From Phyllobacterium myrsinacearum (GTDB taxonomy: Bacteria > Pseudomonadota > Alphaproteobacteria > Rhizobiales > Rhizobiaceae), in contig NZ_JACGXN010000003.1 in the NCBI RefSeq assembly GCF_014138285.1, positions 434,001 through 498,000 on the forward strand: a stretch of 64,000 nucleotides of DNA, in the 5' to 3' direction. The first letter of the stretch is position 1. Every line of letters starts with the position of its first letter. The notes beneath the pieces were generated by a model. It did no database searches. It was given only the letters and a program-made list of their open reading frames with translations, and was not told where the DNA came from. Shown here piece by piece: positions 1-64,000 of this stretch. Both the position numbers and the translations under genes were made by a program.

Positions 1-473
1 TCAAGCTCGGCCGCTTTCCGCACCGTTCCATGTTTTCCGGCTGGTCGACTGCGGACGATGCAGCCGTAACATATGCTCTCGAGCGGACCGAGATGACAGC
101 GAAGCGAAATGACCACTGGCAAAGTCTTTCCGGTGGCGAAAAGCAGCGGACCCACCTTGCGCGCGCATTGGCGCAATCGCCTGCGGAACTAATCCTCGAT
201 GAGCCGACCAACCATCTCGACATTCATCACCAGATCAATCTGCTGCGGTTTGTTTCTGCGTTGCCGATCACGAGTATTATTGCGCTCCACGACCTCAATC
301 ACGCGGCGATGTTCTGCGACGAGTTGATCGTTATGCAATCAGGTAGAATCGTAGCGTCAGGATCGCCGGAGGACGTCATCACACAGGCATTGCTGCGCGA
401 GGTGTTCTCGGTCGATGCCAGGGTTGAAAGCTCGCCATATCATTCAAACCCACATATCCATTTCGTGCGGTAG
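1..473 (+). CDS. ABC transporter ATP-binding protein, iron-siderophore type (5' partial)
   Basis: C-terminal part of an ATPase that would energise import of a ferric siderophore, haem or cobalamin. The frame is open from the left window edge (codons begin at base 3), so the Walker A half lies outside. Visible: the ABC signature SLSGGEKQR, then Walker B and D-loop ELILDEPTNHLD, and the switch histidine in IIALHDLNHA. The LGRFPHRS segment before the first internal Met is typical of FecE/FhuC-type subunits, so that Met is not the real start. The partner permease and binding protein are not in the window; an IS scar begins directly after the stop codon. Confidence 0.88.
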   Translation, partial: KLGRFPHRSMFSGWSTADDAAVTYALERTEMTAKRNDHWQSLSGGEKQRTHLARALAQSPAELILDEPTNHLDIHHQINLLRFVSALPITSIIALHDLNHAAMFCDELIVMQSGRIVASGSPEDVITQALLREVFSVDARVESSPYHSNPHIHFVR

Positions 474-745
474 ATGACCAATTGCCTGGTTTGCGGAGGA
501 AGGCAGTTCTACGGGAACATTTGTTATTCCAAAGCTGGCCGCCGGGGCAACTGTCACGACAATGCTGTCGCGGAGAGCTTTTTCAATCTGTTGAAACGAG
601 AACGCATTCGCCGCATAACATACAGAACACGAGACGAAACATGGCAGGACGTGTTCGACTGTATCGAGATGTTTTATAACCCGCAGCGCAAACATGTTAG
701 AAACGGTATGCTGTCACCCGGCACACTTTGAACAAAGCATCAGTG
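474..745 (+). pseudogene. IS3-family transposase OrfB, C-terminal remnant
   Basis: Decayed end of an IS3-type DDE integrase. The motif NCHDNAVAESFF carries the final catalytic Glu, followed by LLKRERI and the tail FYNPQRKHVRNGMLSP typical of OrfB. After MLSP the frame shifts: the expected AHFEQS continuation is read in the next frame (about 717-740). The first two thirds of OrfB and OrfA are absent, so it cannot be functional. It abuts the ABC ATPase stop codon on the left and a PPOX-family fragment on the right. Confidence 0.8.
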
Positions 746-983
746 TAAATGGTCGTGCACCCAAACTCGCTGTTGTCGTCGTAGTGGACGAGGTCTTCAT
801 GCACTGTGCAAAGGCATTTCGGCGTTTCATTTATGGAACCCGGATCATTTTCAGGATCGCACAGAGATGCCATCACTTGTAAAGATCATTCTGGATGAAA
901 CGCCTGGCGCGCCGAGCGATGAGGACGAGATGCACAAAATAGATGACGATCTGGAAAGTGAATACACGAGGACACTTTACTAA
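743..983 (+). pseudogene. Pyridoxamine 5'-phosphate oxidase-family protein, C-terminal remnant
   Basis: Two frames together give a PPOX-like flavoprotein C-terminus: VNGRAPKLAVVVVVDEVFMH then CAKAFRR in the first frame (about 746-825), and after an indel near 826 the segment HLWNPDHFQDRTEMPSLVKI continuing to EYTRTLY at the stop 981-983. This matches the usual end of the large PPOX-family proteins (CAKAFRRS, W-P, MPSLVKI, ETTGAP-like). The N-terminal flavin-binding half is missing and replaced by the IS3 scar, so the gene was probably cut by IS insertion and then decayed. The family call is from memory of the conserved tail. Confidence 0.62.
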
Positions 984-1053
984 CTGCATGAGCCGAGCCA
1001 CATGACATTTCTGCTGCCACCTGTTAACCGTTCAGCGACAATAGGAGCAGTCA

Positions 1054-1818
1054 GTGAAAATAGCAGTCATCGCAGACATCCATGGAAACGTCATGGCGCT
1101 CGACGCAGTTCTGAATGATCTAGAGCTGCGTGGTGGAGCAGACCTCATCGTCAATCTCGGCGACTGCGTTTCCGGTCCTCTCTGGCCGCGTGAAACCTTT
1201 GAACGTCTCGAGGAGATTGCCGCACCCACCGTGCGTGGTAATCATGATCGCCGCGTTGCCGAGGACGGGACAGACGAAATGTGGCCGTCTGATCGATACG
1301 CTCGTGAACGACTGACACCTGCCCAACGAGACAAGCTAGCGACCCTTCCCCTACAGTTGGAAATTGCGCCGTCAGTGCTCGCCTTCCACGCCAGGCCCGA
1401 TCATGACGAGCGCTATCTTGCAGATGCCATCGTTGATGGTCATCTCGTACCAGCAGCGTTGGAAGCAATTGAGAAAAGGCTCCACAAGCTTGATCCTGCC
1501 TTCCGGTTGCTGCTGTGCGGTCACAGCCATCGCCCCGAGCTGTTGCGTCTTCCAGACGGCCGGGTGATTTTCAATCCCGGAAGCGTCGGTGAGCCCGCAT
1601 ACTTCGACGACACCGAACCAATGCATGTTTCGCAACAGGGCTCGCCCCATGCACGCTATGGCAGGGTCGAGATCGACGGCGATGGCGCCATAAATTTCGA
1701 ATTTTTTGCCGTTACTTATGACTGGGAGTCCGCAGCTCAACAGGCCGAACGAGCAGGCCAACCCAGTTGGGCCCATGCACTTCGCACGGGATTTATGCCG
1801 AAAACGCAAGGTGTTTAA
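1054..1818 (+). CDS. Metallophosphoesterase, YfcE/MJ0936-like
   Basis: A 254-residue calcineurin-like phosphoesterase, probably a two-metal (Mn/Ni/Fe) cytosolic phosphodiesterase. All family blocks are present in order: IADIHGN (residues 6-12), NLGDCVSGP, VRGNHDRR, the GHSHRP histidine block and IFNPGSVGEP near the C-terminus. The length is usual for the family. The natural substrate cannot be read from sequence. The next gene starts just downstream on the same strand. Confidence 0.9.
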   Translation: MKIAVIADIHGNVMALDAVLNDLELRGGADLIVNLGDCVSGPLWPRETFERLEEIAAPTVRGNHDRRVAEDGTDEMWPSDRYARERLTPAQRDKLATLPLQLEIAPSVLAFHARPDHDERYLADAIVDGHLVPAALEAIEKRLHKLDPAFRLLLCGHSHRPELLRLPDGRVIFNPGSVGEPAYFDDTEPMHVSQQGSPHARYGRVEIDGDGAINFEFFAVTYDWESAAQQAERAGQPSWAHALRTGFMPKTQGV

Positions 1819-1840
1819 CAAACTCGGGGCTATCCAGTTT

Positions 1841-2473
1841 ATGGTGCGACGTATGACACGCTATTGTTTGGGGTTGGCAGTATTGACAATTCTTTTCCCT
1901 TATATGAGTTACGCCGGCGATGCGCCGGAAGAGCTTTCCGGTCAGTACGACAACCTCGCCGTCTCGGTGGTTGGCGAACAGGTGACGGGCGCCTTTCGGG
2001 AATACAGGACTGGCAACGGCACTGATGATGCGCCGCAGTTCAGTTGCATCTTTATGCTGAAGGGCAGCCTTATTGATGATCACGCCGCTATCGTGACCTG
2101 GGCGCCAGGTGATAAAGATGTGATCCATGGCACCCTTACGTTTAGCCGCGGCACCGCTTCGCTCAAACTGGATCAAGACCAGGCCGGATGTGCGATGACG
2201 TCCGGAGACATGGTCACAAAACCCTTCGAGTTGAGCAAGGTTTCCGAAGGCAACGGCTGGGTGGGAGTGGGAATGATCTCTGTGAAGAAGGCGATTCTTC
2301 GTTCTAAACCTAACGCGAAGCCTGGCCGCGCTCCCTTCGTTGTGCAGTACGATCCTGTCGTCATCCTGTCGCGAAAGGAGGACTGGCTGGAGGTCGCCTA
2401 TTTCGGCGGAGAAAATCCTGTCAGAGGCTGGCTCAATCGGTCCGAACTGAATCTCAATTCTCCCTCTCCCTAA
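1841..2473 (+). CDS. Secreted protein with C-terminal SH3-like domain
   Basis: About 210 residues. A signal peptide is visible (MTRYCLGLAVLTILFPYMS then YAG), so the mature protein should be periplasmic. The middle has two well-spaced cysteines (SCIFML and GCAMTSG) that could form a disulphide. The last 70 residues (VKKAILRSKPNAKPGRAP, VVILSRKEDWLEVAY, GWLNRSEL) read like a bacterial SH3 domain, which commonly binds peptidoglycan or peptides. The start could be the ATG at 1841 or at 1853; neither has a strong Shine-Dalgarno. Function unknown. Confidence 0.6.
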   Translation: MVRRMTRYCLGLAVLTILFPYMSYAGDAPEELSGQYDNLAVSVVGEQVTGAFREYRTGNGTDDAPQFSCIFMLKGSLIDDHAAIVTWAPGDKDVIHGTLTFSRGTASLKLDQDQAGCAMTSGDMVTKPFELSKVSEGNGWVGVGMISVKKAILRSKPNAKPGRAPFVVQYDPVVILSRKEDWLEVAYFGGENPVRGWLNRSELNLNSPSP

Positions 2474-2551
2474 CAGGGGCCATGAGCGGTGTTTTTGTCG
2501 CGCGCCCGTGTAACCAACTCCAAGGAACGCAAGATCAAAGGATAGCCAGAG

Positions 2552-2893
2552 GTGTCAGATATCCGAATTAACTTGGACGGCATATGCGCTATACTCTTTG
2601 GCCTACCGGCTCTGGCATTTGCCTGCGTCGCTATTGCACTTCTGTTTGTATTTCCCTCGCATCGGTTTCTCAAGATTACGGCGATAGTCCTTGCTATTCC
2701 CGCATTGCTGCCAGGCGTCGTATTTATCTCGGATGCCCTATCGTTAGTTCATTATGCCAAAGATGATACTCTCAACTGGATTTGCCTCGTCGCCTACTTT
2801 GCTCTTCTTGGGCTTCTTCCTTGCCTGCTGTTCTTCCAACTCAGAAGAAGGCCGCCCTGTACAAATATGCAAGTGATGAAAATGATCAGATGA
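2552..2893 (+). CDS. Small integral membrane protein, unknown
   Basis: 113 residues from a GTG start, with three hydrophobic segments (about 11-33, 40-64, 74-97). The tail PPCTNMQVMKMIR is not protein-like: it is encoded by a copy of a dispersed repeat (2859-2920), so the original C-terminus has probably been replaced or cut. No family recognised. Confidence 0.45.
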   Translation: MSDIRINLDGICAILFGLPALAFACVAIALLFVFPSHRFLKITAIVLAIPALLPGVVFISDALSLVHYAKDDTLNWICLVAYFALLGLLPCLLFFQLRRRPPCTNMQVMKMIR

Positions 2894-2920
2894 TAACAAC
2901 GGTTTCACGGTCTGACTTGG
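2859..2920 (+). repeat. Dispersed repeat A, 5'-type end (copy 1)
   Basis: The segment shares tgtacaaatatg, gatcagat and caacggtttcacggtctg with the copy at 20684-20751, and its first part with 12613-12649 and the longer copies at 33136 and 57491. Here it supplies the last codons and the stop of the upstream small membrane protein. Confidence 0.6.
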
Positions 2921-2924
2921 CGGG

Positions 2925-3113
2925 AGGTGTAGGAACCGCATTCGGTGCATTGGTCGGCTCAGCGTTGATTGAAATCATTCGCAACAGCCTCTCATTCGCA
3001 ACAGCCTCGGCTTGCTCGGTATCAATGTATTCTGGCAGGGTTGCTTCATAGGAGGAGCCATCTTGGTGGCAGTACTGTTCGATAGGCTGCGTAAGTTCCG
3101 GCAAAATCAATAA
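2925..3113 (+). pseudogene. Sugar ABC permease (RbsC-like) C-terminal remnant with 17-bp duplication
   Basis: The reading GVGTAFGALVGSALIEIIRN then, in another frame, SLGLLGINVFWQGCFIGGAI up to FDRLRKFRQNQ and the stop 3111-3113 is the typical last helix pair of a ribose-type permease. The frame is broken by a perfect 17-bp tandem duplication (2977-2993 and 2994-3010). Everything upstream of residue about -60 is missing. The downstream epimerase may once have belonged to the same sugar operon. Confidence 0.66.
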
Positions 3114-3125
3114 GGAATATAAGGT

Positions 3126-4028
3126 ATGAATAAGCGGATTATTTTTACAGGCGGCACCGGAAAAGCGGGACGTCATGTCGTGAAGTATCTAGCCGACAAG
3201 GGCTACGATATCTTGAACGTGGACCTGACGCCATTGGACCAACCCGGCGTGAATACGCTCTTTGCGGATATCACCGATAGCGGGCAGATGTTTAACGCCT
3301 TATCCAGCCATTTCGCGTTCAAGGACTTTGAAAGTGGCAAAGGTCCAGCGCCAATCGACGCAGTCGTTCACTTTGCCGCTGTACCGCGTGTCCTGATCAA
3401 GCCGGATAACGAGACTTTTCAGATTAACACCATAGGAACGTATAACGTTATTGAAGCGGCTGTTAAGCTTGGCATAAAGAAGATCATTATCGCGTCGAGC
3501 GAGACGACCTATGGCGTGTGTTTTGCCGAAGGGGACAAAGATTTTCACCATTTCCCACTTGAGGAAGACTACGACGTTGATCCCATGGACAGCTATGGTC
3601 TCTCGAAACTCGTCAATGAAAACACCGCACGAGCTTTTGCCACGCGTTACGCTGCAGATATCTATGCGCTCCGGATAGGCAATGTCATCGAACCTCATGA
3701 ATATAATCTGTTTCCGGCTTTTTTAGCCAAGCCTATGTCGCGCAAACGAAATGCTTGGAGCTATATTGACGCTCGTGATCTTGGTCAGATTGTCGATTTG
3801 GCGATACGCAAAAACGGTTTGGGCTTTCAGGTATTTAACGCTGTTAACGACACAATTACGGCGTTGCTTCCGACACGCGAGTTTCTTCAAAAATATTGCC
3901 CTAACACACCGCTGCGCCGTGATCTGGGTGAGTTTGAAGCGCCTCTATCCAACCGAAAAATAAGAGAAGTTCTGGGTTTTACAGAAAATTTCAATTGGCG
4001 AGACCTAGTACCTGATTCAAACACATAG
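3126..4028 (+). CDS. NAD-dependent epimerase/dehydratase (extended SDR)
   Basis: 300 residues. N-terminal Rossmann motif FTGGTGKAGRHV (about 7-18), the conserved HFAAVPR block, SSETTYG, and the catalytic pair in SYGLSK (YxxxK). This is the extended SDR fold that acts on sugars or sugar acids, NAD-linked, in the cytosol. A C-terminal substrate domain follows (ALRIGNVIEPHEY, WSYIDARDLG). It starts 12 bases after the stop of the sugar-permease remnant, with the sequence aaggaatataaggt ahead of the ATG, so it was probably the last gene of a sugar-catabolic operon. The exact substrate is not known. Confidence 0.86.
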   Translation: MNKRIIFTGGTGKAGRHVVKYLADKGYDILNVDLTPLDQPGVNTLFADITDSGQMFNALSSHFAFKDFESGKGPAPIDAVVHFAAVPRVLIKPDNETFQINTIGTYNVIEAAVKLGIKKIIIASSETTYGVCFAEGDKDFHHFPLEEDYDVDPMDSYGLSKLVNENTARAFATRYAADIYALRIGNVIEPHEYNLFPAFLAKPMSRKRNAWSYIDARDLGQIVDLAIRKNGLGFQVFNAVNDTITALLPTREFLQKYCPNTPLRRDLGEFEAPLSNRKIREVLGFTENFNWRDLVPDSNT

Positions 4029-4097
4029 CTTCAGCAGACTCGGCTTTCGTTCGGATCTTATAACGCGGATGACAGGTAAACTTCGTTACCCACGTCA

Positions 4098-4115
4098 CAG
4101 GGATCTGTCGCAAAC
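4098..4115. repeat. IS6-type terminal-repeat-like sequence (solo)
   Basis: The segment gatctgtcgcaaact matches the left end of the IS6-type remnant at 15763 at nearly every position. No partner end or transposase lies nearby, so it is at most a solo scar. Confidence 0.3.
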
Positions 4116-4230
4116 TATGATTGCTAACGAAGATATCGTCATCTTCCCGTGGATTAAGGGGCTTACATGCCGAATAGATCAGAGAGCTCCATCTCCGCCA
4201 AACGTACGGCAGGTGCTGGAATGCGTCTGA

Positions 4231-5907
4231 TCAGGCGATGTGCCGGGCCCGGGGATCCGGGATCGGCACTGCTGCCATGAGCGCTTTCGTATAATCATCC
4301 TGCGGATTTTCAAACACGGCACGCCGTGTCCCCATCTCGACGATGCGGCCACCGCGCATGACCGCAACATTGTGCGACATGCGCTCGACCACGGCCATGT
4401 CGTGCGAGATGAAGAGATAGGCGAGGCCCATCGTCTCCTGCAATTCGAGCATCAGATCGAGAACACGCGCGCGCACCGACACGTCGAGCGCCGCCACACT
4501 TTCATCCGCCACTATCAGTTTGGGCTGCAAAGCGAGCGCACGGGCAATGCAGATGCGCTGGCGCTGACCGCCAGAGAATTCGTGCGGATAGCGCGTCGCC
4601 GCATCCGGCTGGAGACCGACATGCCGCAGTAATTCGGCAACCCGGTCGTCACGCTCGCTCCTGTCGCCAAGCCCATGGATAACAAGCGGCTCGGCAATGG
4701 CCGCGCCCACTGCCATGCGCGGATCGAGCGAGGCATAGGGATCCTGAAAAATCATTTGTGCCGAACGGCGAACCGGCCGCATCTGGCGGGCGCTCAGGCC
4801 CGCAATATTCTGTCCGTCAATTACCACGTGGCCGGTAAAGGGTATAAGGCCCAGTACCGCCTTGCCGGTGGTTGATTTGCCGGAACCACTTTCACCGACG
4901 AGCCCCAGCGTTTCGCCGGGGCGCAGTTCAAACGAGACCTCGCTGACGGCGGCGGCCGGCAGCATACCCCTGAACAGCCTGCGCACCGGACTGCCATAGG
5001 TTACATCGAGATTACGCACCTGCAGGATTGGCGCAGGCGATACGGAAACGCTTGGTGCGGTGATTGCACTGACGCGCGGCGGCGCGTCGTTGCCAGCATG
5101 GGCACCCAGACGCGGCACGGCGGCGAGCAATTCCTGCGTGTAAGGCTGTTTGGGATTTTCAAATATGGACAGGGCGTCGCCCTGCTCAATGATGCGGCCG
5201 TTCTGCATGACGGCGACACGGTCGGCCATTTGCGCGACCACGCCCATATCGTGGGTGATGAGGATGATCGACGCGCCGAATTCCTGTTTCAGCTCACGCA
5301 TCAGTTTGAGGATTTGCGCCTGTACGGTCACATCGAGCGCCGTGGTTGGCTCGTCAGCGATCAGCACTTTCGGACGGCAGGACAGCGCCATAGCAATCAT
5401 AACGCGCTGGCGCATCCCGCCGGAGAGTTCATGTGGATATTGCGTCAGACGGCGGACCGGTTCAGTGATATGTACCGCATCCAGCATCTGGCGGGCGATT
5501 GTCTCCGCCGCACCGCCTTCCGGACCCTGGTGCTCACGGATCGCTTCGGTCAACTGCGCGCCGATGGACATGACCGGATTGAGCGAGGTCATTGGCTCCT
5601 GAAACACCATGGCAATATCACCGCCGCGCACGCTGCGCATGGCGCGATTGGACAAAGCCACCAGATCCTTCTCGCCCAGCCTGATAGTACCGGATGCAAC
5701 CTGCAACGAGGCCTTCGGCAACAGTCCCATGATAGAAAGCGAAGTGACGGATTTGCCTGACCCCGATTCCCCGGCAATGCACAATGTTTCGCCTGATATC
5801 AGATCAAAGCTGACATCGTGGAGTACCCGCTGCCGGCCTTCGGGCGTGCGGGCATCGACGCAGAGATTGCGGACTGTCAAAATAGGCGTTGGGGCAGACA
5901 TTGTCAC
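4231..5907 (-). CDS. Dipeptide-type ABC transporter ATPase, fused DppD-DppF form
   Basis: 558 residues holding two complete ATPase domains in one chain. First domain: Walker A GESGSGKS (46-53), signature LSGGMRQR (161-168), Walker B LIADEPTTALD. Second: Walker A GESGSGKS (338-345), signature FSGGQRQR (444-451), Walker B LIVADESVAALD, with DES in place of the usual DEP but the catalytic Glu kept. An Ala/Pro/Ser-rich linker (about 268-293) joins them. Each half would pair with one of the two permeases of this operon. The start overlaps the formamidase stop by four bases (ATGA). Last gene of the amide operon. Confidence 0.93.
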   Translation of the reverse strand: MTMSAPTPILTVRNLCVDARTPEGRQRVLHDVSFDLISGETLCIAGESGSGKSVTSLSIMGLLPKASLQVASGTIRLGEKDLVALSNRAMRSVRGGDIAMVFQEPMTSLNPVMSIGAQLTEAIREHQGPEGGAAETIARQMLDAVHITEPVRRLTQYPHELSGGMRQRVMIAMALSCRPKVLIADEPTTALDVTVQAQILKLMRELKQEFGASIILITHDMGVVAQMADRVAVMQNGRIIEQGDALSIFENPKQPYTQELLAAVPRLGAHAGNDAPPRVSAITAPSVSVSPAPILQVRNLDVTYGSPVRRLFRGMLPAAAVSEVSFELRPGETLGLVGESGSGKSTTGKAVLGLIPFTGHVVIDGQNIAGLSARQMRPVRRSAQMIFQDPYASLDPRMAVGAAIAEPLVIHGLGDRSERDDRVAELLRHVGLQPDAATRYPHEFSGGQRQRICIARALALQPKLIVADESVAALDVSVRARVLDLMLELQETMGLAYLFISHDMAVVERMSHNVAVMRGGRIVEMGTRRAVFENPQDDYTKALMAAVPIPDPRARHIA

Positions 5908-6848
5908 GCGAACACGATCCTGGGGAAGTAGAATGATACAACCCAGTTTGGCGCATCGACGATTTCACTGATGCGCAGATCGCCGCAGACCGAGCAAAGC
6001 AGATAGGCATCGACAGCGCTCATGTCATGTTCTTCCCCCAGCAGATCAATCATCCGCATCAGTGCTTCGCGCGCGCCGGTCATCAGGTCCGGTCCGATGC
6101 CTGTCGTCACCTCGTAACCCGCGCCATCAAGATGGCGCGTCACCGGCCCGGTGGTGGTGAAACGCGGGCTTTTCAGCCGGGCGTCTTTCACAAGTTCAAT
6201 GGTGGCTTCGGCTTCCATCTGGCTTTCGATGGCGGTGCCGCACACCTCGCCATCACCCTGCGCCGCGTGCGTATCGCCGATGGAAAACAGCGCCCCGTCG
6301 ACTTCAACGGGGAGATAAAGCGTGACCCCTGATGTCAGGTCACGGATATCAAGATTGCCGCCAACACGGCGCGGCGGAACGATCGAATGTACGCCCGGTT
6401 CTGCCGGGGCAACGCCAATGGTTCCGGCAAAAGGTTTCAATGGCACGCGCCCGCCCGGACCATACAAGGCCGGAGCCATGCTGATCGGATCATAATTCCA
6501 CATGTGCAGGGCGGGCTCTTTGAACTGATCGGCCAGGAGACCGAAGCCTGGAATGTTCGCCGTCCAGCCTACACCTGATGGGACAAAGCGGCGGATGGTC
6601 ACTTTCAGCGCATCGCCGGGCTTGGCGCCTTCGACATAGACGGGGCCGGTAACCGGGTTGATCTTGCCGAAATCCAGCGTGCCAAGCATTTCCACCGTCG
6701 CACCCTTGCCGAGCTGACCGCCGGAGGAATCCAAACATTCGAAATGAATGGTCTCACCAGCCTTGGCAACCAGCGCCGGTTCAAAATCACGGCTCCAGCC
6801 GAAGTGATGTTTGGCACGATGAATGGTATGGGTGCAAACGATGCACAT
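5904..6848 (-). CDS. Formamidase/acetamidase-family hydrolase
   Basis: 314 residues of the FmdA/AmdA family, which hydrolyse formamide, acetamide or short amides to ammonia and the acid. The block SIGDTHAAQGDGEVCGTAIE is the family hallmark. The start at 6848 (MCIVCTHTIH) is preferred to an upstream Met at 6887, whose extra residues lie over the hairpin at 6876-6899. The gene sits between the solute-binding protein and the ATPase in the same operon, so imported amide is probably hydrolysed at once in the cytosol. An AmiC/AmiR pair at the head of the operon supports an amide inducer. Confidence 0.88.
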   Translation of the reverse strand: MCIVCTHTIHRAKHHFGWSRDFEPALVAKAGETIHFECLDSSGGQLGKGATVEMLGTLDFGKINPVTGPVYVEGAKPGDALKVTIRRFVPSGVGWTANIPGFGLLADQFKEPALHMWNYDPISMAPALYGPGGRVPLKPFAGTIGVAPAEPGVHSIVPPRRVGGNLDIRDLTSGVTLYLPVEVDGALFSIGDTHAAQGDGEVCGTAIESQMEAEATIELVKDARLKSPRFTTTGPVTRHLDGAGYEVTTGIGPDLMTGAREALMRMIDLLGEEHDMSAVDAYLLCSVCGDLRISEIVDAPNWVVSFYFPRIVFA

Positions 6849-6875
6849 GTCAGATCTCCCGGAAATTGAATGAGG

Positions 6876-6899
6876 TCCCGGGGGCATGTTCCCCCGGGA
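6876..6899 (-). promoter_or_regulatory. Intercistronic hairpin after the solute-binding-protein gene
   Basis: Perfect 9-bp inverted repeat (tcccggggg / cccccggga) with a 6-base loop between the binding-protein stop and the formamidase start. There is no U-tract on the minus strand, so it is more likely an mRNA-stabilising or processing element that raises binding-protein expression relative to downstream genes than a full terminator. Confidence 0.55.
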
Positions 6900-6917
6900 A
6901 AATGTCAGCGCAATGCG

Positions 6918-8537
6918 TTATTGTTTTACAAAAATCGCATCGTAATTGATGACGCGGGTCGGATCGACATAGATCTTGTCGGAGCCGCCCATACGCGCCG
7001 CCTTGGCAACCACACGACGTTCATTGATGACAGGAATCCACGGGGCATCCGCCATGATGTCGGTGAATATCTTGCCCCATGCGGCGGCGCGGTCGATGGT
7101 CTTCGCCGGATCGGACATGGAGTCCGCTGCAACCGCGCGCCTGTCGAGATCGGCATTGCAGTACCATGACCAGTTCCAGCCACCGCTGACAGCACCGGCG
7201 CAACCAAGGATTGGTCCGTAGAAGTTTGATGGATCGGGGAAATCGGCAATCCACGCCATGCCGCCGGACCAGATCATCGGGGCTTCGCCTTCGGTGCCGC
7301 CTGCGGCAATCACGTTGGACTGGGCCAGCGCGCGCACTTCCGCCTTGACGCCAATGGCCGCCAGATCCTGCTGGATGGCCTGGGCAATACGCGGCTGCGG
7401 ATCGGTGTTGGTGGAATAGAGCACGGTCTGGAAGCCATCGGGGAAACCGGCTTCCGCCAGAAGCGCTTTGGCCTTGGCCACATCATAGACATAGCCGGTG
7501 AAGCTCTTGTCATAGCCCGGCATGGCCGGTGGCAAGGGCTGGTTGGCGGCGGTGGCGCGACCGTTGAGAATACGGGTGATGCGCTCCTTGTTGACGGCCA
7601 TATTCACCGCCTGACGCACCTTCACATTGTCGAAGGGTTTGATCCTGGTGTTAAGCGTGACATAGCCGGTATGCAACTGTTCGCCATCAACAATCATTTT
7701 GGCGCCATCGGGGGAATTCTTGATCTCAAGGAATTTCGCCGGAGGAATGCCATCACCGGCAATATCGACCTCGCCCTTCTGCAGACGCAGCAGAGCGACA
7801 AGCGGCTCCTGACCGACTTCGACCGTGAACTTGTCGATATGCGGCATTTCCTTGACGAAGTAATCGGGATTGCGCTCGAACACGAGCCTCTGGCCGATGG
7901 TCCACTCCTTCAGAATGAAGGTGCCGGAGCCGACAGGCTTCTTGCCGAAATCGCCGCCCGCCGCCTCAACGGCCTCGTGCGGAACGACCGAAGCAAAGTT
8001 GATGGCAAGCACATGCAGGAACGTCGCGTCTGGGCGCGAAAGATGGAAGATGACGGTTGCATCATCCGGCGTTTCGATGCCTTCGAGCGTTGTGGACCTG
8101 CCGCCGGACACGTCCTCATAACCCTTGATGGATCCAAAGAAACCCGCACCCGGGCCTTGCGTCTTCGGATTGACCGCGCGCTCGATCGAGTATTTCACAT
8201 CCGAGGCAATAACCTCACGGCCATTGGTGAATTTCACGCCCTTGCGCAGTTTGAACGTGTAGGTGAGGCCATCCGCCGAGACGTCAAAGGTTTCGGCCAG
8301 CGAAGGGATCAGGTCAGGCGTTCCCGGCGTGTAGTCCATCAGCCGGGAGTAGAGGCTCTTGATCATCGACCAGTTGACCCAGTCATAGCCGACTGCCGGA
8401 TCGAGCGTGGCGATATCGTCCTTATAGGTGATGAGCACGTCGCCGCCCTGTTTCGGCGTTTCCTGTGCCCATACGGGCAATGGCGACAGGGCGAGCACCG
8501 TTGCCAGGGTGGTGTTGCGAAGCCAGCGATTTAACAT
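6918..8537 (-). CDS. ABC transporter substrate-binding protein, family 5
   Basis: 539 residues with a clear Sec signal peptide (hydrophobic residues 10-19, cleavage after VWA at about 24). The mature part has the family-5 hallmarks: GGDVLITYKDDIATLDPA near the N-terminus, FKLRKGVKFTNGREVIASDV, and VRQAVNMAVNKERI. This periplasmic class binds dipeptides, nickel, glutathione or other small solutes. In this operon the ligand is probably an amide-containing compound, which is inference from context. Confidence 0.93.
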   Translation of the reverse strand: MLNRWLRNTTLATVLALSPLPVWAQETPKQGGDVLITYKDDIATLDPAVGYDWVNWSMIKSLYSRLMDYTPGTPDLIPSLAETFDVSADGLTYTFKLRKGVKFTNGREVIASDVKYSIERAVNPKTQGPGAGFFGSIKGYEDVSGGRSTTLEGIETPDDATVIFHLSRPDATFLHVLAINFASVVPHEAVEAAGGDFGKKPVGSGTFILKEWTIGQRLVFERNPDYFVKEMPHIDKFTVEVGQEPLVALLRLQKGEVDIAGDGIPPAKFLEIKNSPDGAKMIVDGEQLHTGYVTLNTRIKPFDNVKVRQAVNMAVNKERITRILNGRATAANQPLPPAMPGYDKSFTGYVYDVAKAKALLAEAGFPDGFQTVLYSTNTDPQPRIAQAIQQDLAAIGVKAEVRALAQSNVIAAGGTEGEAPMIWSGGMAWIADFPDPSNFYGPILGCAGAVSGGWNWSWYCNADLDRRAVAADSMSDPAKTIDRAAAWGKIFTDIMADAPWIPVINERRVVAKAARMGGSDKIYVDPTRVINYDAIFVKQ

Positions 8538-8567
8538 TGTGTTCCCTTTTCTTGTTCTGGTTCAAAC

Positions 8568-9488
8568 TCAACGCGCACGGATGCGCGGATCAATCAGCGG
8601 AGCGATGATGTCGGCAAGCAGATTGCCAAGCACGATCGCCAGCGCAGAAACGAGGGTCACGCCCATGATGATGGGGATATCGACCTGCTGGATGGCCTGC
8701 CATGCCAGTTGGCCAATGCCGGGCCAGCCATAGACAGCTTCCACCACAACCACGCCGCCCATGAACTGGCCGATATCGATCCCGATCATCGCAATGATAG
8801 GAAGAAGCGCGTTGGGCAACGCATGCCGCAGAACGATGCGGGCCGATGACAAGCCCTTGGCGCGCGCCGTGCGCACATAATCCTGATTGAGCACATCGAT
8901 CATCGCTGAGCGAACCATGCGCGCATACCAGCCTGCGCCGAGAATGCCGAGGGTTGCGGCGGGCAGGACAACATGCGCGGCGCTGCCAAATCCACTCATC
9001 GGAAACCAGCCGAGCGTGACGGCAAACACATAAAGCAGCAACAGGGCAACGACGAATTGCGGCGCCGAAACGCCGACGAATGAAGCCATCATCACCACGC
9101 GATCGACAGGTCCGCCACGGCGCAATGCGGCGATGATGCCGAGGATCAGTCCCAGCACCACTTCGACGAAAATACCGGCGGCCATCAGGATCAGGGTTGC
9201 AGGCAGACGGGCCATGATCAGCGCGCCGACATCTGTCTTTTGTGCATAGGAGCGGCCAAGATTGCCCTGAAGAATACCGTGCAGATAGGTCCAGAACTGC
9301 ACGGGAAAAGGTTGATCGAGCCCAAGTTCCCGGCGGATATTGGCGACGGTCTGCGCGGTGGCGCTGCGTCCGGCAATCATACGGGCAGGATCTGCGGGCA
9401 AGGCATAAAGCAAAAGGAAAGTGATCGCGGCAACGCCCAGCAGGATCAGCGCGGTTTGCAACAGACGGCGCAGAACGAGAAGCAGCAT
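8568..9488 (-). CDS. ABC transporter permease, DppB type
   Basis: 306 residues; the start at 9488 (MLLLVLRRLLQT) is one base downstream of the partner permease stop, so an upstream in-frame start is unlikely. N-terminal helix (about 10-30), then the DppB-type periplasmic loop with GLDQPFPVQFWTYL and GNLGRSYAQ, and the EAA ATPase-contact loop around VRTARAKGLSSARIVLRHAL. Five to six membrane segments. It forms the translocation path with the DppC-type subunit. Confidence 0.93.
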   Translation of the reverse strand: MLLLVLRRLLQTALILLGVAAITFLLLYALPADPARMIAGRSATAQTVANIRRELGLDQPFPVQFWTYLHGILQGNLGRSYAQKTDVGALIMARLPATLILMAAGIFVEVVLGLILGIIAALRRGGPVDRVVMMASFVGVSAPQFVVALLLLYVFAVTLGWFPMSGFGSAAHVVLPAATLGILGAGWYARMVRSAMIDVLNQDYVRTARAKGLSSARIVLRHALPNALLPIIAMIGIDIGQFMGGVVVVEAVYGWPGIGQLAWQAIQQVDIPIIMGVTLVSALAIVLGNLLADIIAPLIDPRIRAR

Positions 9489-9489
9489 G

Positions 9490-10338
9490 TCAGCCCCTCC
9501 CGCGCTGGGTCGGGTCGAGAATATCGCGCAGCGCATCGCCGACCAGATTGAAGGAAAGGGCTGTCAACAGAATGATCGCACCGGGGAAGAACACCAGCCA
9601 TGGCGCGGCCTGAAAATAGCTCTGGCTTTCGAAAATGATGTTGCCCCAGGACGGCTGCGGCGGCTGGACGCCGATGCCGAGAAACGACAGCGTCGCCTCA
9701 AGCAGCACTGTGGTGGCAATGCCGAGTGTGCCCCAGACAATCGCCGTCGGCATCAGATGCGGCAGGATATGCACGAAGAGAATGCGCAGGTGCCCGGCGC
9801 CGAGCGAGCGTTCGGCCAGGATGAAGTCGCGCTCCACCAGCCCGCGCGTTTCCGTATAGACGATGCGCGCCACCTGCACCCAGTTAACCAGCGCAATAAC
9901 CATGGCAACGATCCACAGGCTCGGGTGCAACAATGCCGCCAGCACAATGGCGAGCAGCAGCGCAGGAAAGGCCATCATCAGATCGGTGAACCGCATCAAC
10001 AGGCCGCCAACGGCCCCACGCAGATAGCCGGAAAGAACACCGACGAGCAGGCCAATGGCGACGGCAATGCCATTGGCGACAAGTCCGATGACCAGCGACG
10101 TGCGTGCCCCAAACAGCAACCGCGAGAACAGATCCCGCCCGAGCGTGTCGGTGCCAAGCAGGAACCGGGTGCTGGGCGGCAATGGTGCGCCTTCAATGGA
10201 GAGACCATCGAACATCTGGTTGTCAGGACTATAGGGGGCAATCCATGGTGCGCCGAGCGCCATCAGCACGACGACGGTCACGATGATCAGCCCGAACAAT
10301 GCCGATGGCTGGCGCAGCATCGTCTTCAGAACGTGCAT
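9490..10338 (-). CDS. ABC transporter permease, DppC type
   Basis: 282 residues beginning MHVLKTMLRQPSALFG. The N-terminal helix (LIIVTVVVLMALGAPW), HFLLGTDTLGRDLFSRLLFG-like segment (GTDTLGRDLFSRLLFGAR), and the EAA loop ILAERSLGAGHLRILFVHIL identify the DppC class. Start and upstream amiR stop overlap by one base (TGATG), indicating translational coupling. Partner of the DppB-type permease. Confidence 0.93.
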   Translation of the reverse strand: MHVLKTMLRQPSALFGLIIVTVVVLMALGAPWIAPYSPDNQMFDGLSIEGAPLPPSTRFLLGTDTLGRDLFSRLLFGARTSLVIGLVANGIAVAIGLLVGVLSGYLRGAVGGLLMRFTDLMMAFPALLLAIVLAALLHPSLWIVAMVIALVNWVQVARIVYTETRGLVERDFILAERSLGAGHLRILFVHILPHLMPTAIVWGTLGIATTVLLEATLSFLGIGVQPPQPSWGNIIFESQSYFQAAPWLVFFPGAIILLTALSFNLVGDALRDILDPTQRGRG

Positions 10339-10919
10339 CAACCGGCCTCCGGCAGCGGTTCTGCACCGGCGAGAATAAGGGCTGCGACCTGCTCCATGGG
10401 AAAGCGCCGCTGCATCGCGCAATTGCGCAGGATGCTGTAGGCGTGTTCCTCATCAACTTTGCGCGCCATCATGATTTTCTGCACAGCCGCGTGCACCAGC
10501 GGCCGCAGCCGCACACGCTCTTCCAGATGCTGCAAGTGCTTGGCCGCTGCGGCCCTTTCCTCATGGATGGCAACAGCCATGACCAGGGCAGGATAGACCG
10601 CCGACGTTGCCACAGGCTTGGCGATGATTGCGCCCGCGCCCTGTTGCATTGCCCAGGCAATACGGCCAGGCGCTTCGGAACCCAGCAGGGCAACAACAGG
10701 CAGAGATGCTTTGCCGTCATTCCATGGCAGAAGGTCATCCCAACCCTGATCAGCATCAATGAGCACAATATCCGGCAGTTCGTGCGCGCCGAGCGGCTGC
10801 CATTGCACGCAAACCGTCAGGCCCAGCAGCTTGAGCTGGCGGGTCAGGCGTTCGGTTGTTGCCTCCGGGCGATGCAGGATCGTGGCATGCCAGCCGGTAA
10901 AATTGGGGGTCTCTCTCAT
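10338..10919 (-). CDS. ANTAR-domain antiterminator, AmiR-like
   Basis: 193 residues: an N-terminal receiver-like domain that keeps the fold (DIVLIDADQGWDD, VVALLGSE) but is part of a protein class normally not phosphorylated, a helical linker (AAAAKHLQHLEERV), and a C-terminal three-helix ANTAR RNA-binding domain (about 125-185, VQKIMMARKVDEEHAYSILR). In Pseudomonas, AmiR binds the leader RNA and stops premature termination. It overlaps the AmiC-like gene by four bases and the DppC-type gene by one. A matching leader terminator lies at 12062-12114. Confidence 0.88.
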   Translation of the reverse strand: MRETPNFTGWHATILHRPEATTERLTRQLKLLGLTVCVQWQPLGAHELPDIVLIDADQGWDDLLPWNDGKASLPVVALLGSEAPGRIAWAMQQGAGAIIAKPVATSAVYPALVMAVAIHEERAAAAKHLQHLEERVRLRPLVHAAVQKIMMARKVDEEHAYSILRNCAMQRRFPMEQVAALILAGAEPLPEAG

Positions 10920-12052
10920 GAAACGATCCGCAATCTGACGGGCATTTTGGTGCGGCGCCGAGTGAGGTACGGATCGGCTGCTATAGCCGCCTGTGAATTG
11001 ACGATGTCAAACCCGTTGTCATCATTGATCCGGCCGAGGTGGAACGGCAATGCCATGTGATTGGTGTCAGGATCGATCTTCACCGGGCCGTATACGGTCG
11101 ACAGCAATGTGCCCGACACCAGACGGCGCACGGTTTGCGGATCGTCCGTTCCGGCGGAGATAATCGTTTCGGCGCATAGCTTGGCCGCCGTATAGGCACT
11201 GGCAAAGATGTTGGAGAAGTGACGATCCGGGCCGAAATGTTCGGAGGCGTGCAACTTGAAAGCGAGATTCTCAGGCGAAACCAGACTATCGAAATAAGCA
11301 GCCACGGACAGATGCCCCGTAGCAACCCCAGCACCAATCTCGTCCAGCTCACATTCCGAGAGGTCGCAACTGACGACGGGGCAATTTTCCGGCAGGAAGG
11401 CAGGATCGCGCTCACCGAGTTCTCGGAATGCCCGAAGAAACGCATAACTCGCCGGGCCAATCAGATTATTGAGGACAAAGCTGGGCTGTCGCTGCTCGAT
11501 ATCGAGAATGATGCGCTCGACAGCAGTTTCTTCGAGCGGAAGATAGCGCTCGCCGAGCACCTCACCGCCAGCATTGTTGATCAGCTCGCGCGCAAGCCGG
11601 TTCATCTCCCATCCCCAAACATAATTGGCGCCGACAAGATAGGGCCGACGACCATAACGCGGCAGGAGGTAATCGAACAGCGGCAGCAGATGCTGGTTGG
11701 GACAAGCGCCTGTATAGATGACGTTCTCGTTGGCCTCGAACCCCTCATAGGGGCACATATACCAGAGCAGGCCGTCATGTTTTTCCACGAGCGGAATGAC
11801 TTCCTTGCGGGCGATGGAAGTGATGGTTCCGACGATATGGCGGCAACCGGACTCGCGCAGCATCGAGCGCGCACCTTCGAGATAATCCGGTATGTGTCCC
11901 TGCGGATCGATATAGACCGCTTCAACGGTGCCGGGATGCGCAGCCTCTATTTCTTCCATGGCAAATTCGGCGCCGTCACGGCTGTCGCGGCCAATAGCGG
12001 CGTAAGGGCCGGTCGTCGAATAAAGAATCCCAATTTTGACTGCGTCGCCCAT
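10916..12052 (-). CDS. AmiC-like amide sensor (periplasmic-binding fold, cytosolic)
   Basis: 378 residues of the type-I binding-protein fold (KIGILYSTTGPYAAIGRDSR at the N-terminus; GTITSIARKEVIP; GANYVWGWEMNR). There is no signal peptide, as expected for AmiC, the cytosolic ligand sensor that sequesters AmiR until an amide binds. UrtA and FmdD urea or amide binding proteins are relatives but carry signal peptides. The stop overlaps the amiR-like start (ATGA). The start ATG at 12052 has a gggggataa Shine-Dalgarno region. Confidence 0.85.
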   Translation of the reverse strand: MGDAVKIGILYSTTGPYAAIGRDSRDGAEFAMEEIEAAHPGTVEAVYIDPQGHIPDYLEGARSMLRESGCRHIVGTITSIARKEVIPLVEKHDGLLWYMCPYEGFEANENVIYTGACPNQHLLPLFDYLLPRYGRRPYLVGANYVWGWEMNRLARELINNAGGEVLGERYLPLEETAVERIILDIEQRQPSFVLNNLIGPASYAFLRAFRELGERDPAFLPENCPVVSCDLSECELDEIGAGVATGHLSVAAYFDSLVSPENLAFKLHASEHFGPDRHFSNIFASAYTAAKLCAETIISAGTDDPQTVRRLVSGTLLSTVYGPVKIDPDTNHMALPFHLGRINDDNGFDIVNSQAAIAADPYLTRRRTKMPVRLRIVS

Positions 12053-12061
12053 TTATCCCCC

Positions 12062-12114
12062 AAAACCAAAAGCCCCATGACGCAGCGCCCATCGAAGATG
12101 GGGCGTCATGGGGC
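12062..12114 (-). terminator. Leader terminator hairpin upstream of the AmiC-like gene
   Basis: On the minus strand a perfect 11-bp outer stem (gccccatgacg / cgtcatggggc, 12072-12114) encloses a second stem (cccatc / gatggg), followed by tttt at 12068-12071 and a second tttt at 12062-12065. It lies between the predicted promoter and the start codon, the position that ANTAR-type antiterminators control. Confidence 0.75.
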
Positions 12115-12127
12115 CAAACTGCCCGTC

Positions 12128-12167
12128 GACTATCGAAGTCATGTGGATGCAGCTGAGTCTTTGCTCA
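12128..12167 (-). promoter_or_regulatory. Candidate ANTAR-target stem-loops in the leader RNA
   Basis: Two small stem-loops precede the terminator on the minus strand: TGAG/CTCA around the 6-base loop CAAAGA (12154-12167) and GACT/AGTC around a short loop (12128-12140). ANTAR targets are paired hexaloop stems with conserved A1 and G4. The first loop has the right length, but A and G are offset by one unless pairing shifts, so the match is imperfect. Confidence 0.4.
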
Positions 12168-12180
12168 ATCTGCAGGCACG

Positions 12181-12209
12181 ATTAAAATACGTGCAGCCAC
12201 CCTTGTCAA
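12181..12209 (-). promoter_or_regulatory. Predicted sigma70 promoter of the amide operon
   Basis: Minus strand: -35 TTGACA (12204-12209, perfect), 17-bp spacer, -10 TTTAAT (12181-12186, 5 of 6). The predicted start is about 12174, giving a leader of about 120 nt. A 7-bp inverted repeat (cttgtca / tgacaag) has its second arm on the -35 box, so an additional repressor or activator is possible. Confidence 0.6.
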
Positions 12210-12612
12210 GCAGGGGCCATGACAAGATTCCCACCAAATCATACGCCAAACAGGACATATGTAGAACTACGAATAAATCCGTAGGTTTGTCTGATCAGCC
12301 GGACTTCTGTTGAATGAGATCAGCGCAGGCGAACACAGCGTTTATCCGCAAACAAAGGCCTTATCTGTGTTTGATTGAGGGGATGAAAAGAACCCCATCC
12401 CGCCTCTGGCCAGTCTTACTGCAGCACACGGCTTGAAACCCTGTCGCCAGCTACTCGGCCCATTCGAATGTCACCGGCCCCAAATCTGCCCCGAGCCCCC
12501 TGAATAGCACTACTCAAGCGATCGCTTCAACTTGTGCTCTGCGTTATCTGGGCCGTCTCCTAGATTGCACTGTGGTATAAGATACACCCAAAAAATGCCG
12601 CAGTGGCGAGTT
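12210..12612. other. Intergenic region, nothing recognised
   Basis: About 400 bases between the amide-operon promoter and the truncated PIN-domain gene. I see no convincing reading frame, RNA gene or repeat here. Confidence 0.5.
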
Positions 12613-12649
12613 TATACAAATATGGAAGTCGTTAGAAAAAGATTGGCTG
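12613..12649. repeat. Dispersed repeat A, 5'-type end (copy 2)
   Basis: The core caaatatggaagtcgttag matches the copies at 2859 and 20684. It replaces the 3' part of the PIN-domain gene and supplies its stop codon. Confidence 0.55.
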
Positions 12650-12850
12650 AACTTCAAGACCTGCAGCATCAACAAATGCGTCAAGTTCCTCAATAGTCTT
12701 GTAACGCACTGCCAGCTCGGCGTAGACGATATTGTTAATTAACAGCGGGCCGCGCAACGAAGCGGTTTCCAGTTGTGCAATCGACCAATCCGCCCGATTT
12801 GGGTCATCTGTAACAAGATCAAGCAGCACGTTCGTATCAATAAGGGTCAT
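12632..12850 (-). pseudogene. VapC-type PIN toxin, C-terminally truncated
   Basis: 72 residues starting MTLIDTNVLLDLVTDDPN, the first catalytic Asp block of PIN-domain ribonucleases, with the second acidic residue in NIVYAELAVRY. Full-length VapC is about 130 residues; the last two acidic blocks are missing, and the sequence leaves homology at GLEV, where the dispersed repeat begins. It should be inactive. It overlaps the antitoxin stop by three bases (ATGA), the normal vapBC arrangement. Confidence 0.72.
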
Positions 12851-13080
12851 CCTTCATCGCGCGTGAGCGCCATGATCGCGTCCGTATTAAGCCCCTCTCC
12901 AGCATGACCGCGCAGATTGTTAAATCGGCTCTTCGGCTGATGTCTGTCAGCACGAGTAATCACAACGCTTCCGTTGCTGGCTCTATGAAAATCGATTTTA
13001 CTGCCAGGTACGATTCCAAGAAAATCACGCACTGGCTTGGGAATGGTCACTTGCCCCTTTGTCGTCACGGTAGTTGTCAT
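12847..13080 (-). CDS. AbrB/VapB-type antitoxin
   Basis: 77 residues with the swapped-hairpin DNA-binding motif MTTTVTTKGQVTIPKPVRDF and PGSKIDF, the AbrB/SpoVT fold used by VapB antitoxins to bind their own promoter. The start at 13080 is chosen because the family begins at this Met; an upstream Met would add 19 unrelated residues. The toxin partner is truncated, so this may be an orphan antitoxin. Confidence 0.8.
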   Translation of the reverse strand: MTTTVTTKGQVTIPKPVRDFLGIVPGSKIDFHRASNGSVVITRADRHQPKSRFNNLRGHAGEGLNTDAIMALTRDEG

Positions 13081-13284
13081 TTCTGCCTCGGTAATAATCG
13101 CTCCACAGAAGGTAATGCCTTTGAGGCACGGTTTCAAATATTTCTCCCTGCTTCAACAGCAGACTATTGCCAATCCGCAACTCATCTCGCGTATTATCGC
13201 TACACAACTCGAGGCAATACACCCCATTTGCGCTGCCCTATCGGTCAGAACGTAAATTGCGTCCGCGTCTCAGCTAAACAGAGA

Positions 13285-13779
13285 TTATTTCAGCTTGAAT
13301 GAATCCGCGCTGCACGCATCGAGTGAGTTGGGATTATATTTGTGCCAGTCGTTGATGCTCAACATGCCAACGCGAACGGTCCCTTCGCCAATACTATCGC
13401 TTGAATCCTTGATAGTGACCCACCGGACCGGCTTGTCACAAAAGCCGTTCTTGCCTTTGTTGAGAGAGAAAAACTCATCGGCGTTCAGCACCTCATAAAC
13501 GTCTCCGCTGAATTCCGTATCACTATCATTATCGCTTTTCCGCTCGCCCGAATATCGTAGCTTCATTCCCCCTTTCAATAAGGAAAAGTGTGCTGATGTG
13601 TGGCTCAGCTTCATCGTTTCTCCCAGCGTTGCCGAAGTGCCGTTCGACACTGCAAAATAGGTGCGGGAGCTGTCAGTTGGCATTGCTTTCCCGCCTGATT
13701 GAGCGACGGCACCATGTGCCATGAACGCACTCAGCGAAGCTGCAGCAAATAAGCTTGTCAAATGTCGGTTCAGTTTCAT
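13285..13779 (-). CDS. Secreted protein, unknown
   Basis: 164 residues with a good signal peptide (hydrophobic 7-21, cleavage after AVA at about 26). The mature part has two cysteines (GFCDKP and DACSAD) and ends in SFKLK. No family recognised. It is monocistronic, with an intergenic promoter region upstream. Confidence 0.55.
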   Translation of the reverse strand: MKLNRHLTSLFAAASLSAFMAHGAVAQSGGKAMPTDSSRTYFAVSNGTSATLGETMKLSHTSAHFSLLKGGMKLRYSGERKSDNDSDTEFSGDVYEVLNADEFFSLNKGKNGFCDKPVRWVTIKDSSDSIGEGTVRVGMLSINDWHKYNPNSLDACSADSFKLK

Positions 13780-14098
13780 GGACGTCCCTCTTTAACGTTG
13801 CAGGTGTGTATTTTTGCATAGTGTTATAGCGAGTGGTCCGGTAGAACGAAACGGGGCAACCAATTCGATGCTTAAAATACTCTTATGATGCACAAGCGCA
13901 CCAAGTCCTTCTTCCCCTCCAAAGATGAGGTCAGGGGGCTTTCTTCATAAGAATTGCGTTGAACCGTGTGGACATTATTCAAACGGGCTTGAGCAATGGG
14001 AATTGAAAACATCAGATGTCCCGAGAGATCGGATGCTATGGACCGCATGAACTGCGCTTCTGTGAAAGTGCCGTGGTCGGCTGCAACGGCTTTGCCGA
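13780..14098. other. Intergenic region
   Basis: About 320 bases between two minus-strand genes. A 76-residue frame (13872-14102) is open but has no recognisable motif and no good start context, so I do not call it. The part next to 13779 should hold the promoter of the secreted protein. Confidence 0.4.
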
Positions 14099-14482
14099 TC
14101 AACCGAGGTTGAGCCGCTTTCGCAGATCGGCATTTTCAGCACGCAGCTTCTCAGCCAGCAGCTTGCGCAGCCTTTGGTTTTCCTCTTCCAGTTGCCGAAG
14201 TTCGGCGATCTCATCAATTCCAGCCGTCGACGATGCCGTCACTGCTTGCACAGCGTTCGGGGTGCGTTTGATATAGGCGCGTTTGGCGCTGCTCCCACCG
14301 TGTTCAGACCTGGGCTTACGTCCCCTATTCTGTTTTCCCGCTGCCGATGCTGTGGCAACTTCGCCGGACATCGTTTCATCGGCTACCTTCCTGGCACGAG
14401 GTTTGCGCTGCTTCCTGGGTACATCGGGCCCCGCGGCAGCCGGCGCTCCAGCATCAAGCGTCGTGTCTTCCTCGTCGGCCAT
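14099..14482 (-). CDS. SyrB-like transcriptional regulator
   Basis: 127 residues from the ATG at 14482, which has an aggagataaaa Shine-Dalgarno. Basic, low-complexity N-terminal half (RKQRKPRARK, GRKPRSEHGG, KRAYIKRTP), then a short coiled coil and the signature tail QLEEENQRLRKLLAEKLRAE continuing to NADLRKRLNLG, as in rhizobial SyrB proteins, which repress syrM. The frame stays open for 158 codons upstream with a different conserved-looking block, so a longer fused product is possible (next entry). Confidence 0.72.
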   Translation of the reverse strand: MADEEDTTLDAGAPAAAGPDVPRKQRKPRARKVADETMSGEVATASAAGKQNRGRKPRSEHGGSSAKRAYIKRTPNAVQAVTASSTAGIDEIAELRQLEEENQRLRKLLAEKLRAENADLRKRLNLG

Positions 14483-14800
14483 TTTTATCTCCTGTAAATC
14501 TACTGCAGTTGTCAGCTGTCCGACCAGCGGTGTCAATAATGACCCGGCTTGTTCTTCTCCGGACAAAGACACCTCGGCATCAACGCTACTATCCTGAGTG
14601 CCCCCTTGCAAAAAGGGTATTGCCTCTTCCTGCAGATCTTGTGCAACAGCCTTGAGATTTAGATTTCCCCAAATCGCGTTCGATTTGGATTCAGGTTTTC
14701 GCCGACTCGATTTGTACTCGATGGCAAAACCGCGTTGTACTTTTTTCACTTTACGAGACCTTGGGTGTCTGTCCGGATGTTTCGGCGACGTCTTCAGCAT
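14483..14800 (-). other. In-frame upstream extension of the SyrB-like gene
   Basis: The reading frame is open from 14956 through 14099 with no stop. From the Met at 14800 it reads MLKTSPKHPDRHPRSRKVKK then RGFAIEYKSSRRK and SNAIWGNLNLKAVAQDL, which looks like a real basic protein segment of the kind seen in small rhizobial regulators. Either one 234-residue protein is made, or an upstream gene lost its stop, or two starts are used. The strong ribosome site at 14482 favours at least a separate short form. Confidence 0.4.
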
Positions 14801-15040
14801 CGCAACAAGTCCTGCAGATAACAATTCCGGCGCCGAAGGTCCAGCCTCATTGCGATGAACCTCCCCGCATGAGCGCCTTCCGTCAGCTAGCTCATCGATG
14901 ATTGAACAAAATAATCGCAGTAAAATTAAACCACAAACGCCTTGAACCGAAACCAACGGCTGACACCGTAGTTAGCTGCCCAATGCCCTTAAAACCAGGG
15001 CAACCATGGCAAGCCCCGCTCACGACCTGTTCTTTTCACG

Positions 15041-15679
15041 TCATCTCTTGCGCGCCACTATATAAGGACGATTGTCGTTGCCATTGGTTGAGTGAATTTC
15101 AGAGGCAAGAATATCGAAGCCTGCAGCACTTATTAATTGTGCGAGATCAGATGCGCGGAAGATACCGGCATAGGGTGCCATGCCGATCGCACGCATAGCG
15201 GGCAGCAGGGCAAGACGGATGAGTGGATTCATCTCTCCAACGCATGGGGTCTTGGAAATAAACAACCCCTCCGTCGCAAGCAATGTGTGGATGCGTAACA
15301 GCGTGCCGGGCAGGTCACGGACGAGATGGAGATAGTTGAATCCCAGAACTGCGTTGTACGGCCGGTCTTCGGGCAAAAGCCCCTCTGCCGTCGCGATGCG
15401 GAAGGCGAGCGACGGAATCGGATTGGCGACCACCTTCTCTGCAGCAATCGTTATCATCGCTCCGGAAATATCTGTCGCGAGATAAGTTTTCACAACATCT
15501 GCGAGCCGGAGTGCGGTTGTACCTGTTCCGCAACCCAGCTCCAAAACCCGGTCGTTAGGCCGCAACAGAGCTCGGGTTCTAGACAGCGTGTGCTCGTATG
15601 CGGTCTGATCCGCAATTTTGCTGACCGCATACCTTCGTGAACTCCTGTCCCAGAAACGGGTGTCATTTGCTATGCTCAT
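15041..15679 (-). CDS. SAM-dependent methyltransferase, class I
   Basis: 213 residues. SAM-binding motif VLELGCGTGTTALRLA, then YLATDISGAMITIA and YNAVLGFNYLHLV, the class I Rossmann pattern of UbiE/type-11 methyltransferases. The start at 15679 (MSIANDTRFWDRSSRRYA) follows an agaggaaag ribosome site; an upstream Met would add 22 atypical residues. Substrate unknown; no pathway neighbour. Confidence 0.85.
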   Translation of the reverse strand: MSIANDTRFWDRSSRRYAVSKIADQTAYEHTLSRTRALLRPNDRVLELGCGTGTTALRLADVVKTYLATDISGAMITIAAEKVVANPIPSLAFRIATAEGLLPEDRPYNAVLGFNYLHLVRDLPGTLLRIHTLLATEGLFISKTPCVGEMNPLIRLALLPAMRAIGMAPYAGIFRASDLAQLISAAGFDILASEIHSTNGNDNRPYIVARKR

Positions 15680-15762
15680 GGTCAACTTTCCTCTTTCAGC
15701 CACCGGAACAATCAAAACGGATGATGTTGACTCCGTTGAAGCCATTCAATCCCACGTGTGAT

Positions 15763-16001
15763 GGTTCTGTCGCAAACTTTGATACACAACGCGGATATGA
15801 CGGGGTGCCCCATAGTCTAGCCGTCGCAAGCCAGGATTTGAAATTGTTCTTTGAGGCTCGGCTGAGGATTGAAGGTGTATCTGCCTGTCGCTACGCATCA
15901 TGTCGAGCAATTCGAAATGACGGCCTTTGAACATCTGATGCTCCAAAACTCGCTAGTAAGGAGTATCGCCCACGACGATTACAATTTTTTGCGACAGAAC
16001 A
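15763..16001 (-). mobile_element. IS6-type deletion remnant with both terminal repeats
   Basis: A 239-bp segment bounded by ggttctgtcgcaaa at the left and its complement tttgcgacagaac at the right. On the minus strand, shortly after the right end, MFKGRHFELLDMM resembles the first residues of IS6-family transposases (FKGRHF); the rest of the transposase is missing. It is best read as an internally deleted, MITE-like copy that could only be moved in trans. Confidence 0.6.
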
Positions 16002-16029
16002 GCCGGAGGGGGCCGATTATCAAACCCGA

Positions 16030-16584
16030 TCACTTGATGATCTTGGGCAATATCAGTTTTTCGAAGCTGGCAGCCAGGTTTTTGACTTCAGACTCGCTGT
16101 TTGCCAGCAGGCGGAAATGAACCGCCCGTGCGCCAGTACTGAAGCCATAGGTCATTGTGTGGACGGTTTTGCCCTCGGCCTCATATAGCTGCCAACCCGG
16201 CACATTCCTGTATTTGATGCTTTGCACGGGCGTACAATTGCTCGCAGCGCTCTTGATCCGATGGCATTCCCGGATGAGTGCAAGTCTTAGCAGTGCAGCC
16301 GGTTGCTGGCTTGACAATTCCGGTCGACTTCCTCCGGTCATTCCATAAATGGAAAGCTGACGCCAGAACGCAGATTTGAGTCTACATGACAAATAGATAC
16401 TTTGTGCTTCACTCTCCCGCTCACAACCGCTGGACCTGAAAGGACCGGGGATCGGTATTTGCAGCGAGATCTTGCTGAAATCCTGGATGATCGTGCCTGC
16501 TTTTGCGGCAAAGACGGCTGTACCCAGCGCGATACAGCTCAATGTCGCGACTTGCGCGATACGTGCAAATCCGAGTTTTATCAT
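16030..16584 (-). CDS. Secreted protein, unknown
   Basis: 184 residues. Signal peptide (hydrophobic 9-27, cleavage after AKA at about 30). Mature protein has cysteines in SGCERE, LSCRL, RECHR and SNCTP, which suggests two disulphides in the periplasm. No family recognised. Stands alone between an IS6 remnant and a vapC fragment. Confidence 0.55.
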   Translation of the reverse strand: MIKLGFARIAQVATLSCIALGTAVFAAKAGTIIQDFSKISLQIPIPGPFRSSGCERESEAQSIYLSCRLKSAFWRQLSIYGMTGGSRPELSSQQPAALLRLALIRECHRIKSAASNCTPVQSIKYRNVPGWQLYEAEGKTVHTMTYGFSTGARAVHFRLLANSESEVKNLAASFEKLILPKIIK

Positions 16585-16845
16585 GTCCCCTCACCGTCCG
16601 ATACTGGATAGACAATTCCGTCAGACTACCGAACTTACCAGTCCGCTGGATGCATTCAGAAATTCTACTGCATCGAAGCTTGCATCAGTAGAGCAACCTG
16701 CTCAGTCATTTGCAACTGAAAGTGTGAGTATCTCCGGAACAGTCCGCCGCCGAATCTCGACATAACTTCCTAATGCGAGGGATGAACGCTTTATCTTCCC
16801 AGCCTGCTTGTACAACGGCCAAACTCTTCAGCTATGGTTGGAATC

Positions 16846-17106
16846 TCAGTGGTTGCTTTCCGGAAGCCAATCCTCTGCAATCAAACCTTCCACCCTCGTA
16901 AACTCCCGCAGATTGCCGGTAATGACCATCAGGCCAGCGCTTCGCGCGTGGCCAGCTATCAGCAAATCATAGCCCCCTATCGGCAACCGTTTCCGTTCCA
17001 ATACAGCGCGGATATTGGCAGCATGGGCCGCCGCTGCTTCGTCAAACGGCAATACAGCCAGTCGGGCAGCAAAGCTTTCAACCAATGATCTATTCTTGGC
17101 GGGCAT
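16846..17106 (-). pseudogene. VapC-type PIN toxin, N-terminally truncated
   Basis: The segment FDEAAAAHAANIRAVLERKR to GGYDLLIAGHARSAGLMVIT and NLREFTRVEGL is the C-terminal half of a VapC ribonuclease, with the last acidic residues (YDLLIAGHA). The first 45-50 residues with the initial catalytic Asp are missing, and the upstream DNA is the autotransporter remnant. No antitoxin gene is adjacent. Confidence 0.7.
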
Positions 17107-17119
17107 AGCATGAACTCGA

Positions 17120-17375
17120 TCAAAACCGCATTGCGATTTTTGTATTAAAGCCGTGGCGTATTACACCACCTTCACCAAGGGTCGTTGTATATCCAAGTCC
17201 GAAACTCAGCCCCTGATCGAACACAGCATCAACGCCAAAACCCAAGCGAACGGCATTGCGTAGCGCCACATCGCTTGCAAGACGAAACGAAGGACCTCCC
17301 GTCCAATCAATATAGTTCAGGCTGGCATCGCTTTCGCCCGAGAGATCATACCGCCATTCCGCCTTGAGATTGGGA
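17120..17375 (-). pseudogene. Autotransporter beta-barrel, C-terminal remnant
   Basis: An uninterrupted 84-codon frame reads NLKAEWRYDLSGESDASLNY, IDWTGGPSFRLASDVALRNA, GLSFGLGYTTTLGEGG and ends TKIAMRF plus stop. Alternating hydrophobic strands and a terminal Phe are the outer-membrane barrel signal of type V secretion. The rest of the protein is replaced by an IS110 3' end at 17376, so only the last barrel strands survive. Confidence 0.66.
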
Positions 17376-17567
17376 CTACATGCCCGCTCTCGTTGCGGCC
17401 CGCTTTAACCCCGACCTCAGGGAAAAGTATCAGCACCTCATTGCATCGGGCAAGCCCGCCAAAATCGCCATAGTCGCGGTTATGCGCAAGCTTCTCGTCA
17501 CCGCCAATGCGCTCGTCAAAGCCGATCGCATGTGGGTCGAAAAACATGCTTGATCACAACGGAAACT
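17376..17567 (+). mobile_element. IS110-family element, 3' end fragment
   Basis: 192 bases that match 35469-35660, the 3' end of the intact IS110 element in this window, with one visible mismatch. It encodes the last residues of the transposase (MPALVAARFNPDLREKYQHL to the stop) and ends at the same ggaaact as the intact copy, which helps define the right end of the element. Confidence 0.88.
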
Positions 17568-17588
17568 AATCGCATGCCGTTACTGCCC

Positions 17589-18521
17589 TCAGGTTGATAT
17601 TCTGGCCGGCTGCACTGCTGTCAGAGGACCGTCTGGCGATGGCGGAACTGGCCTGCGTTTTCCAGTCTGAATCAAAACGACACCACCGAATATCATCGCC
17701 AGAGGGACCAATTCCCAGACCGTAACCTCCTCGCCAACGCATGCGCCGATGATGACGGCGACAACTGGTGCGATATAGGTTGCGCCGGATGCCTTCACGG
17801 GTCCGAGCTTTGCAATAATGAAGTAGTAGATCAGGAACGTGCCGCCCGTACCCACCATCCCGAGGCCGATTATGGCGCCGAAAGTTGCATGCAAGGATGT
17901 CGTCACGTTGCCGATTCCGCTAAAGTCTGTAACGAGCAGAAGGGTGAGTACGGCAAGTCCGCACTGCCATGTCGCCAGTGCCAACGGAGGCAGGTTGAGC
18001 GGAGAAAGGAACTTACGCGCATAGACAAAGGAACAGCCAATGCTAAGCGTTCCACCGAGCATCCAGAGAGTGCCTTGCAGAGAAGTACCGGAAGTGCCGT
18101 CCCAAGGGCGGGCACTGAGGGCGATGCCGACAAATCCGAGCGCAACTCCCATAGCCATTTGCCCTGTAGGTCGTTCTTCTCGAAGAAACAGCAAGGTTGC
18201 AAAGAAAGTGAACAGAGGTATCGATCCACTCAGCATGCCTGCAACGCTTGTCGGAAGCAGCGCAGTACCCGCGACGAAACAATAGTAATAAAGCGTCGTC
18301 GCCAACAGCGACATGATGATGAAATGCGGCAGGTGTTCTAGTTGCGCGCGGCTAATGACCTTCGCTTTCCACGCCATCAATGCCAACGGCAGGAAACCGA
18401 AGAGCACGCGGATGAAAACGACCTGCATGGGGGAAATCAGCGCCGTCGCCCATTTCATATAGATGAAGTTGGTTCCCCAGATGAGGCCGAGTGTGACGAG
18501 TGCGGCATAAGCGCGAAACAT
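17589..18521 (-). CDS. EamA/DMT-family transporter
   Basis: 310 residues with ten hydrophobic segments in two EamA repeats (LVTLGLIWGTNFIYMKWA at the start of the first; GTLSIGCSFVYARKF at the start of the second). Such inner-membrane proteins export amino acids, metabolites or drugs by proton antiport. Followed upstream on the same strand by an SDR gene, 71 bases apart; substrate unknown. The LysR gene divergent from that SDR is a plausible regulator of both. Confidence 0.9.
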   Translation of the reverse strand: MFRAYAALVTLGLIWGTNFIYMKWATALISPMQVVFIRVLFGFLPLALMAWKAKVISRAQLEHLPHFIIMSLLATTLYYYCFVAGTALLPTSVAGMLSGSIPLFTFFATLLFLREERPTGQMAMGVALGFVGIALSARPWDGTSGTSLQGTLWMLGGTLSIGCSFVYARKFLSPLNLPPLALATWQCGLAVLTLLLVTDFSGIGNVTTSLHATFGAIIGLGMVGTGGTFLIYYFIIAKLGPVKASGATYIAPVVAVIIGACVGEEVTVWELVPLAMIFGGVVLIQTGKRRPVPPSPDGPLTAVQPARIST

Positions 18522-18592
18522 GGCTTGCTCTTTTCTGGAATGAAAAAGTCGCGCCCTTGCGGGTGGACCTCCAAATAGCAGATGCTGGTAGA

Positions 18593-19297
18593 TCAGACTG
18601 AACGCATCAGGCCGCCATCGACCTTGAGGCTTTGTCCGGTGATATAACTGGCCGCATCGGATGCCAGGAAGGCGATAGTTGCCGCCACCTCTGCACTCGT
18701 TCCATAACGGCCCATTGGTACGCCGACGCGGCGCTCCTCTACTTCCGGCAAGCTATCGATCCAGCCCGGCAGTACATTGTTGATCCGAATGCCTTCGGCA
18801 GCATAGGTATCCGCATAAATCTTTGTGAAGGCAGCAAGACCGGCGCGAAAAACGGCGGACGTTGGAAACATCGGTGTCGGCTCAAACACCCACGCAGTCG
18901 ATATATTGACAATCGAACCGGATCCTTGAGCCTGCATGATCGGAGTTACCAGCCGTGCCGCACGAACAACGTTCAGGAAGTATGTGTCCATACCTAAGTA
19001 CCACTGTTCATCAGTGATCTCGTTGATCGGCGCACGAGGACCATGCCCGGCGCTGTTGACCAGCACATCGATGCGGCCCCACCTCTCGACCGTCGTATCA
19101 ACGAGCCGTTTGATGTCATCATTATTCTGGTTCGAACCTGTGATGCCGATGCCGCCCAATTCTTTTGCCAGCGCTTCGCCCTTGCCGGAAGAAGAAAGGA
19201 TCGACACCTTGTACCCGTCGGCCGCAAGACGTTTTGCCGCCTCGGCACCCATGCCGCTACCGCCAGCCGTAACTACAGCTACCTTTTCTACTGACAT
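18593..19297 (-). CDS. SDR-family oxidoreductase lacking the canonical YxxxK
   Basis: 234 residues from the ATG at 19297, which sits 9 bases after aaggga; nearby in-frame ATGs at 19303 and 19306 are possible. Cofactor motif TAGGSGMG (10-17) and NSAGHG (81-86) are intact, as are the catalytic-position Ser (S133 in NIST) and the C-terminal SLKVDGG. At the expected Tyr and Lys (146 and 150) there are Thr and Phe (PTSAVFRAG). A cofactor-binding but catalytically altered SDR is likely. It is divergent from a LysR gene. Confidence 0.85.
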   Translation of the reverse strand: MSVEKVAVVTAGGSGMGAEAAKRLAADGYKVSILSSSGKGEALAKELGGIGITGSNQNNDDIKRLVDTTVERWGRIDVLVNSAGHGPRAPINEITDEQWYLGMDTYFLNVVRAARLVTPIMQAQGSGSIVNISTAWVFEPTPMFPTSAVFRAGLAAFTKIYADTYAAEGIRINNVLPGWIDSLPEVEERRVGVPMGRYGTSAEVAATIAFLASDAASYITGQSLKVDGGLMRSV

Positions 19298-19414
19298 CGC
19301 CATCATTCCCTTCAAAAACTCATACCAATTGCTCAACCATTGGGCTTCATGTATCATTTGAATTGACGAATACCGAACCAGTTATCCTCAAATTTGACAG
19401 TAGAAAAACTATCG

Positions 19415-20296
19415 ATGGTGAACCCAATCGGGAAACTTCCACCTTTGAATGGCCTCAGAGCCTTCGAAGTCTCGGCTCGGCATCTGAACTTTAGGCTGGC
19501 GGCAGAGGAACTGGGGGTGACGCAAGGAGCTGTTGCCCAGCACGTTCGAGGACTTGAAGCCGAACTGGGGTTAGCCCTCTTCGAACGCCTACCGAAATCA
19601 CTCGCGCTAACAGGAGAAGGACGAGCTTATATTGCAGACATCCGCAGAGCGTTTGAACTGATCGCAAACGCGACCACCAAGTTGAGGCCGCAGCCCGTTA
19701 AGCTGACCGTCAGCACCACACCGACTTTTGCGTCAAAGTGGCTGATACCCCGTCTGCCGGATTTCAGAGCCAAGCACCCCGATCTCGATCTTCATATTCT
19801 TGCAACGGATCGAATCTCGAGCTTCCAGTCAGACGGCGTCGATCTTGCGATCCGCTATGGAAACCCTCCATTTGGCACAGCGCTTGCCGCTGAGCTTCTA
19901 TTCGATCAGGAAATTATTCCCGTTTGTAACCCTTCACTTATTGCCATCGGCGCTGAGCCCCATGACGGGAAGGCACTCTCGCAGTACACGCTCCTTCATG
20001 ATACCCATAACTTCTGGCCGGAATACATCGACCGGTTTCTTGGATTCAGCGATCCCGCATTGTTTCGCAGTATCAGTTTCTCGCAGACCTCCCATGCAAT
20101 CGAAGCTGCTATAGCAGGCCAGGGCATCGCGATGGCAACGCTTGCATTCGTCTCTGCGGATATCCGGGCAGGCAGACTTAGACAGGTGTTCGACGGCGTC
20201 CTCCTTGCCCAAAGTGGCTTCTATTGCGTGCGACCGCGATATCGCAAGTCAGACGCAGTCGACAAACTGCAGGATTGGATGACGAGCCAACCTTGA
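19415..20296 (+). CDS. LysR-family regulator, GcvA-like
   Basis: 293 residues. N-terminal winged HTH (LNGLRAFEVSARHLNFRLAA to TQGAVAQHVRGLEAELGLAL), then an effector domain with RISSFQSDGVDLAIRYG and GQGIAMATL, the GcvA/AmpR-like pattern. The ATG at 19415 is preferred to a TTG at 19394. Divergent from the SDR/EamA pair with a 117-bp gap, the classic position for a LysR regulator of that pair. Confidence 0.92.
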   Translation: MVNPIGKLPPLNGLRAFEVSARHLNFRLAAEELGVTQGAVAQHVRGLEAELGLALFERLPKSLALTGEGRAYIADIRRAFELIANATTKLRPQPVKLTVSTTPTFASKWLIPRLPDFRAKHPDLDLHILATDRISSFQSDGVDLAIRYGNPPFGTALAAELLFDQEIIPVCNPSLIAIGAEPHDGKALSQYTLLHDTHNFWPEYIDRFLGFSDPALFRSISFSQTSHAIEAAIAGQGIAMATLAFVSADIRAGRLRQVFDGVLLAQSGFYCVRPRYRKSDAVDKLQDWMTSQP

Positions 20297-20683
20297 AAAG
20301 CTCACAGCTGAAATACCTGAGAAAGCAATTTATGGACTGTTCGTGTTGATTTTAAGCTCAAATTGAACCACTTTTTCATTTCGCCGTGATCCATCAACCT
20401 TTCATATATCCTTTATAATTCAAGCCTGTAAGGGGAATGATCATGGTTAGGCGCGAATGGAAAGGCGGATCAATTTTTGCGCGAAACGAACAGCCAAAAG
20501 GACTTACAATCACCGGAACATGATAATGCTGGCTCTTGTCTTGAATGCGAAAACCACCGGTATCTCAGGAAAAAAGCTTTGTCATTTCGATCAGCGAAAG
20601 CCGTCATATTGAAGGTGAGCTATTATATGCCCGCGACGCTCTCGAATCCCCCGGTGTGGTTATAAAATGCGTCAGACAGCCAT
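20297..20683. other. Intergenic region, nothing recognised
   Basis: About 390 bases after the LysR gene. Short open frames exist but none has a recognisable motif. It is A+T-rich near 20340-20420. Confidence 0.4.
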
Positions 20684-20751
20684 GTGTACAAAATAGAAAG
20701 TCGTTAGAAAACGATCAGATCATAGCAACGGTTTCACGGTCTGGCCTTGGA
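20684..20751 (+). repeat. Dispersed repeat A, 5'-type end (copy 3)
   Basis: Shares aagtcgttagaaaa with 12613 and gatcagat plus caacggtttcacggtctg with 2859. Together with the 3'-type end at 21363 it brackets the DUF2809 gene. Confidence 0.6.
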
Positions 20752-20850
20752 GACGATGATTTAGAGCGTTCGGACGAAGCTGATCGATCCAAGTGCCACG
20801 GGTCTGTTGGATGATAGACATAGAAACTTGATCAGATTAGACAACGGAAG

Positions 20851-21249
20851 ATGAAAACACACTTTGATCGCATATCATTTTTAATAGCCATCCTTCTATT
20901 TGGTGTCCTTGCCTTGTTGGCGACGCTGGGAGCGCAACTAGGGTGGATCCGCAGCTGGGCTGGCGATGTACTAGCCGTTATCTGGGTATACTTCATATTC
21001 AAAGCTGCTTTGGAAACGCGGCCTGTGTATCTGGCATTTGCTGCATTTGGGTTGGCCGCTTCAGTCGAGCTCACACAGTATTTTATGGTGCACTTTGGTG
21101 TTCATATTTCTAATCCAACGCTGCGCATTGTCATTGGAGCCACGCCTGATTGGCATGACATGCTAGCCTATGCGTGCGGCACAATGATTGTCATATTCGG
21201 TGAACTGGCGTCCGGAGTTGCATGGCGCGCAAGAATGGTTGAACGTTAG
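20851..21249 (+). CDS. DUF2809-family membrane protein
   Basis: 132 residues with four hydrophobic segments; the conserved DUF2809 landmarks are SWAGDVLAVIWVYFIF, AAFGLAASVELTQYF and the C-terminal WHDMLAYACG. These are small inner-membrane proteins of unknown role, often next to glycopeptide-resistance-like or VanZ-like genes. The gene is flanked by the two ends of a dispersed repeat, which suggests it arrived or moved as a unit. Confidence 0.78.
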   Translation: MKTHFDRISFLIAILLFGVLALLATLGAQLGWIRSWAGDVLAVIWVYFIFKAALETRPVYLAFAAFGLAASVELTQYFMVHFGVHISNPTLRIVIGATPDWHDMLAYACGTMIVIFGELASGVAWRARMVER

Positions 21250-21362
21250 ATGCAGGCATAGGCGGGACACTGCAAATAAAAGTCACGTATTCTCGTCAAC
21301 CAGTGGTGCTGTTGCCGGCATGAGAAAGCTGGCACGGCAGAAGCGCAAAGGCCATAGACAAG

Positions 21363-21412
21363 TGTTCGTTTGAAAATGCCGATAACAGGCAGTTTTCGGT
21401 AGTTTCGATTAG
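21363..21412 (+). repeat. Dispersed repeat A, 3'-type end with hairpin (copy 3)
   Basis: gttcgtttgaaaatgccgat and agttttcggtagtttcgat match the 3' ends at 33196-33246 and 57562-57606. The segment folds as gaaaa-tgcc paired with ggca-gttttc. Confidence 0.58.
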
Positions 21413-21936
21413 AGACAATAAGTCCACAATTGCTCATTCAGGCGTTTGAATTCAGCGATGTACAAATGGCTGCCTTGAACCAACCCGAACCGTAGACCCA
21501 GATATCTATACCTCTTCCAGGATGCATGCGGTTAAGATGATGGCGTTGCTGTATGCCCCTGCAACCGACAATGCAGCTCGCTCCCATCGTTTGGCCCTTA
21601 CCGCTGAGTTTGGACTCGCCCAAATAACGTCCTGTGGGGCCGCTGATCTACAGCTGGCGTTAAACAGGCGTAGTTCTTCGTCTGCTTGACAAGCGTCCAT
21701 CCCCGCCTGGGGAGATTCACGTTCAACGTAAGGGAAGTTACGAGTATTCTTGCCGACTAACGGCGACGGCTCCCATCCTGTGCGTTCTGTGCGACGCGAG
21801 GTAGTCGATGATGTCTTTTATTTTTAAAAGGGGGGCCAATAATGTTCCTGACTGCGAACATGCTCTTAACCTAATTTGCCTTAGGTGAATTCACCCGGAT
21901 CTCCCAACGGCTCTTCCCGATCGTCAAGCTATAAGA
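21413..21936. other. Intergenic region, nothing recognised
   Basis: About 520 bases between repeat A and a small membrane-protein gene. Two overlapping minus-strand frames of about 60 codons (21438-21700) have no motif I recognise. Confidence 0.4.
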
Positions 21937-22128
21937 TTAGCTTAATATGAAAATTACGACAGCGAAAATGGCCATAGCTGAAAGAATGGGAATCAGTAGC
22001 ATCACTAACATGGTGCGATCTATGGAAAGTCGCCCTTTCTTGTCCATACTCACATAGGCAAATGTGCCAAGCACGAACGCCACCACCGCGGTGACAAAGG
22101 CCAAAATGATGTGTTCAAGGGTAAACAA
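21937..22128 (-). CDS. Small two-helix membrane protein
   Basis: 63 residues, MFTLEHIILAFVTAVVAFVL for the first membrane segment, a charged loop MDKKGRLSIDRT, and a second segment MLVMLLIPILSAMAIFAVVI. The clean helix-loop-helix pattern supports a real protein, possibly inner membrane. No family recognised. Confidence 0.5.
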   Translation of the reverse strand: MFTLEHIILAFVTAVVAFVLGTFAYVSMDKKGRLSIDRTMLVMLLIPILSAMAIFAVVIFILS

Positions 22129-22283
22129 TGACGCCTCTCACTGAAATTAGGTCAACGGCAAACCCGTTGCCTCGACATTCAATGACCGATGATATCCAAG
22201 CTTACCGATAGCCAAGCATGCGATGATTACATCGAAAATCGTCGCAGGACAATTCGCGGCGTCGTTTGGTGTCCAACCCAACT

Positions 22284-22465
22284 TGGGGGCGACAAGAACT
22301 GTTCCAAATCATACTGCAAGAGAACATAACCGAAATTGAAGCTAAAACGCCCCAGAATTCACTCATTTCGTCCAATTCATAGCAAAAACCACGCCCACTC
22401 AACTCATTGTAATCATTTTCATATCTGACTAGCGTATAATTTGGAACAGTTCTCGCCGCCCCTCA
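22284..22465. mobile_element. MITE-like element with IS1111-type inverted ends
   Basis: 182 bases flanked by inverted copies of gacaagaactgttccaaat (left, 22284-22312; right complement, 22437-22465). The same end sequence occurs singly at 34379-34410 and, in diverged form, as the terminal repeats of the IS1111-like element at 41137-42362. No coding capacity inside. Confidence 0.6.
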
Positions 22466-22549
22466 ACGGGATGACCACCGCGCGATAGGCTAGGAAAATT
22501 GTAATCTTCGTGCTACATATCTCGCCAATCGGTAGTGCGAAGGTTTCAA

Positions 22550-22885
22550 ATGCCTACACCACATAACCCTCCCGCCGCTGTGCGGCGCATCCTGCGCAAG
22601 CTCGGTGCAGACATCCACGATGCGCGTCGGCGTCGACGGCTTCCAATGTCTGTCGTCGCAGAGCGCGCCTTCACGTCCCGCTCGACCTTGCAAAAGGTCG
22701 AGGCTGGGGACACCAATGTCAGTATCGGCATTTATGCGGGCGTCCTTCAGGCGCTCGGTCTGCTCGATGGTCTGGGCCAGATCGCCGACATCGGCAACGA
22801 CCCGGTCGGACAAGCGCTGGCCAGCGCGGAACTGCCGAAGCATGTCCATCTCAAGCGAACAGCCGGATCATCTAGCGGTGGCTGA
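22550..22885 (+). CDS. HipB-like HTH antitoxin
   Basis: 111 residues. XRE helix-turn-helix in the middle (LGADIHDARRRRRLPMSVVA to TSRSTLQKVEAGDTNVSIGI). HipB binds the operator and neutralises HipA. The ATG at 22550 is preferred over an upstream one. The HipA gene starts inside its 3' end, so the two are translationally coupled. Confidence 0.85.
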   Translation: MPTPHNPPAAVRRILRKLGADIHDARRRRRLPMSVVAERAFTSRSTLQKVEAGDTNVSIGIYAGVLQALGLLDGLGQIADIGNDPVGQALASAELPKHVHLKRTAGSSSGG

Positions 22886-24125
22886 TTTCGAGATACATAT
22901 CGACCGGGACGGCCGCACGCGTCCTATCGGCCTGGCGAGGAGCAATCGCGTCCGAGGCACGCAGACTATCCTTTTCGAATATGATGCCGGGTGGCTCGCC
23001 GATCCAGACCGGTTCTCGCTTGAGCCTGCCCTTGCCCTGACCCGCGGTGCCTTCGCCCCTCCTGCCGGACTGACGACTTTCGGCTCCATCGGAGATTCAG
23101 CGCCCGACACATGGGGGCGCCGTCTTATGCAACGGGCCGAGCGCCGTCTTGCCGAACGTGAAGGCCGCGCCGTTCGCACCCTTGCGGAAAGCGATTACCT
23201 GCTCGGCGTCGCCGACGAGACCCGCCTGGGTGCCCTCAGATTCCGCTGGGCAGGCGAAGAGATGTTCCAGGCTCCTATCCGCGCCGGCGTCCCAGCCCTG
23301 ATCGAACTCGGGCGGTTGCTCCAGATCACCGAACGGATCCTCCGGGACGAGGAAACGGACGAGGACCTTCAACTCATCTTTGCCCCCGGCTCTTCCCTCG
23401 GCGGTGCCCGGCCGAAAGCCTCGGTCATCGACCAGCACGGACACCTCTCCATCGCCAAGTTTCCGAAGGAGACGGACGACTACAGCATGGAGACATGGGA
23501 GGAGATCGCGCTGCGGCTGGCCGAGCAGTCCGGCATTACCACGCCGCACCATGAGCTGATCAAGGTCGCTGACAAGGCGGTGATGCTGTCCCGACGCTTC
23601 GATCGTTCCGGCGCAATCCGCATTCCTTTCCTGTCAGCGATGGCGATGATGGGCGCCAGGGACGGTGAGCGCGGCAGCTACCCTGAGATCGTCGACGCTC
23701 TTACACAACATGGCGCGCAGGGGAAGACCGACGCCCATGCGCTCTATCGGCGGGTCGTCTTCAACGTGCTGATTTCCAATGTCGATGATCACCTGCGCAA
23801 CCATGGCTTCCTTTGGCTCGGCAAGGCGGGATGGTCCCTTTCTCCCGCCTATGACCTGAACCCCGTGCCCACCGATCTCAAGGCGCGTGTGCTGACGACG
23901 AACATCGACCTCGACGAAGGCACCTGCTCGCTCGACCTGCTTGAGGCGGCTTCGGAGTTCTTCGGCCTCACGCTTCCACAGGCCCGCGCGATCATCAAAG
24001 AGGTAGCGACCGTTACTGCGACGTGGCGAGAGACCGCCAAGGCGACCGGCGCCCGTTCCGCCGAGATCACCCGGATGGCCAGCGCCTTCGAGCACGATGA
24101 TCTAAAACGGGCATTGGCGTTATAA
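22842..24125 (+). CDS. hipA: HipA-family kinase toxin
   Basis: 427 residues. HipA kinases phosphorylate glutamyl-tRNA synthetase or other synthetases and halt translation. Seen: N-terminal HipA domain (FEYDAGWLADPDRFSLEPAL, GSIGDSAPDTWGRRL), ATP-loop region APGSSLGGARPKASV, the lysine strand LSIAKFPKETDD, and the catalytic block NVLISNVDDHLRNHGF followed by LSPAYDLNP. The start is the ATG at 22842 or the GTG at 22878. A second HipA module converges on it from 26059. Confidence 0.88.
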   Translation: MSISSEQPDHLAVADFEIHIDRDGRTRPIGLARSNRVRGTQTILFEYDAGWLADPDRFSLEPALALTRGAFAPPAGLTTFGSIGDSAPDTWGRRLMQRAERRLAEREGRAVRTLAESDYLLGVADETRLGALRFRWAGEEMFQAPIRAGVPALIELGRLLQITERILRDEETDEDLQLIFAPGSSLGGARPKASVIDQHGHLSIAKFPKETDDYSMETWEEIALRLAEQSGITTPHHELIKVADKAVMLSRRFDRSGAIRIPFLSAMAMMGARDGERGSYPEIVDALTQHGAQGKTDAHALYRRVVFNVLISNVDDHLRNHGFLWLGKAGWSLSPAYDLNPVPTDLKARVLTTNIDLDEGTCSLDLLEAASEFFGLTLPQARAIIKEVATVTATWRETAKATGARSAEITRMASAFEHDDLKRALAL

Positions 24126-24185
24126 AGGCAGCGACAAGATCGCTGACTCAATTCGCGGATCGGCTGAGAGGGATCGATTCAGATT

Positions 24186-24423
24186 TGCAAAACTTAGGGT
24201 CGGCTATTCCAAGCTGGTTCGCAGGGGACGAATATCTGCGCGCCTGCACCTTGCCGATACGGGGGTCTTTATCTTCCGACTTCGCTTCGAGGACGATCAG
24301 CGGCTTGCCGTCCTTGTCCAGCAATAGGAAATCGATGAAACCTTTCGGGCTTTTTTCAAAGTCCGCGCCGAGGCTTTCGACGTATTCAGGCTTTAGCTTG
24401 ACGTTCGGCTCATCAATGCGGCC
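24186..24423 (-). pseudogene. Restriction-subunit (HsdR-type) N-terminal fragment
   Basis: The frame reads GRIDEPNVKLKPEYVESLGA, FIDFLLLDKDGKPLIVLEAK and DPRIGKVQARRY, the PD-(D/E)XK nuclease block at the start of type I restriction R subunits and related helicase-nucleases (D...EAK). Only about 80 codons survive between two HipA modules. It looks like a scar of gene replacement in a defence-type locus. Confidence 0.68.
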
Positions 24424-24440
24424 AGATTAAAATTCAGCCT

Positions 24441-24719
24441 TCATTGCGCCTTTGGAACAAACCCCACACCAAATCCGAACAATCGGCCAATCTTCGCTAA
24501 GGTTTCGAGCGTTGGGTTCGCTGTGCCGGCTTCAATCTCAGCAACCTGGCGCCTGGTAAGCGATAGCGTCCTGGCGAACTCATCTTGAGTCAAACCAAAC
24601 CCCTTACGGATCTCCGCAACCGCTTCGGGCAGCCTTAAATCGCCGTTTCGCGCACGCTCGGCCAGTGTTCGCCGGTTTTCAAGAATCTCTTCTTTCGTGG
24701 GTTTCTTCCAGCGGGCCAT
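24441..24719 (-). CDS. XRE-family HTH antitoxin
   Basis: 92 residues with an HTH in GLTQDEFARTLSLTRRQVAE IEAG (about 47-70) and the helix-rich N-terminus usual for stand-alone antitoxins. It starts 17 bases after the HipA stop, so here the kinase gene comes first and the regulator second, the reverse of the neighbouring hipBA. Confidence 0.83.
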   Translation of the reverse strand: MARWKKPTKEEILENRRTLAERARNGDLRLPEAVAEIRKGFGLTQDEFARTLSLTRRQVAEIEAGTANPTLETLAKIGRLFGFGVGFVPKAQ

Positions 24720-24736
24720 TTAGCTGTCCTCCGGCA

Positions 24737-26059
24737 TCACTGGCACGCCGCCAGAACGCTATCCGCGATTTCCATGCAGCGTCCCATTGCACGCTCCAGA
24801 ATTTCCGGAGACGCACCCATGTCCTTCCCCTTATCTGGTGCATGCTGCAGGTGTTCGGCGAACGTGCAAAGCGCAAACGCTACAGCTTTCTGCTCTGCAG
24901 GATCAGGCATCAGCTCAGCGCAAATGCGCTTCCAATCGGGAAGATGATCGCGACCATCGTCACGCATCGTCGCCCATCGGGTAGAGCGAACGATACCCTC
25001 TTTGGCGAGCCGCATTGGTGCGAAATCAAAGAGCGGAGATAGACGAATCATGCCGTTCTGGTGCTTGCTGAGAGCCGAATTTCGGCCGTGATTGTCGGGA
25101 TTGCCGAGCGCCAGGTTGGCGATATCGCGTTTAAGGTATTCAACAATGTCCACGAAGGGATCAGCCGAAGACTGGCGCAGAACGTCGATATAGGCCTCAT
25201 GTGTGCCGACATGGCCGAAATCGGCAACGCCGATCGCGGACACGAGGCTTTCCTGGCCCAGCCGGACGGCTCCGCCGCCTTCGCTCTTCTTCCGGTCGAA
25301 GCGGGGAATGATCAGGACGCCTTCGGCATAGGTCGACGGTTCGCTGACCTTCAGACCGATCTCTTGAGCGATCCGCGAATAGAGGGCTTCGCCTTCGAGA
25401 ATCAGGCGGTCCACGGGCTCATTGCTGCGTACCAGCTTGACGATGACGTGGCGCACAGCCTCATCGTCGGTCACGAAGCTGTCAGGATAATAGAGCCCGT
25501 CATTCGCCTGGGTCATAGAGACCTTCGGCCATTCTCCTTGCAGGCCGCCGGAGCCGGAGGCAAGCATTCCAAAGCGATCGGCGACTTCCATGAAGCGATC
25601 CGACCGCTCAAGGATTTCCGCTTCTGTAACCCCTTGGCGCTGTACACCACGCAGCCGTTCCGTTTCGGCCTCTTCCGCTTCTTTGATCCGGATATTGCCT
25701 ATGCCGCCCGTCGCCGATCGCAGAAGCAGCGGGAGATCGGAAGCGCGAGAGCCTTCAGCGAGCCCGAGGTGGTCGGCAAGCTTTCGCCTTGCATGTCCCT
25801 GGGGCATAAGATCCAAGAGGAACGGAGGCCAGTTGCGGCTATATCGATTTTCGAGATCAACGGGATAACGGACTGACAAGGCGCGATGGTCGCGGACCGT
25901 CTTTCCGGCCGCAAACTCCGCCGATGCCACAGTGACGAAATAGTCGAGATCGTAATCGGTGATGGACGCGCCCTGGAAGCCGGCCACGTCGTCCTTGAGT
26001 TCTAGCGTCGCGGCGTGATGCCACTCACCATTAAAATGGATTTGGAGCGTGAGGCGCAT
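24737..26059 (-). CDS. hipA: HipA-family kinase toxin
   Basis: 440 residues, the length of E. coli HipA. Landmarks: N-terminal HipA fold (RYPVDLENRYSRNWPPFLLD), the ATP-binding strand VRHVIVKLVRSNEP, GVLIIPRFDRK, catalytic loop IANLALGNPDNHGRNSAL and metal loop LSPLFDFAPM. The ATG at 26059 overlaps one arm of a 9-bp inverted repeat (operator). It is followed by its HTH partner. Not closely similar to the other HipA here, so this is not a recent duplication. Confidence 0.9.
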   Translation of the reverse strand: MRLTLQIHFNGEWHHAATLELKDDVAGFQGASITDYDLDYFVTVASAEFAAGKTVRDHRALSVRYPVDLENRYSRNWPPFLLDLMPQGHARRKLADHLGLAEGSRASDLPLLLRSATGGIGNIRIKEAEEAETERLRGVQRQGVTEAEILERSDRFMEVADRFGMLASGSGGLQGEWPKVSMTQANDGLYYPDSFVTDDEAVRHVIVKLVRSNEPVDRLILEGEALYSRIAQEIGLKVSEPSTYAEGVLIIPRFDRKKSEGGGAVRLGQESLVSAIGVADFGHVGTHEAYIDVLRQSSADPFVDIVEYLKRDIANLALGNPDNHGRNSALSKHQNGMIRLSPLFDFAPMRLAKEGIVRSTRWATMRDDGRDHLPDWKRICAELMPDPAEQKAVAFALCTFAEHLQHAPDKGKDMGASPEILERAMGRCMEIADSVLAACQ

Positions 26060-26088
26060 TAATTGACCCTTTTAATGGATCAATTAAT
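26058..26088 (-). promoter_or_regulatory. Candidate operator of the HipA/HTH module
   Basis: Inverted repeat attaattga / tcaattaat with a 13-bp spacer; the gene-proximal arm includes the hipA start codon. This is where an XRE antitoxin-kinase complex would autoregulate. Confidence 0.55.
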
Positions 26089-26101
26089 GCATTTTTTTAA
26101 G

Positions 26102-26131
26102 TTATTCAACCCATCAAAGTGGGTTGAATAA
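26102..26131. repeat. Perfect 11-bp inverted repeat
   Basis: ttattcaaccc / gggttgaataa with an 8-bp spacer, followed by tttt on the plus strand. It could be a second operator upstream of the HipA gene or a rho-independent terminator for plus-strand transcripts. Confidence 0.5.
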
Positions 26132-26694
26132 TTTTCGTCAGAATCGCCAGCTACCGAAACGGCGGAGTGTCGCACTGCGCTTTACCATGAGACAGCATTT
26201 GAGGTCTTTTGACGTCATTTCAACACGTTAGCGTTGTAGTTAAAATGAGATGCTCTAGTTAAACTGAGATTTTTAGACTCGTAGTGTACTTAAATTGTGA
26301 TTTCTGTTCTATCATATTCCCATTCACGCGGCGACCCGTCGATAAAGTTGAATTATCCATTTAATGTTTAAGTTCAGAGGTTTAACACAGATGAACCAGT
26401 CTCCATTTTGCAGCAGATCTGAGATTCTTGACCGATAAGTCTGATGTTTAACTACAACAACGTTGATCCAATGCCGCATTCTTACGGTTAAGTACAATGC
26501 GACACCCGGATCTCTTTGCAATCAACGAGAAGGTGACACCAGAGACGTTTCTACTTTGCAGAAACAGGACACTTTAACTTTGAGGCGCCACAACGTGTTC
26601 ACAGTACGGATTTTCATGGAACCGGCCGGCCCTCTCCCCAATCGACGCCATCCCGATTGCTCTAGATGAAGCCATATGAATACGTTCGGCGAGT
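26132..26694. other. Intergenic A+T-rich region with degenerate repeats
   Basis: Three related short motifs follow each other (gttaaaatgagatgct, gttaaactgagattttt, cttaaattgtgatttct, about 26237-26305), resembling the multiple end repeats of some IS21-type elements. No transposase is present. Otherwise nothing recognised. Confidence 0.35.
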
Positions 26695-27585
26695 TTAAAT
26701 ACTGTTCGCCCGCGAGCCACCTGCCAACTTTCTGTAGCTGGACGGTGTCAGGCCGCATTCCCGTTTAAAATGCCGGTTAAAGTTGGATATATTCTTGTAA
26801 CCGACGTTGAAACAGATCGACGTGATCGGCTCACTTTGCTCATTGATCATGTTGCAGGCCCTGCCAATACGCAGTTTGTGAACATAATCGATAAAATTTT
26901 TGCCCGTGGTTTTCTTGAAATAACGTGAAAAGGTTGACGGTGTCATTTCTGCGAGATCTGCCGCAATCGACATTCGCACATCGTCATTGATATTGCCGAG
27001 AATATAGGCTGTGACGCGCTGCATGATGGCAGCGCTGCTGGCATCGAGATTGGGGGCATAATCATGGCTGGAGAGAACGATTTTCTCGTCAGTTTCGGCC
27101 ATCAGCGAGATCAGTTCGAAGAAGAGTGCCAAGCGCTGCAAACCCTGCACTTCACCTATCCGCCGCATCAGATCAATGCCCTGCTCTTCGGCACTGCCGT
27201 AAAACTGCAAGCCCCGTAAAGCCTGCTCCAGAAGCAAGCGTGGGGCAGCCATCTCAGGCATGATGCCTGCTGCCTGTGCAAAGATTTGCGGATCGAACTG
27301 CAGGACGATATCGCGCCCAGACAGGATTTCATTGCCGAAATTTGTACTAACCCATTCGTGTGGAAGATTGGAACCGACAAGGCACAGATTGCCGGGCTGG
27401 AAATCACCGATATAGTCGCCGACAAATGCCGTCCCGCTTGATTGCGTGATGAGGTGGATTTCATATTCCGGATGATAGTTCCAACAGGCAAGCCGATAGG
27501 GATAATCATGCGTAAACCAGCGGAATGATTGTCCAGGATCACAAAGGATGTGTTCCAGCTCAGCACTTTTTGCAGCTCCGATCAC
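26695..27585 (-). CDS. AraC-family regulator
   Basis: 296 residues from a GTG start with a gggagaag ribosome site. N-terminal cupin-like effector domain (HPEYEIHLITQSSGTAFVGD, LVGSNLPHEW) and two C-terminal HTH motifs (MSIAADLAEMTPSTFSRYFK; ITSICFNVGYKNISNFNRHF). Lies 25 bases after the MalK-type gene in the polyol operon, so it probably regulates polyol uptake in response to the substrate. Confidence 0.93.
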   Translation of the reverse strand: MIGAAKSAELEHILCDPGQSFRWFTHDYPYRLACWNYHPEYEIHLITQSSGTAFVGDYIGDFQPGNLCLVGSNLPHEWVSTNFGNEILSGRDIVLQFDPQIFAQAAGIMPEMAAPRLLLEQALRGLQFYGSAEEQGIDLMRRIGEVQGLQRLALFFELISLMAETDEKIVLSSHDYAPNLDASSAAIMQRVTAYILGNINDDVRMSIAADLAEMTPSTFSRYFKKTTGKNFIDYVHKLRIGRACNMINEQSEPITSICFNVGYKNISNFNRHFKRECGLTPSSYRKLAGGSRANSI

Positions 27586-27610
27586 ACCCGCTTCTCCCTC
27601 ATCTGACCTA

Positions 27611-28705
27611 TTAGGACGGCTTGCAGATCAATGACAGCTCGCTCTCCCGGTCAAAGATATGAATATGCTTTTCATTGACCGTCAACCGGCAAGACTGCTT
27701 GATTTGCGGAGACGTACCGGCATCCAGCAGCGCACCGATTTCCACTGTCCCGAGAGCAAAATTGACCAGCGTCTCATTCCCCAGATACTCGATGAGATCG
27801 ACGACACCTGCAATGATATTGTTATCGCGGTTTTCGCCAGCAGGTTCGAGATGTGCTGGCCGGATACCCACAGTGACAGTTTGTCCGGCCTGCAGATCGT
27901 ACCGGACCTTTTGCACGACCAGCCGCGTTTCGCCACTCGTCAGAACGAAATTCCCGCCCTGCGATGAAACAACCATATCGATGAAATTCATCGAGGGCGT
28001 CCCAATGAAACTGGCAACAAATTTGGTGCGCGGATTCTCATAGATTTCCTTCGGGGTACCGAGTTGTTCGATGCGCCCGTCTTTCAGAAGCACGATACGG
28101 TCCGCCAGCGTCATCGCCTCCAGCTGATCATGCGTTACGTAGACAGTCGTCGTCTTCAGGGATTGATGCAAACGGGCAATTTCCACACGCATATGGTTGC
28201 GCAACTTGGCATCAAGATTGGACAGCGGTTCGTCGAACAGAAAAACTGCAGGTGTCTTGATCATGGCGCGGGCGATAGCCACCCGTTGCTGCTGACCACC
28301 CGACAGGGCTGCGGGTTTGCGCTCGAGATAAGTTTCGAGACCAAGCATTGAAGCGACGTCCCTCACCCGGCGGGCGATTTCCGCTTTGGCAACCTTCAGA
28401 CGTTTAAGACCAAACGCAATATTGTCGAAAACAGTCATATGCGGATAAAGCGCGTAGTTCTGAAACACCATGGCGATGTCGCGATCACGCGGCGGCAGAT
28501 CATTCACAACCTTGCCGGCGATGGTCAACTCACCGTCGGAAATTTCCTCCAATCCGGCCAGCATGCGCAGGATGGTGGATTTTCCGCAACCGGAAGGCCC
28601 GAGGAATACCACGAACTCGTTTTCCCGTACCGAAAGATCAAATTTGTGCACGACCTGATGATTGCCGTAGCGCTTGGTTATTTCCTTGCAAACGATCGCA
28701 GCCAT
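27611..28705 (-). CDS. Sugar/polyol ABC transporter ATPase, UgpC/MalK type
   Basis: 364 residues. Walker A GPSGCGKS, signature LSGGQQQR, Walker B VFLFDEPLSNLDAKLR, switch His in YVTHDQLEAM, and a C-terminal TOBE regulatory domain (VGIRPAHLEP, GNETLVNFALG). It serves the two MalF/MalG-type permeases upstream. One-base overlap with the dehydrogenase stop. Confidence 0.95.
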   Translation of the reverse strand: MAAIVCKEITKRYGNHQVVHKFDLSVRENEFVVFLGPSGCGKSTILRMLAGLEEISDGELTIAGKVVNDLPPRDRDIAMVFQNYALYPHMTVFDNIAFGLKRLKVAKAEIARRVRDVASMLGLETYLERKPAALSGGQQQRVAIARAMIKTPAVFLFDEPLSNLDAKLRNHMRVEIARLHQSLKTTTVYVTHDQLEAMTLADRIVLLKDGRIEQLGTPKEIYENPRTKFVASFIGTPSMNFIDMVVSSQGGNFVLTSGETRLVVQKVRYDLQAGQTVTVGIRPAHLEPAGENRDNNIIAGVVDLIEYLGNETLVNFALGTVEIGALLDAGTSPQIKQSCRLTVNEKHIHIFDRESELSLICKPS

Positions 28706-29751
28706 CAGCGTGCATCCTTCCCGAGACGTATCTGCAGTTTTATGTCGCGCGGACGTCCTTCTGCCGCCCGTTCGAATGCTTGCACGCTGTCCCCGAATGC
28801 GTAGGTTTCGGTGATGAGCGGCTTCAGATCCACTTTGCCTGAGGCGACGAGCGCCAGCGCGCGATCATAGACATTGGCATAGCGGAACACGGTCTCGATA
28901 CGCACTTCTCTCAATTGCGCCGATACAATATCAAGGCTAACCGGTTCCACCGGCATGCCGACAAAAACTGCCGTTCCTCCCGGGCGAATGAACTCAAAAA
29001 TACCGTTGAATGCACTCGGGTGGCCGCTTGCCTCAAAGACGATATCGACGCCCCACTTGTCCGTACAGAGGCCAACAAAGGCACCCAGATCGTCCTCACG
29101 GCTGTTGATTGCAACAATACCGTCGTAGGAGGCAGCAATTGCCAGCTTTTGGTCCTGGATATCGGAAATGATGACGGTGCTACATCCGCCTGCAAGAGCG
29201 GCGAGCGCAACCATGATGCCGATTGGCCCTGCACCGATGACCAGGGCAACATCCCCGGGCGTCACCCGCGCTTTGGTCACCGCCTGCATGCCAACGGCAA
29301 AAGGCTCGATCATCGCACCTTCGGCGAAGCTGACATTATCCGGCAGTTTGAACGTCAGATTGGCGGGGTGAATAACGAGTGGCGTGAGGCAGCCATGCAC
29401 GGGCGGCGTGGCCCAGAACACCACCTCCGGATCAAGGTTGTACAGGCCGAGCCGTGTCGCCCGCGACTTGTCATTGGCTATTCCAGGTTCCACGCACACC
29501 CGGTCACCCGGCTTGAGATGACGTACATTCGTGCCGGTTTCCACGACAACACCGGATGCTTCATGCCCCAGCACCATCGGCTGTTCCACCACGTAGGGTC
29601 CGATACGGCCGTGAGTGTAATAATGCACATCGCTTCCACAAATACCAACGGTTTCAATGGCAATCTTCACATCATCCGGCCTCAGATCGAGCGGAAGTTC
29701 GATATCGCGCAGCGATAAATGACGGGTCTTTTCCAGAACAAGAGCCTTCAT
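28705..29751 (-). CDS. Zn-dependent polyol dehydrogenase (xylitol/sorbitol type)
   Basis: 348 residues of the medium-chain dehydrogenase family: catalytic zinc Cys in [18 protein letters not shown], Rossmann motif [13 protein letters not shown] and C-terminal DIKLQIRL. The usual four-cysteine structural zinc site seems degenerate, since the loop reads [20 protein letters not shown], as in polyol dehydrogenases that lack that zinc. It would oxidise xylitol, sorbitol or a related alditol with NAD. The ATG at 29751 is preferred because the preceding residues are not family-like. Confidence 0.9.
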
Positions 29752-29756
29752 GCCCC

Positions 29757-30572
29757 TTAGTCCTTTTTCTTGAGTGCTGAATTGATGAACCCGCTCATGA
29801 CGCCAACAAAAATCAGGGGTGGCAAGGAGAGGACAATGACCGAAGCATTGAGAATGCCCCATGGCACATTGCGTCCAAGCAGGGTGAATTCCGAAGCAAT
29901 GATCGGCAGGGTCTTGGCATCGGATGTGGTGAGCATCAGCGCGATGAGAAATTCATTCCATACCAGAATGAAGCTGAAGATCACTGCACCGATCAACGAC
30001 TTTGCGGCCACGGGAAGAGCTACTTTGAAGAATACGGCATAGGGACCGTAGCCATCGACAATTGCTGCTTCTTCGATCTCCCTTGGCACCCGGCTGAAAG
30101 CCGGAATGGAAAGCCAGATGATCGTTGACATGGTGAGAAGCGTATAGGTGATAATCAATGCTGTTCGGGTGTCGTAAAGTCCCAAATCCAGCCAGATGGC
30201 GATAAGCGGTATTGCAACCGCCACAGGCGGCAGGAAACGCAGTGACAGGACAAAGAACTGGATGTCGTCTGAAAAGCGGTTGGGATAACGCGCAACCGCA
30301 TAGGCCGCAGGAATGCCAAGCGCTGCCCCGATCAAGACTGACGAGCCCGCAATGACAATCGAATTGATCAGCCCGTGCTGGACGTTTTCACGTCCCAACA
30401 CATAGATGTAATTATCGAGCGTTGGTGTGAAGAAAAACTTGGGCGTCGTCGAAACAATATCGACCAACTGCTTGAACGAGTTCAGGAATACCCAGAAAAT
30501 CGGGAAAACGGCGATGATAACGAGGCCGGCGAGCACGAGCTTCGATACCGGTGATTTTGACTTTACTGCCAT
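29757..30572 (-). CDS. Sugar/polyol ABC permease, MalG type
   Basis: 271 residues, six helices (first [19 protein letters not shown]). EAA loop at [20 protein letters not shown]. The start at 30572 (MAVKSKSP) overlaps the MalF-type stop by 10 bases, so coupling is likely. Five bases separate its stop from the dehydrogenase start. Confidence 0.93.
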
Positions 30573-31432
30573 TTGCGCACCCATTTCCACAGAACGGTGA
30601 AAGCAATGATCGTGGCCACCATCATCAGCACAGCCATGCTGGAGGCATAGGAGATCTTGCCGGCTTCGACGAAGCCTTGCGAAAAGGCGTACATGTCGAG
30701 CGTTTCCGTCGCGATGCCCGGACCACCGCGGGTCATGACATAGATAAGGTCGAAAGCTCGCAGTGACTCGACCATCTTGACGAAGACGAGACTGATCAGC
30801 GGCGCGCCAAGCATGGGAATGCCGATATAAAAATGCACTTCCCAGGTTTTTGCATTGTCAAGCCGCGCTGCTTCAAACGGCTGCGGCGGCAGCGTTTGAA
30901 GCAGTTTCAGAATGATCACTGAAAAGAACAGTCCCCACTGCCACACATCGACAACCGCAACCGATGCCAGCGCGGTTGCAGGCAGAGACAGAAAATCAAT
31001 GGGTGCGCCCGTCAGCAGTTTGATGGGATAATTGATCAGGCCAAACAGCGGATTGAACATGAATTTCCATACGAATGCCGCCGATACACGCGGCAGCATC
31101 ACCGGAATAATGAACAGGATGGAAATGAGGTTTTGCATGCGCGGTGACGCTCTCTCGAAGAGGAAGATCGCCAACAACACTGCAACCAGCATGGTGGCAG
31201 TGACCGTTACCACTTCCCAGATCACCGATATCCATATGGCATTGATGAAACGCCGGTCACCGAACAGATCGATGAAGTTGGACAACCAGACATAGCTGCT
31301 GTTCGGGAAACTCAATTCCCGGTTTTGCAAGGCGATGTTCACCGCAGCGATAGTCGGCACAAACGCCAATATGGCGAGCACGATCAAGGGCGGTATGAGA
31401 AAAACCGCGGGAAGACTTGTTTTCCGTTTCAT
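30563..31432 (-). CDS. Sugar/polyol ABC permease, MalF type
   Basis: 289 residues starting MKRKTSLPAVFLIPP. Hydrophobic first helix, EAA loop QPFEAARLDNAKTWEVHFYI, and YVMTRGGPGIATETLDMYAF near the C-terminus. An upstream TTG at 31456 is open but less likely. Heterodimer partner of the MalG-type subunit. Confidence 0.93.
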   Translation of the reverse strand: MKRKTSLPAVFLIPPLIVLAILAFVPTIAAVNIALQNRELSFPNSSYVWLSNFIDLFGDRRFINAIWISVIWEVVTVTATMLVAVLLAIFLFERASPRMQNLISILFIIPVMLPRVSAAFVWKFMFNPLFGLINYPIKLLTGAPIDFLSLPATALASVAVVDVWQWGLFFSVIILKLLQTLPPQPFEAARLDNAKTWEVHFYIGIPMLGAPLISLVFVKMVESLRAFDLIYVMTRGGPGIATETLDMYAFSQGFVEAGKISYASSMAVLMMVATIIAFTVLWKWVRKWQ

Positions 31433-31469
31433 TCCGGCAATCCAATATTTAAACAATTGGTTGGAGGGC

Positions 31470-31531
31470 CTGGGGCTTCACACGGGTGATGATGCAAAGC
31501 CCCAGACAGCACGGCGGGGGGACGTCGCCGT
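31470..31531 (-). promoter_or_regulatory. Tandem intercistronic hairpins after the binding-protein gene
   Basis: Two hairpins: ctggggctt / aagccccag (9 bp perfect, 31470-31505) and acggcg / cgccgt (31511-31531). They separate the solute-binding-protein gene from the permeases and would protect the 5' mRNA, giving more binding protein than permease. Confidence 0.6.
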
Positions 31532-31534
31532 GTT

Positions 31535-32800
31535 TCAGCGGCGGGCGATCAGCTTGTTGGCGTAGGCTTCAAGCTCATCAAGACCACCCTTGATGTCGGT
31601 GCGCGTGCCGGTGATCAGCTCTTCCAGGATAATACCCCAGCGATCACCAAGATCAGGCCAGTCGGCGTTGACCCAGAAATTGACATCCGTGTACTGCGCT
31701 GTTTCATTCAGCGCGCTGCCTATTTCCGCGCCGTATTTCTTTTTGAATGCATCGCTATTGATGACACTGGTGCGGTTGATATCGCCGAAAATGCCCTGCT
31801 CCAGCCGCCGCTCTTCATTTTGCTTGGATGTCGCCCAGGCGATGAAGGTGCCTGCGCACTTCCTTGCCGCCTCATCCGCATTGGCCTTTGCCCCAATGGC
31901 GAGGCCGTGGCCGTAGCCGCCGCCAACCAACGGACGCGGTGGAACAGTATAGCCCACCTTGCCCGCAACGGACGATTGCTTCGGATCTTCCGTCTGTCCC
32001 GCCAGCGGGCTCGACTCTATGATCATAGCCACGTTGCCGGAGTTGAATGCTTCAGTGACTTCCGTCCAACTCCCTGTCTGCGTGCCGGGCGCTGAATATT
32101 TGAAGAGCCGCAGATAGGTCTCCGTGGCCTTCATGGCGGCATCAGAGTTGAATGCGGGTTTGCCATCGACAAACCATTGTCCGCCGAACGCCTTGAAATA
32201 GGTCATCCAGCGCCAGACATTAGCGCCCGACCCGCGACCGCCGCGCAAGGCGGTGCCATAAAACCCCTTGGCCGGATCATTCAGCTTGGCAAGCGCCGCT
32301 TCGTATTCCTCCAATGTCTTGGGCGGTGTCATTCCGGCTGCTTGCAGAACGTCCTTGCGATAGTAGAGCAGATCACCGCCACCTTGGACCGGTGCGAAAT
32401 ATGCAACACCATTGTAGCTGGCAACCTTTTTGCGCCCCGCATCGAAATCGTCAAAGTTGACATCTGAGGGATAGTAATCGAGCAGCGGCACGATCCATTT
32501 TGATTCCGCAAAGAGTGCGACATTGGCTTCGTCAATGTAATAGACATTGTACTTGCCCGTCGTCGCTGCTTCCGCCCGGGATTTGGCACGGCGGTCGTTC
32601 TCATTCAGATAATCAAATTCGAATGATGCGCCCGAAAGCTTCTTGAATTCATCCTTGTAACTTTCAAGCAGGGTGAGACTGTCGCGTGGCTGTGCCAGAA
32701 CCCGTACAGTGCTGGAGCAGATTTGCGCATTGGCAGAATTTGCAAAAATGAGCAGAGTGGCGCCGCCCAAAAGCGCAGCATAATAAGACTTAACTAGCAT
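31535..32800 (-). CDS. ABC transporter solute-binding protein, family 1 (polyol type)
   Basis: 421 residues with a signal peptide (MLVKSYYAALLGGATLLIFA, cleavage after ANA). The ATG at 32800 follows gggaggaatacca. Mature part has the family-1 blocks GVAYFAPVQGGGDLLYYRKD and YGTALRGGRGSGANVWRWMT. Orthologous systems with a linked polyol dehydrogenase import mannitol, sorbitol or xylitol; the exact ligand is inference. Confidence 0.93.
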   Translation of the reverse strand: MLVKSYYAALLGGATLLIFANSANAQICSSTVRVLAQPRDSLTLLESYKDEFKKLSGASFEFDYLNENDRRAKSRAEAATTGKYNVYYIDEANVALFAESKWIVPLLDYYPSDVNFDDFDAGRKKVASYNGVAYFAPVQGGGDLLYYRKDVLQAAGMTPPKTLEEYEAALAKLNDPAKGFYGTALRGGRGSGANVWRWMTYFKAFGGQWFVDGKPAFNSDAAMKATETYLRLFKYSAPGTQTGSWTEVTEAFNSGNVAMIIESSPLAGQTEDPKQSSVAGKVGYTVPPRPLVGGGYGHGLAIGAKANADEAARKCAGTFIAWATSKQNEERRLEQGIFGDINRTSVINSDAFKKKYGAEIGSALNETAQYTDVNFWVNADWPDLGDRWGIILEELITGTRTDIKGGLDELEAYANKLIARR

Positions 32801-33135
32801 TGGTATTCCTCCCAAAATCCTTATTTCCAAGGATATGGCAGGTGTTTCTCCTCTCACCTGCTCAATCCGGACGCGAAAATTGACAGGGAAAAAGCGGAGC
32901 TGATAGCAGCAAATTTTCAAGAAACTTGTACGATTTTGCAGTTTTAGATTGTCAATCTTACGCACGCGTCGGCCCAAACGGTTCTTCCCCAATTTCTGTG
33001 GTTAACAGAGTGTTAGCGCCGAGATTGCTAACCAAGACGTTGATTGGAGTTTTGGACACGGCCAAGCTCAGTTTCTAGCGGGAGAGCTATGAACCCCTAA
33101 AGAAACGTACTGTCTAAACAGGGGCGTACCACCTT
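32801..33135. other. Intergenic region upstream of the polyol operon
   Basis: Should hold the polyol operon promoter on the minus strand. A TTGACA occurs (complement near 32950) but its -10 partner is weak, so no promoter is called. No gene seen. Confidence 0.4.
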
Positions 33136-33246
33136 TGTATAACTTCGGAAGTCATGAAAAATAGATTGGTTGTACGTGCCGCAGATGCTTTGAAAAGCTT
33201 CGTTTGAAAATGCCCATAAGGGCCGATTTTCACCGATTTCGATTGT
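33136..33246 (+). repeat. Dispersed repeat A, full-length copy with 3' hairpin
   Basis: About 110 bases containing cggaagtcatgaaaaatagat, ttgtacgtgccgc and a hairpin gaaaat-gccc / gggc-attttc (33205-33232). The best-paired copy of the family; aligned along its length with 57491-57606. Confidence 0.68.
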
Positions 33247-33609
33247 AGCGCAGATGTCTACAATACCCACGAAAGCTTGTAGTGAAATAACTATCCAATG
33301 GATTGCGTTACATTGAGTATCTTAGCGCTCGGGATACAGAGTGATACGGAGCAATTTCTGATGGTCAAGTTTGTGAGGCGAGTGCGTTCACGCTGAACTC
33401 ACCTCGCATGTTTTCCAACCTGCGTATAAGGAGCGCGCCAGTGCATTGGAAAAAGCTACCCGCTACTTACGAGTGCTGCACGCGATAGGGGTTCTACCAA
33501 CGGGCGCAGGCTTGGCGCCCGCATAGTGCATGAATGAGACCCTATAAGGGCACCTTGAAATAGGTCCACCCTCAGTGTATATGTTAATGTATATGCAAAG
33601 GAGATCGGG

Positions 33610-33873
33610 ATGCCACAACACTTTGAGCAAGAGCCTCCACGTGAAGCCAAGCTTTTTCGCAACAACAAGAGCCAAGCCGTGCGTATCCCTGCCGACTTCG
33701 AGCTTCCCGGTGACCGGGTGATGATTCGCAGGGAAGGCGATCGGCTCATCCTTGAGCCGGTACACCGGGAGAACCTGCTGGAAGTTCTCGCAAAGCTGGA
33801 GCCGCTCGCGCCGGAAGATCAGTTTCCAGATATTGACGATACCCTGTTGCCGCTTAGGGATATCGTCCTTTGA
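33610..33873 (+). CDS. vapB: VapB-type antitoxin
   Basis: 87 residues. N-terminal AbrB-like segment AKLFRNNKSQAVRIPADFEL and GDRVMIRREGDRLILEP, typical of VapB/MazE-type swapped-hairpin antitoxins. Ribosome site aaggagatcggg. Upstream, tgtatatg occurs twice 6 bases apart (33576-33595), a likely operator. The stop overlaps the toxin start. Confidence 0.9.
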   Translation: MPQHFEQEPPREAKLFRNNKSQAVRIPADFELPGDRVMIRREGDRLILEPVHRENLLEVLAKLEPLAPEDQFPDIDDTLLPLRDIVL

Positions 33874-34274
33874 AGAACCTCTACATGCTTGACACCAACA
33901 TCGTTTCCGAGTTGGCCCGTAACCCGCACGGTGCTGTCACCAGGCGCATTGCGGAAGTTGGGCCAGACGCAATCTGCATAAGTATCATCACCGCCGCAGA
34001 ACTACGTTACGGTTGTGCCAAGAAGGGATCACCGAGACTGCTTGCTCAGATCGAGGCAATCATTGGCAGCCTGCAGGTACTCGCGTTTGACGTGCCCGCT
34101 GACGCTCAATACGGAAGCATCCGTGCTGAGCTGGAAGCCGCTGGAAAGCCGATCGGCCCTAATGACCTTTTCATAGCGGCTCATGCCTATGCACAAGGAG
34201 CTGTTCTGGTGACGGCCAATACGGGAGAGTTCACGCGCATCCGGACGCTGCGGGTCGAGAATTGGCTGAACTAG
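33870..34274 (+). CDS. vapC: VapC-type PIN-domain toxin
   Basis: 134 residues, full length, with all acidic blocks: MLDTNIVSEL, IITAAELRYG, PIGPNDLFIAAHAYA and TANTGEF. PIN ribonucleases cut tRNA or rRNA. The TTG start at 33870 overlaps the vapB stop (TTGA); an ATG at 33885 is the alternative. The only intact vapBC of three in this window. Confidence 0.92.
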   Translation: MKNLYMLDTNIVSELARNPHGAVTRRIAEVGPDAICISIITAAELRYGCAKKGSPRLLAQIEAIIGSLQVLAFDVPADAQYGSIRAELEAAGKPIGPNDLFIAAHAYAQGAVLVTANTGEFTRIRTLRVENWLN

Positions 34275-34378
34275 GGCAAGTAGTAACGGCCACGCAGTAA
34301 GAGCGTTCGGAGAAGCCAAAAAGCCGAGATATTGTTGCGACCGCATGATGTACGACCGGAATTAAGTCTGTAAATTCA

Positions 34379-34410
34379 TGGGGCGGCGACAAGAACTGTT
34401 CCAAATCATA
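34379..34410. repeat. Solo copy of the IS1111-type end repeat
   Basis: tggggcggcgacaagaactg continuing ttccaaatcata matches the MITE-like ends at 22284 and 22465. No partner end within the next kilobase. Confidence 0.5.
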
Positions 34411-34550
34411 GTGGACGCTTAATGTCCCTGAGAAGAGGCTTGGCAGATGACCGACGCGGTACTTTTGCCATGTGAACATTTCACGCGAAAAAGGTAAATG
34501 AGTCTAGCCTTGTCTTATGACTTTCCAGTCCGTTTGGTCCAGTAAGAGAT

Positions 34551-34582
34551 GTCCGATCCGGGATGGCCATCCCGGATCGGAC
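34551..34582. repeat. Perfect 32-bp palindrome upstream of the IS110 transposase
   Basis: Two 16-bp arms (gtccgatccgggatgg and its complement) meet with no spacer. It lies in the region upstream of the transposase start, where IS110-group elements encode the bridge RNA, or alternatively it is a palindromic target next to the element. The left boundary of the element is unknown. Confidence 0.7.
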
Positions 34583-34716
34583 GGAAGGGGATGGATCGAA
34601 GTTGTCTCGGTCGTTGAGGACCGTCGATTAGTGTGATCACCCCTTTCTTTTCCATCAGGCCTGAACGGAAACCGGGGCTTCGGGGCCCGGATGACAAGAA
34701 TAGGATAGCGGAAAAG

Positions 34717-35646
34717 ATGAGCGACACCCTATCACAAACCATCGGCATCGATATCTCAAAAGCAACACTCGATGCTCATGCCTATCCTGCAGGCAGAAAC
34801 CGGCAGTTTGCCAATACTGCCAGCGGCCATAAAGCCTTAATTGCATGGCTGGGACAATGGTCCGTCGAGCGCGTGGCATATGAGGCGACTGGTGCTTACC
34901 ACCGGGAACTCGAGCAAGCTCTGGCTGATCTGCCTTGCGTCAAGCTCAATCCAGCTCGTGCGCGGCGCTTCGCCCAAGCAGCTGGAACCCTGGCCAAGAC
35001 CGACCGGATCGATGCAGTGATGTTGGCCCGCATGGCTAGCACCATGCAGCCGGCTATAAACCTTGAACAGGCAAGGTTGGCCGAACTGATCAGCGCTCGC
35101 GATGGTCTGATGCGTGACAGAACCGCGCTCAAAAACCAGGAGAAAAACCTGACGATTCCGCTTCTAAAGCGTCAGCACAAGCAACGCCTTAATCAGATAG
35201 ATCAGCATATAACCGCTCTCGATGTCGAACTTGCAGCAAGCATTGCGGCCGATCCGCAACTTGCCCGCCGGCATGAGATTATCTCCAGCATAGCTGGTCT
35301 CGGCCCACGCACTGCCAACCAGTTGGTCGCCACTATGCCAGAGCTCGGATCACTTGATAATAAACAGGCCGCATCCCTGGCGGGTCTCGCTCCCGTCGCC
35401 CGCCAATCAGGACAGTGGAAAGGCAGAAGTTTCATTCAGGGCGGAAGGGCCAATGTTAGACGCGCACTCTACATGCCCGCTCTCGTTGAGGCCCGCTTTA
35501 ACCCCGACCTCAGGGAAAAGTATCAGCACCTCATTGCATCGGGCAAGCCCGCCAAAATCGCCATAGTCGCGGTTATGCGCAAGCTTCTCGTCACCGCCAA
35601 TGCGCTCGTCAAAGCCGATCGCATGTGGGTCGAAAAACATGCTTGA
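34717..35646 (+). CDS. IS110-family transposase (DEDD recombinase)
   Basis: 309 residues, apparently intact. RuvC-like DEDD residues: D12 (GIDISKATLDA), E56 (YEATGAY), D96 and D99 (KTDRIDA). C-terminal Tnp20 domain with the helix-hairpin-helix SIAGLGPRTANQL and Ser231 in QSGQWKGRSFIQGGRANVRR. IS110 recombinases are guided by an element-encoded bridge RNA. The ATG at 34717 is chosen by the family N-terminus. Its 3' end is repeated at 17376. Confidence 0.93.
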   Translation: MSDTLSQTIGIDISKATLDAHAYPAGRNRQFANTASGHKALIAWLGQWSVERVAYEATGAYHRELEQALADLPCVKLNPARARRFAQAAGTLAKTDRIDAVMLARMASTMQPAINLEQARLAELISARDGLMRDRTALKNQEKNLTIPLLKRQHKQRLNQIDQHITALDVELAASIAADPQLARRHEIISSIAGLGPRTANQLVATMPELGSLDNKQAASLAGLAPVARQSGQWKGRSFIQGGRANVRRALYMPALVEARFNPDLREKYQHLIASGKPAKIAIVAVMRKLLVTANALVKADRMWVEKHA

Positions 35647-35660
35647 TCACAACGGAAACT

Positions 35661-36045
35661 TGTCTCTCCGATAGTATGTCTCGAACAGAGTGTGCATTGC
35701 AGACTAGCTAAATATTCACTCTAGTTCCGAATGGTTATACGATTTGGTGAGAACAGAAATGAAAGTGGTCAAACGACGACGACTGCTTCACGCTCCGTTG
35801 CGACCGTCAGGTAGATCGAAGGAAGCGCCCGCTCGACAGCACTGGCAACACCAGACTTGAGCCGTTGTCAAAACGGCGAACAAATATGCGACTTTCACCT
35901 CGTGGTCGCGCAGACGTTCCAAATTCACCATCTGCGCGGTATCATTCGGAGGCGTATTGGGCCCGATGCTCAGACTCGCAAACTTCTGAGCGAGAGCACA
36001 AGAGTCGGTCGATGATGAACACACGAATTTCGCAGGGCTTCTGAT
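35661..36045. other. Intergenic region, nothing recognised
   Basis: About 385 bases between the IS110 right end and the next gene. A minus-strand frame runs through it from inside the following gene but lacks motifs. Confidence 0.35.
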
Positions 36046-36720
36046 ATGATAGCAACCTCTCGGCCTGGAACCACCGGCCTGCGGCAATTCCTTGATATTG
36101 AGCAGCAGCGCGATTGGATAGAGGGCAAGATCGACTTGCCGGACACGGGCGATCGCCTGGAGTCCCTTGAACAGCGCTTCAAATATATGGCTCGATTTGA
36201 GAAGCTGCTTGGTCGCCCGCAAGCAGGAGAGGTACTGGAGATTCTCGGGCTGTACGGTCCAAACTGCATTCCGATCCCGCGCAAGACCGAGCGCTATTAC
36301 TGGTCGGTTTCCTGTCTGCCGTCGACCTCAGACAAGCCGCTCGTCCGCGTCAATGCGAGCTGGATGGAGCTTTTCACGCTCTATGCCCACGACGAAGATA
36401 TCCGTGCCAGATTCATCGTGCATCTTTCGGATTTCACGACGGATCGTTCGGCCACGCCGGGCCGGGTGGATGAACCCTTGCTCGAGCAAAGCGTCGCGAT
36501 GCCAGAGCACGTCAGTTATTTCTTCCCGCGTGGTGCAGACATTTTCGGCATCAATGTGCACGGTTCTGTCTCGATCCGCAAATTCCTCACGAGCAACCGC
36601 ATGGTGCGCGCCATTCGTACGTTCAACCTGACGCACATGAACCGGGGGCGGAACGCCTATCAGGCGAGCCATTGCTACAGCGTGGCGGATTACATGCTGG
36701 CGGATGGAGGGGGTCTTTAA
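36046..36720 (+). CDS. Protein of unknown function, 224 residues
   Basis: Soluble, no signal peptide or membrane segment. Codon use is like the surrounding genes, and the ordered run of hydrophobic and charged residues (GLYGPNCIPIPRKTERYYWS, VNASWMELFTLYAHDEDIRA, VSYFFPRGADIFGINVHG, HMNRGRNAYQASHCYSVADY) suggests a real folded enzyme-like protein. I do not recognise the family. It follows an IS110 element and is not in an operon. Confidence 0.6.
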   Translation: MIATSRPGTTGLRQFLDIEQQRDWIEGKIDLPDTGDRLESLEQRFKYMARFEKLLGRPQAGEVLEILGLYGPNCIPIPRKTERYYWSVSCLPSTSDKPLVRVNASWMELFTLYAHDEDIRARFIVHLSDFTTDRSATPGRVDEPLLEQSVAMPEHVSYFFPRGADIFGINVHGSVSIRKFLTSNRMVRAIRTFNLTHMNRGRNAYQASHCYSVADYMLADGGGL

Positions 36721-37109
36721 TGCGTGCCATCCCGGCGAACTCGCCGGTGCCGTCACAGCCCCATTTCGCGAGGTCGAATAGACAACAAAGGCGCACTTGC
36801 ACTTGACTGTCTCGGCCTAACGACAGTGCCGACCTCGGCCGGTGTGCGCCCGCATTTCGGCCGTTACAGTCGCCGGTCTGCTTAGGTTACTGCAATTTCC
36901 AAGACGGGGTGGAAATCTGACAGCCGGCTGTGCGCTATCGACAGTTGGAAAGCGGTCGGGCTCGGCCGAGGTTACGGATAAATCGTTCGAAATCAAGGCT
37001 CGGTCGCACCGGGTGGGCGGCTACGCTGGATTCTGATCCAGACAATATAGGCAACTAATCCTGTTCACCACGTCACGATTGCAGTCGCATGCTGGCGATG
37101 CATAGCGGA
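36721..37109. other. Intergenic region, nothing recognised
   Basis: About 390 G+C-rich bases between two convergent genes. No hairpin with a T-run and no recognisable coding segment was seen. Confidence 0.35.
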
Positions 37110-38174
37110 TTAGAGGTTATCTGTGGTGAACAGGGGCGGGGGAAGCGTGGACGATGAGCGGGCAATGAACGCGCAATCGATTTTGGTCACTTCATAATGA
37201 GGGACCCGTTGCTTATGGCGAAACAGTTCTGCCACCGCCCACGCGCCCATTGTGCGATGCGGCAGGTCGACGCTCGATAGCTGCGGCCGAATGTGACGGC
37301 AAATCTCATCGTCGTCGTATCCGATAATGGAAACGTCCTCCGGCACTCTTAACCCCAAGTCAAAAAGTGCGTTAAGGCAGCCTAAAGCCATCTTGTCGTT
37401 CTGACAGAATATCGCTGTTGGAGGATACTTGAGTGACATAAGTTTCCGGGTAGCATCATATCCCGAAGAGGGCGTCCAGTTTCCACCAGTGACGTAGTCA
37501 GGATTGGTTTCGATTTTCGCCTCAGCATGGGCTTTGTTGTAACCCACCAGGCGCGCCTGGGCTGCGTCCATGTACATTTCGCCAGTGACCGTCGCGACAC
37601 GCTGATGTCCAAGCTCAAGCAAGGTGGCTGTTGCCCGCCGCCCTCCTTCGACTTCATCCGGTACCACAGCAGGAAACTCGCCGTCTGTCGTGTAACAATT
37701 GAGCAGCACGAGTGGTACAGAAAGCCTCTTGAATATCGGGTTCATATCAACGCGGCGCGTGAAAATAGACATGTAAATGACGCCGTCCACACCTGCTCGC
37801 AAAAGCCTCTCAACTGCCATCTCCTCGTGATCGGGCCGATCAAGCGTTTGCGCAATGAGAAGTGTCACGTTATGTTCCCAGGAGGCTTGCCTTGCTCCTT
37901 CTATGGCATTGATCGCTTCCGGGGTCGTAGTAAGCTGGTTCACGATGAACCCAATCGATGATCCTCGGATACCCTCGAGCGCAGACCGCTTTATCGGGCC
38001 TGCCTGGCCATAGCCAAGTTTACGAGCTGACGCCAGAACGCGTGCCCTCAACTCCTGCGATATTTTGATTTCCATGACCTCGTTAAGCACGAGGGAAACA
38101 GTTGCCTGCGAGCAGCCCGCTGCTTTCGCCACGTCGGCCATCGTCACCCGGGAAGTCTGCCGCTTTTCTGTCAC
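37110..38174 (-). CDS. LacI-family repressor
   Basis: 354 residues. HTH VTMADVAKAAGCSQATVSLV near the N-terminus with the hinge KLGYG, then the periplasmic-binding-like sensor domain (GSSIGFIVNQLTTTPEAINA, PEDVSIIGYDDDEICRHIRP). Divergent from the PhyH-like oxygenase, with a perfect 14-bp palindrome in between, so it probably represses that gene and itself. Confidence 0.93.
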   Translation of the reverse strand: MTEKRQTSRVTMADVAKAAGCSQATVSLVLNEVMEIKISQELRARVLASARKLGYGQAGPIKRSALEGIRGSSIGFIVNQLTTTPEAINAIEGARQASWEHNVTLLIAQTLDRPDHEEMAVERLLRAGVDGVIYMSIFTRRVDMNPIFKRLSVPLVLLNCYTTDGEFPAVVPDEVEGGRRATATLLELGHQRVATVTGEMYMDAAQARLVGYNKAHAEAKIETNPDYVTGGNWTPSSGYDATRKLMSLKYPPTAIFCQNDKMALGCLNALFDLGLRVPEDVSIIGYDDDEICRHIRPQLSSVDLPHRTMGAWAVAELFRHKQRVPHYEVTKIDCAFIARSSSTLPPPLFTTDNL

Positions 38175-38188
38175 CGATTCACCTTGAC

Positions 38189-38202
38189 CTAATAATTATT
38201 AG
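38189..38202. promoter_or_regulatory. Palindromic operator between LacI regulator and PhyH-like gene
   Basis: The 14-bp perfect palindrome ctaataattattag lies between the divergent starts. A TTGACT (38204-38209) directly after it is a plausible -35 box of the oxygenase promoter; bound repressor would block it. The A+T-rich centre is unlike the CG-centred classical LacI operator, so the link is inference. Confidence 0.62.
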
Positions 38203-38259
38203 CTTGACTAATATTTATTGTTACCAGTAGATTTGCCGCATCACAAGGAGGAGGAACAA

Positions 38260-39084
38260 ATGACGCAGACTTTTGATATCGCGGCGAACGTCGACACATT
38301 GAACATCGACGGCATTGTTGGCCTGAAAGGCGCATTTACAGCGCAATGGGCTGATGCCATGCGTGAGGACATGATGACAGCATTCTGGGAGGCTATTCAA
38401 AGGCCGGGCGGTGCGGTCGGTCGCGGTCCACGGCGTTGGTATGTCGAACTTCATCCGCAAGCCTTTCGGGGATTCGTTGATCTGATTACCCATCCCTGGG
38501 TCGTGGGAATCTGCACTGATGTGCTTGGTCCTGACTTTCAGATTGTGGAGATCGGCCTGGATGTTCCATTCCAGGGGGCCAAGTACCAGCCGTGGCATCG
38601 GGATTTTCCGTCACCTGCAGATACGTATGACAATCGCAAAATTACTTCCCTTGCATTTAATCTGACAGGCGTCGACGTCACTGAGGATATGGGGCCTTTC
38701 GAAATCGCCCCCGGCACACAATTTGACGACGGCCGGGCCTGGAAGCATGAAATGTTTCCGGATAAGTCCCTTTGGCAAAGGTTTCAGGATCGCGCCGCGC
38801 GAAAATATCCCTGCCGTGGCGACATTTCCTGCCGGTCTGCACTGACAATGCATCGAGGAACAGAACACAGGTCCCCTATTGCGCGGCCGGTCATGGTCTT
38901 AGGTGTGGATGCGCCCGGAGCAGGTCACGCCGAACTGCACGACATGATGGTTACACAGGATTGGTATGATAAACTGCCGGCCATCGCCAGGAAGCATCTG
39001 GTTTGCCGAGTAGTTGAAACCCTCGTTCCGATCACTCAAAAGCACGATATAGAAGGCTTGGTGATGGGCGCCGATCCTGCTTGA
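38260..39084 (+). CDS. Phytanoyl-CoA dioxygenase (PhyH)-family protein
   Basis: 274 residues with a strong aaggaggagg ribosome site before the ATG at 38260. Fe(II)/2-oxoglutarate oxygenase fold: the HxD metal pair in QPWHRDFPS, a distal His in ALTMHRGTEHRSP and the Arg for 2-oxoglutarate in SPIARPV. Family members hydroxylate lipids or small metabolites. Regulated by the divergent LacI protein; convergent with an SLC13 transporter that may import its substrate. Confidence 0.86.
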   Translation: MTQTFDIAANVDTLNIDGIVGLKGAFTAQWADAMREDMMTAFWEAIQRPGGAVGRGPRRWYVELHPQAFRGFVDLITHPWVVGICTDVLGPDFQIVEIGLDVPFQGAKYQPWHRDFPSPADTYDNRKITSLAFNLTGVDVTEDMGPFEIAPGTQFDDGRAWKHEMFPDKSLWQRFQDRAARKYPCRGDISCRSALTMHRGTEHRSPIARPVMVLGVDAPGAGHAELHDMMVTQDWYDKLPAIARKHLVCRVVETLVPITQKHDIEGLVMGADPA

Positions 39085-39212
39085 ATTTATGCAGCGGCGG
39101 ATCGTTTCGCGATATTTTGTGTCATACATCTCCGGTTCTTCTTCCGTGCTCGTTGCGCCGGTGCCAAGTTTGGCCGACAGGCTGCTTTTTGCTGAAGACA
39201 AACAGTGAGCTG

Positions 39213-40985
39213 TTACCGGAGCGGCCACACCCACATTAATGTGGGCACTGCTGTCAGTGCGACAATCAATGACAGTGGAAAGCCCAGCCGGGGATAATCA
39301 CTAAAGCGATAACCGCCAGGTCCCATTACTAGCGTATTGCATTGATGTCCGATCGGCGTCAGAAAATCGCAACCGGCACCGATAGCCACCGCCATCAGAA
39401 AGGCCTCGGGCCGGTATCCAAGCCCCACGGCAAAACTGGAAGCGATAGGCGCCATAACCAGCACAGTGGCAGCATTGTTGAGAAAGGGCGTGACCGCCAT
39501 AGCAGCAAGGAGAATAACGCCAAGTGCCGCGTACGATGGAAGCTGGTGAGCGTAGGCCGTCAAGAGATGGGCGATGACATCTGTACCACCCGTGGTTCGC
39601 AATGCGTCACTCACCGGTATTAGCGCAGCCAGCATGACGAGGATTGGGCCATCGATGGCGGAGTATAGATCGCGGATCGGGATAGCTTTGAAAAGAACCA
39701 TTGCAACTGCCGCAGCAAAGAAAGCGATCGAAACTGGAAGAAGTCCAAAAGCAGTGGTACCAATTGCGATCAACAATATGAAAAGCGGGACAAGCCCGCG
39801 GCGCACACTCCCAAGCAGAATGGTCCGTTTGGCAAGAGGCAGACAACCCAGTTCCCGCACAAGATTTGGAAGAAGATTGTCTTTTCCCTGCAACACGATC
39901 ACGTCGCCAAGCTGAAACCTGATCTCTCCCAGTCGATCCTGAATGCGCTCGCCCTGCCGGCTGACAGCCAACAGATTGACGTCGTACCGGTGAAAAAGCG
40001 ACATTTCGGCTGCTGATAGCCCGATCAATGGAGATGTATCGGTTATGACTGCCTCGATGGCTTCCGTCTCGGCCGAGCTTTGACCTTCCGAAGGAATCCG
40101 GTCTTTTGACAGAACCAGTTTGCTAGTGCTGACGATTGCATCGAGTGCCTTCGGATCACCTTCCAGAATAAGGACATCACCCTCGACAACAATTGAATCC
40201 GGGAGCGGTGTAATCCGACGTTCGCCCCGGACGATCGATGTGATGCGGGCACCCTTGTCGGCAGCCTTCATAATTTCAACTACAGTCTTGCCAATCGCCG
40301 AGGCACCGTCTGGAACAATGGCCTCCGACACGTAGTTGCGTATCTCGATCGCTTCATCAGCCGACAGGTCCTCTCGCGTGCGTACGGGAACCAGCCAATA
40401 AAACAGCACGAGATAGAGTATACCCACTGCCGCAAGGGTTGCCCCAACAGGCGTAAAGTCGAACATGCTGAAACTCTGACCAACCATCTCCTCCCGCACG
40501 CGCGACACAACAATGTTGGGCGATGTACCAATCTGCGTCATCAACCCGCCGAGCAGAGCTCCAAACGCCATGGGCATCAGAAAAACAGAAGGAGATACGT
40601 TCGATTTGCGCGCAAACTGAAATGCGATCGGCATCATAATTGCCAGGGCTCCGATATTCTTGACGAATGCGGAGAGGACAGTAACGACCACAACAAGCAC
40701 CACAAGTTGCGCCCTGACGGACGTTAAGGAAGGGAAAAAGCGCTGTACGGCAGCTTCCATTAAACCCGTACGCGCGACGCCAGCACTGACAACGAGGGCA
40801 CTTCCCACAATAATGACAATCTCATCACTAAACCCATTAAAAGCCTTGTTATACGGAACGATACCGACCAAGACCGCGACAAGGAGCGAACACATTGCAA
40901 CAATATCGTAACGCAACTTTCCCCACAGAAAAGCCGCCATCATCAGAGCGATGACCACAAAAGCCAATGTTTGTTGCACTGTCAT
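39213..40985 (-). CDS. SLC13-family permease with two RCK_C/TrkA_C domains
   Basis: 590 residues. Two membrane halves (helices in 5-200 and 395-590) flank two cytosolic TrkA_C-type domains (about 205-290 and 300-380: GASAIGKTVVEIMKAADKGA, VVEGDVLILEGDP, FQLGDVIVLQGKDNLLPNLV). SLC13-like motifs MTQIGTSPNIVVS and FLTPIGHQCNTLVMGPGGYR are the paired Na+/anion-binding loops. Such proteins import dicarboxylates, sulphate or similar anions. Substrate not resolvable here. Confidence 0.92.
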   Translation of the reverse strand: MTVQQTLAFVVIALMMAAFLWGKLRYDIVAMCSLLVAVLVGIVPYNKAFNGFSDEIVIIVGSALVVSAGVARTGLMEAAVQRFFPSLTSVRAQLVVLVVVVTVLSAFVKNIGALAIMMPIAFQFARKSNVSPSVFLMPMAFGALLGGLMTQIGTSPNIVVSRVREEMVGQSFSMFDFTPVGATLAAVGILYLVLFYWLVPVRTREDLSADEAIEIRNYVSEAIVPDGASAIGKTVVEIMKAADKGARITSIVRGERRITPLPDSIVVEGDVLILEGDPKALDAIVSTSKLVLSKDRIPSEGQSSAETEAIEAVITDTSPLIGLSAAEMSLFHRYDVNLLAVSRQGERIQDRLGEIRFQLGDVIVLQGKDNLLPNLVRELGCLPLAKRTILLGSVRRGLVPLFILLIAIGTTAFGLLPVSIAFFAAAVAMVLFKAIPIRDLYSAIDGPILVMLAALIPVSDALRTTGGTDVIAHLLTAYAHQLPSYAALGVILLAAMAVTPFLNNAATVLVMAPIASSFAVGLGYRPEAFLMAVAIGAGCDFLTPIGHQCNTLVMGPGGYRFSDYPRLGFPLSLIVALTAVPTLMWVWPLR

Positions 40986-41136
40986 GGAATTTCCCCATTT
41001 TCAGTTAAATTCCGGATCGGACAACTTGTTCCATTCGCACCATCGGGCCCGAGGAAGCGATTTCAGGAAATTCCGCCTTGGGTTGTTGTTCCTTCAGCCC
41101 GCGACTAAGATCTGTAGCGCATCTGGGGCAATCAAT

Positions 41137-42362
41137 ATGGGGGAGAACAAGAACTGTTCCCCTGGACACGATAGCGCGGAACAAATGCAAACGCGTTGCG
41201 CCTGAAAACGATATTTGATGGTTTTTGAACGTCAGAAAGCTCATTTTCACAATTGCTGACGACATTTTAAAGCCTTGAATGGCACCCAAGATTTTTAAAC
41301 GAGAGTGGTCAACATACTGTATATATTGAGATATTAGCTTAGACCCAATAACCGTCATTCCCTCCCGGTTGTGGAGGGAGGTTGGTAGCATAGGAGCTGT
41401 CCATGCCACCAACCAGGAGAGTGACCATGACGCAGACGAAATTCATTGGCCTTGACGTTCACAAGGAAACTGTTGCGGTGGCAATTGCCGACGCAACCCG
41501 CGACGGCGAAGTTAGGTTCTATGGAACGATCCCCAACGCACGCGAAGCCATCCGACGCCTTTTCGATCGGCTTTCCGGCTCGGGTGTCGAACTGCATTTC
41601 TGCTATGAAGCCGGCGGATGCGGGTACGAAATCTACCGGCAACTTCGACAACCCGGTGCATCGTGCGATGTCATCGCTCCATCGATGATGCCGAAGAAAC
41701 GCGGCGACCGGATCAAGAATGATCGGCGAGACGCCGTTGCGCTTGCTCGGTCGCTGCGTGCGGGAGAGCTGACGGCCATCTGGGTCCCGGATGAGAGCCA
41801 TGAGGCGATGCGCGATCTGGTCAGAGCACGGCGTCAGGCGAAAGGCGATCTGGTGGCGGCCAGGCAGATGCTGCTTGGGTTTCTGCTACGGCATGGGCGC
41901 AAGTTTCCCGGAAAGACGAACTGGACACGGCTGCATTGGCGATGGTTGGGCGAGCAAGCTTTTGGCTCCCCTCATCAGCAGTTCGTCGTCGGTGAAGGCG
42001 TCCGGCGCATTGAGAAGGCACAGGCCAGGTGTGATCGCCTGGACCACATGCTTCAGGAAGCGATGGAAGGCTGGTCGCCAGCGCCGCTCGTTAAGGCTCT
42101 ACAAGCACTACGTGGCATCGGCCTGGTGATAGCGGCTACGCTCGTCACCGAGATTGGCGACCTCACTCGCTTCCAGACGCCAAGACATCTCATGGGTTGG
42201 CTCGGACTGGTGCCATAGGAGGCGTCGAGCGGATCGCGGCACACCTGTCAGGTTGAGGTTTTACGACATCGATGTAAAATCGGTGCTGCAGTTTTATGCG
42301 ATCTTACCACCATGACGGTCATGAGAGCGTGTCTGGGGGAACAGCTCTTGTTCTTGCCCCAT
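41137..42362 (+). mobile_element. IS1111-like (IS110-family) element with terminal inverted repeats
   Basis: About 1.23 kb. Left end atgggggagaacaagaactg (41137 on) and right end, complement of 42333-42362, are imperfect inverted repeats of about 28 bases. The CDS inside is truncated. A hairpin tccctcc / ggaggga (41358-41378) lies in the leader. The element lies between the SLC13 gene and a small membrane-protein gene. Confidence 0.75.
41427..42218 (+). pseudogene. IS110-family transposase, C-terminally truncated
   Basis: 263 residues instead of about 350-400. DEDD N-terminal domain present: GLDVHKETVAVAIAD, CYEAGGCGYEIYRQL, KNDRRDAVALARSL. The Tnp20 domain begins (ALRGIGLVIAATLVTEIGDL) but stops at MGWLGLVP, so the catalytic Ser segment is missing. 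The start at 41427 follows aggagagtgacc. Probably inactive unless the missing part is supplied in trans. Confidence 0.85.
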
Positions 42363-42458
42363 TAAGGGAAACGAAGCATATCGCTGCTGATATACGCGAA
42401 GGTGCTCCTCGTTGGTGCCTGTCTAATACCAGCAGAATCGGATCACCAAGGCTTCCTC

Positions 42459-43061
42459 ATGAACGAACATTTATTGTCTACTGCGCCGTCACCGGAGGCC
42501 TTCGCCCATATCAGAACAATCATGGGGATTGTTCTGGGTCTATGCGTATCAAGACTGCTGACAGGAACGGCACGGTTCATTCAACACCCGAAAAAACTGT
42601 CGGTTTATTACGCACATCTCCTCTGGGTCGGCTTTATGCTGTTCTCGGTAGCGAGATTTTGGTGGTTCGAGTTCGATCTGCGAGAGATTTCCGTATGGAC
42701 CTTCAAAGAATATCTGTTCGTCATATTCTACTCGAGCCTATATTTCTTGTTATGCACCCTGCTTTATCCAGACAGTATGGAGGAATATACAGGATACAGG
42801 GACTATTTCCTGTCCCGCAGGCTTTGGTTCTTTGGTCTGCTGATTGTGCTGTACCTTACTGACCTTATCGACACCCTTTTGAAGGGCGGAGACCACCTGA
42901 CCAAACTTGGTATCGAATACAAGCTTCAAACGGCTTTGATTGTCTCGATCTGCATCGTCGCATTTATCACCAGGAGCCAACGTTGGCATACCGTGCTTGC
43001 AATGCTTGCCTTGGCCTCGTTGATCATTTTCACACTGAGACATTACGCAGTGCTGTTTTAA
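42459..43061 (+). CDS. Membrane protein of unknown function
   Basis: 200 residues with six hydrophobic segments (first IMGIVLGLCVSRLLTG, last MLALASLIIFTLRHYAV) and several Trp/Phe/Tyr-rich boundaries. The start at 42459 (MNEHLLST) is about 100 bases after the right end of the IS1111-like element. No family recognised. Confidence 0.6.
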   Translation: MNEHLLSTAPSPEAFAHIRTIMGIVLGLCVSRLLTGTARFIQHPKKLSVYYAHLLWVGFMLFSVARFWWFEFDLREISVWTFKEYLFVIFYSSLYFLLCTLLYPDSMEEYTGYRDYFLSRRLWFFGLLIVLYLTDLIDTLLKGGDHLTKLGIEYKLQTALIVSICIVAFITRSQRWHTVLAMLALASLIIFTLRHYAVLF

Positions 43062-43181
43062 CCCTCAAGGCGAACCAAAACGGAAGCCGACAATGCAAAT
43101 AAAGGCGGTTAGACTTTGTCGTCGAAACAAAAATGGAATACGGTTTTCGTCACGAATCTGGCATTCAATAAGGGACTGTCT

Positions 43182-43598
43182 ATGAAATCAATATTCTGCG
43201 TCGTCGCCGCCGGAATAATGGCCGGAAGTCTGTCGTTCAGCGAGTCCGCTGCGGCTGCAGATTCTTGTGCCGGTGTTGATCAAACGCTTACCAAGCAAAG
43301 AAAAAACGATTATGCCGCACTCATTGCCAAGAGCCTTCAGGGAAAAGTGAAACCTGCAAAAGTCGAAGTTGATGCTTTTCTCCAATCCGGTACGTGGACG
43401 GTGATCTATGCGTCGACGCCCATCGCCGATCCTGGATACTTCTTCTTTGATAACTCGTCCGGGGCATCGGTCTTTGTTGATGTATGGGGTGGCATCGCCG
43501 ATGACGGCGACAAACCAGTTTTGATAAAATGGGCTCGCCGACTTGGTGCAAACAAAGAAATCTCATCCTGCTTTGCCCATGTTGTTATGGCTGACTGA
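43182..43598 (+). CDS. Secreted protein, unknown
   Basis: 138 residues with a signal peptide (MKSIFCVVAAGIMAGSLSFS, cleavage near AAA/DSC). The mature part has cysteines DSCAG and SSCFAH that probably pair across the domain, and an alpha-beta order (TLTKQRKNDYAALIAKSL, WTVIYASTPIADPGYFFFD). Periplasmic; unknown function. Confidence 0.6.
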   Translation: MKSIFCVVAAGIMAGSLSFSESAAAADSCAGVDQTLTKQRKNDYAALIAKSLQGKVKPAKVEVDAFLQSGTWTVIYASTPIADPGYFFFDNSSGASVFVDVWGGIADDGDKPVLIKWARRLGANKEISSCFAHVVMAD

Positions 43599-43699
43599 GA
43601 GCTTGGGCGCGATGTAAACTCCTGCGAATCAAGAAGGCTTTCCCTCGTTGCTTCTTACGCGTTGCAATCATATGGCGCCATCCGTCTTGCGGATGGACG

Positions 43700-43860
43700 C
43701 TTTTCTCATACCCCACAGGCAAATCCAGGCGCTGCTCGTATTCGCGGTGCCAGCTCTTCGAGGCATTCTTGGTTGGGTAACCCAGCTGATGAATGGTGGC
43801 ATTGACACGTTTGCCGAGCTTGATAAAGAGCTCAACCGCTCGAATCCTGCTTTGCCGGTG
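43700..43860 (-). pseudogene. IS3-family OrfA remnant
   Basis: Minus-strand reading RIRAVELFIKLGKRVNATIH, QLGYPTKNASKSWHREYEQR, LDLPVGYEK is the HTH segment of an IS3-type OrfA. No further transposase sequence follows. One of three IS scars within about a kilobase. Confidence 0.72.
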
Positions 43861-44029
43861 CAGCCCACGGTGTCACACAGGCAAACTCAGTCGAGTGAGC
43901 GGCAAGATTGTTTCATCGATGAACTGAACTACTCGGTCCGGAACAAATATCATCTTGTATAAACAGATGTAGCACTTTCCGGAAGAATCCTCTTCTATGA
44001 GGAAAAATTATAAAAAATAGAGGGGTAAT

Positions 44030-44317
44030 ATGTTTGAACAGCAGGGAGAAGAATATTCGGCGTTGGTGAATAAAGTGGCAAAAGAACTATTCAAGCGACG
44101 CCATGGGAAGGCTGCTGACTGGGATAATTTGCCGTTGTTCGTACGCAAGAACTACGAAGATGATGCTTGTACCGCCATTGAAACGATCCGCGAAGTGTTG
44201 ATGCATCCTACCAATGAGATGATTGATGCTGCAAATCGCTCCTTACCCTCGACAACCAGTGGAATGATTATTGCCGCAATCAAGGCGTCGGAGCTGAACG
44301 CGATCACCAAGAAATAG
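44030..44317 (+). CDS. Small soluble protein, unknown
   Basis: 95 residues with a gaggggtaat ribosome site. Helical, charged (LVNKVAKELFKRRHGKAADW, ACTAIETIREVLMHPTNEMI). Could be a phage-like or plasmid-type small regulator, but nothing specific is recognised. Followed by a G+C-rich hairpin. Confidence 0.5.
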   Translation: MFEQQGEEYSALVNKVAKELFKRRHGKAADWDNLPLFVRKNYEDDACTAIETIREVLMHPTNEMIDAANRSLPSTTSGMIIAAIKASELNAITKK

Positions 44318-44330
44318 GATGCAGTAAGAA

Positions 44331-44372
44331 ATGAGGCCCGGCGCAGGGTATTGGGGAACGCCGAGCCTCATT
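44331..44372 (+). terminator. Candidate terminator hairpin
   Basis: atgaggcccggcg and cgccgagcctcat pair along 13 bases with one mismatch around a 15-base loop, 14 bases after the small gene. No long T-run follows, so intrinsic termination would be weak. Confidence 0.45.
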
Positions 44373-44564
44373 GCTGTGAGCTCTCTGGACTTACAACGAA
44401 CCAAAAGTCGCGCAGCCTATAAGCCTTGTCAAGTAAGACCCGGCAGCGACTGCTATCAAAGGTAGACGTTTACCGGGTCCCATGCTTGCTTTCCCACAAG
44501 CGCGGGTCATTTGCCAGAAGAACCTGTTGCAATCAAGCCCTGCTGTCCTTCGGGATGTGAACTC

Positions 44565-44707
44565 ACCCCCAAGATTTTCCACTTGCAAATCGAGCCCATC
44601 CACGAAGGCCTCGATGAAACGAACCGGATTGTCCGGCCCGGCATAAGGTCCACCGCCTCAGGTAGCAGTAGCATCCGGGAGCAATCAATCCCCGATAAAT
44701 GTGCCAT
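44565..44707 (-). pseudogene. IS1182-family transposase N-terminal remnant
   Basis: The minus strand reads MAHLSGIDCSRMLLLPEAVD, then after an indel PDNPVRFIEAFVDGLDLQV, the start of IS1182-type transposases (MA-I-G--R-Q--L-P--LDD, then NPVR-IDAFVD-LDL). Frameshifted and lacking the catalytic domain. Confidence 0.66.
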
Positions 44708-44728
44708 GGCCAATTCTGCCATGCCGTT

Positions 44729-46009
44729 TTAAAATTCGGAATCCTCGGCGGAGTTTTCAGGTGGTCTGTAAGATTTCCGCGACATACTGACGAACGTAAG
44801 CGTAAGGAGGAAGCCCAACCCCGCCACTCCTGCAAGGGTGCCCCATATAAAGAAAGGCTCAACATTTTCCATGGCAAGCCAACTTCCGGCGTAGTTTCCG
44901 AGACTGCCGCCCGCTCCCCAGGCGAGGCCTAGCGCGCCGAAAGAGGTGGCCTGCTTCCCATCCTCGGCGAGTTCCGCCGTGATCGATTCAATCGCAGGCA
45001 GAATGAGGGTTTCGACCAAGGTATAGGCTGCCACGATGAACAAGAGCCACCCAAGACCGTCGCGCCATCCCGCCATTCCATAAATCGCGATCAGCGCAAC
45101 ATAGCACGCCAAGAGCATGCATCGTTCGGAAACCCATTTGAAAGCGATTAGCGAAAGCCCCACGAAAAGCAATCCGGCAATGCCATTCGTCGTAAAGACC
45201 GCGCTGGCCCCAAGGTCCGAGCCTGCGAGTTTGCTAGCTAGAAGGGGGAACAGAATAAAAAGCTGCGAAAACAGGAACCACCATGCAAAAGTGGCTGCAA
45301 GGAAGAACAGGAAAACGGTGTTGGTTGTAACCGACCGCCAACTCCCTGTTAGAGAAGAACGGCTGACATAGAGGCAGTCCAGATAACCTAATCGAATACT
45401 CCATAGAGCCAGGACCGCGAATAGCACCGCGCTTGCCTGAAACGGATAGACCGGGTTGAATACGAGCAGCGCCGCTCCGAACATTGGGCCGATGATCACT
45501 CCGAGATTAAGAGACAGGTTGTTGAGCACAAAGACACGTGCCACGATCTGCTGAGGTTGGCGTCCGAAAACGCCATAGACGGCCGATTCATAAAATGCTG
45601 TTCCCAACCCTATCGTAAGTGTGGCGATAGTAATCGCGATGGGGCCGGTGGAAAAGCCGAATCCGAAGAAGCCCACCGCCCTCAATGCCAGTCCTGCGAC
45701 CATGAACGACCGGAATCCGTAACGATCGGACAGAGGTCCTGTGACAATCGGCAGGACGCGGCCGCTGGCGAGGTGTAACGTCAAGACAGTGCCGATCTGC
45801 GCTGCAGAGAACCCCAAATGCTCTGCCATATAGACAGCCATCAACGGAAAGGCGGTGAAGTTCGAGGCATTCATGAGAAATTGCCCCACGAGCAGAATCC
45901 GCACTTCCCGCGAAACTTGTTTTAGATCGGCCAGGACGGTCTGCACAATCGACATGGCCACCGCTGCCTGTGATTGTCGATCCTTTAGGACCGGCTTGTG
46001 AGTGGTCAT
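44729..46009 (-). CDS. MFS transporter
   Basis: 426 residues with twelve predicted helices. Loop 2-3 motif GPLSDRYGFR (the MFS A-motif DR-GR equivalent) and LHLASGRVLPIVTG. Drug/H+ antiporter-like. Divergent from the CGNR regulator gene with a 74-bp gap, which suggests regulation by it. Confidence 0.9.
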   Translation of the reverse strand: MTTHKPVLKDRQSQAAVAMSIVQTVLADLKQVSREVRILLVGQFLMNASNFTAFPLMAVYMAEHLGFSAAQIGTVLTLHLASGRVLPIVTGPLSDRYGFRSFMVAGLALRAVGFFGFGFSTGPIAITIATLTIGLGTAFYESAVYGVFGRQPQQIVARVFVLNNLSLNLGVIIGPMFGAALLVFNPVYPFQASAVLFAVLALWSIRLGYLDCLYVSRSSLTGSWRSVTTNTVFLFFLAATFAWWFLFSQLFILFPLLASKLAGSDLGASAVFTTNGIAGLLFVGLSLIAFKWVSERCMLLACYVALIAIYGMAGWRDGLGWLLFIVAAYTLVETLILPAIESITAELAEDGKQATSFGALGLAWGAGGSLGNYAGSWLAMENVEPFFIWGTLAGVAGLGFLLTLTFVSMSRKSYRPPENSAEDSEF

Positions 46010-46083
46010 AAGTTGCCTTTCCGATGTAATCTCTATACCACTGAATAAAGATTACACACGCGAACGGAAAAGTAACGTCCAAA

Positions 46084-46638
46084 ATGGATAAAAGGGATTA
46101 CGCAAAACCCCATACCTATAAAGGCTTGCCGGAGTTGCTGGCCAACACCTACGATGTCGCCCTGTCCGAACCGGAGCGGATGGCAACCACTGGCGATCTG
46201 AGGCGGTTTCTTGAAAGCGCTGCTATGCCTGTCGAGCGTTCGATAGCAGATGATGACCTGGCGGAAGTTCATGCTGTCAGAGAGCAGGTAAGGGCTGTAT
46301 TTCTTGCACCGTCAGATGCCGAAGCGCTGAAACATCTTAACCTCCTGCTGAGTGGCGTGACACCGGAGTTACGCGTTCTTGAGGCTGATGATAAACTCTC
46401 ACTTCTGTTGTTCCCGGTCGTTTCGCATAAAGTCGCGGAAAACGTGCGATCTGTTGTAGCGATTGCTCTGGGGCAAGTGGTGGAGCGTCTAGGCTTTGAC
46501 CGTCTTCGCGCCTGCGAGGCTGATCCCTGTCGGGACTTGTTCATCGACACTTCAAAAAAGGGAGCGAGGCGTTTTTGTAGTCCCCGGTGCGCAAGCAGAA
46601 AGCATGTCTCGACGTTCAGAAGTCGACGGGCGTCCTGA
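46084..46638 (+). CDS. CGNR zinc-finger regulator
   Basis: 184 residues. N-terminal ABATE-type stress-sensor-like domain (LPELLANTYDVALSEPERMA, LEADDKLSLLLFP) and the C-terminal CGNR finger: CEADPCRDLFIDTSKKGARR followed by FCSPRCASRKHV, with the four metal ligands. In this family the finger binds DNA. Divergent from the MFS gene; plausible local regulator of that exporter. Confidence 0.85.
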   Translation: MDKRDYAKPHTYKGLPELLANTYDVALSEPERMATTGDLRRFLESAAMPVERSIADDDLAEVHAVREQVRAVFLAPSDAEALKHLNLLLSGVTPELRVLEADDKLSLLLFPVVSHKVAENVRSVVAIALGQVVERLGFDRLRACEADPCRDLFIDTSKKGARRFCSPRCASRKHVSTFRSRRAS

Positions 46639-46640
46639 CT

Positions 46641-46886
46641 GTGCGAAATCCAGACAGACTGCGCGGAAACGCGCCATCGAGTCTGGAAGAAATTGTTTCC
46701 TCACGGAAGCCCATTGCGCTGACGATAGAACAGTGTCGCGGCACGCGCATGATTTCGATATCATGTCCTAAGGAAATTCAACACTCAGAGTTTTTGCACA
46801 GTCTGCAGGAGTTCCGCGACGCTTTGGCTGAGGCGGATCCCAAAAAGCCTTCACCGCGAATAGCATTCCCTTCATCCCACCAATAA
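46641..46886 (+). CDS. Possible small protein, unknown
   Basis: 81 residues from a GTG. No motif recognised. The stop TAA overlaps the ATG of the next frame (TAATG), a coupling arrangement that argues weakly for coding. G+C and codon use are compatible. Confidence 0.3.
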   Translation: MRNPDRLRGNAPSSLEEIVSSRKPIALTIEQCRGTRMISISCPKEIQHSEFLHSLQEFRDALAEADPKKPSPRIAFPSSHQ

Positions 46887-47089
46887 TGTCATCGGAAGAT
46901 ACAGTCTGCTCGGCCAGGCCAACTGATCTGGAATGCCCGATGTCATGTATGCCTTGCATTATCGCCTGGAACCGGAGCCGCAAGCCCACTCCGGGAGTGA
47001 TGGCAAGCCGTCTCGCGATTCTGAGGCGGCTGATCTCGAGCTCGTGGGCTCGACTTTCTCACCTCAAAAGGGAGGCCCTGAGCGACTGA
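46886..47089 (+). CDS. Possible small cysteine-containing protein
   Basis: 67 residues with CPMSCMPC in the first third and a basic tail. The frame overlaps the ABM gene on the other strand by 26 bases. The overlap and lack of homology make it doubtful. Confidence 0.25.
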   Translation: MSSEDTVCSARPTDLECPMSCMPCIIAWNRSRKPTPGVMASRLAILRRLISSSWARLSHLKREALSD

Positions 47090-47351
47090 TAAGATGCTTT
47101 TGCACGTTTTCGTCCTCGAGTTTGATACCTGTCTTTGGCGGGTTTGAGATCTTCCTCCAAGCCTCCAACACGGCCTCGGATTCCCAGAGTTCAACCATGT
47201 TGACACGCGACGGGTCGAGAGGATCTTCGCTGATGGACAGGTCGAGGCAGCCTGGATAGGCACGTGCCCGTTTAACCAGATCTGCATGTGCATCGACGAA
47301 AGTCTGTCGCTGAGGAGACGGAACTTTGAAATGTCCAGCAATAATTAGCAC
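47064..47351 (-). CDS. ABM-family (antibiotic biosynthesis monooxygenase-like) protein
   Basis: 95 residues of the ferredoxin-like ABM fold: MLIIAGHFKVPSPQRQTFVD, YPGCLDLSISEDPLDPSRVN, VELWESEAVLEAWRK. Members are dimeric quinol or haem-degrading monooxygenases or stress proteins. Monocistronic. Confidence 0.85.
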   Translation of the reverse strand: MLIIAGHFKVPSPQRQTFVDAHADLVKRARAYPGCLDLSISEDPLDPSRVNMVELWESEAVLEAWRKISNPPKTGIKLEDENVQKHLISRSGPPF

Positions 47352-47647
47352 GTCTTCTTCTCCATAGTGGAATACAGGTGTGGTTCGCTTTCGCTGATTA
47401 TCCTCTCAAAGACGATCGAGCCCGACCTAATCCGACAAGGCATTCAGATCTTTTGTCCCAATGTTGGTAAAATGGGTCGGAAGAGATACTTCTGCATCAG
47501 GTAGCGAGCGTCAGGCAGACGGCGCAATTGTGGCGGTTAAAGACAGACGCGCCAGCTTTGCGGAAACCGCCGTATTCGGATGCGGCAATGAAGTAGCGCA
47601 GATGGCAAAGCTCTATCATGGGAGGCGGGTTCGCCATGCCGCTGCCC
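47352..47647. other. Intergenic region
   Basis: About 300 bases between two minus-strand genes. A plus-strand frame of 69 codons (47461-47670) runs into the next gene and is probably spurious. Confidence 0.35.
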
Positions 47648-48163
47648 CTAGAATTGAGCCAGGTTCATGAACAGCGAAAGCACCAGCCCCGAAAGATAAA
47701 GCCCGATCGCAAAGGACGTATGGGCGACGAAGCTGCGAAACCTGGAGAGCCATGGCTTGGGTGTCCGCGAGGCAGCGACGCCCGCGCCAAGACCTGGCTG
47801 CATGATGAAGAACGGTGCAACAATGCTGCCGATACCGACGATCAACGCCGGGGCGATCGAGGGCCGGTATAACCATCCTAAGCCCCAAGCCCAGACCAGA
47901 ATTCCGGCGAACACGATGCCAATTGCGTAATGCACGGCCCAACCCACCGCCACCTCACCAGGCACCGGTTCCGCCCCGCCGATACTGTCATGGATGAGCC
48001 GCCCCTTTGGGAAATGGCCGATCCAGCGACCCACCAGCCGATACTCCAGGGACGGGATGCCAAGCCATTGGTTTTGCAGGAGCGCCCACACATCCATGAC
48101 GAAGGTCGCGCCAACCCCAAGCAACACAGTTGCGATGACGCCTTTCAACACCTCATTGTCCAC
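47648..48163 (-). CDS. DUF2938-family membrane protein
   Basis: 171 residues, four to five helices. Landmarks VLLGVGATFVMDVWALLQNQ, GRWIGHFPKGRL, GWAVHYAIGIVFA and FFIMQPGLGAGVAASRTPKP are typical of DUF2938. Divergent from the ArsR-rhodanese gene, with a likely shared operator between them. Role unknown; DUF2938 often accompanies ArsR regulators. Confidence 0.88.
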   Translation of the reverse strand: MDNEVLKGVIATVLLGVGATFVMDVWALLQNQWLGIPSLEYRLVGRWIGHFPKGRLIHDSIGGAEPVPGEVAVGWAVHYAIGIVFAGILVWAWGLGWLYRPSIAPALIVGIGSIVAPFFIMQPGLGAGVAASRTPKPWLSRFRSFVAHTSFAIGLYLSGLVLSLFMNLAQF

Positions 48164-48225
48164 CGGTCATCTCCGTCGCAACGTGCCACCTTTTACTGCT
48201 TGCAACACGCAGATCAATCAATAAG

Positions 48226-48251
48226 TTGCTTGAATGATTATCTGATTATAG
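48226..48251. promoter_or_regulatory. Candidate ArsR-type operator 1
   Basis: ttgaatgattatctgattat between the DUF2938 and ArsR-rhodanese genes is close to the reverse complement of the site at 49104-49132 (about 18 of 23 positions). Confidence 0.5.
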
Positions 48252-48261
48252 TATTCTGTCA

Positions 48262-48930
48262 ATGATGAAAAACGACGCTCACACACTGCTCTTCTCCGAA
48301 CTGGCCGAGATCGCCCGCACGCTCGGCCATGCGCATCGACTGATGCTCCTGGAACACATCGCACAAGGGGAGCGGCCGGTAGAGCGGCTCGCCGATCTCA
48401 CCGGCCTCACGATCGCCAACACGTCGCAACACCTGCAACTCCTGCGGCGGGCTGGCTTCGTCGAAACCCGCCGCGAGGGCAAGCGCGTACTCTATCGGCT
48501 TGGAAACGGTCCGATCGAAACGGTTCTGGCATCCCTACGCGCCTATGCCGAGCATACCCGCGCGGAGATCCGTGACCTTGTCTCCGATCCGATTAATTCC
48601 AACGGCCGGCTTGATTCCATCTCACGCGAAGATTTGCTTGAACGTCTGGCGGCAGGCAGCGTGACGCTGCTCGACGTCCGATCCTCGGAGGAATATGCCC
48701 TCGGCCATCTGCCGGGCGCGCTGAACATCCCGGCGGATGAATTGGAACAGCGGCTGACGGAGCTGCCTTCCAGCCACGAGATTGTTGCCTATTGCCGAGG
48801 GCCGTATTGCGTCCTTTCCACCACGGCGGCCGAGATGTTGGAAGCCAGGGGCTTTCGCGTGCGCCGGCTCGCGTCCGGCTTCCCGGACTGGAAAGCCGCC
48901 GATCTTCAGGTCGAACAGGCCGCCGCCTAA
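48262..48930 (+). CDS. ArsR-family regulator fused to a rhodanese domain
   Basis: 222 residues. N-terminal winged HTH (LAEIARTLGHAHRLMLLEHI, LTIANTSQHLQLLRRAGFVE) and a C-terminal rhodanese domain (about 115-215) with DVRSSEEYALGHLPGALNIP and the active-site loop C178-RGPYC-VLS. The domain order matches known metal- or sulphur-sensing ArsR-rhodanese regulators. The HTH lacks the usual CxC arsenic site. It starts a unit with two similar operators nearby. Confidence 0.93.
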   Translation: MMKNDAHTLLFSELAEIARTLGHAHRLMLLEHIAQGERPVERLADLTGLTIANTSQHLQLLRRAGFVETRREGKRVLYRLGNGPIETVLASLRAYAEHTRAEIRDLVSDPINSNGRLDSISREDLLERLAAGSVTLLDVRSSEEYALGHLPGALNIPADELEQRLTELPSSHEIVAYCRGPYCVLSTTAAEMLEARGFRVRRLASGFPDWKAADLQVEQAAA

Positions 48931-49103
48931 ACTCAATCCCATCGGTTTGACTGGGTCGCGTCGCGTCAGCGGCGATCCAGGTGCGCGTCGAAGACGCTTG
49001 AACCAAACAGGCCAGACCGGTTGATTCCCGAGCGGTTTGTCCCATCGCGCTCCTCGGCCGACCGCATCGATTGATGCGGTCTTGACCAATTCCCGCCAAC
49101 ATA

Positions 49104-49132
49104 CTATTATTCAAGATAATGATTGAATGATA
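49104..49132. promoter_or_regulatory. Candidate ArsR-type operator 2
   Basis: An imperfect dyad attcaa-N8-ttgaat upstream of the amidotransferase-fold gene; its reverse complement resembles the site at 48226. Together they suggest that one regulator controls both promoters. Confidence 0.55.
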
Positions 49133-49170
49133 GTTGGACTTAATGACCGTGTCGGTATGGAGGGCTGCTC

Positions 49171-50049
49171 ATGAGCGGATTGTTTGGATTCAGCGCGAGC
49201 GAGGAAATCGATCCCGAAATTGACTTCGCTCTCTTGAAGCCCCGTGGCCAAGACGTTCATGGATATCTCGACGGATGGGGGGTTGCCGTCTTCGACGGTA
49301 AAGCGGCCCGAATCTTCAAGGAAACGCGCCCCTTTGCGCAAACCGCCCTTCACTCTCCGTTTCGAGGAAACGCCTTTCATACCCGGGTTGCCATCTCGCA
49401 CCTCAACAGGGCAGAGGGCGTGCGAAGAAGCGTGACCGTCGCCGATATCCAACCGTTCGAGCGTGAGCTGGGCGGGCGGTCCTGGGTGCTAGCGCATGAC
49501 GGCGCCTTGCTCGAGCATACCGATCTGGAGTTGGGGTTCTTTCGCCCCATCGGCGAAAGTCCTTCGGAACGGGCCTTCTGTAGTCTTCTGGAAGGAGTGC
49601 GCCCGGGTCTACCGAAAGGCGATGCTCCGATCGACATAGACCGTCTGGTCGCGTGTCTCGTACGTCAGATATCAGTCGTCAACAATCTCGGCCTGTTCAA
49701 CTTCATCATGAGCGATGGCGAGCATGTGTTCGTCCACGCTCATACAGTGCTACATACCTTGGAGCGCACCGAATGGGCCGGCGAAGCACCGTTTGCGGCC
49801 ACGCTGATCGCATCTTATCCCCTGACAGATCAGAAGGGTTGGCAACGCCTGCCCTCCAACTCTCTTACAGTATTCAGACAGGGGCGGCGGATTACGCAGA
49901 TGCCGACGGAGGGCGAGGCACCGGGCACGGCCTGGGGGGAGCAGCGAGCGGAAGCACAAACCGTTCAGCGCCTGCGCGGGGAGGCAGAAGAATGCTGGCG
50001 GCAACACTGTGCGCAGATCGGTGACGCCATGAACTACGAAAGCGGTTGA
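49171..50049 (+). CDS. Class II glutamine-amidotransferase-fold protein with altered catalytic residues
   Basis: 292 residues of the GATase type-2 (YafJ/EgtC-like) Ntn fold: MSGLFGFSASEEID, GYLDGWGVAVFDG, HTRVAISHLNRAEG, QPFERELGGRSWVLAHDGAL. In active members residue 2 is the Cys nucleophile and AHNG supplies the oxyanion Asn; here residue 2 is Ser and the loop reads AHDG (D110). The ATG has a ggaggg ribosome site, so the start is secure. It is followed by an MFS exporter and shares an operator-like site with the ArsR gene. Confidence 0.9.
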   Translation: MSGLFGFSASEEIDPEIDFALLKPRGQDVHGYLDGWGVAVFDGKAARIFKETRPFAQTALHSPFRGNAFHTRVAISHLNRAEGVRRSVTVADIQPFERELGGRSWVLAHDGALLEHTDLELGFFRPIGESPSERAFCSLLEGVRPGLPKGDAPIDIDRLVACLVRQISVVNNLGLFNFIMSDGEHVFVHAHTVLHTLERTEWAGEAPFAATLIASYPLTDQKGWQRLPSNSLTVFRQGRRITQMPTEGEAPGTAWGEQRAEAQTVQRLRGEAEECWRQHCAQIGDAMNYESG

Positions 50050-50185
50050 ACCGTCGTCGCCGCGAGTTAACCCCACCATCACCACTCGGTAAGGCTCACC
50101 GGACGAAAGTCCGCCGTCATCCCATGCGCTCACCTCGAACGCGTGCAGGAGCCATGCGCCTCGAAAATATCACGGAGACCCTGGA

Positions 50186-51592
50186 ATGACCTCGACACTC
50201 CCAGCAGACGGCGCGAGCGCTTTGGCCAGGCCATCGCCTGCCTTTAAGATCCTGGCGTTCGTTCAGGCGACGCTGATCTTCACGATAGCGCTCATCATGA
50301 TTCCACTGCCAAAAATCGCGGGTGAGTTTGCCCTCGGTTCAGCCGATGTCCTGTTGCTGCAAGTCGCTTATGGCCTGCCGTTCAGCGGCCTGCTTTTGTT
50401 CGGCGGGCGCCTCGCGGACCGCTATGGCGGACGGCGCATGTTCGTTCTTGGTCTCATCCTCTTTGGCGGCGCGTCATTGATCGCGGCGGCAGCGCCGGAT
50501 TTCAGGGTGCTGGTCGGCATGAGATTCGCACAGGGCATCGGCGGTGCCATGACGGCACCAGCCGCCATGGCGATCCTTCGGATTCTGTTTCCCGATCCAG
50601 CAGCCTTCGGTCGCGCCATGGCAACGTGGGGTGGTGTCTCCGTGCTTGGGGCGGTGGTCGGTTTCGTCGCATCGGGCATCATTACGACCTGGATCTCGTG
50701 GCGCTGGATGTTTGTCATACCGGTGATCGTTTCCGTTGTCGGGCTGGTCGCCGCGTGCAGGATCATACCAAGCGACCATTTCGATCAGCACGCACATCGA
50801 CCCGGCCTCGATCTCGGAGGCGCCCTCCTTGCCACCGCCGGTATTGTTGCGAGCAGCGTCGGCCTGATCGCGAGTGAGGAGCATCCATGGTCTTCCGACA
50901 TGGTCCGCTGGCCCCTTGCCGCCGGCATCCTCTTGCTGATTGTGTTCTTCCTGGTCGAACGCAAGGCACGCGATCCGCTGCTTCCGCCCAGGTTCATCAC
51001 GGACTCTCGCCGGCTGGTCGGTTTGACCGGAATGCTGCTCGCGGCCGCTGGCTCCGTCCTGATCGAATTTGTGCTGTCTCTTTACCTGCAGCGCGTCGTT
51101 GGCTGGTCTTCGCTCATGACAGCGGTGTCCTTCCTGCCCTTCGTCGTGTGCCTGATCGCGAGCAATCAGATTGCGGCCGGTCTTGTAGGGCGTATCGGCG
51201 CGACACCTGTGACAATCATCGGTTTTCTGATCTCGGCGGCCGGACTTGCCTTGCTAGCCCTGATGGGCCGTGATGCAGCCTATGTGTCCATCCTGCTGCC
51301 GGGCCAAATTCTCCTTGCGATCGGTATTGCCCAGGTGTTCTCCGGCTCGGCTGTCCTGGCGACGATGAACGTTCCCGAGCATCAAGGCGGGCTTGCTGGC
51401 GGCGTCATGAACACAACAATGGAGCTTGGACCGACGATCGGCCTCTCTGCACTGATGTCGGTGGCAGCAACGCAGAACGACGTGGTGCAAGGCTATGCCT
51501 GGGCCTTCGGAACGGCCGCCGTCGTATTTGTTGTCACAGCTCTCATCGGAGCGATTATGATCAGGCGACGCGAGATCGTTGAATCAGTCTGA
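50186..51592 (+). CDS. MFS transporter, DHA2-like
   Basis: 468 residues, about 14 helices. DR-GGRR in loop 2-3 (RLADRYGGRRMFVLGL), antiporter motif C-like GGAMTAPAAMAILRILFPDP, and the later GWSSLMTAVSFLPFVV and GGLAGGVMNTTMELGPTIGL. DHA2 pumps export drugs or metabolites by proton antiport. It probably forms a unit with the amidotransferase-fold gene, 136 bases upstream. Confidence 0.92.
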   Translation: MTSTLPADGASALARPSPAFKILAFVQATLIFTIALIMIPLPKIAGEFALGSADVLLLQVAYGLPFSGLLLFGGRLADRYGGRRMFVLGLILFGGASLIAAAAPDFRVLVGMRFAQGIGGAMTAPAAMAILRILFPDPAAFGRAMATWGGVSVLGAVVGFVASGIITTWISWRWMFVIPVIVSVVGLVAACRIIPSDHFDQHAHRPGLDLGGALLATAGIVASSVGLIASEEHPWSSDMVRWPLAAGILLLIVFFLVERKARDPLLPPRFITDSRRLVGLTGMLLAAAGSVLIEFVLSLYLQRVVGWSSLMTAVSFLPFVVCLIASNQIAAGLVGRIGATPVTIIGFLISAAGLALLALMGRDAAYVSILLPGQILLAIGIAQVFSGSAVLATMNVPEHQGGLAGGVMNTTMELGPTIGLSALMSVAATQNDVVQGYAWAFGTAAVVFVVTALIGAIMIRRREIVESV

Positions 51593-51768
51593 CTGGATTT
51601 GCAGGATTCCGTTGTCGTCTTTAGCAACATAAGCTCTTACTCGCATACACCACATCCACCTTCTAAGCCGAAAATCAGCTAGCGGGATTTATGGAACTCA
51701 AGGGGTGTCTCCCTCATATCAGGTCATTCTCGTGGGCATCGTGAATTGGCTGGTCCGCAGCGTAATGA

Positions 51769-52224
51769 TCACGCTCCTGTTATTTTCGAAATGTTCAATC
51801 CGGCGTTGGCCTGCCTTGCAGCCAACACGATGCAAAAGAGAAAAAACACAGGAAGTGGCAGCAGTCTTTGAACAGCAAGCCATATATCGATGCTGAAAAT
51901 CATCATTGAAACCGAGCAGAGCAGCACGACGAGGAAGGCACATCCTGAAAGAGCAAAATAGATCTGACGCCATTGTACGCTTGTCATATGCGAACGCTGT
52001 TCAAACAGGATGTTTCGGGTGCCTCTCGTCTGCTCTGCCAGCACCATAAAGATAATTGCTGCCGGCAGGAACGACAGCCCACGGCGGACCCTGGCTGAAC
52101 TGGCCGTACCCTCCAGCCACATATGGTCCAGCACACCGATCAGGTATGTAAGCGCGCCATTTGCCACGAGGACAACAAACAAACGCCAGAGGATACTCCA
52201 GAACACGCGCAGGAACGTTGCCAT
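51769..52224 (-). CDS. Membrane protein of unknown function
   Basis: 151 residues from the ATG at 52224, 11 bases after gaggag (a GTG at 52236 is also in frame). Four hydrophobic segments (LFVVLVANGALTYLIGVL, FLPAAIIFMVL, FALSGCAFLVVLLCSVSMMI, LLPLPVFFLFCIVLAA). No family recognised. Confidence 0.55.
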   Translation of the reverse strand: MATFLRVFWSILWRLFVVLVANGALTYLIGVLDHMWLEGTASSARVRRGLSFLPAAIIFMVLAEQTRGTRNILFEQRSHMTSVQWRQIYFALSGCAFLVVLLCSVSMMIFSIDIWLAVQRLLPLPVFFLFCIVLAARQANAGLNISKITGA

Positions 52225-52454
52225 TTCTGTATTCACTCCTCAAAGCAGATGTTCGGTTCACGGCATCTTATAGACGGCTGCATTGTCCTGAAATTCCCGC
52301 AGACCGTTATAGGACGGATGCCTGAGTTTTCCGTCGTGAGTCCAGGCGCGACTCGCCCCACTATTTTGCAGTCATACCATTTGCATGGCTGTTGGAAAGT
52401 CTGCATGCCGCCGGTGGGCTGTCGGTAGTGTTTACTTGCCATAGCAGGATACCG

Positions 52455-52760
52455 CTATGCGCGAACCATCCGACCAAACATTCCCGGCCATTCGCTCGCC
52501 AGGGCGACATAGACATACTCATCGCCCCACACATCATTGAAGCGGTCATTTTGAATAAGGTGTGCCTCGCGGCGCAACCCCGGTTGCTCGACAACCCCGA
52601 CAGAGCCTTTGTCAGCCGCATCGAGCCGGGCAATATCCGGGTGGAATCCAAAATCGGTGCAACCTAAATTCATCACGGTCGTAACAGCTTCCGTCGCATA
52701 GCCTTTGCCGCAAAATTGAGGGTTGAACAATCTGCCTGCACACGTTGAGCTGCTGTTTCT
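52455..52760 (-). pseudogene. GNAT acetyltransferase remnant
   Basis: The frame reads FNPQFCGKGYATEAVTTVMN, LGCTDFGFHPDIARLDAADK and LRREAHLIQNDRFNDVWGDE, then YVYVALASEWP. This is the acetyl-CoA-binding half of RimJ/RimL-type GNATs (GKGYATEA). The N-terminal half is missing and nearby frames are disrupted, so the gene is decayed. Confidence 0.66.
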
Positions 52761-52863
52761 TGCCGGACAACGCCCTGTCATTGCGGCAAAACTTGCCTAT
52801 TATGCTGATCGTGAGTTTAAGGGACTCTTCAATGCGCAATGAAAGACGACAGAGACAAGACCG

Positions 52864-53781
52864 ATGAATTCCAGCCTCGACCATCTGCCGCCGCAAAAAC
52901 AACGCGAACTTGCCCGGGTACTGGAGATCATCCACGAGGCATTTGCCGATATGGCCGGTGTATCGGCGGAGGTTAAAAAGCGCGGGCGGATATTCAAGAT
53001 CATCCTGTTCGGCTCCTATGCGCGCGGCACATGGGTGGATGAGCCGCATACCACAAAGGGCTATCGCTCCGACTATGACATTCTCGTCATCGTCAACACC
53101 CGGGAGCTCACCGCACCGGAACTCTGGGACAAGGCCACCGACCGGCTGATGTGGGACAAGGGCGTCAGGACACCCGTTGGCCTCATTGTTCACGGTGCAC
53201 GCGAGGTCAACAATTTCCTGAGCAACGGCCAGTATTTCTTCGCCGATATCCGGCGTCAGGGCATCGTCCTTTACGAAATGGACAACCGGCCGCTTGCCGA
53301 GCCAAAACCAATGTCGCCACAGCAAGCCTTTGAGATAGCAGAAAAGCACTCAGTTGCCCGTTTTAGAATGGTCGATACGTTTGTTGAGTCCGCGATCTTC
53401 AGATTGCAGAAGCACGACACAAACGGTACAGCCTTCATGCTTCATCAAGCCGTTGAGCACATGTATTCTGCTCTGCTTCTCACGCTGACCAATTACAGTC
53501 CACCATCCCACAATCTGAAATTCCTGCGCGGTCTGGCGGAAGACAAGGACCATCGTCTGGTGGAAGCATGGCCACGCGACCAGCAACGCTTCACTGCCTG
53601 GTACAACACTCTCAACGAGGCCTATGTGAAGGCACGCTATTCCCATCAGTACGATATCAGCGAGGAAGCGCTCTCCTGGCTCGCCGCACGTGCCTCGATC
53701 CTGCATGATCTGGTCAAGACCATTTGTGCCGAACATCTGGATAGACTGGAAAGAGCGGCCAGCGCCAATGATGGCGCTTAA
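52864..53781 (+). CDS. MNT-HEPN protein (nucleotidyltransferase fused to HEPN)
   Basis: 305 residues. N-terminal minimal nucleotidyltransferase: GS in ILFGSYARGTW (50-51) and the acidic pair D70-x-D72 in YRSDYDILVIV. A helical C-terminal HEPN-type domain follows (VARFRMVDTFVESAIFRLQK, LHQAVEHMYSALLLTLTNY). MNT and HEPN proteins form toxin-antitoxin pairs in which the MNT adenylylates the HEPN RNase; here both are in one chain. It lies 312 bases before a restriction-modification operon. Confidence 0.85.
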   Translation: MNSSLDHLPPQKQRELARVLEIIHEAFADMAGVSAEVKKRGRIFKIILFGSYARGTWVDEPHTTKGYRSDYDILVIVNTRELTAPELWDKATDRLMWDKGVRTPVGLIVHGAREVNNFLSNGQYFFADIRRQGIVLYEMDNRPLAEPKPMSPQQAFEIAEKHSVARFRMVDTFVESAIFRLQKHDTNGTAFMLHQAVEHMYSALLLTLTNYSPPSHNLKFLRGLAEDKDHRLVEAWPRDQQRFTAWYNTLNEAYVKARYSHQYDISEEALSWLAARASILHDLVKTICAEHLDRLERAASANDGA

Positions 53782-54047
53782 TGATCGCATCGACACACGC
53801 CCGAAGATGCCACGCGCCATGATGTCGCCAATTGTAAGCGGTGATGGGTAATGTGGGTCCGCTGGATTTCATAGAAAATTGGCTTGCGCCGACGGAAAGA
53901 TATCGGCCGAAATCCCCCCTTGGACTCAGATATAATGATTCTTGCCTGCGAGTTCCTTCAGACGATCTTGTGACATGCATTCGAGGTGATTGAGATGACC
54001 GGATCGCGCCGGAACATACAAGGAACAGATTGTAAGGCGGGAAGCTT
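53782..54047. other. Intergenic region before the restriction-modification operon
   Basis: About 270 bases between the MNT-HEPN gene and the methyltransferase operator. No gene or obvious terminator was seen. Confidence 0.35.
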
Positions 54048-54074
54048 TGTGTCAGCGTGTCATAAAATGACACA
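54048..54074. promoter_or_regulatory. Candidate autoregulatory operator of the Dcm gene
   Basis: Two nested dyads 20 bases before the start codon: tgtcat-aaa-atgaca (54058-54072) and tgtgtca / tgacaca (54048-54074). The encoded protein has an N-terminal HTH, so methyltransferase-as-repressor control is plausible. Confidence 0.62.
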
Positions 54075-54093
54075 GTGATGATTCGGAGTTGAG

Positions 54094-55356
54094 ATGCGAA
54101 ACGAAGATCGCCCGGAATTTGCAAGAATCCGGGAACAGGCAGCTCTGACACTGGATGAAGCAGCAGAACTGCTCGAAGTCTCTCCGCGAATGATCTACCG
54201 ATACGAAAGCGGCGAGTGCCAGCCCAGCAAGCTTGCACTTCGCACGCTCAGGGACAAGGCAGAAGAGCGTGCTCCGCATGCAAACAGTGCAAGATTTCGG
54301 TTCATCGATCTCTTTGCCGGCATCGGCGGACTGCGGCTCGGGTTCGAGAGTATCGGCGGACATTGTGCCTTTACGTCTGAGTGGGATCCGAACAGCCAGA
54401 AGACCTACGGGCTGAACTTCCGTGACAATCATCCAATCGGCGGAGATATTCGCGAATTTTCCGAGCACCCGGACAGGATACCGGAACATGATGTGCTTCT
54501 CGCCGGATTTCCCTGCCAGCCGTTCTCTATCGCCGGGGTTTCAAAGAAGAATGCGCTTGGCCGCCCCCATGGTTTTCTCTGCGATACGCAAGGGACCCTG
54601 TTTTTCGATACGGCGCAGATCATTGCCCATCACCGCCCGGCAGCCTTTGTGCTGGAGAATGTCAAGAACCTGCAGCGCCACGACAAGGGACGCACGTTCG
54701 CCACCATCATCAACGTGCTTGAAAACGAGCTCGGCTACAAAGTGCAGTACCGGGTCATCAGCTCGGAGCCATGGGTTCCGCAAAAGCGCGAGCGGATATT
54801 CATCGTCGGCTTCCGCGATCCAACGACCTTTGATTTTGCAAATCTGAAAATACCGGATGCAAAGTCAGGTCCGAAACTCAGCAGCATCCTGCAGCCACAT
54901 GACGAGGTCGATCCGAAATACACGCTCACCCCTCGCCTGTGGGAATACCTGCAGCAGTACAAGGCCAAGCATCAGGCAAAGGGCAACGGCTTCGGCTTCA
55001 GCCTGTTTGGTCCGGACGATGTGGCCCGCACCCTTTCGGCGAGGTATTACAAGGACGGTTCCGAAGTCCTGATCGACCAGCCAGGCAAGCGCCCCCGCCG
55101 CCTGACACCGCTTGAATGTGCCCGGCTCATGGGATTTGACCGTGGTGACCGGCGCTTCCGCATCAGCGTTTCCGATACGCAGGCCTATCGCCAGTTCGGC
55201 AATGCTGTCGTGGTACCCGTCGTTGAATTCATCGCGCAGGCAATGCAGCGACATATTGAAACGGCCATCCGGCGCGCAGAGGCATTGCCCGAAGTTGCCT
55301 ATGATGTTCCGGTCGTGACAAGACCGGAACGCGTGCCCGCTGCTGTCAATGCCTGA
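54094..55356 (+). CDS. dcm: C5-cytosine DNA methyltransferase, Dcm-like, with N-terminal HTH
   Basis: 420 residues. Residues 1-60 form an XRE-like HTH (RIREQAALTLDEAAELLEVS, PRMIYRYESGECQPSK). Then the catalytic domain: SAM motif RFIDLFAGIGGLRLGF (69-84), the PC motif with Cys141 (GFPCQPFS), ENV (188-190), QRER-type motif VPQKRERIFIVGF and C-terminal RQFGNAVVVPVV. Modification by Dcm-type enzymes is usually at CCWGG. Overlaps vsr by eight bases. Confidence 0.93.
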   Translation: MRNEDRPEFARIREQAALTLDEAAELLEVSPRMIYRYESGECQPSKLALRTLRDKAEERAPHANSARFRFIDLFAGIGGLRLGFESIGGHCAFTSEWDPNSQKTYGLNFRDNHPIGGDIREFSEHPDRIPEHDVLLAGFPCQPFSIAGVSKKNALGRPHGFLCDTQGTLFFDTAQIIAHHRPAAFVLENVKNLQRHDKGRTFATIINVLENELGYKVQYRVISSEPWVPQKRERIFIVGFRDPTTFDFANLKIPDAKSGPKLSSILQPHDEVDPKYTLTPRLWEYLQQYKAKHQAKGNGFGFSLFGPDDVARTLSARYYKDGSEVLIDQPGKRPRRLTPLECARLMGFDRGDRRFRISVSDTQAYRQFGNAVVVPVVEFIAQAMQRHIETAIRRAEALPEVAYDVPVVTRPERVPAAVNA

Positions 55357-55804
55357 CACTGTCACCCCCGACGTCAGAAGCCGGATGATGGCGGGCATCA
55401 GGGGAAAGAACACACGCCCGGAAATGCTTTTGCGGCAGGGATTGCATGCAGCCGGATTTCGTTTCCGGCTGCATGACCGCAAGCTGCCGGGCTCCCCGGA
55501 CCTCGTGTTTCCGCGCCATCGCGCCGTTATCTTTGCCAATGGCTGTTTCTGGCATGGTCATGACTGCCATCTGTTCAAAGTCCCGTCGACGAGGCCGGAG
55601 TTCTGGCTGCCGAAGATCGAAGGCAATCGCAGGAGAGATGAACTCGCAACGGCGGCGCTTGCGGGCGCCGGATGGAGGCAGGCAGTCGTCTGGGAGTGTG
55701 CGCTCAAGGGCAGAACGCGGCGCCCGCTTGCCGACGTACTGGAAAGCTGCGCGGCGTGGCTGACGTCGGACCTGCCGCATCTTGAAATCAGGGGGAAAGA
55801 ATAA
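55349..55804 (+). CDS. vsr: Very-short-patch repair endonuclease Vsr
   Basis: 151 residues. Vsr nicks the T of a T:G mismatch arising by deamination of the Dcm-methylated cytosine. Seen: N-terminal VRSRMMAGIRGKNTRPEMLL, zinc/catalytic blocks LPGSPDLVFPRHRAVIFANG and CFWHGHDCHLFKVPSTRPEF, then WECALKG. The stop abuts the restriction-enzyme ATG with no gap. Confidence 0.94.
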   Translation: MPDTVTPDVRSRMMAGIRGKNTRPEMLLRQGLHAAGFRFRLHDRKLPGSPDLVFPRHRAVIFANGCFWHGHDCHLFKVPSTRPEFWLPKIEGNRRRDELATAALAGAGWRQAVVWECALKGRTRRPLADVLESCAAWLTSDLPHLEIRGKE

Positions 55805-57031
55805 ATGCGCCGGGGACAGCTGTCTGACTACTTTGAAGGCATCGTCGTCAAGCGGCTCAGTGCCGTCGAAACCACCCCTGCCCAGTCGCATCAGCATGAA
55901 TTCAACGGGACAATAGAGTTGCGCCGTCTCTTCGGCGACGATGATCGCAAGAACATCCCTGCCCGCTTCATCTGGCTGGGACAGGAGCAGGAGGCTATTA
56001 CCGTCGAGGGCAGTCTCACCTGGTACGACGCACGACGCAGGCACCCGACCCGCACCGAGTACCGTCTCTACTATTATGAAAACGAAATCACCGAACTGAT
56101 GAAACAGGGCGATGTTTTCTTTCTAGCAGTCTGCCGTGACGGGTCTGCCATGGTCATCATCACCCCTGCCGACAGTACAATCCAGAACCAACTCCTTTGG
56201 CTCTTCGGTCTGGAGGATCAGCCCGAATTTCAGTTCACGTTCCAACAGATCGAGGGATCGCATGATACGGAGCTGGATTTTACAGCCCGCTATATTCTTG
56301 ATGAACTCGGCATCGAGCCAGCCGAGCCGGAAGCCAATACACTCGATACCCTGATCGAGAAATTCGGGCTGGTATTTCCGACAACCCGGATCTTTTCCGA
56401 GCTCGCACGATCATCCCTCCCCGAGGTTTCTGCCAAAGACGATCCGGACGCTGCGCTTGTTGCCTGGATTGACCGCGAGGAGCAGCTGTTCCGCCGGCTC
56501 GAGCGACGCATTGTTGCCGAGAGGATCAGCAATGGTTTCGGCTCCGTTGACAATGCTGATGTTGACGGCTTCCTCAGCTTTTCGTTGAGCGTGCAGAACC
56601 GGCGAAAGTCCCGCGCCGGATCCGCCCTTGAAAATCATCTCGAGACAATCTTCATCGCGCATGGCATTCGCTATGCCCGCGGTGTCGAGACAGAAAACCG
56701 CAACAAACCGGACTTCCTGTTTCCGGGACAGATCGAATATCGCGATCCGGCGTATCCGGCCGAGCGCCTCTTCATGCTCGGATCGAAGTCGACGCTCAAG
56801 GATCGCTGGAGACAGGTCTTGTCGGAAGCCGCGCGGATCGAGAACAAGCATTTGTTGACACTGGAACCTGGCATTTCGGAAAACCAGACTGATGAAATGC
56901 AAACAAAGAAACTGCAGCTCGTGCTGCCACGGAAGATTCATCCGACCTACAAGCCGGAACAGCAAAGTTGGCTGATAGACGTGCACATGTTCCTCGCCAT
57001 TTTGGAAAACAGGCATGTCAATTCTGATTGA
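55805..57031 (+). CDS. EcoRII-type type II restriction endonuclease
   Basis: 408 residues with the two-domain EcoRII architecture: N-terminal effector/DNA-binding domain (about 1-170) and C-terminal PD-(D/E)XK nuclease. Candidate catalytic residues E276 (AGSALENHLE), D303 (NKPDFLFP), K328 and K332 (GSKSTLKDRW) match the EcoRII spacing (E271, D299, K324, K328). EcoRII cuts unmethylated CCWGG when two sites are bound. The specificity here is inferred from the family and the Dcm/Vsr partners. Confidence 0.9.
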   Translation: MRRGQLSDYFEGIVVKRLSAVETTPAQSHQHEFNGTIELRRLFGDDDRKNIPARFIWLGQEQEAITVEGSLTWYDARRRHPTRTEYRLYYYENEITELMKQGDVFFLAVCRDGSAMVIITPADSTIQNQLLWLFGLEDQPEFQFTFQQIEGSHDTELDFTARYILDELGIEPAEPEANTLDTLIEKFGLVFPTTRIFSELARSSLPEVSAKDDPDAALVAWIDREEQLFRRLERRIVAERISNGFGSVDNADVDGFLSFSLSVQNRRKSRAGSALENHLETIFIAHGIRYARGVETENRNKPDFLFPGQIEYRDPAYPAERLFMLGSKSTLKDRWRQVLSEAARIENKHLLTLEPGISENQTDEMQTKKLQLVLPRKIHPTYKPEQQSWLIDVHMFLAILENRHVNSD

Positions 57032-57132
57032 TTGCCGGGCTGTCTGGCGTGGTGAGGTAGGGGTGTTCTTCCTATTCAGCAATCGGCTTTTGTTGCCTGT
57101 AATTCCACTCGTACCAGACATCTTTGTTGATC
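57032..57132. other. Short intergenic after the restriction operon
   Basis: No terminator with a T-run was seen. Confidence 0.3.
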
Positions 57133-57390
57133 GCGTGCGAAAAGAAGCTCGGTCTGACTGTGCCCGGTGATGTTTCACGGGTGGGATACAATGACATTCC
57201 AATTGTCAGCCATTTGCCTACACCGTTTACGACGCTGAGGATGCCATTCGATTAAATAGCGTCCGAAGCACTTGATCTGCTTTCGGGTGAACAGGATAGC
57301 GGTGACGATCGCATCCGGGTTTCCGCCCCCACACTCAACCCACGCAAATCAACGGCCCCACTTGATAAGTATCGCCCCGGGCAGCAGCGC
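57133..57390 (+). pseudogene. LacI-family regulator, C-terminal remnant
   Basis: The frame reads ACEKKLGLTVPGDVSRVGYN, DIPIVSHLPTPFTTLRMPFD, stop, then IASEALDLLSGEQDSGDDRI and RVSAPTLNPRKST. This is the C-terminal sensor segment of LacI/PurR proteins (VPGDVSIVGYND, SEALDLL, PTLI-RKST) with one internal stop codon after MPFD. The DNA-binding part is absent. Confidence 0.72.
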
Positions 57391-57490
57391 TCGATTGTGT
57401 GGTTGGGGATTTCGGCCGGCACCCGGTTTGCACACGATGTTCGAGGCTCACGTCGAAGCTGGAATGAAAGCCACGCAACGGTACCTGTGC

Positions 57491-57606
57491 TGTATATTCA
57501 AATTTGGAAGTAACGAAAAAACGATCGATTGTACGTGCCGCGAACGGCTGCGCAAATCTTCTTTTGTAAATGCCGATAAGAGCCAGTTTTCGCGAAATCC
57601 GATTAC
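57491..57606 (+). repeat. Dispersed repeat A, full-length copy
   Basis: tgtatattcaaatttggaag, gattgtacgtgccgcg, and the 3' hairpin region aaatgccgataagagccagt align with 33136-33246 along the whole length. Confidence 0.65.
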
Positions 57607-58048
57607 GGAAAAAAATCGCCAAGTGCTCATCAGAGTTTTCGCAATCAGCGTCGTCACACTCCCCGTGCAAACGTCATCGCGCGCGTGCCATATCGGCAAG
57701 TCTGTGCGTTTACTGATCTGGGGAGTGTGAAAAAGCTCATGCCCGATCAGAAGGCATAAGGCGATCAGTGCACAGAATCGAATTATCCTGTGATCGCGTT
57801 GCGCACTCCGTAACAATGATCACTACCTTTTTGGATTCGATTGCATACCGGACGTTTGCGCAGTTCTGATGTTTAAACTTCGGGTTATATCGCGATAAGG
57901 CGGCGACTTCTTTCGCGACACGTGCACCACAACGAACTGCTTTGCCTTCATCCACAAGGCAGTCTCAACACAACCTCCACGCTATCTCAATTCAATATAG
58001 ATATCGTCAGCCCAAAGGTATTCTTCCAAGAAAGAGAAGGAAACCCAA
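57607..58048. other. Intergenic region
   Basis: About 440 A+T-moderate bases upstream of a small secreted protein. No coding segment recognised. Confidence 0.35.
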
Positions 58049-58381
58049 ATGTCTGTTCGTATGCTGTTCACATCGCTTGTTGCGTTGCCAATGATTGCAG
58101 CAGCCACTCAATCTTACGCTGGAGAATACGAATACTTCCAAGACAGTGATGGTAGTGTTTATGAGAGTTATAGCGATGATCGTGGTTCGCAGTTTGATAC
58201 AGGCACAGCTGCCGCACTTGGGATTTTCGGCGGGATAGCTGCCGGTGCGATGATTGCAAATGCCGGGTCGTCACGCCACTTGACCGTTCGTGAGGAGCCA
58301 AACTGCTACACGACTTGGCGCAGAGTGTGGAGCGATTATTATAGCGAATATCATCGCCAGCGGCTTCGCGTTTGTGAATAA
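58049..58381 (+). CDS. Small secreted protein, unknown
   Basis: 110 residues; signal peptide MSVRMLFTSLVALPMIAAAT with cleavage after SYA. The mature part has an acidic repeat-like EYEYFQDSDGSVYESYSDD, a Gly/Ala-rich hydrophobic stretch (AAALGIFGGIAAGAMIANAG) and two cysteines (NCYTTWRR, RVCE). Ribosome site gaaggaaaccc. Possibly a BA14K-like or surface protein; unproven. Confidence 0.6.
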   Translation: MSVRMLFTSLVALPMIAAATQSYAGEYEYFQDSDGSVYESYSDDRGSQFDTGTAAALGIFGGIAAGAMIANAGSSRHLTVREEPNCYTTWRRVWSDYYSEYHRQRLRVCE

Positions 58382-58652
58382 GACAGCGCTCGCATAACTG
58401 GATATCTAAAATCCAGAATAGCTGTAAGCAGCCCATCCATCATGTTCCCGCAATGCGCATCAAATAATGTCCGTAGAGTTGGATGTGAGAAGCAATGCCC
58501 GCAAATAAAGTAACTAGCGCGATTGGGAAAAGTGAATGTTCCCGCGGCTTCCACGACCATGGATGTGCCTCAATTATCGGGTGCGGGGTCCAAGGTCGAA
58601 TGCGTGAGATTTGACATTGCCCCTTGCCTCATTGCTCCTTCGCCGTGTGCGC

Positions 58653-60059
58653 ATGAAGACCATCTGCGCCCTCGCCGGTGCGGCAACGCTTGCCGCGTGC
58701 CAGAATGACGTGGCGGGCCTGGCGCTTTCCGCGCCCAGCCTGCCGGCGAGCTACTCGTCTGCCGCAAGGATGCCTGCAGCCGGGCAGCGAGATATGCGCG
58801 ATTGGTGGCAGGTCTTCGGCGATCCCGTCCTGAGCGGCCTCATCGTGCGTTCGCTTGGACAGAACCTTACCATTCTTCAGGCAAAACAGCAGCTTATCGC
58901 GGCACGCATGATGGCACGGACATCAAGAACGCTTTTCATGCCCACGGCCGACATCTCAGGCGCCGCCAACGCCGGAACAGATTCCGTCAAATCGCAGGAG
59001 TTGCTGCGCCGTCCGATACAGCTCAACCTTGAAGTGGGCTGGGAAATGGGCATGTTCGGATTGACCGAGAATACGCAGCGGGCAGCCAAGGCGTCAGCCG
59101 ATATGGCCGCTGAAGATGTCGAAGCAGCGCGCATTGCTGTAACCGCAGAGATTGCAAGTGCTTACATGCATCTGCGTTCGCTGCAGGAACGTGAGGCCAT
59201 CGCGCGCTCCTCACTCACACTGATTCAGCGTGATGGACAGCTTGCCGCGGTCAAATTTCGTTCTGGCCTCGCCACCACGTCGCAAATAGAAGAGTCCCGG
59301 ATGAACCTCGGCGAGGCAAAGACAGAGCAAGCCAGATTTCAGACCCAGATCGACATTACACTGCAGCAGATCGCCACTCTTTTAGGGACAACCCAGATCG
59401 ATGTCTCGCTGCGGCACGCAAAACCCCAACCCGCCGCCAGGCTAAGTCATATCACAGGCCGTCCGGCAGACCTTTTGCGCGCGCGGCCGGATGTCCGGCG
59501 GGCAGAACTTGCAACCGTGAGCGCGGCCGCCGATATCGGAATTGCTCAGGCTGACCTTTACCCAAAACTGCGGTTGAGCGGCATTGTCGGCGTTGGTGGT
59601 CCGTCCAATGGCTCGCTCTTCGGAATTATGGGCGGCCCCTCGATTCAAATTCCGGTTTTTGATCAGGGACGGCGACGCGCCGTTGTTGCAGCACGGCAGG
59701 CTCTGTTCGATGAAGCCGTCGCGGCTTACCGTCAGAGCGTCATAGTTGCCTACGAAGAAGCATCGTCTGCGCTGCGGGCGTGGTCGTCGGTTCATGCCAC
59801 TGTGAAGCAGTTGAATGTGGCTTTGGCGTCCGTACAAAAAATACGCTTGGAAACCACGGTTCTCGAACGGGAGGGTCTGAACGATCGATCCAAGTCGATT
59901 GGCTCAGAGCTGCGGGTCTTGGCGCTGCGCAAGCAACTGGCCGACGCACGGGAGGCCGAAGCCCTCGCTCTGATCATATTCTATAAGGCCATTGGTGGAG
60001 CTTCGCCGCTGACCACCAGCACACCTGACGGCGGCGCCGCTCCTCAACAGAAGGGGTAG
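58653..60059 (+). CDS. Outer-membrane efflux factor (NodT/TolC-type lipoprotein)
   Basis: 468 residues. Lipoprotein signal MKTICALAGAATLAAC, Cys16. Then two TolC-like repeats (DWWQVFGDPVLSGLIVRSLG; ITGRPADLLRARPDVRRAEL; LYPKLRLSGIVGVGG). It forms the outer-membrane channel of a tripartite exporter. The ATG at 58653 is preferred to an upstream TTG. Four bases separate its stop from the permease GTG. Confidence 0.92.
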   Translation: MKTICALAGAATLAACQNDVAGLALSAPSLPASYSSAARMPAAGQRDMRDWWQVFGDPVLSGLIVRSLGQNLTILQAKQQLIAARMMARTSRTLFMPTADISGAANAGTDSVKSQELLRRPIQLNLEVGWEMGMFGLTENTQRAAKASADMAAEDVEAARIAVTAEIASAYMHLRSLQEREAIARSSLTLIQRDGQLAAVKFRSGLATTSQIEESRMNLGEAKTEQARFQTQIDITLQQIATLLGTTQIDVSLRHAKPQPAARLSHITGRPADLLRARPDVRRAELATVSAAADIGIAQADLYPKLRLSGIVGVGGPSNGSLFGIMGGPSIQIPVFDQGRRRAVVAARQALFDEAVAAYRQSVIVAYEEASSALRAWSSVHATVKQLNVALASVQKIRLETTVLEREGLNDRSKSIGSELRVLALRKQLADAREAEALALIIFYKAIGGASPLTTSTPDGGAAPQQKG

Positions 60060-60063
60060 CTGG

Positions 60064-61197
60064 GTGTCAGTTTCGATAGCACGCAAAACGCTCATCCATG
60101 AATGGCGCCGGTTTCTTCCCGCGATTGTTGCCGTGGGATTTTCCGGTGTTCTCATGATCGTTCAGGGCGCTTTGCTTCTCGGCATCATCGGCTCCAATGC
60201 GCTTTACGTTACCCAGTCCAGTGCACAATACTGGGTGGGTTTTCCTGGTACGCAAAGTGTGGACCTCGGGCGGCCAATCAGCGCCGGCATCGCAACCAGT
60301 CTCTACATGGAATCAAATATTTCCCATGTCGAACGCTTCTTGCTGGGCTCCGGCGACTGGCGCGGCGCCCGCAGAGGCGGCACAAGCATCAATATTGTTG
60401 GCATCGACGCCCGCCCCCGCAGCGTCGGTCTCTCCTTGGTCGTTCCCGCATCAATGCGGGATCTGCTCCAGCAATCTGGAACAGCCCTGATGGATGCGAC
60501 CGACAGGCACAAGCTAGCTGTCGATGTCGGTGATACGGCTGAGATCAACGGACGCCGCATTCGTATTGTTGGCATGATTGAAGGGTTGAGGGGTCTTGGC
60601 GGTGTGAACATTATTACATCTATCGACACTGCCCGATCCTTGGACAACGCTCTTGGGGCAACGGATAATGTGACCTATTACCTTTATACCGTGACAAAAT
60701 TCGGACCAGAAGATGCCATTCGCGAGCGTTTGAACAACCCGGGCGGAATCCCGCGCTTTCACGTCTGGTCCGCTCCGGAACTCGCTGGAATGTCGATAAA
60801 GTATTGGCTACTGGAATCCGGCGCGGGTATCGCCTTTATCTTTGCGACGATCATCGCCATGCTCGTCGGCGCGCTTGTCACCAGCCAGACACTGATGGCC
60901 GCCGTGGCCGGATCCATCCCGCAGTATGCAACGTTGCGCGCACTTGGCGTATCGTTCAAGGGACTGCGCGCTATTGTGATCGAACAGGCTGCCTGGGTCG
61001 GGGTTCTCGGCCTGCTTGTGGGTGCCGTTTTCAGCACGGCCGCCGCGCTAATAGCCCGCATCTACAGCGTACCCTTTGAATTGCGGACAAGCATAATCCT
61101 GGCAGCATCCACAGTCGTGCTTGCCGTGGCGTTTGCTGCCGGCCTCTTCGCCTTGCGGCGTCTTCAGCACGCTGATCCTGCAACTTTACTCCGGTGA
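60064..61197 (+). CDS. FtsX-type ABC permease (DevC/MacB-like)
   Basis: 377 residues from a GTG. One N-terminal helix (PAIVAVGFSGVLMIVQGALL), a large periplasmic domain (about 50-240) and three C-terminal helices (AGIAFIFATIIAMLVGALVT; AAWVGVLGLLVGAVFSTAAA; TVVLAVAFAAGLFAL). This is the mechanotransmitting type VII ABC architecture, with a shorter periplasmic region than MacB and closer to DevC. The stop overlaps the ATPase start (GTGA). Confidence 0.9.
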   Translation: MSVSIARKTLIHEWRRFLPAIVAVGFSGVLMIVQGALLLGIIGSNALYVTQSSAQYWVGFPGTQSVDLGRPISAGIATSLYMESNISHVERFLLGSGDWRGARRGGTSINIVGIDARPRSVGLSLVVPASMRDLLQQSGTALMDATDRHKLAVDVGDTAEINGRRIRIVGMIEGLRGLGGVNIITSIDTARSLDNALGATDNVTYYLYTVTKFGPEDAIRERLNNPGGIPRFHVWSAPELAGMSIKYWLLESGAGIAFIFATIIAMLVGALVTSQTLMAAVAGSIPQYATLRALGVSFKGLRAIVIEQAAWVGVLGLLVGAVFSTAAALIARIYSVPFELRTSIILAASTVVLAVAFAAGLFALRRLQHADPATLLR

Positions 61198-61934
61198 TCG
61201 ACATGCAGCCAACAATTTCCGCAAGCGGTATCAGTAAGGCATTTGTTATCAAGCAAATTCGCACGATTGCCCTGCATAATGTGTCCATCGATATTTTTCC
61301 CGGTGAACTGACGCTGATTATAGGGCCTTCCGGATGCGGTAAGAGCACACTACTTGCTACCTTAAGTGGCCTGACGATTCCGGACGCAGGCACGATCAGA
61401 ACCCTTGAAACCGATTTGGTCGCCGCGAGCGATGCCGAACGGGACTCGTTTCGTCTGCATCACTGCGGGTTCGTCTTCCAAGGCTTCAATCTGTTTCCTG
61501 CATTATCCGCCGTGGAGCAGGTCGCTGTACCATTGGATTATCTCGGGGTTGCCGCTGATGAGACCGCTGAGAGGGTAGAACGGGCGCTGGATCAGGTTGG
61601 GCTCAGTACCCGGCGTCACCTGCACCCCGCCGAACTGTCCGGTGGCGAAAAGCAGCGCGTTGCCATTGCCCGTGCCATTGTCAAAAACCCCGCCATACTT
61701 TTTGCCGACGAGCCGACGAGCGCGCTCGACAGTGTGAACGGTCAAATCGTCATTGAGATACTGCATGCGATCGCGAGACGCACGCGGGCAACGGTTCTTT
61801 GCGTCTCGCACGACCCTCGCCTTATTGCTCACGCGGATCGCGTCCTGCAGATGGAAGATGGCCGCATTCTTCGTGACTGGCGTCCCAACGCCGGTACAAA
61901 CGCCACAGGAAATACAAACCATGACTATGTTTAG
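61194..61934 (+). CDS. ABC transporter ATPase, LolD/MacB-type
   Basis: 246 residues from GTG 61194 (or ATG 61203). Walker A GPSGCGKS, signature LSGGEKQR, Walker B ILFADEPTSALD, switch His in CVSHDPRL. It energises the FtsX-type permease. The frame overlaps the MFP start by 14 bases, so three genes are tightly coupled. Confidence 0.94.
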   Translation: MIDMQPTISASGISKAFVIKQIRTIALHNVSIDIFPGELTLIIGPSGCGKSTLLATLSGLTIPDAGTIRTLETDLVAASDAERDSFRLHHCGFVFQGFNLFPALSAVEQVAVPLDYLGVAADETAERVERALDQVGLSTRRHLHPAELSGGEKQRVAIARAIVKNPAILFADEPTSALDSVNGQIVIEILHAIARRTRATVLCVSHDPRLIAHADRVLQMEDGRILRDWRPNAGTNATGNTNHDYV

Positions 61935-62847
61935 CCGATCTACCGTGCAGTATACCGTCGTTCTGACAGCCCTCGCCGGTGCCGGTCTGCTGCTTTGGAG
62001 CACGTCAAACGCGACGGAGACCCATCAGGCGGAAATCACGTCAGCCAAGCCCAATATTATTGCCGCCGCGCGCGGCATTGTGGATGTGGAAGGTGGCTTG
62101 CTGCGGTTGTCAACACCGCGTGACGGGATGATTGAGCAGGTGCGGGTGAAGGAAGGACAGCGGATTGAACGCGGCGATATTCTTGCAACTCTAGACAATC
62201 GCCGCGAGCTCATCGCCGTCCGTACCTCCGAAGCAGAACTGCGCCAGACCAAAGGGCAGCTCGATGCATTGCAAGCAAAGCTGAACGCGCAGACACGGCA
62301 GGTAGCAAGATTTCGCCGGGCAGCGGCAGGAAATGCTATTTCCGCCCAGGCCCTGGACGAAGCCGAAGCCCAGTTGGCTGGTCTGAAATCCGAAGTGGTA
62401 ATTGCCGAAGCCATATTGGCGGCAGCAGAAAGCCGTGTGGACAACAGCCGGCTCGAAGTTGAAATGCGGCTTGTACGTGCACCCGTTGCGGCGCGTATCA
62501 TCCGCCTGTCCGCGTGGATTGGTGAGGTTGTGTCCACCCAAGGTGCCAGCGAGCTTTTCACACTTTTGCCCGAGGCTCCGATTATCGTTCGTGCCGAGAT
62601 TCAGGAGCAATTTGTCAAATTGGTCGAACCCGACATGTATGTCGACATTATTTCAGAAAATGATGACATCATTTCAGTTCCGGGCCGGGTCAAAAGTATC
62701 CAACAGGTTCTTGAACAACCCAAATCCCGTGACACGCCTGGTGATCGTGTCGATATCCGTACAGCCGAGTGCATTATCAATATCCAGTCCAAGTCACCCT
62801 TCCTCATTGGACAGCGCGTAGTAATTCGCTTCAAGCCCAGACCGTAA
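61921..62847 (+). CDS. Membrane-fusion protein (HlyD/MacA-like)
   Basis: 308 residues from the ATG at 61921, 14 bases inside the ATPase 3' end. N-terminal helix (YTVVLTALAGAGLLLWS), lipoyl halves (GVVDVEGG-like IVDVEGGLLRLSTPRDGMIE and APVAARIIRLSAWIGEVVST), a long alpha-hairpin coiled coil (EAELRQTKGQLDALQAKLNA) and barrel domain. It bridges the inner-membrane permease and the outer-membrane factor. Confidence 0.92.
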   Translation: MTMFSRSTVQYTVVLTALAGAGLLLWSTSNATETHQAEITSAKPNIIAAARGIVDVEGGLLRLSTPRDGMIEQVRVKEGQRIERGDILATLDNRRELIAVRTSEAELRQTKGQLDALQAKLNAQTRQVARFRRAAAGNAISAQALDEAEAQLAGLKSEVVIAEAILAAAESRVDNSRLEVEMRLVRAPVAARIIRLSAWIGEVVSTQGASELFTLLPEAPIIVRAEIQEQFVKLVEPDMYVDIISENDDIISVPGRVKSIQQVLEQPKSRDTPGDRVDIRTAECIINIQSKSPFLIGQRVVIRFKPRP

Positions 62848-63128
62848 GATTATACAGCTCGCCATTGGTCGATTTGTCGGCAAGTAGGACAACCTGCTTT
62901 AACGATTGGCTTGATCCTACGAGCTCAACTGAAAAGAACAATCGCAACTGGCTTCAAATAAACTGGACAGCTCGCGTTGAGGCACAGAAGACCTCACAAG
63001 AAAGCGAACGGAACGTACAAGCGATCTATGCGGCAGGCTTGGACTTGCAATCCCGAGCAGCATCCGCAACGGGCAGGCTCCTGCCGGTGCTGATGCGAGT
63101 ACGAAATTGCCCACGCACGCGCATCTCT
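62848..63128. other. Intergenic region between convergent genes
   Basis: About 280 bases. No terminator with a clear U-tract and no gene seen. Confidence 0.35.
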
Positions 63129-64000
63129 CTACTCACGTGTAAGTGCATCCACAGGTGTTAGTTGTGCAGCACTGCGAGCGGGCAGATAGCCAAACACCAA
63201 CCCAACGGCGATAGCTGAGGCAGTGGCGACGATTATCGAAGCGCTTGTGAAGATCATTGGGTAGTCTCCTTCCGCAGAGCCCATCGCGGCGCCTATTGCC
63301 AGCGCGAGACATAAGCCAAAAACTGCACCCACAATACAGATCACAACCGCCTCAAGCTGAAACTGCAACATTATATCCATACGCCGTGCGCCAACAGCCA
63401 TACGCAAGCCGATTTCCTTTATGCGTTCTGTGACTGTTACGAGCATTATATTCATTACTCCAATACCACCTACGACAAGAGCGATTGCAGCTACTGACGT
63501 GATAAGCATCGACATAGACCGAGAAGTATTTTCGAATGTCTTGCGAAGCTGATCGCTGTTGAAAATGAAAAAATCTTTCAGACCGTGGCGGCGCGTCAAT
63601 AAGTTGACAATGGCCCCTTCCGCAAAACGTGTATCGATGCGATCTGATACCCGAATTGTGAGGCCAGTGAGACTGGACGCTTGACCACTTAACCGGCTCA
63701 GCATAGCGGTGTAGGGAATATAAATCTGTAAACTACGACTACCGTCACTACTCCGGCGCGGTGCGAGAACACCTGTTATCACTAGGGGAAGTTTTTGCAC
63801 CATGATGACTTTCCCGATTGGATCCACACCTTCACGGAAAAGACGGCGTTTGGTGTTGTCATCGATGAGTGCAACTTGCAATCTGCTCTCAATATCGCGA
63901 TTGTCAAAGAACCGCCCGCGGCCCAGCTTCAGATTGTTGACCTGGAAATAGCTTTCCCCAACACCATTGACCTCTGTGTTTAGCAAGACGTTATCCATGC
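63129..64000 (-). CDS. MacB-like ABC permease (5' partial)
   Basis: At least 289 residues of the permease half of a MacB protein; the 5' end lies beyond the window. Seen: the MacB periplasmic domain (YFQVNNLKLGRGRFFDNRDI, VALIDDNTKRRLFREGVDPI) and the three C-terminal helices, with GGIGVMNIMLVTVTERIKEI and GLRMAVGARRMDIMLQFQLE, ending TPVDALTRE. It is convergent with the tripartite operon and so belongs to a second, separate macrolide-type or peptide exporter. Confidence 0.9.
   Translation of the reverse strand, partial: MDNVLLNTEVNGVGESYFQVNNLKLGRGRFFDNRDIESRLQVALIDDNTKRRLFREGVDPIGKVIMVQKLPLVITGVLAPRRSSDGSRSLQIYIPYTAMLSRLSGQASSLTGLTIRVSDRIDTRFAEGAIVNLLTRRHGLKDFFIFNSDQLRKTFENTSRSMSMLITSVAAIALVVGGIGVMNIMLVTVTERIKEIGLRMAVGARRMDIMLQFQLEAVVICIVGAVFGLCLALAIGAAMGSAEGDYPMIFTSASIIVATASAIAVGLVFGYLPARSAAQLTPVDALTRE

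Follow-up and report, generated by a model that had tools for sequence, protein, structure and literature searches.

A candidate RNA switch ahead of an AmiC/AmiR-headed operon predicted to import and hydrolyse L-amino-acid amides in Phyllobacterium myrsinacearum

A seven-gene operon in a 64,000-nucleotide stretch of Phyllobacterium myrsinacearum DNA (the window) probably serves the inducible import of L-amino-acid amides and the release of their amide nitrogen, switched by AmiC/AmiR through antitermination in the leader RNA. The operon type itself is already described; what is new here is a candidate RNA switch ahead of amiC itself.

Gene calls confirmed seven minus-strand genes (Table 1), which encode AmiC, AmiR, two permeases, a binding protein (SBP), a hydrolase of the FmdA_AmdA family and a fused ATPase. 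These calls bear out the number, single direction and order of genes in an earlier note on this DNA. Its statement that most junctions overlap was slightly generous: amiC and amiR overlap by 4 nt and amiR and dppC by 1 nt, but the dppC/dppB and FmdA/ATPase junctions merely touch (within 2 nt, or overlapping with alternative starts), and gaps of 30 nt and 69 nt separate dppB from the SBP gene and the SBP gene from the FmdA gene. The hydrolase start was picked from homologues (the open reading frame as listed begins at 6887), and an alternative GTG start for the ATPase is possible at 5907. A conserved TTGACA starts at position 12209, where the earlier note had placed the right edge of the region.

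Table 1. Features of the operon and its leader in the window.
Feature	Position	Strand	Description
amiC-like sensor, 378 aa	10916..12052	-	Peripla_BP_5 E 6.6e-106; P. aeruginosa AmiC 1pea E 6.4e-47
amiR-like antiterminator, 193 aa	10338..10919	-	AmiR_N + ANTAR
DppC-like permease, 282 aa	9490..10338	-	BPD_transp_1 + OppC_N
DppB-like permease, 306 aa	8568..9488	-	BPD_transp_1 + BPD_transp_1_N
Periplasmic binding protein, 539 aa	6918..8537	-	SBP_bac_5, close relative of 8upi
Amide hydrolase, short form, 314 aa	5904..6848	-	FmdA_AmdA family
Fused two-domain importer ATPase, 556 aa	4231..5901	-	GsiA/OppDF type
Sigma-70-like promoter	12181..12209	-	TTGACA 12209-12204, 17-nt spacer, TTTAAT 12186-12181
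Dyad over inferred transcription start	12162..12178	-	TGC-N11-GCA
Leader hairpin P1	12127..12141	-	UGACU[UCGAU]AGUCG
Leader hairpin P2	12111..12124	-	GGGC[AGUUUG]GCCC
Intrinsic terminator before amiC start	12063..12114	-	stem 12114-12072, U-rich tail 12071-12063

The earlier note had proposed looking for the amiC-amiR-dppBC-SBP-fmdA order in related genomes, and the identical order was found in 69 of 80 comparison loci, which had been collected via FmdA. Because this order recurs amid flanking genes that differ among the five records compared, chance grouping is excluded. Three Mesorhizobium loci (L057, L062 and L081) have the same operon.

The alignment of the binding protein with PDB 8upi covers 512 residues and contains one gap (E 8.4e-252; next-best match 5e-61), and that of Mesorhizobium locus L057 also matched 8upi (E 1.8e-232). 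A 2024 study in Biochemistry reportedly covers the MeAmi_SBP systems and 8upi, which we take to be an L-amino-acid-amide binding protein; a structural calcium site presumably belongs to these L-amino-acid-amide (MeAmi) uptake systems. The window has what marks such systems, namely an SBP_bac_5 protein near 8upi and ABC genes together with an FmdA_AmdA gene in one operon. In DppA, Asp408 and Arg355 presumably bind the alpha-amine and the peptide carboxylate, respectively. The Asp matching DppA 408 (D432 in the window) is kept in 81/81 aligned SBPs (L005 and L074, which are incomplete, were left out), whereas the DppA segment holding Arg355 lies, as aligned, opposite a gap in the window SBP. The polar amide guessed at earlier would fit an 8upi-like binding protein. 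The hydrolase, a short FmdA_AmdA form, scored 107.9 bits against the formamidase equivalog NF045496, which has a cut-off of 500, and the earlier designation "formamidase" is too specific.

As expected of an AmiC/AmiR pair, an AmiC-like sensor and an AmiR_N-ANTAR protein are encoded together. The absence of an apparent signal peptide suggests that the sensor is probably cytoplasmic. Its pocket residues Ser79, Tyr98 and Tyr144 are present in 82/82 AmiCs. The AmiCs of this operon carry Asp or Asn in place of a Thr of P. aeruginosa AmiC and NYxWGW in place of DYIYPR, and the pocket differs from those of three AmiCs linked to amidase, nitrilase or urease (row L119, not an AmiC, was left out of the comparison). 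The urea contacts of UrtA, Gln144 and Asn246 (PMC10392092), are not preserved: these positions, transferred by counting along the UrtA alignment, hold Pro101 in 81/82 and Ile or Val198 in 82/82 AmiCs.

The stretch upstream of amiC holds a promoter followed by hairpins P1 and P2 and a terminator, and the 3′ arm of P2 consists of the first bases of the terminator 5′ arm. The fold of the leader has a z-score of −3.49; no Rfam family reached its gathering threshold in the window. A promoter-like pair was present in 74/74 leaders (the set of 81 minus L005, L006 and five loci of a second architecture) and in 7.8% of mononucleotide shuffles; the one in the window escapes a simple promoter scan, which accepts only −10 elements with A as their second base. 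Over the inferred start site, GC-N11-GC occurred in 59 of these 74 leaders (shuffle expectation 8.2) and the longer TGC-N11-GCA in 22 (expectation 0.6). P2 was found in 80/81 leaders compared with 19.5% of dinucleotide shuffles, and P1 and P2 together in 77/81 compared with 4.1%; the linker between them was 2-3 nt in 75/77, with 0-3 nt permitted by the search. These counts omit L003 and L004, which duplicate L011 and L022, as well as one further identical leader, and keep the five second-architecture loci. The leader thus has the two hairpins of an ANTAR target RNA, the second exclusive with the terminator, with weak covariation support for P1 and P2.

Covariation was assessed in alignment A3, made up of 38 of 47 non-redundant leaders and the window; L040, L045, L049, L055, L071, L078, L079, L089 and L090 were omitted by choice as divergent or for an irregular P1, an omission that favours the structure. 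The terminator covaried strongly, with 6/11 outer-stem pairs changed on both sides. For P1 and P2 combined, 10 cells were changed on both sides versus 4.5, above all 500 shuffles, and 89.8% of cells were paired versus 87.0% in shuffles. The covariation score was no better than in shuffles (reached by 278/500), the number of pairs with double changes was reached by 41/500 and that of pair types by 163/500, and two slid versions scored equal or higher. P1 alone had 81.6% of its cells paired, and the P2 stem is nearly invariant and silent on covariation.

The published ANTAR target rule calls for hexaloops with A at position 1 and G at position 4 (PMC3369931). We took this rule from published work as the standard of comparison. 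The leaders of this operon do not follow it: P2 loops have A1 in 79/80 and G4 in 2/80, and the P1 loop is 5 nt in 48/77 and 6 nt in 14/77, none of the 14 with A1 and G4. Because the loops depart from the rule, binding of AmiR to P1 and P2 is not assured. In the NasT region of the same genome, used as a positive control for A1/G4, a dual hairpin was found neither by the scan nor by reading the leader. EutV Lys149 contacts loop G4 (PMC8934654), and the corresponding position is V, I, M or L in 81/81 AmiRs of the operon set. A coupled loss of Lys149 and G4 was considered and was weakened by a control on eight other ANTAR proteins (L119-L126), in which this position is V, I or T in 8/8. L126 is of the same operon type but more distant, and no amiC is annotated next to L122 or L119. 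G4 is kept in both loops of each of the L121 and L124 leaders (although the second L124 hairpin has a stem of only 2 bp) and in a segment behind the L125 amiR, as judged by eye without statistics; A1 is also kept in these loops, save one L125 loop with U1. Since some controls without Lys149 keep G4, the one loss does not strictly accompany the other.

In the mechanism that we propose, RNA polymerase would start at the promoter in the absence of ligand and mostly halt at the terminator, while AmiC would keep AmiR inactive. When an amide is present, AmiC would bind it and AmiR would be released to stabilise P1 and P2; because P2 would occupy the first bases of the terminator 5′ arm, the terminator could then not form. 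Read-through would cover both regulator genes as well as those for importer and hydrolase. The binding protein would pass its amide ligand on to the DppBC-type importer, for cleavage by the FmdA-type enzyme into ammonia and an amino acid. The earlier suggestion that the regulator pair controls importer and hydrolase, its "formamidase" label apart, fits the leader anatomy directly before amiC, where a two-hairpin candidate antiterminator overlaps the terminator.

An operon that scavenges small neutral amides such as acetamide and formamide, with the importer boosting their uptake, seems unlikely to us. PMC13209695 proposes acetamide uptake for a Klebsiella amiC-amiR-ABC-'amiE' operon and found that a lysate of the strain has acetamidase activity. 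Homology of the regulators to the P. aeruginosa pair and membership of the hydrolase in the FmdA_AmdA family point the same way, but the formamidase equivalog cut-off is missed, and the AmiC pocket is altered at the Thr and DYIYPR positions. The binding protein, moreover, is nearest to 8upi and keeps the Asp that in DppA presumably binds the alpha-amine. It is very improbable that a dipeptide or glutathione-type importer stands beside an amidase, linked to it merely by nitrogen economy. The permeases, SBP and ATPase do match Opp, Dpp, Nik and Gsi models, with the permeases and SBP all under the curated cut-offs; however, the segment with the presumed carboxylate-binding Arg355 is without a counterpart as aligned, 8upi aligns there gap-free, and the hydrolase accompanies the operon in the 69 loci, albeit in a collection found through FmdA.

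We regard it as quite unlikely that AmiR acts elsewhere and that the terminator in the leader serves simply as an attenuator or upstream terminator. Departure from the A1/G4 rule speaks for this view, and control might really be exerted through the GC-N11-GC dyad at the start site. Against it, closely spaced P1 and P2 hairpins and the terminator recur as a set, and the genome has a single strong site for the leader model, immediately ahead of amiC (2.6e-23, as expected of a training sequence; the next-best site, on another contig, had E 0.1). Across 199 genomes, the own genome included, 9/10 matches shared the strand of amiR and lay 1.14-1.23 kb upstream of it, a distance of about one amiC length. 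The 8/8 genomes of this set (own included) with an AmiR of at least 56% identity have the leader ~1.15-1.19 kb upstream of amiR. Pointing away from the proposed switch, 12/13 genomes with an AmiR of at most 44% identity gave no match to the leader model.

Returning to amino-acid amides and antitermination, a broader reading joins the two, and we hold it tentatively, at slightly less than even chances. Rhizobial AmiRs would use a non-canonical ANTAR target (a P1 loop of 4-7 nt and a P2 hexaloop with A1 and without the supposedly obligatory G4) as a one-target, self-including switch; the AmiC pocket would have been re-cut for amino-acid amides by Asp or Asn in place of the acetamide Thr and by NYxWGW; and sensor and importer would share a ligand through two unrelated folds. 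If so, the pocket should predict the hydrolase class, NYxW[GA]W going with FmdA and DYx[YF]PR with an AmiE-like amidase or urease. The pocket signature could help to predict from sequence the amide served by an AmiC/AmiR operon. If the leader works as drawn, this family, and possibly further ones, would escape ANTAR target searches based on A1/G4. As a nitrogen source for rhizobia, amino-acid amides seem to have received little study.

Our literature searches recognised no account of the leader, inducer or switching of this operon type, and a search on guessed locus tags of the R. johnstonii 3841 operon gave one match, about neighbouring thiamine genes. The MeAmi_SBP systems share the SBP type and the combination of an SBP_bac_5 importer with an FmdA_AmdA hydrolase in one operon, and we found no difference in kind. 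Nor is a regulator pair with importer and amide hydrolase exceptional, as the earlier note had implied: the pair also adjoins urt-type importers with FmdA and, at other loci, urease or nitrilase-family genes, and the 8-kb operon of Klebsiella plasmid pKOS9-W1, published in 2026, comprises amiC, amiR, four cluster-5 ABC importer genes and an amidase, called amiE and interpreted as part of an acetamide system in PMC13209695. Klebsiella plasmid pKP1-19 has homologous genes with an FmdA 66% identical to that of the window and a different leader sequence; by analogy, we infer that the 'amiE' of pKOS9-W1 is an FmdA_AmdA gene. The P. aeruginosa ami operon has a homologous sensor and ANTAR regulator, and its leader likewise has a hairpin overlapping a terminator (PMC3369931). 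It differs in its hydrolase, the nitrilase-family amidase AmiE rather than FmdA_AmdA, whereas the window adds a family-5 ABC importer, places the regulators first, behind the terminator, has loops without G4, and has NYVWGW in the pocket for DYIYPR. The eut leaders of Enterococcus EutV/EutW (PMC3369931 and PMC8934654) resemble the window leader in having a pair of hairpins joined by a linker of constrained length, of which the second overlaps a terminator; unlike EutV/EutW, the AmiRs of this operon have V, I, M or L where EutV has Lys149, and the P1 loop is most often 5 nt.

All seven genes of the operon lie on the minus strand of the window, which agrees with the earlier note's description of seven genes in one direction. 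The window is part of contig C3 of a 5.97-Mb genome, whose RepC-family replication genes are found on contigs C6 and C16 and none on C3. The nearest named relative found, in searches that may leave out records of the window's own genome, is Phyllobacterium sp. 628, and the host is thus probably a Phyllobacterium. Plasmid p_2 of that strain carries the same operon; protein identity to the window is 93–98% across genes one to six and 90% in the ATPase. A genome collection with one genome per species (84,980 species) was searched with seven aligned FmdA proteins; at least 551 stretches were confirmed, and the best 80 loci of these were taken. The search of related genomes that the earlier note suggested showed all seven genes in the same order and direction at 69 of these 80 loci (the best 80 of at least 551), a count that, since the loci were collected via FmdA, describes how often the operon accompanies FmdA and not the frequency of the operon. 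A second architecture, in which amiC-amiR and FmdA are combined with another, distant family-5 importer, was seen at L055, L059, L071, L079 and L082; FmdA of these loci is 79–82% identical to that of the window and the binding protein (SBP) 29–30%. L074 and L088 fall outside the 69 through the spacing test alone because their SBP or ATPase match is partial, and L070, among the 11 loci outside the 69, is a short contig. No amiC or amiR was seen at L084, and L080 and L086 carry FmdA without the rest of the operon.

FmdA relatives on plasmids comprise 1,177 records, 754 of them from Klebsiella; full-length Klebsiella plasmid FmdA of about 66% identity is among the matches listed, and one Klebsiella operon was inspected. 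The incomplete gene table of the Klebsiella plasmid locus L005 shows neither amiR nor the first permease. No AmiR match was obtained there at E 1e-5 and the first-permease match is partial; both genes look decayed in that record. Of 199 genomes sampled evenly from the order, 21 contain an AmiR relative at E 1e-20 or better, 8 at 56% identity or more and 13 at 44% or less.

The leader between the promoter and amiC matches the anatomy of an ANTAR antiterminator as given in PMC3369931 and PMC8934654. The window leader folds better than all 200 of its shuffles (z −3.49). A TTGACA-like element paired with a −10-like element is present in all 74 leaders tested, and every one of 81 leaders has a terminator. 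Of these 81, 80 contain a hairpin P2 that has a loop of 6 nt and bases common to the 5′ arm of the terminator (19.5% in dinucleotide-keeping shuffles), and 77 contain a P1 whose stem has 4 pairs or more and ends 0–3 nt before P2 (4.1% in such shuffles). P2 is missing from L059, and no P1 was found under the stem and spacing rule in L005, L006 and L068. Support from covariation is strong at the terminator and weak at both P1 and P2.

A covariance model built from 39 leaders identified, across the whole of the window's own genome, the operon's own leader at E 2.6e-23 (a member of the training set) and a weak opposite-strand match at the same hairpin (E 0.017); the rest of that genome gave nothing better than E 0.1. 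When the search was extended to 199 genomes of the order, a set that includes the own genome, 10 gave a match. Nine of these matches precede amiR by 1.14–1.23 kb and share its strand, with room for one amiC (amiC was searched in the own genome only), and the tenth (G078, E 0.006) is in a genome without an AmiR match. The leader is present in all 8 genomes with AmiR of at least 56% identity and in 1 of the 13 at 44% or less, comparisons in which training-set species may overlap. The dyad over the inferred start site resembles the NtrC consensus, but overlaps that start site; it is perhaps a nitrogen-control site.

Features of the operon, its leader and its surroundings
Feature	Position	Strand	Remark
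Operon, amiC to fused ATPase	window 12052-4231	-	
Promoter	window 12209-12181		
TGC-N11-GCA dyad over inferred start site, just downstream of -10	window 12162-12178	-	GC-N11-GC in 59/74 related leaders, 8.2 expected
Hairpin P1	window 12127-12141		
Hairpin P2	window 12111-12124		
Terminator	window 12063-12114		
Adjoining PIN-domain and MazE-type antitoxin reading frames	window 12635-13083	-	VapBC-like toxin-antitoxin pair beside operon
Two HipA-like genes	window 22605-26059		Facing each other
Klebsiella plasmid locus	L005 3860-11689		

The loops depart from the published rule. According to PMC3369931, A at position 1 and G at position 4 are important in both loops of an ANTAR target, with the same pattern in AmiR and NasR targets. 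Of the 80 P2 loops, 79 carry A1 and 2 carry G4 (L005 from Klebsiella and L089 from Pelagibius); P1 loops (n = 77) are of 5 nt (48), 6 nt (14), 7 nt (12) or 4 nt (3). All 81 AmiRs have an aromatic residue at the position of EutV Tyr164, and Met and Arg at those of Met172 and Arg142. Lys149 of EutV, which contacts G4 according to PMC8934654, is replaced by V, I, M or L in all 81, a loss that might account for that of G4. The lysine is also absent from 8 of 8 control AmiR relatives of other operons, and at three of these G4 is still visible by eye in leaders or segments behind amiR. Since these three loci keep G4 without the lysine, its loss is an insufficient explanation.

The window AmiC is homologous to Pseudomonas aeruginosa AmiC and to urea receptors, and its N-terminus has no apparent signal peptide, as expected of a cytoplasmic sensor. 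The urea contacts of a UrtA, taken from the list in PMC10392092, were placed on it by counting along an alignment with a related UrtA. Ser122 and Tyr190 are retained (Ser79 and Tyr144 in 82 of 82 AmiCs); Pro takes the place of Gln144 in 81 of 82, and Ile or Val that of Asn246 in all 82, and these replacements make a role in urea sensing unlikely. At the position of Ser274, 74 of the 82 AmiCs have Asp and the other 8 Asn, and P. aeruginosa AmiC has Thr; we infer that the Asp holds the alpha-amine of the ligand. In a small comparison, the FmdA-linked AmiCs (window, seven relatives, L126 and the urt-type L121, L123 and L124) carry NYxW[GA]W, with L121 having Ser at the Ser274 position, not Asp or Asn; three AmiE-, nitrilase- or urease-linked AmiCs (P. 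aeruginosa, L125, L120) have DYx[YF]PR and Thr. The amiC-amiR pair also occurs as a module beside urease, a urt-type importer plus FmdA, or nitrilase-family genes (L120, L121, L123, L124, L125).

The hydrolase is a short form of the FmdA_AmdA family. Its naming as a formamidase could not be upheld, the protein scoring far below the formamidase equivalog cut-off; the nearest PDB entries carry the name acetamidase. GGNxD and GDTHAAQGDGEVCG show no variation among the window FmdA and six relatives, and the two best PDB matches have a similar form of this stretch, which argues that the window FmdA is probably an active enzyme.

The window SBP aligns with PDB entry 8upi across residues 27–538 with one gap, and all further relatives score far lower. 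The PDB names 8upi only as 'peptide ABC transporter substrate-binding protein'; it is reportedly a Mesorhizobium protein solved with L-serinamide, a binder of L-amino-acid amides. A 2024 paper in Biochemistry reportedly located about 610 such SBPs in FmdA_AmdA operons. Comparison with the dipeptide-binding protein DppA leans less on this reported ligand than the 8upi match does. An Asp aligned with DppA Asp408, presumably the amine contact, is present in all 81 SBPs aligned (L005 and L074, being incomplete, were left out), and the four-residue DppA segment with Arg355, presumably the carboxylate contact, is a gap in the window SBP, which aligns with 8upi at this segment without one. Judged from these alignments, a ligand with an alpha-amine and without a carboxylate, such as an amino-acid amide, would fit the window SBP.

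The operon belongs to a kind of amino-acid-amide uptake system that has reportedly been published. An amiC-amiR-importer-amidase layout was described on a Klebsiella plasmid in 2026 (PMC13209695). The present analysis adds a candidate leader switch that has a single strong site and departs from the loop rule in the literature, together with a signature of the sensor pocket.
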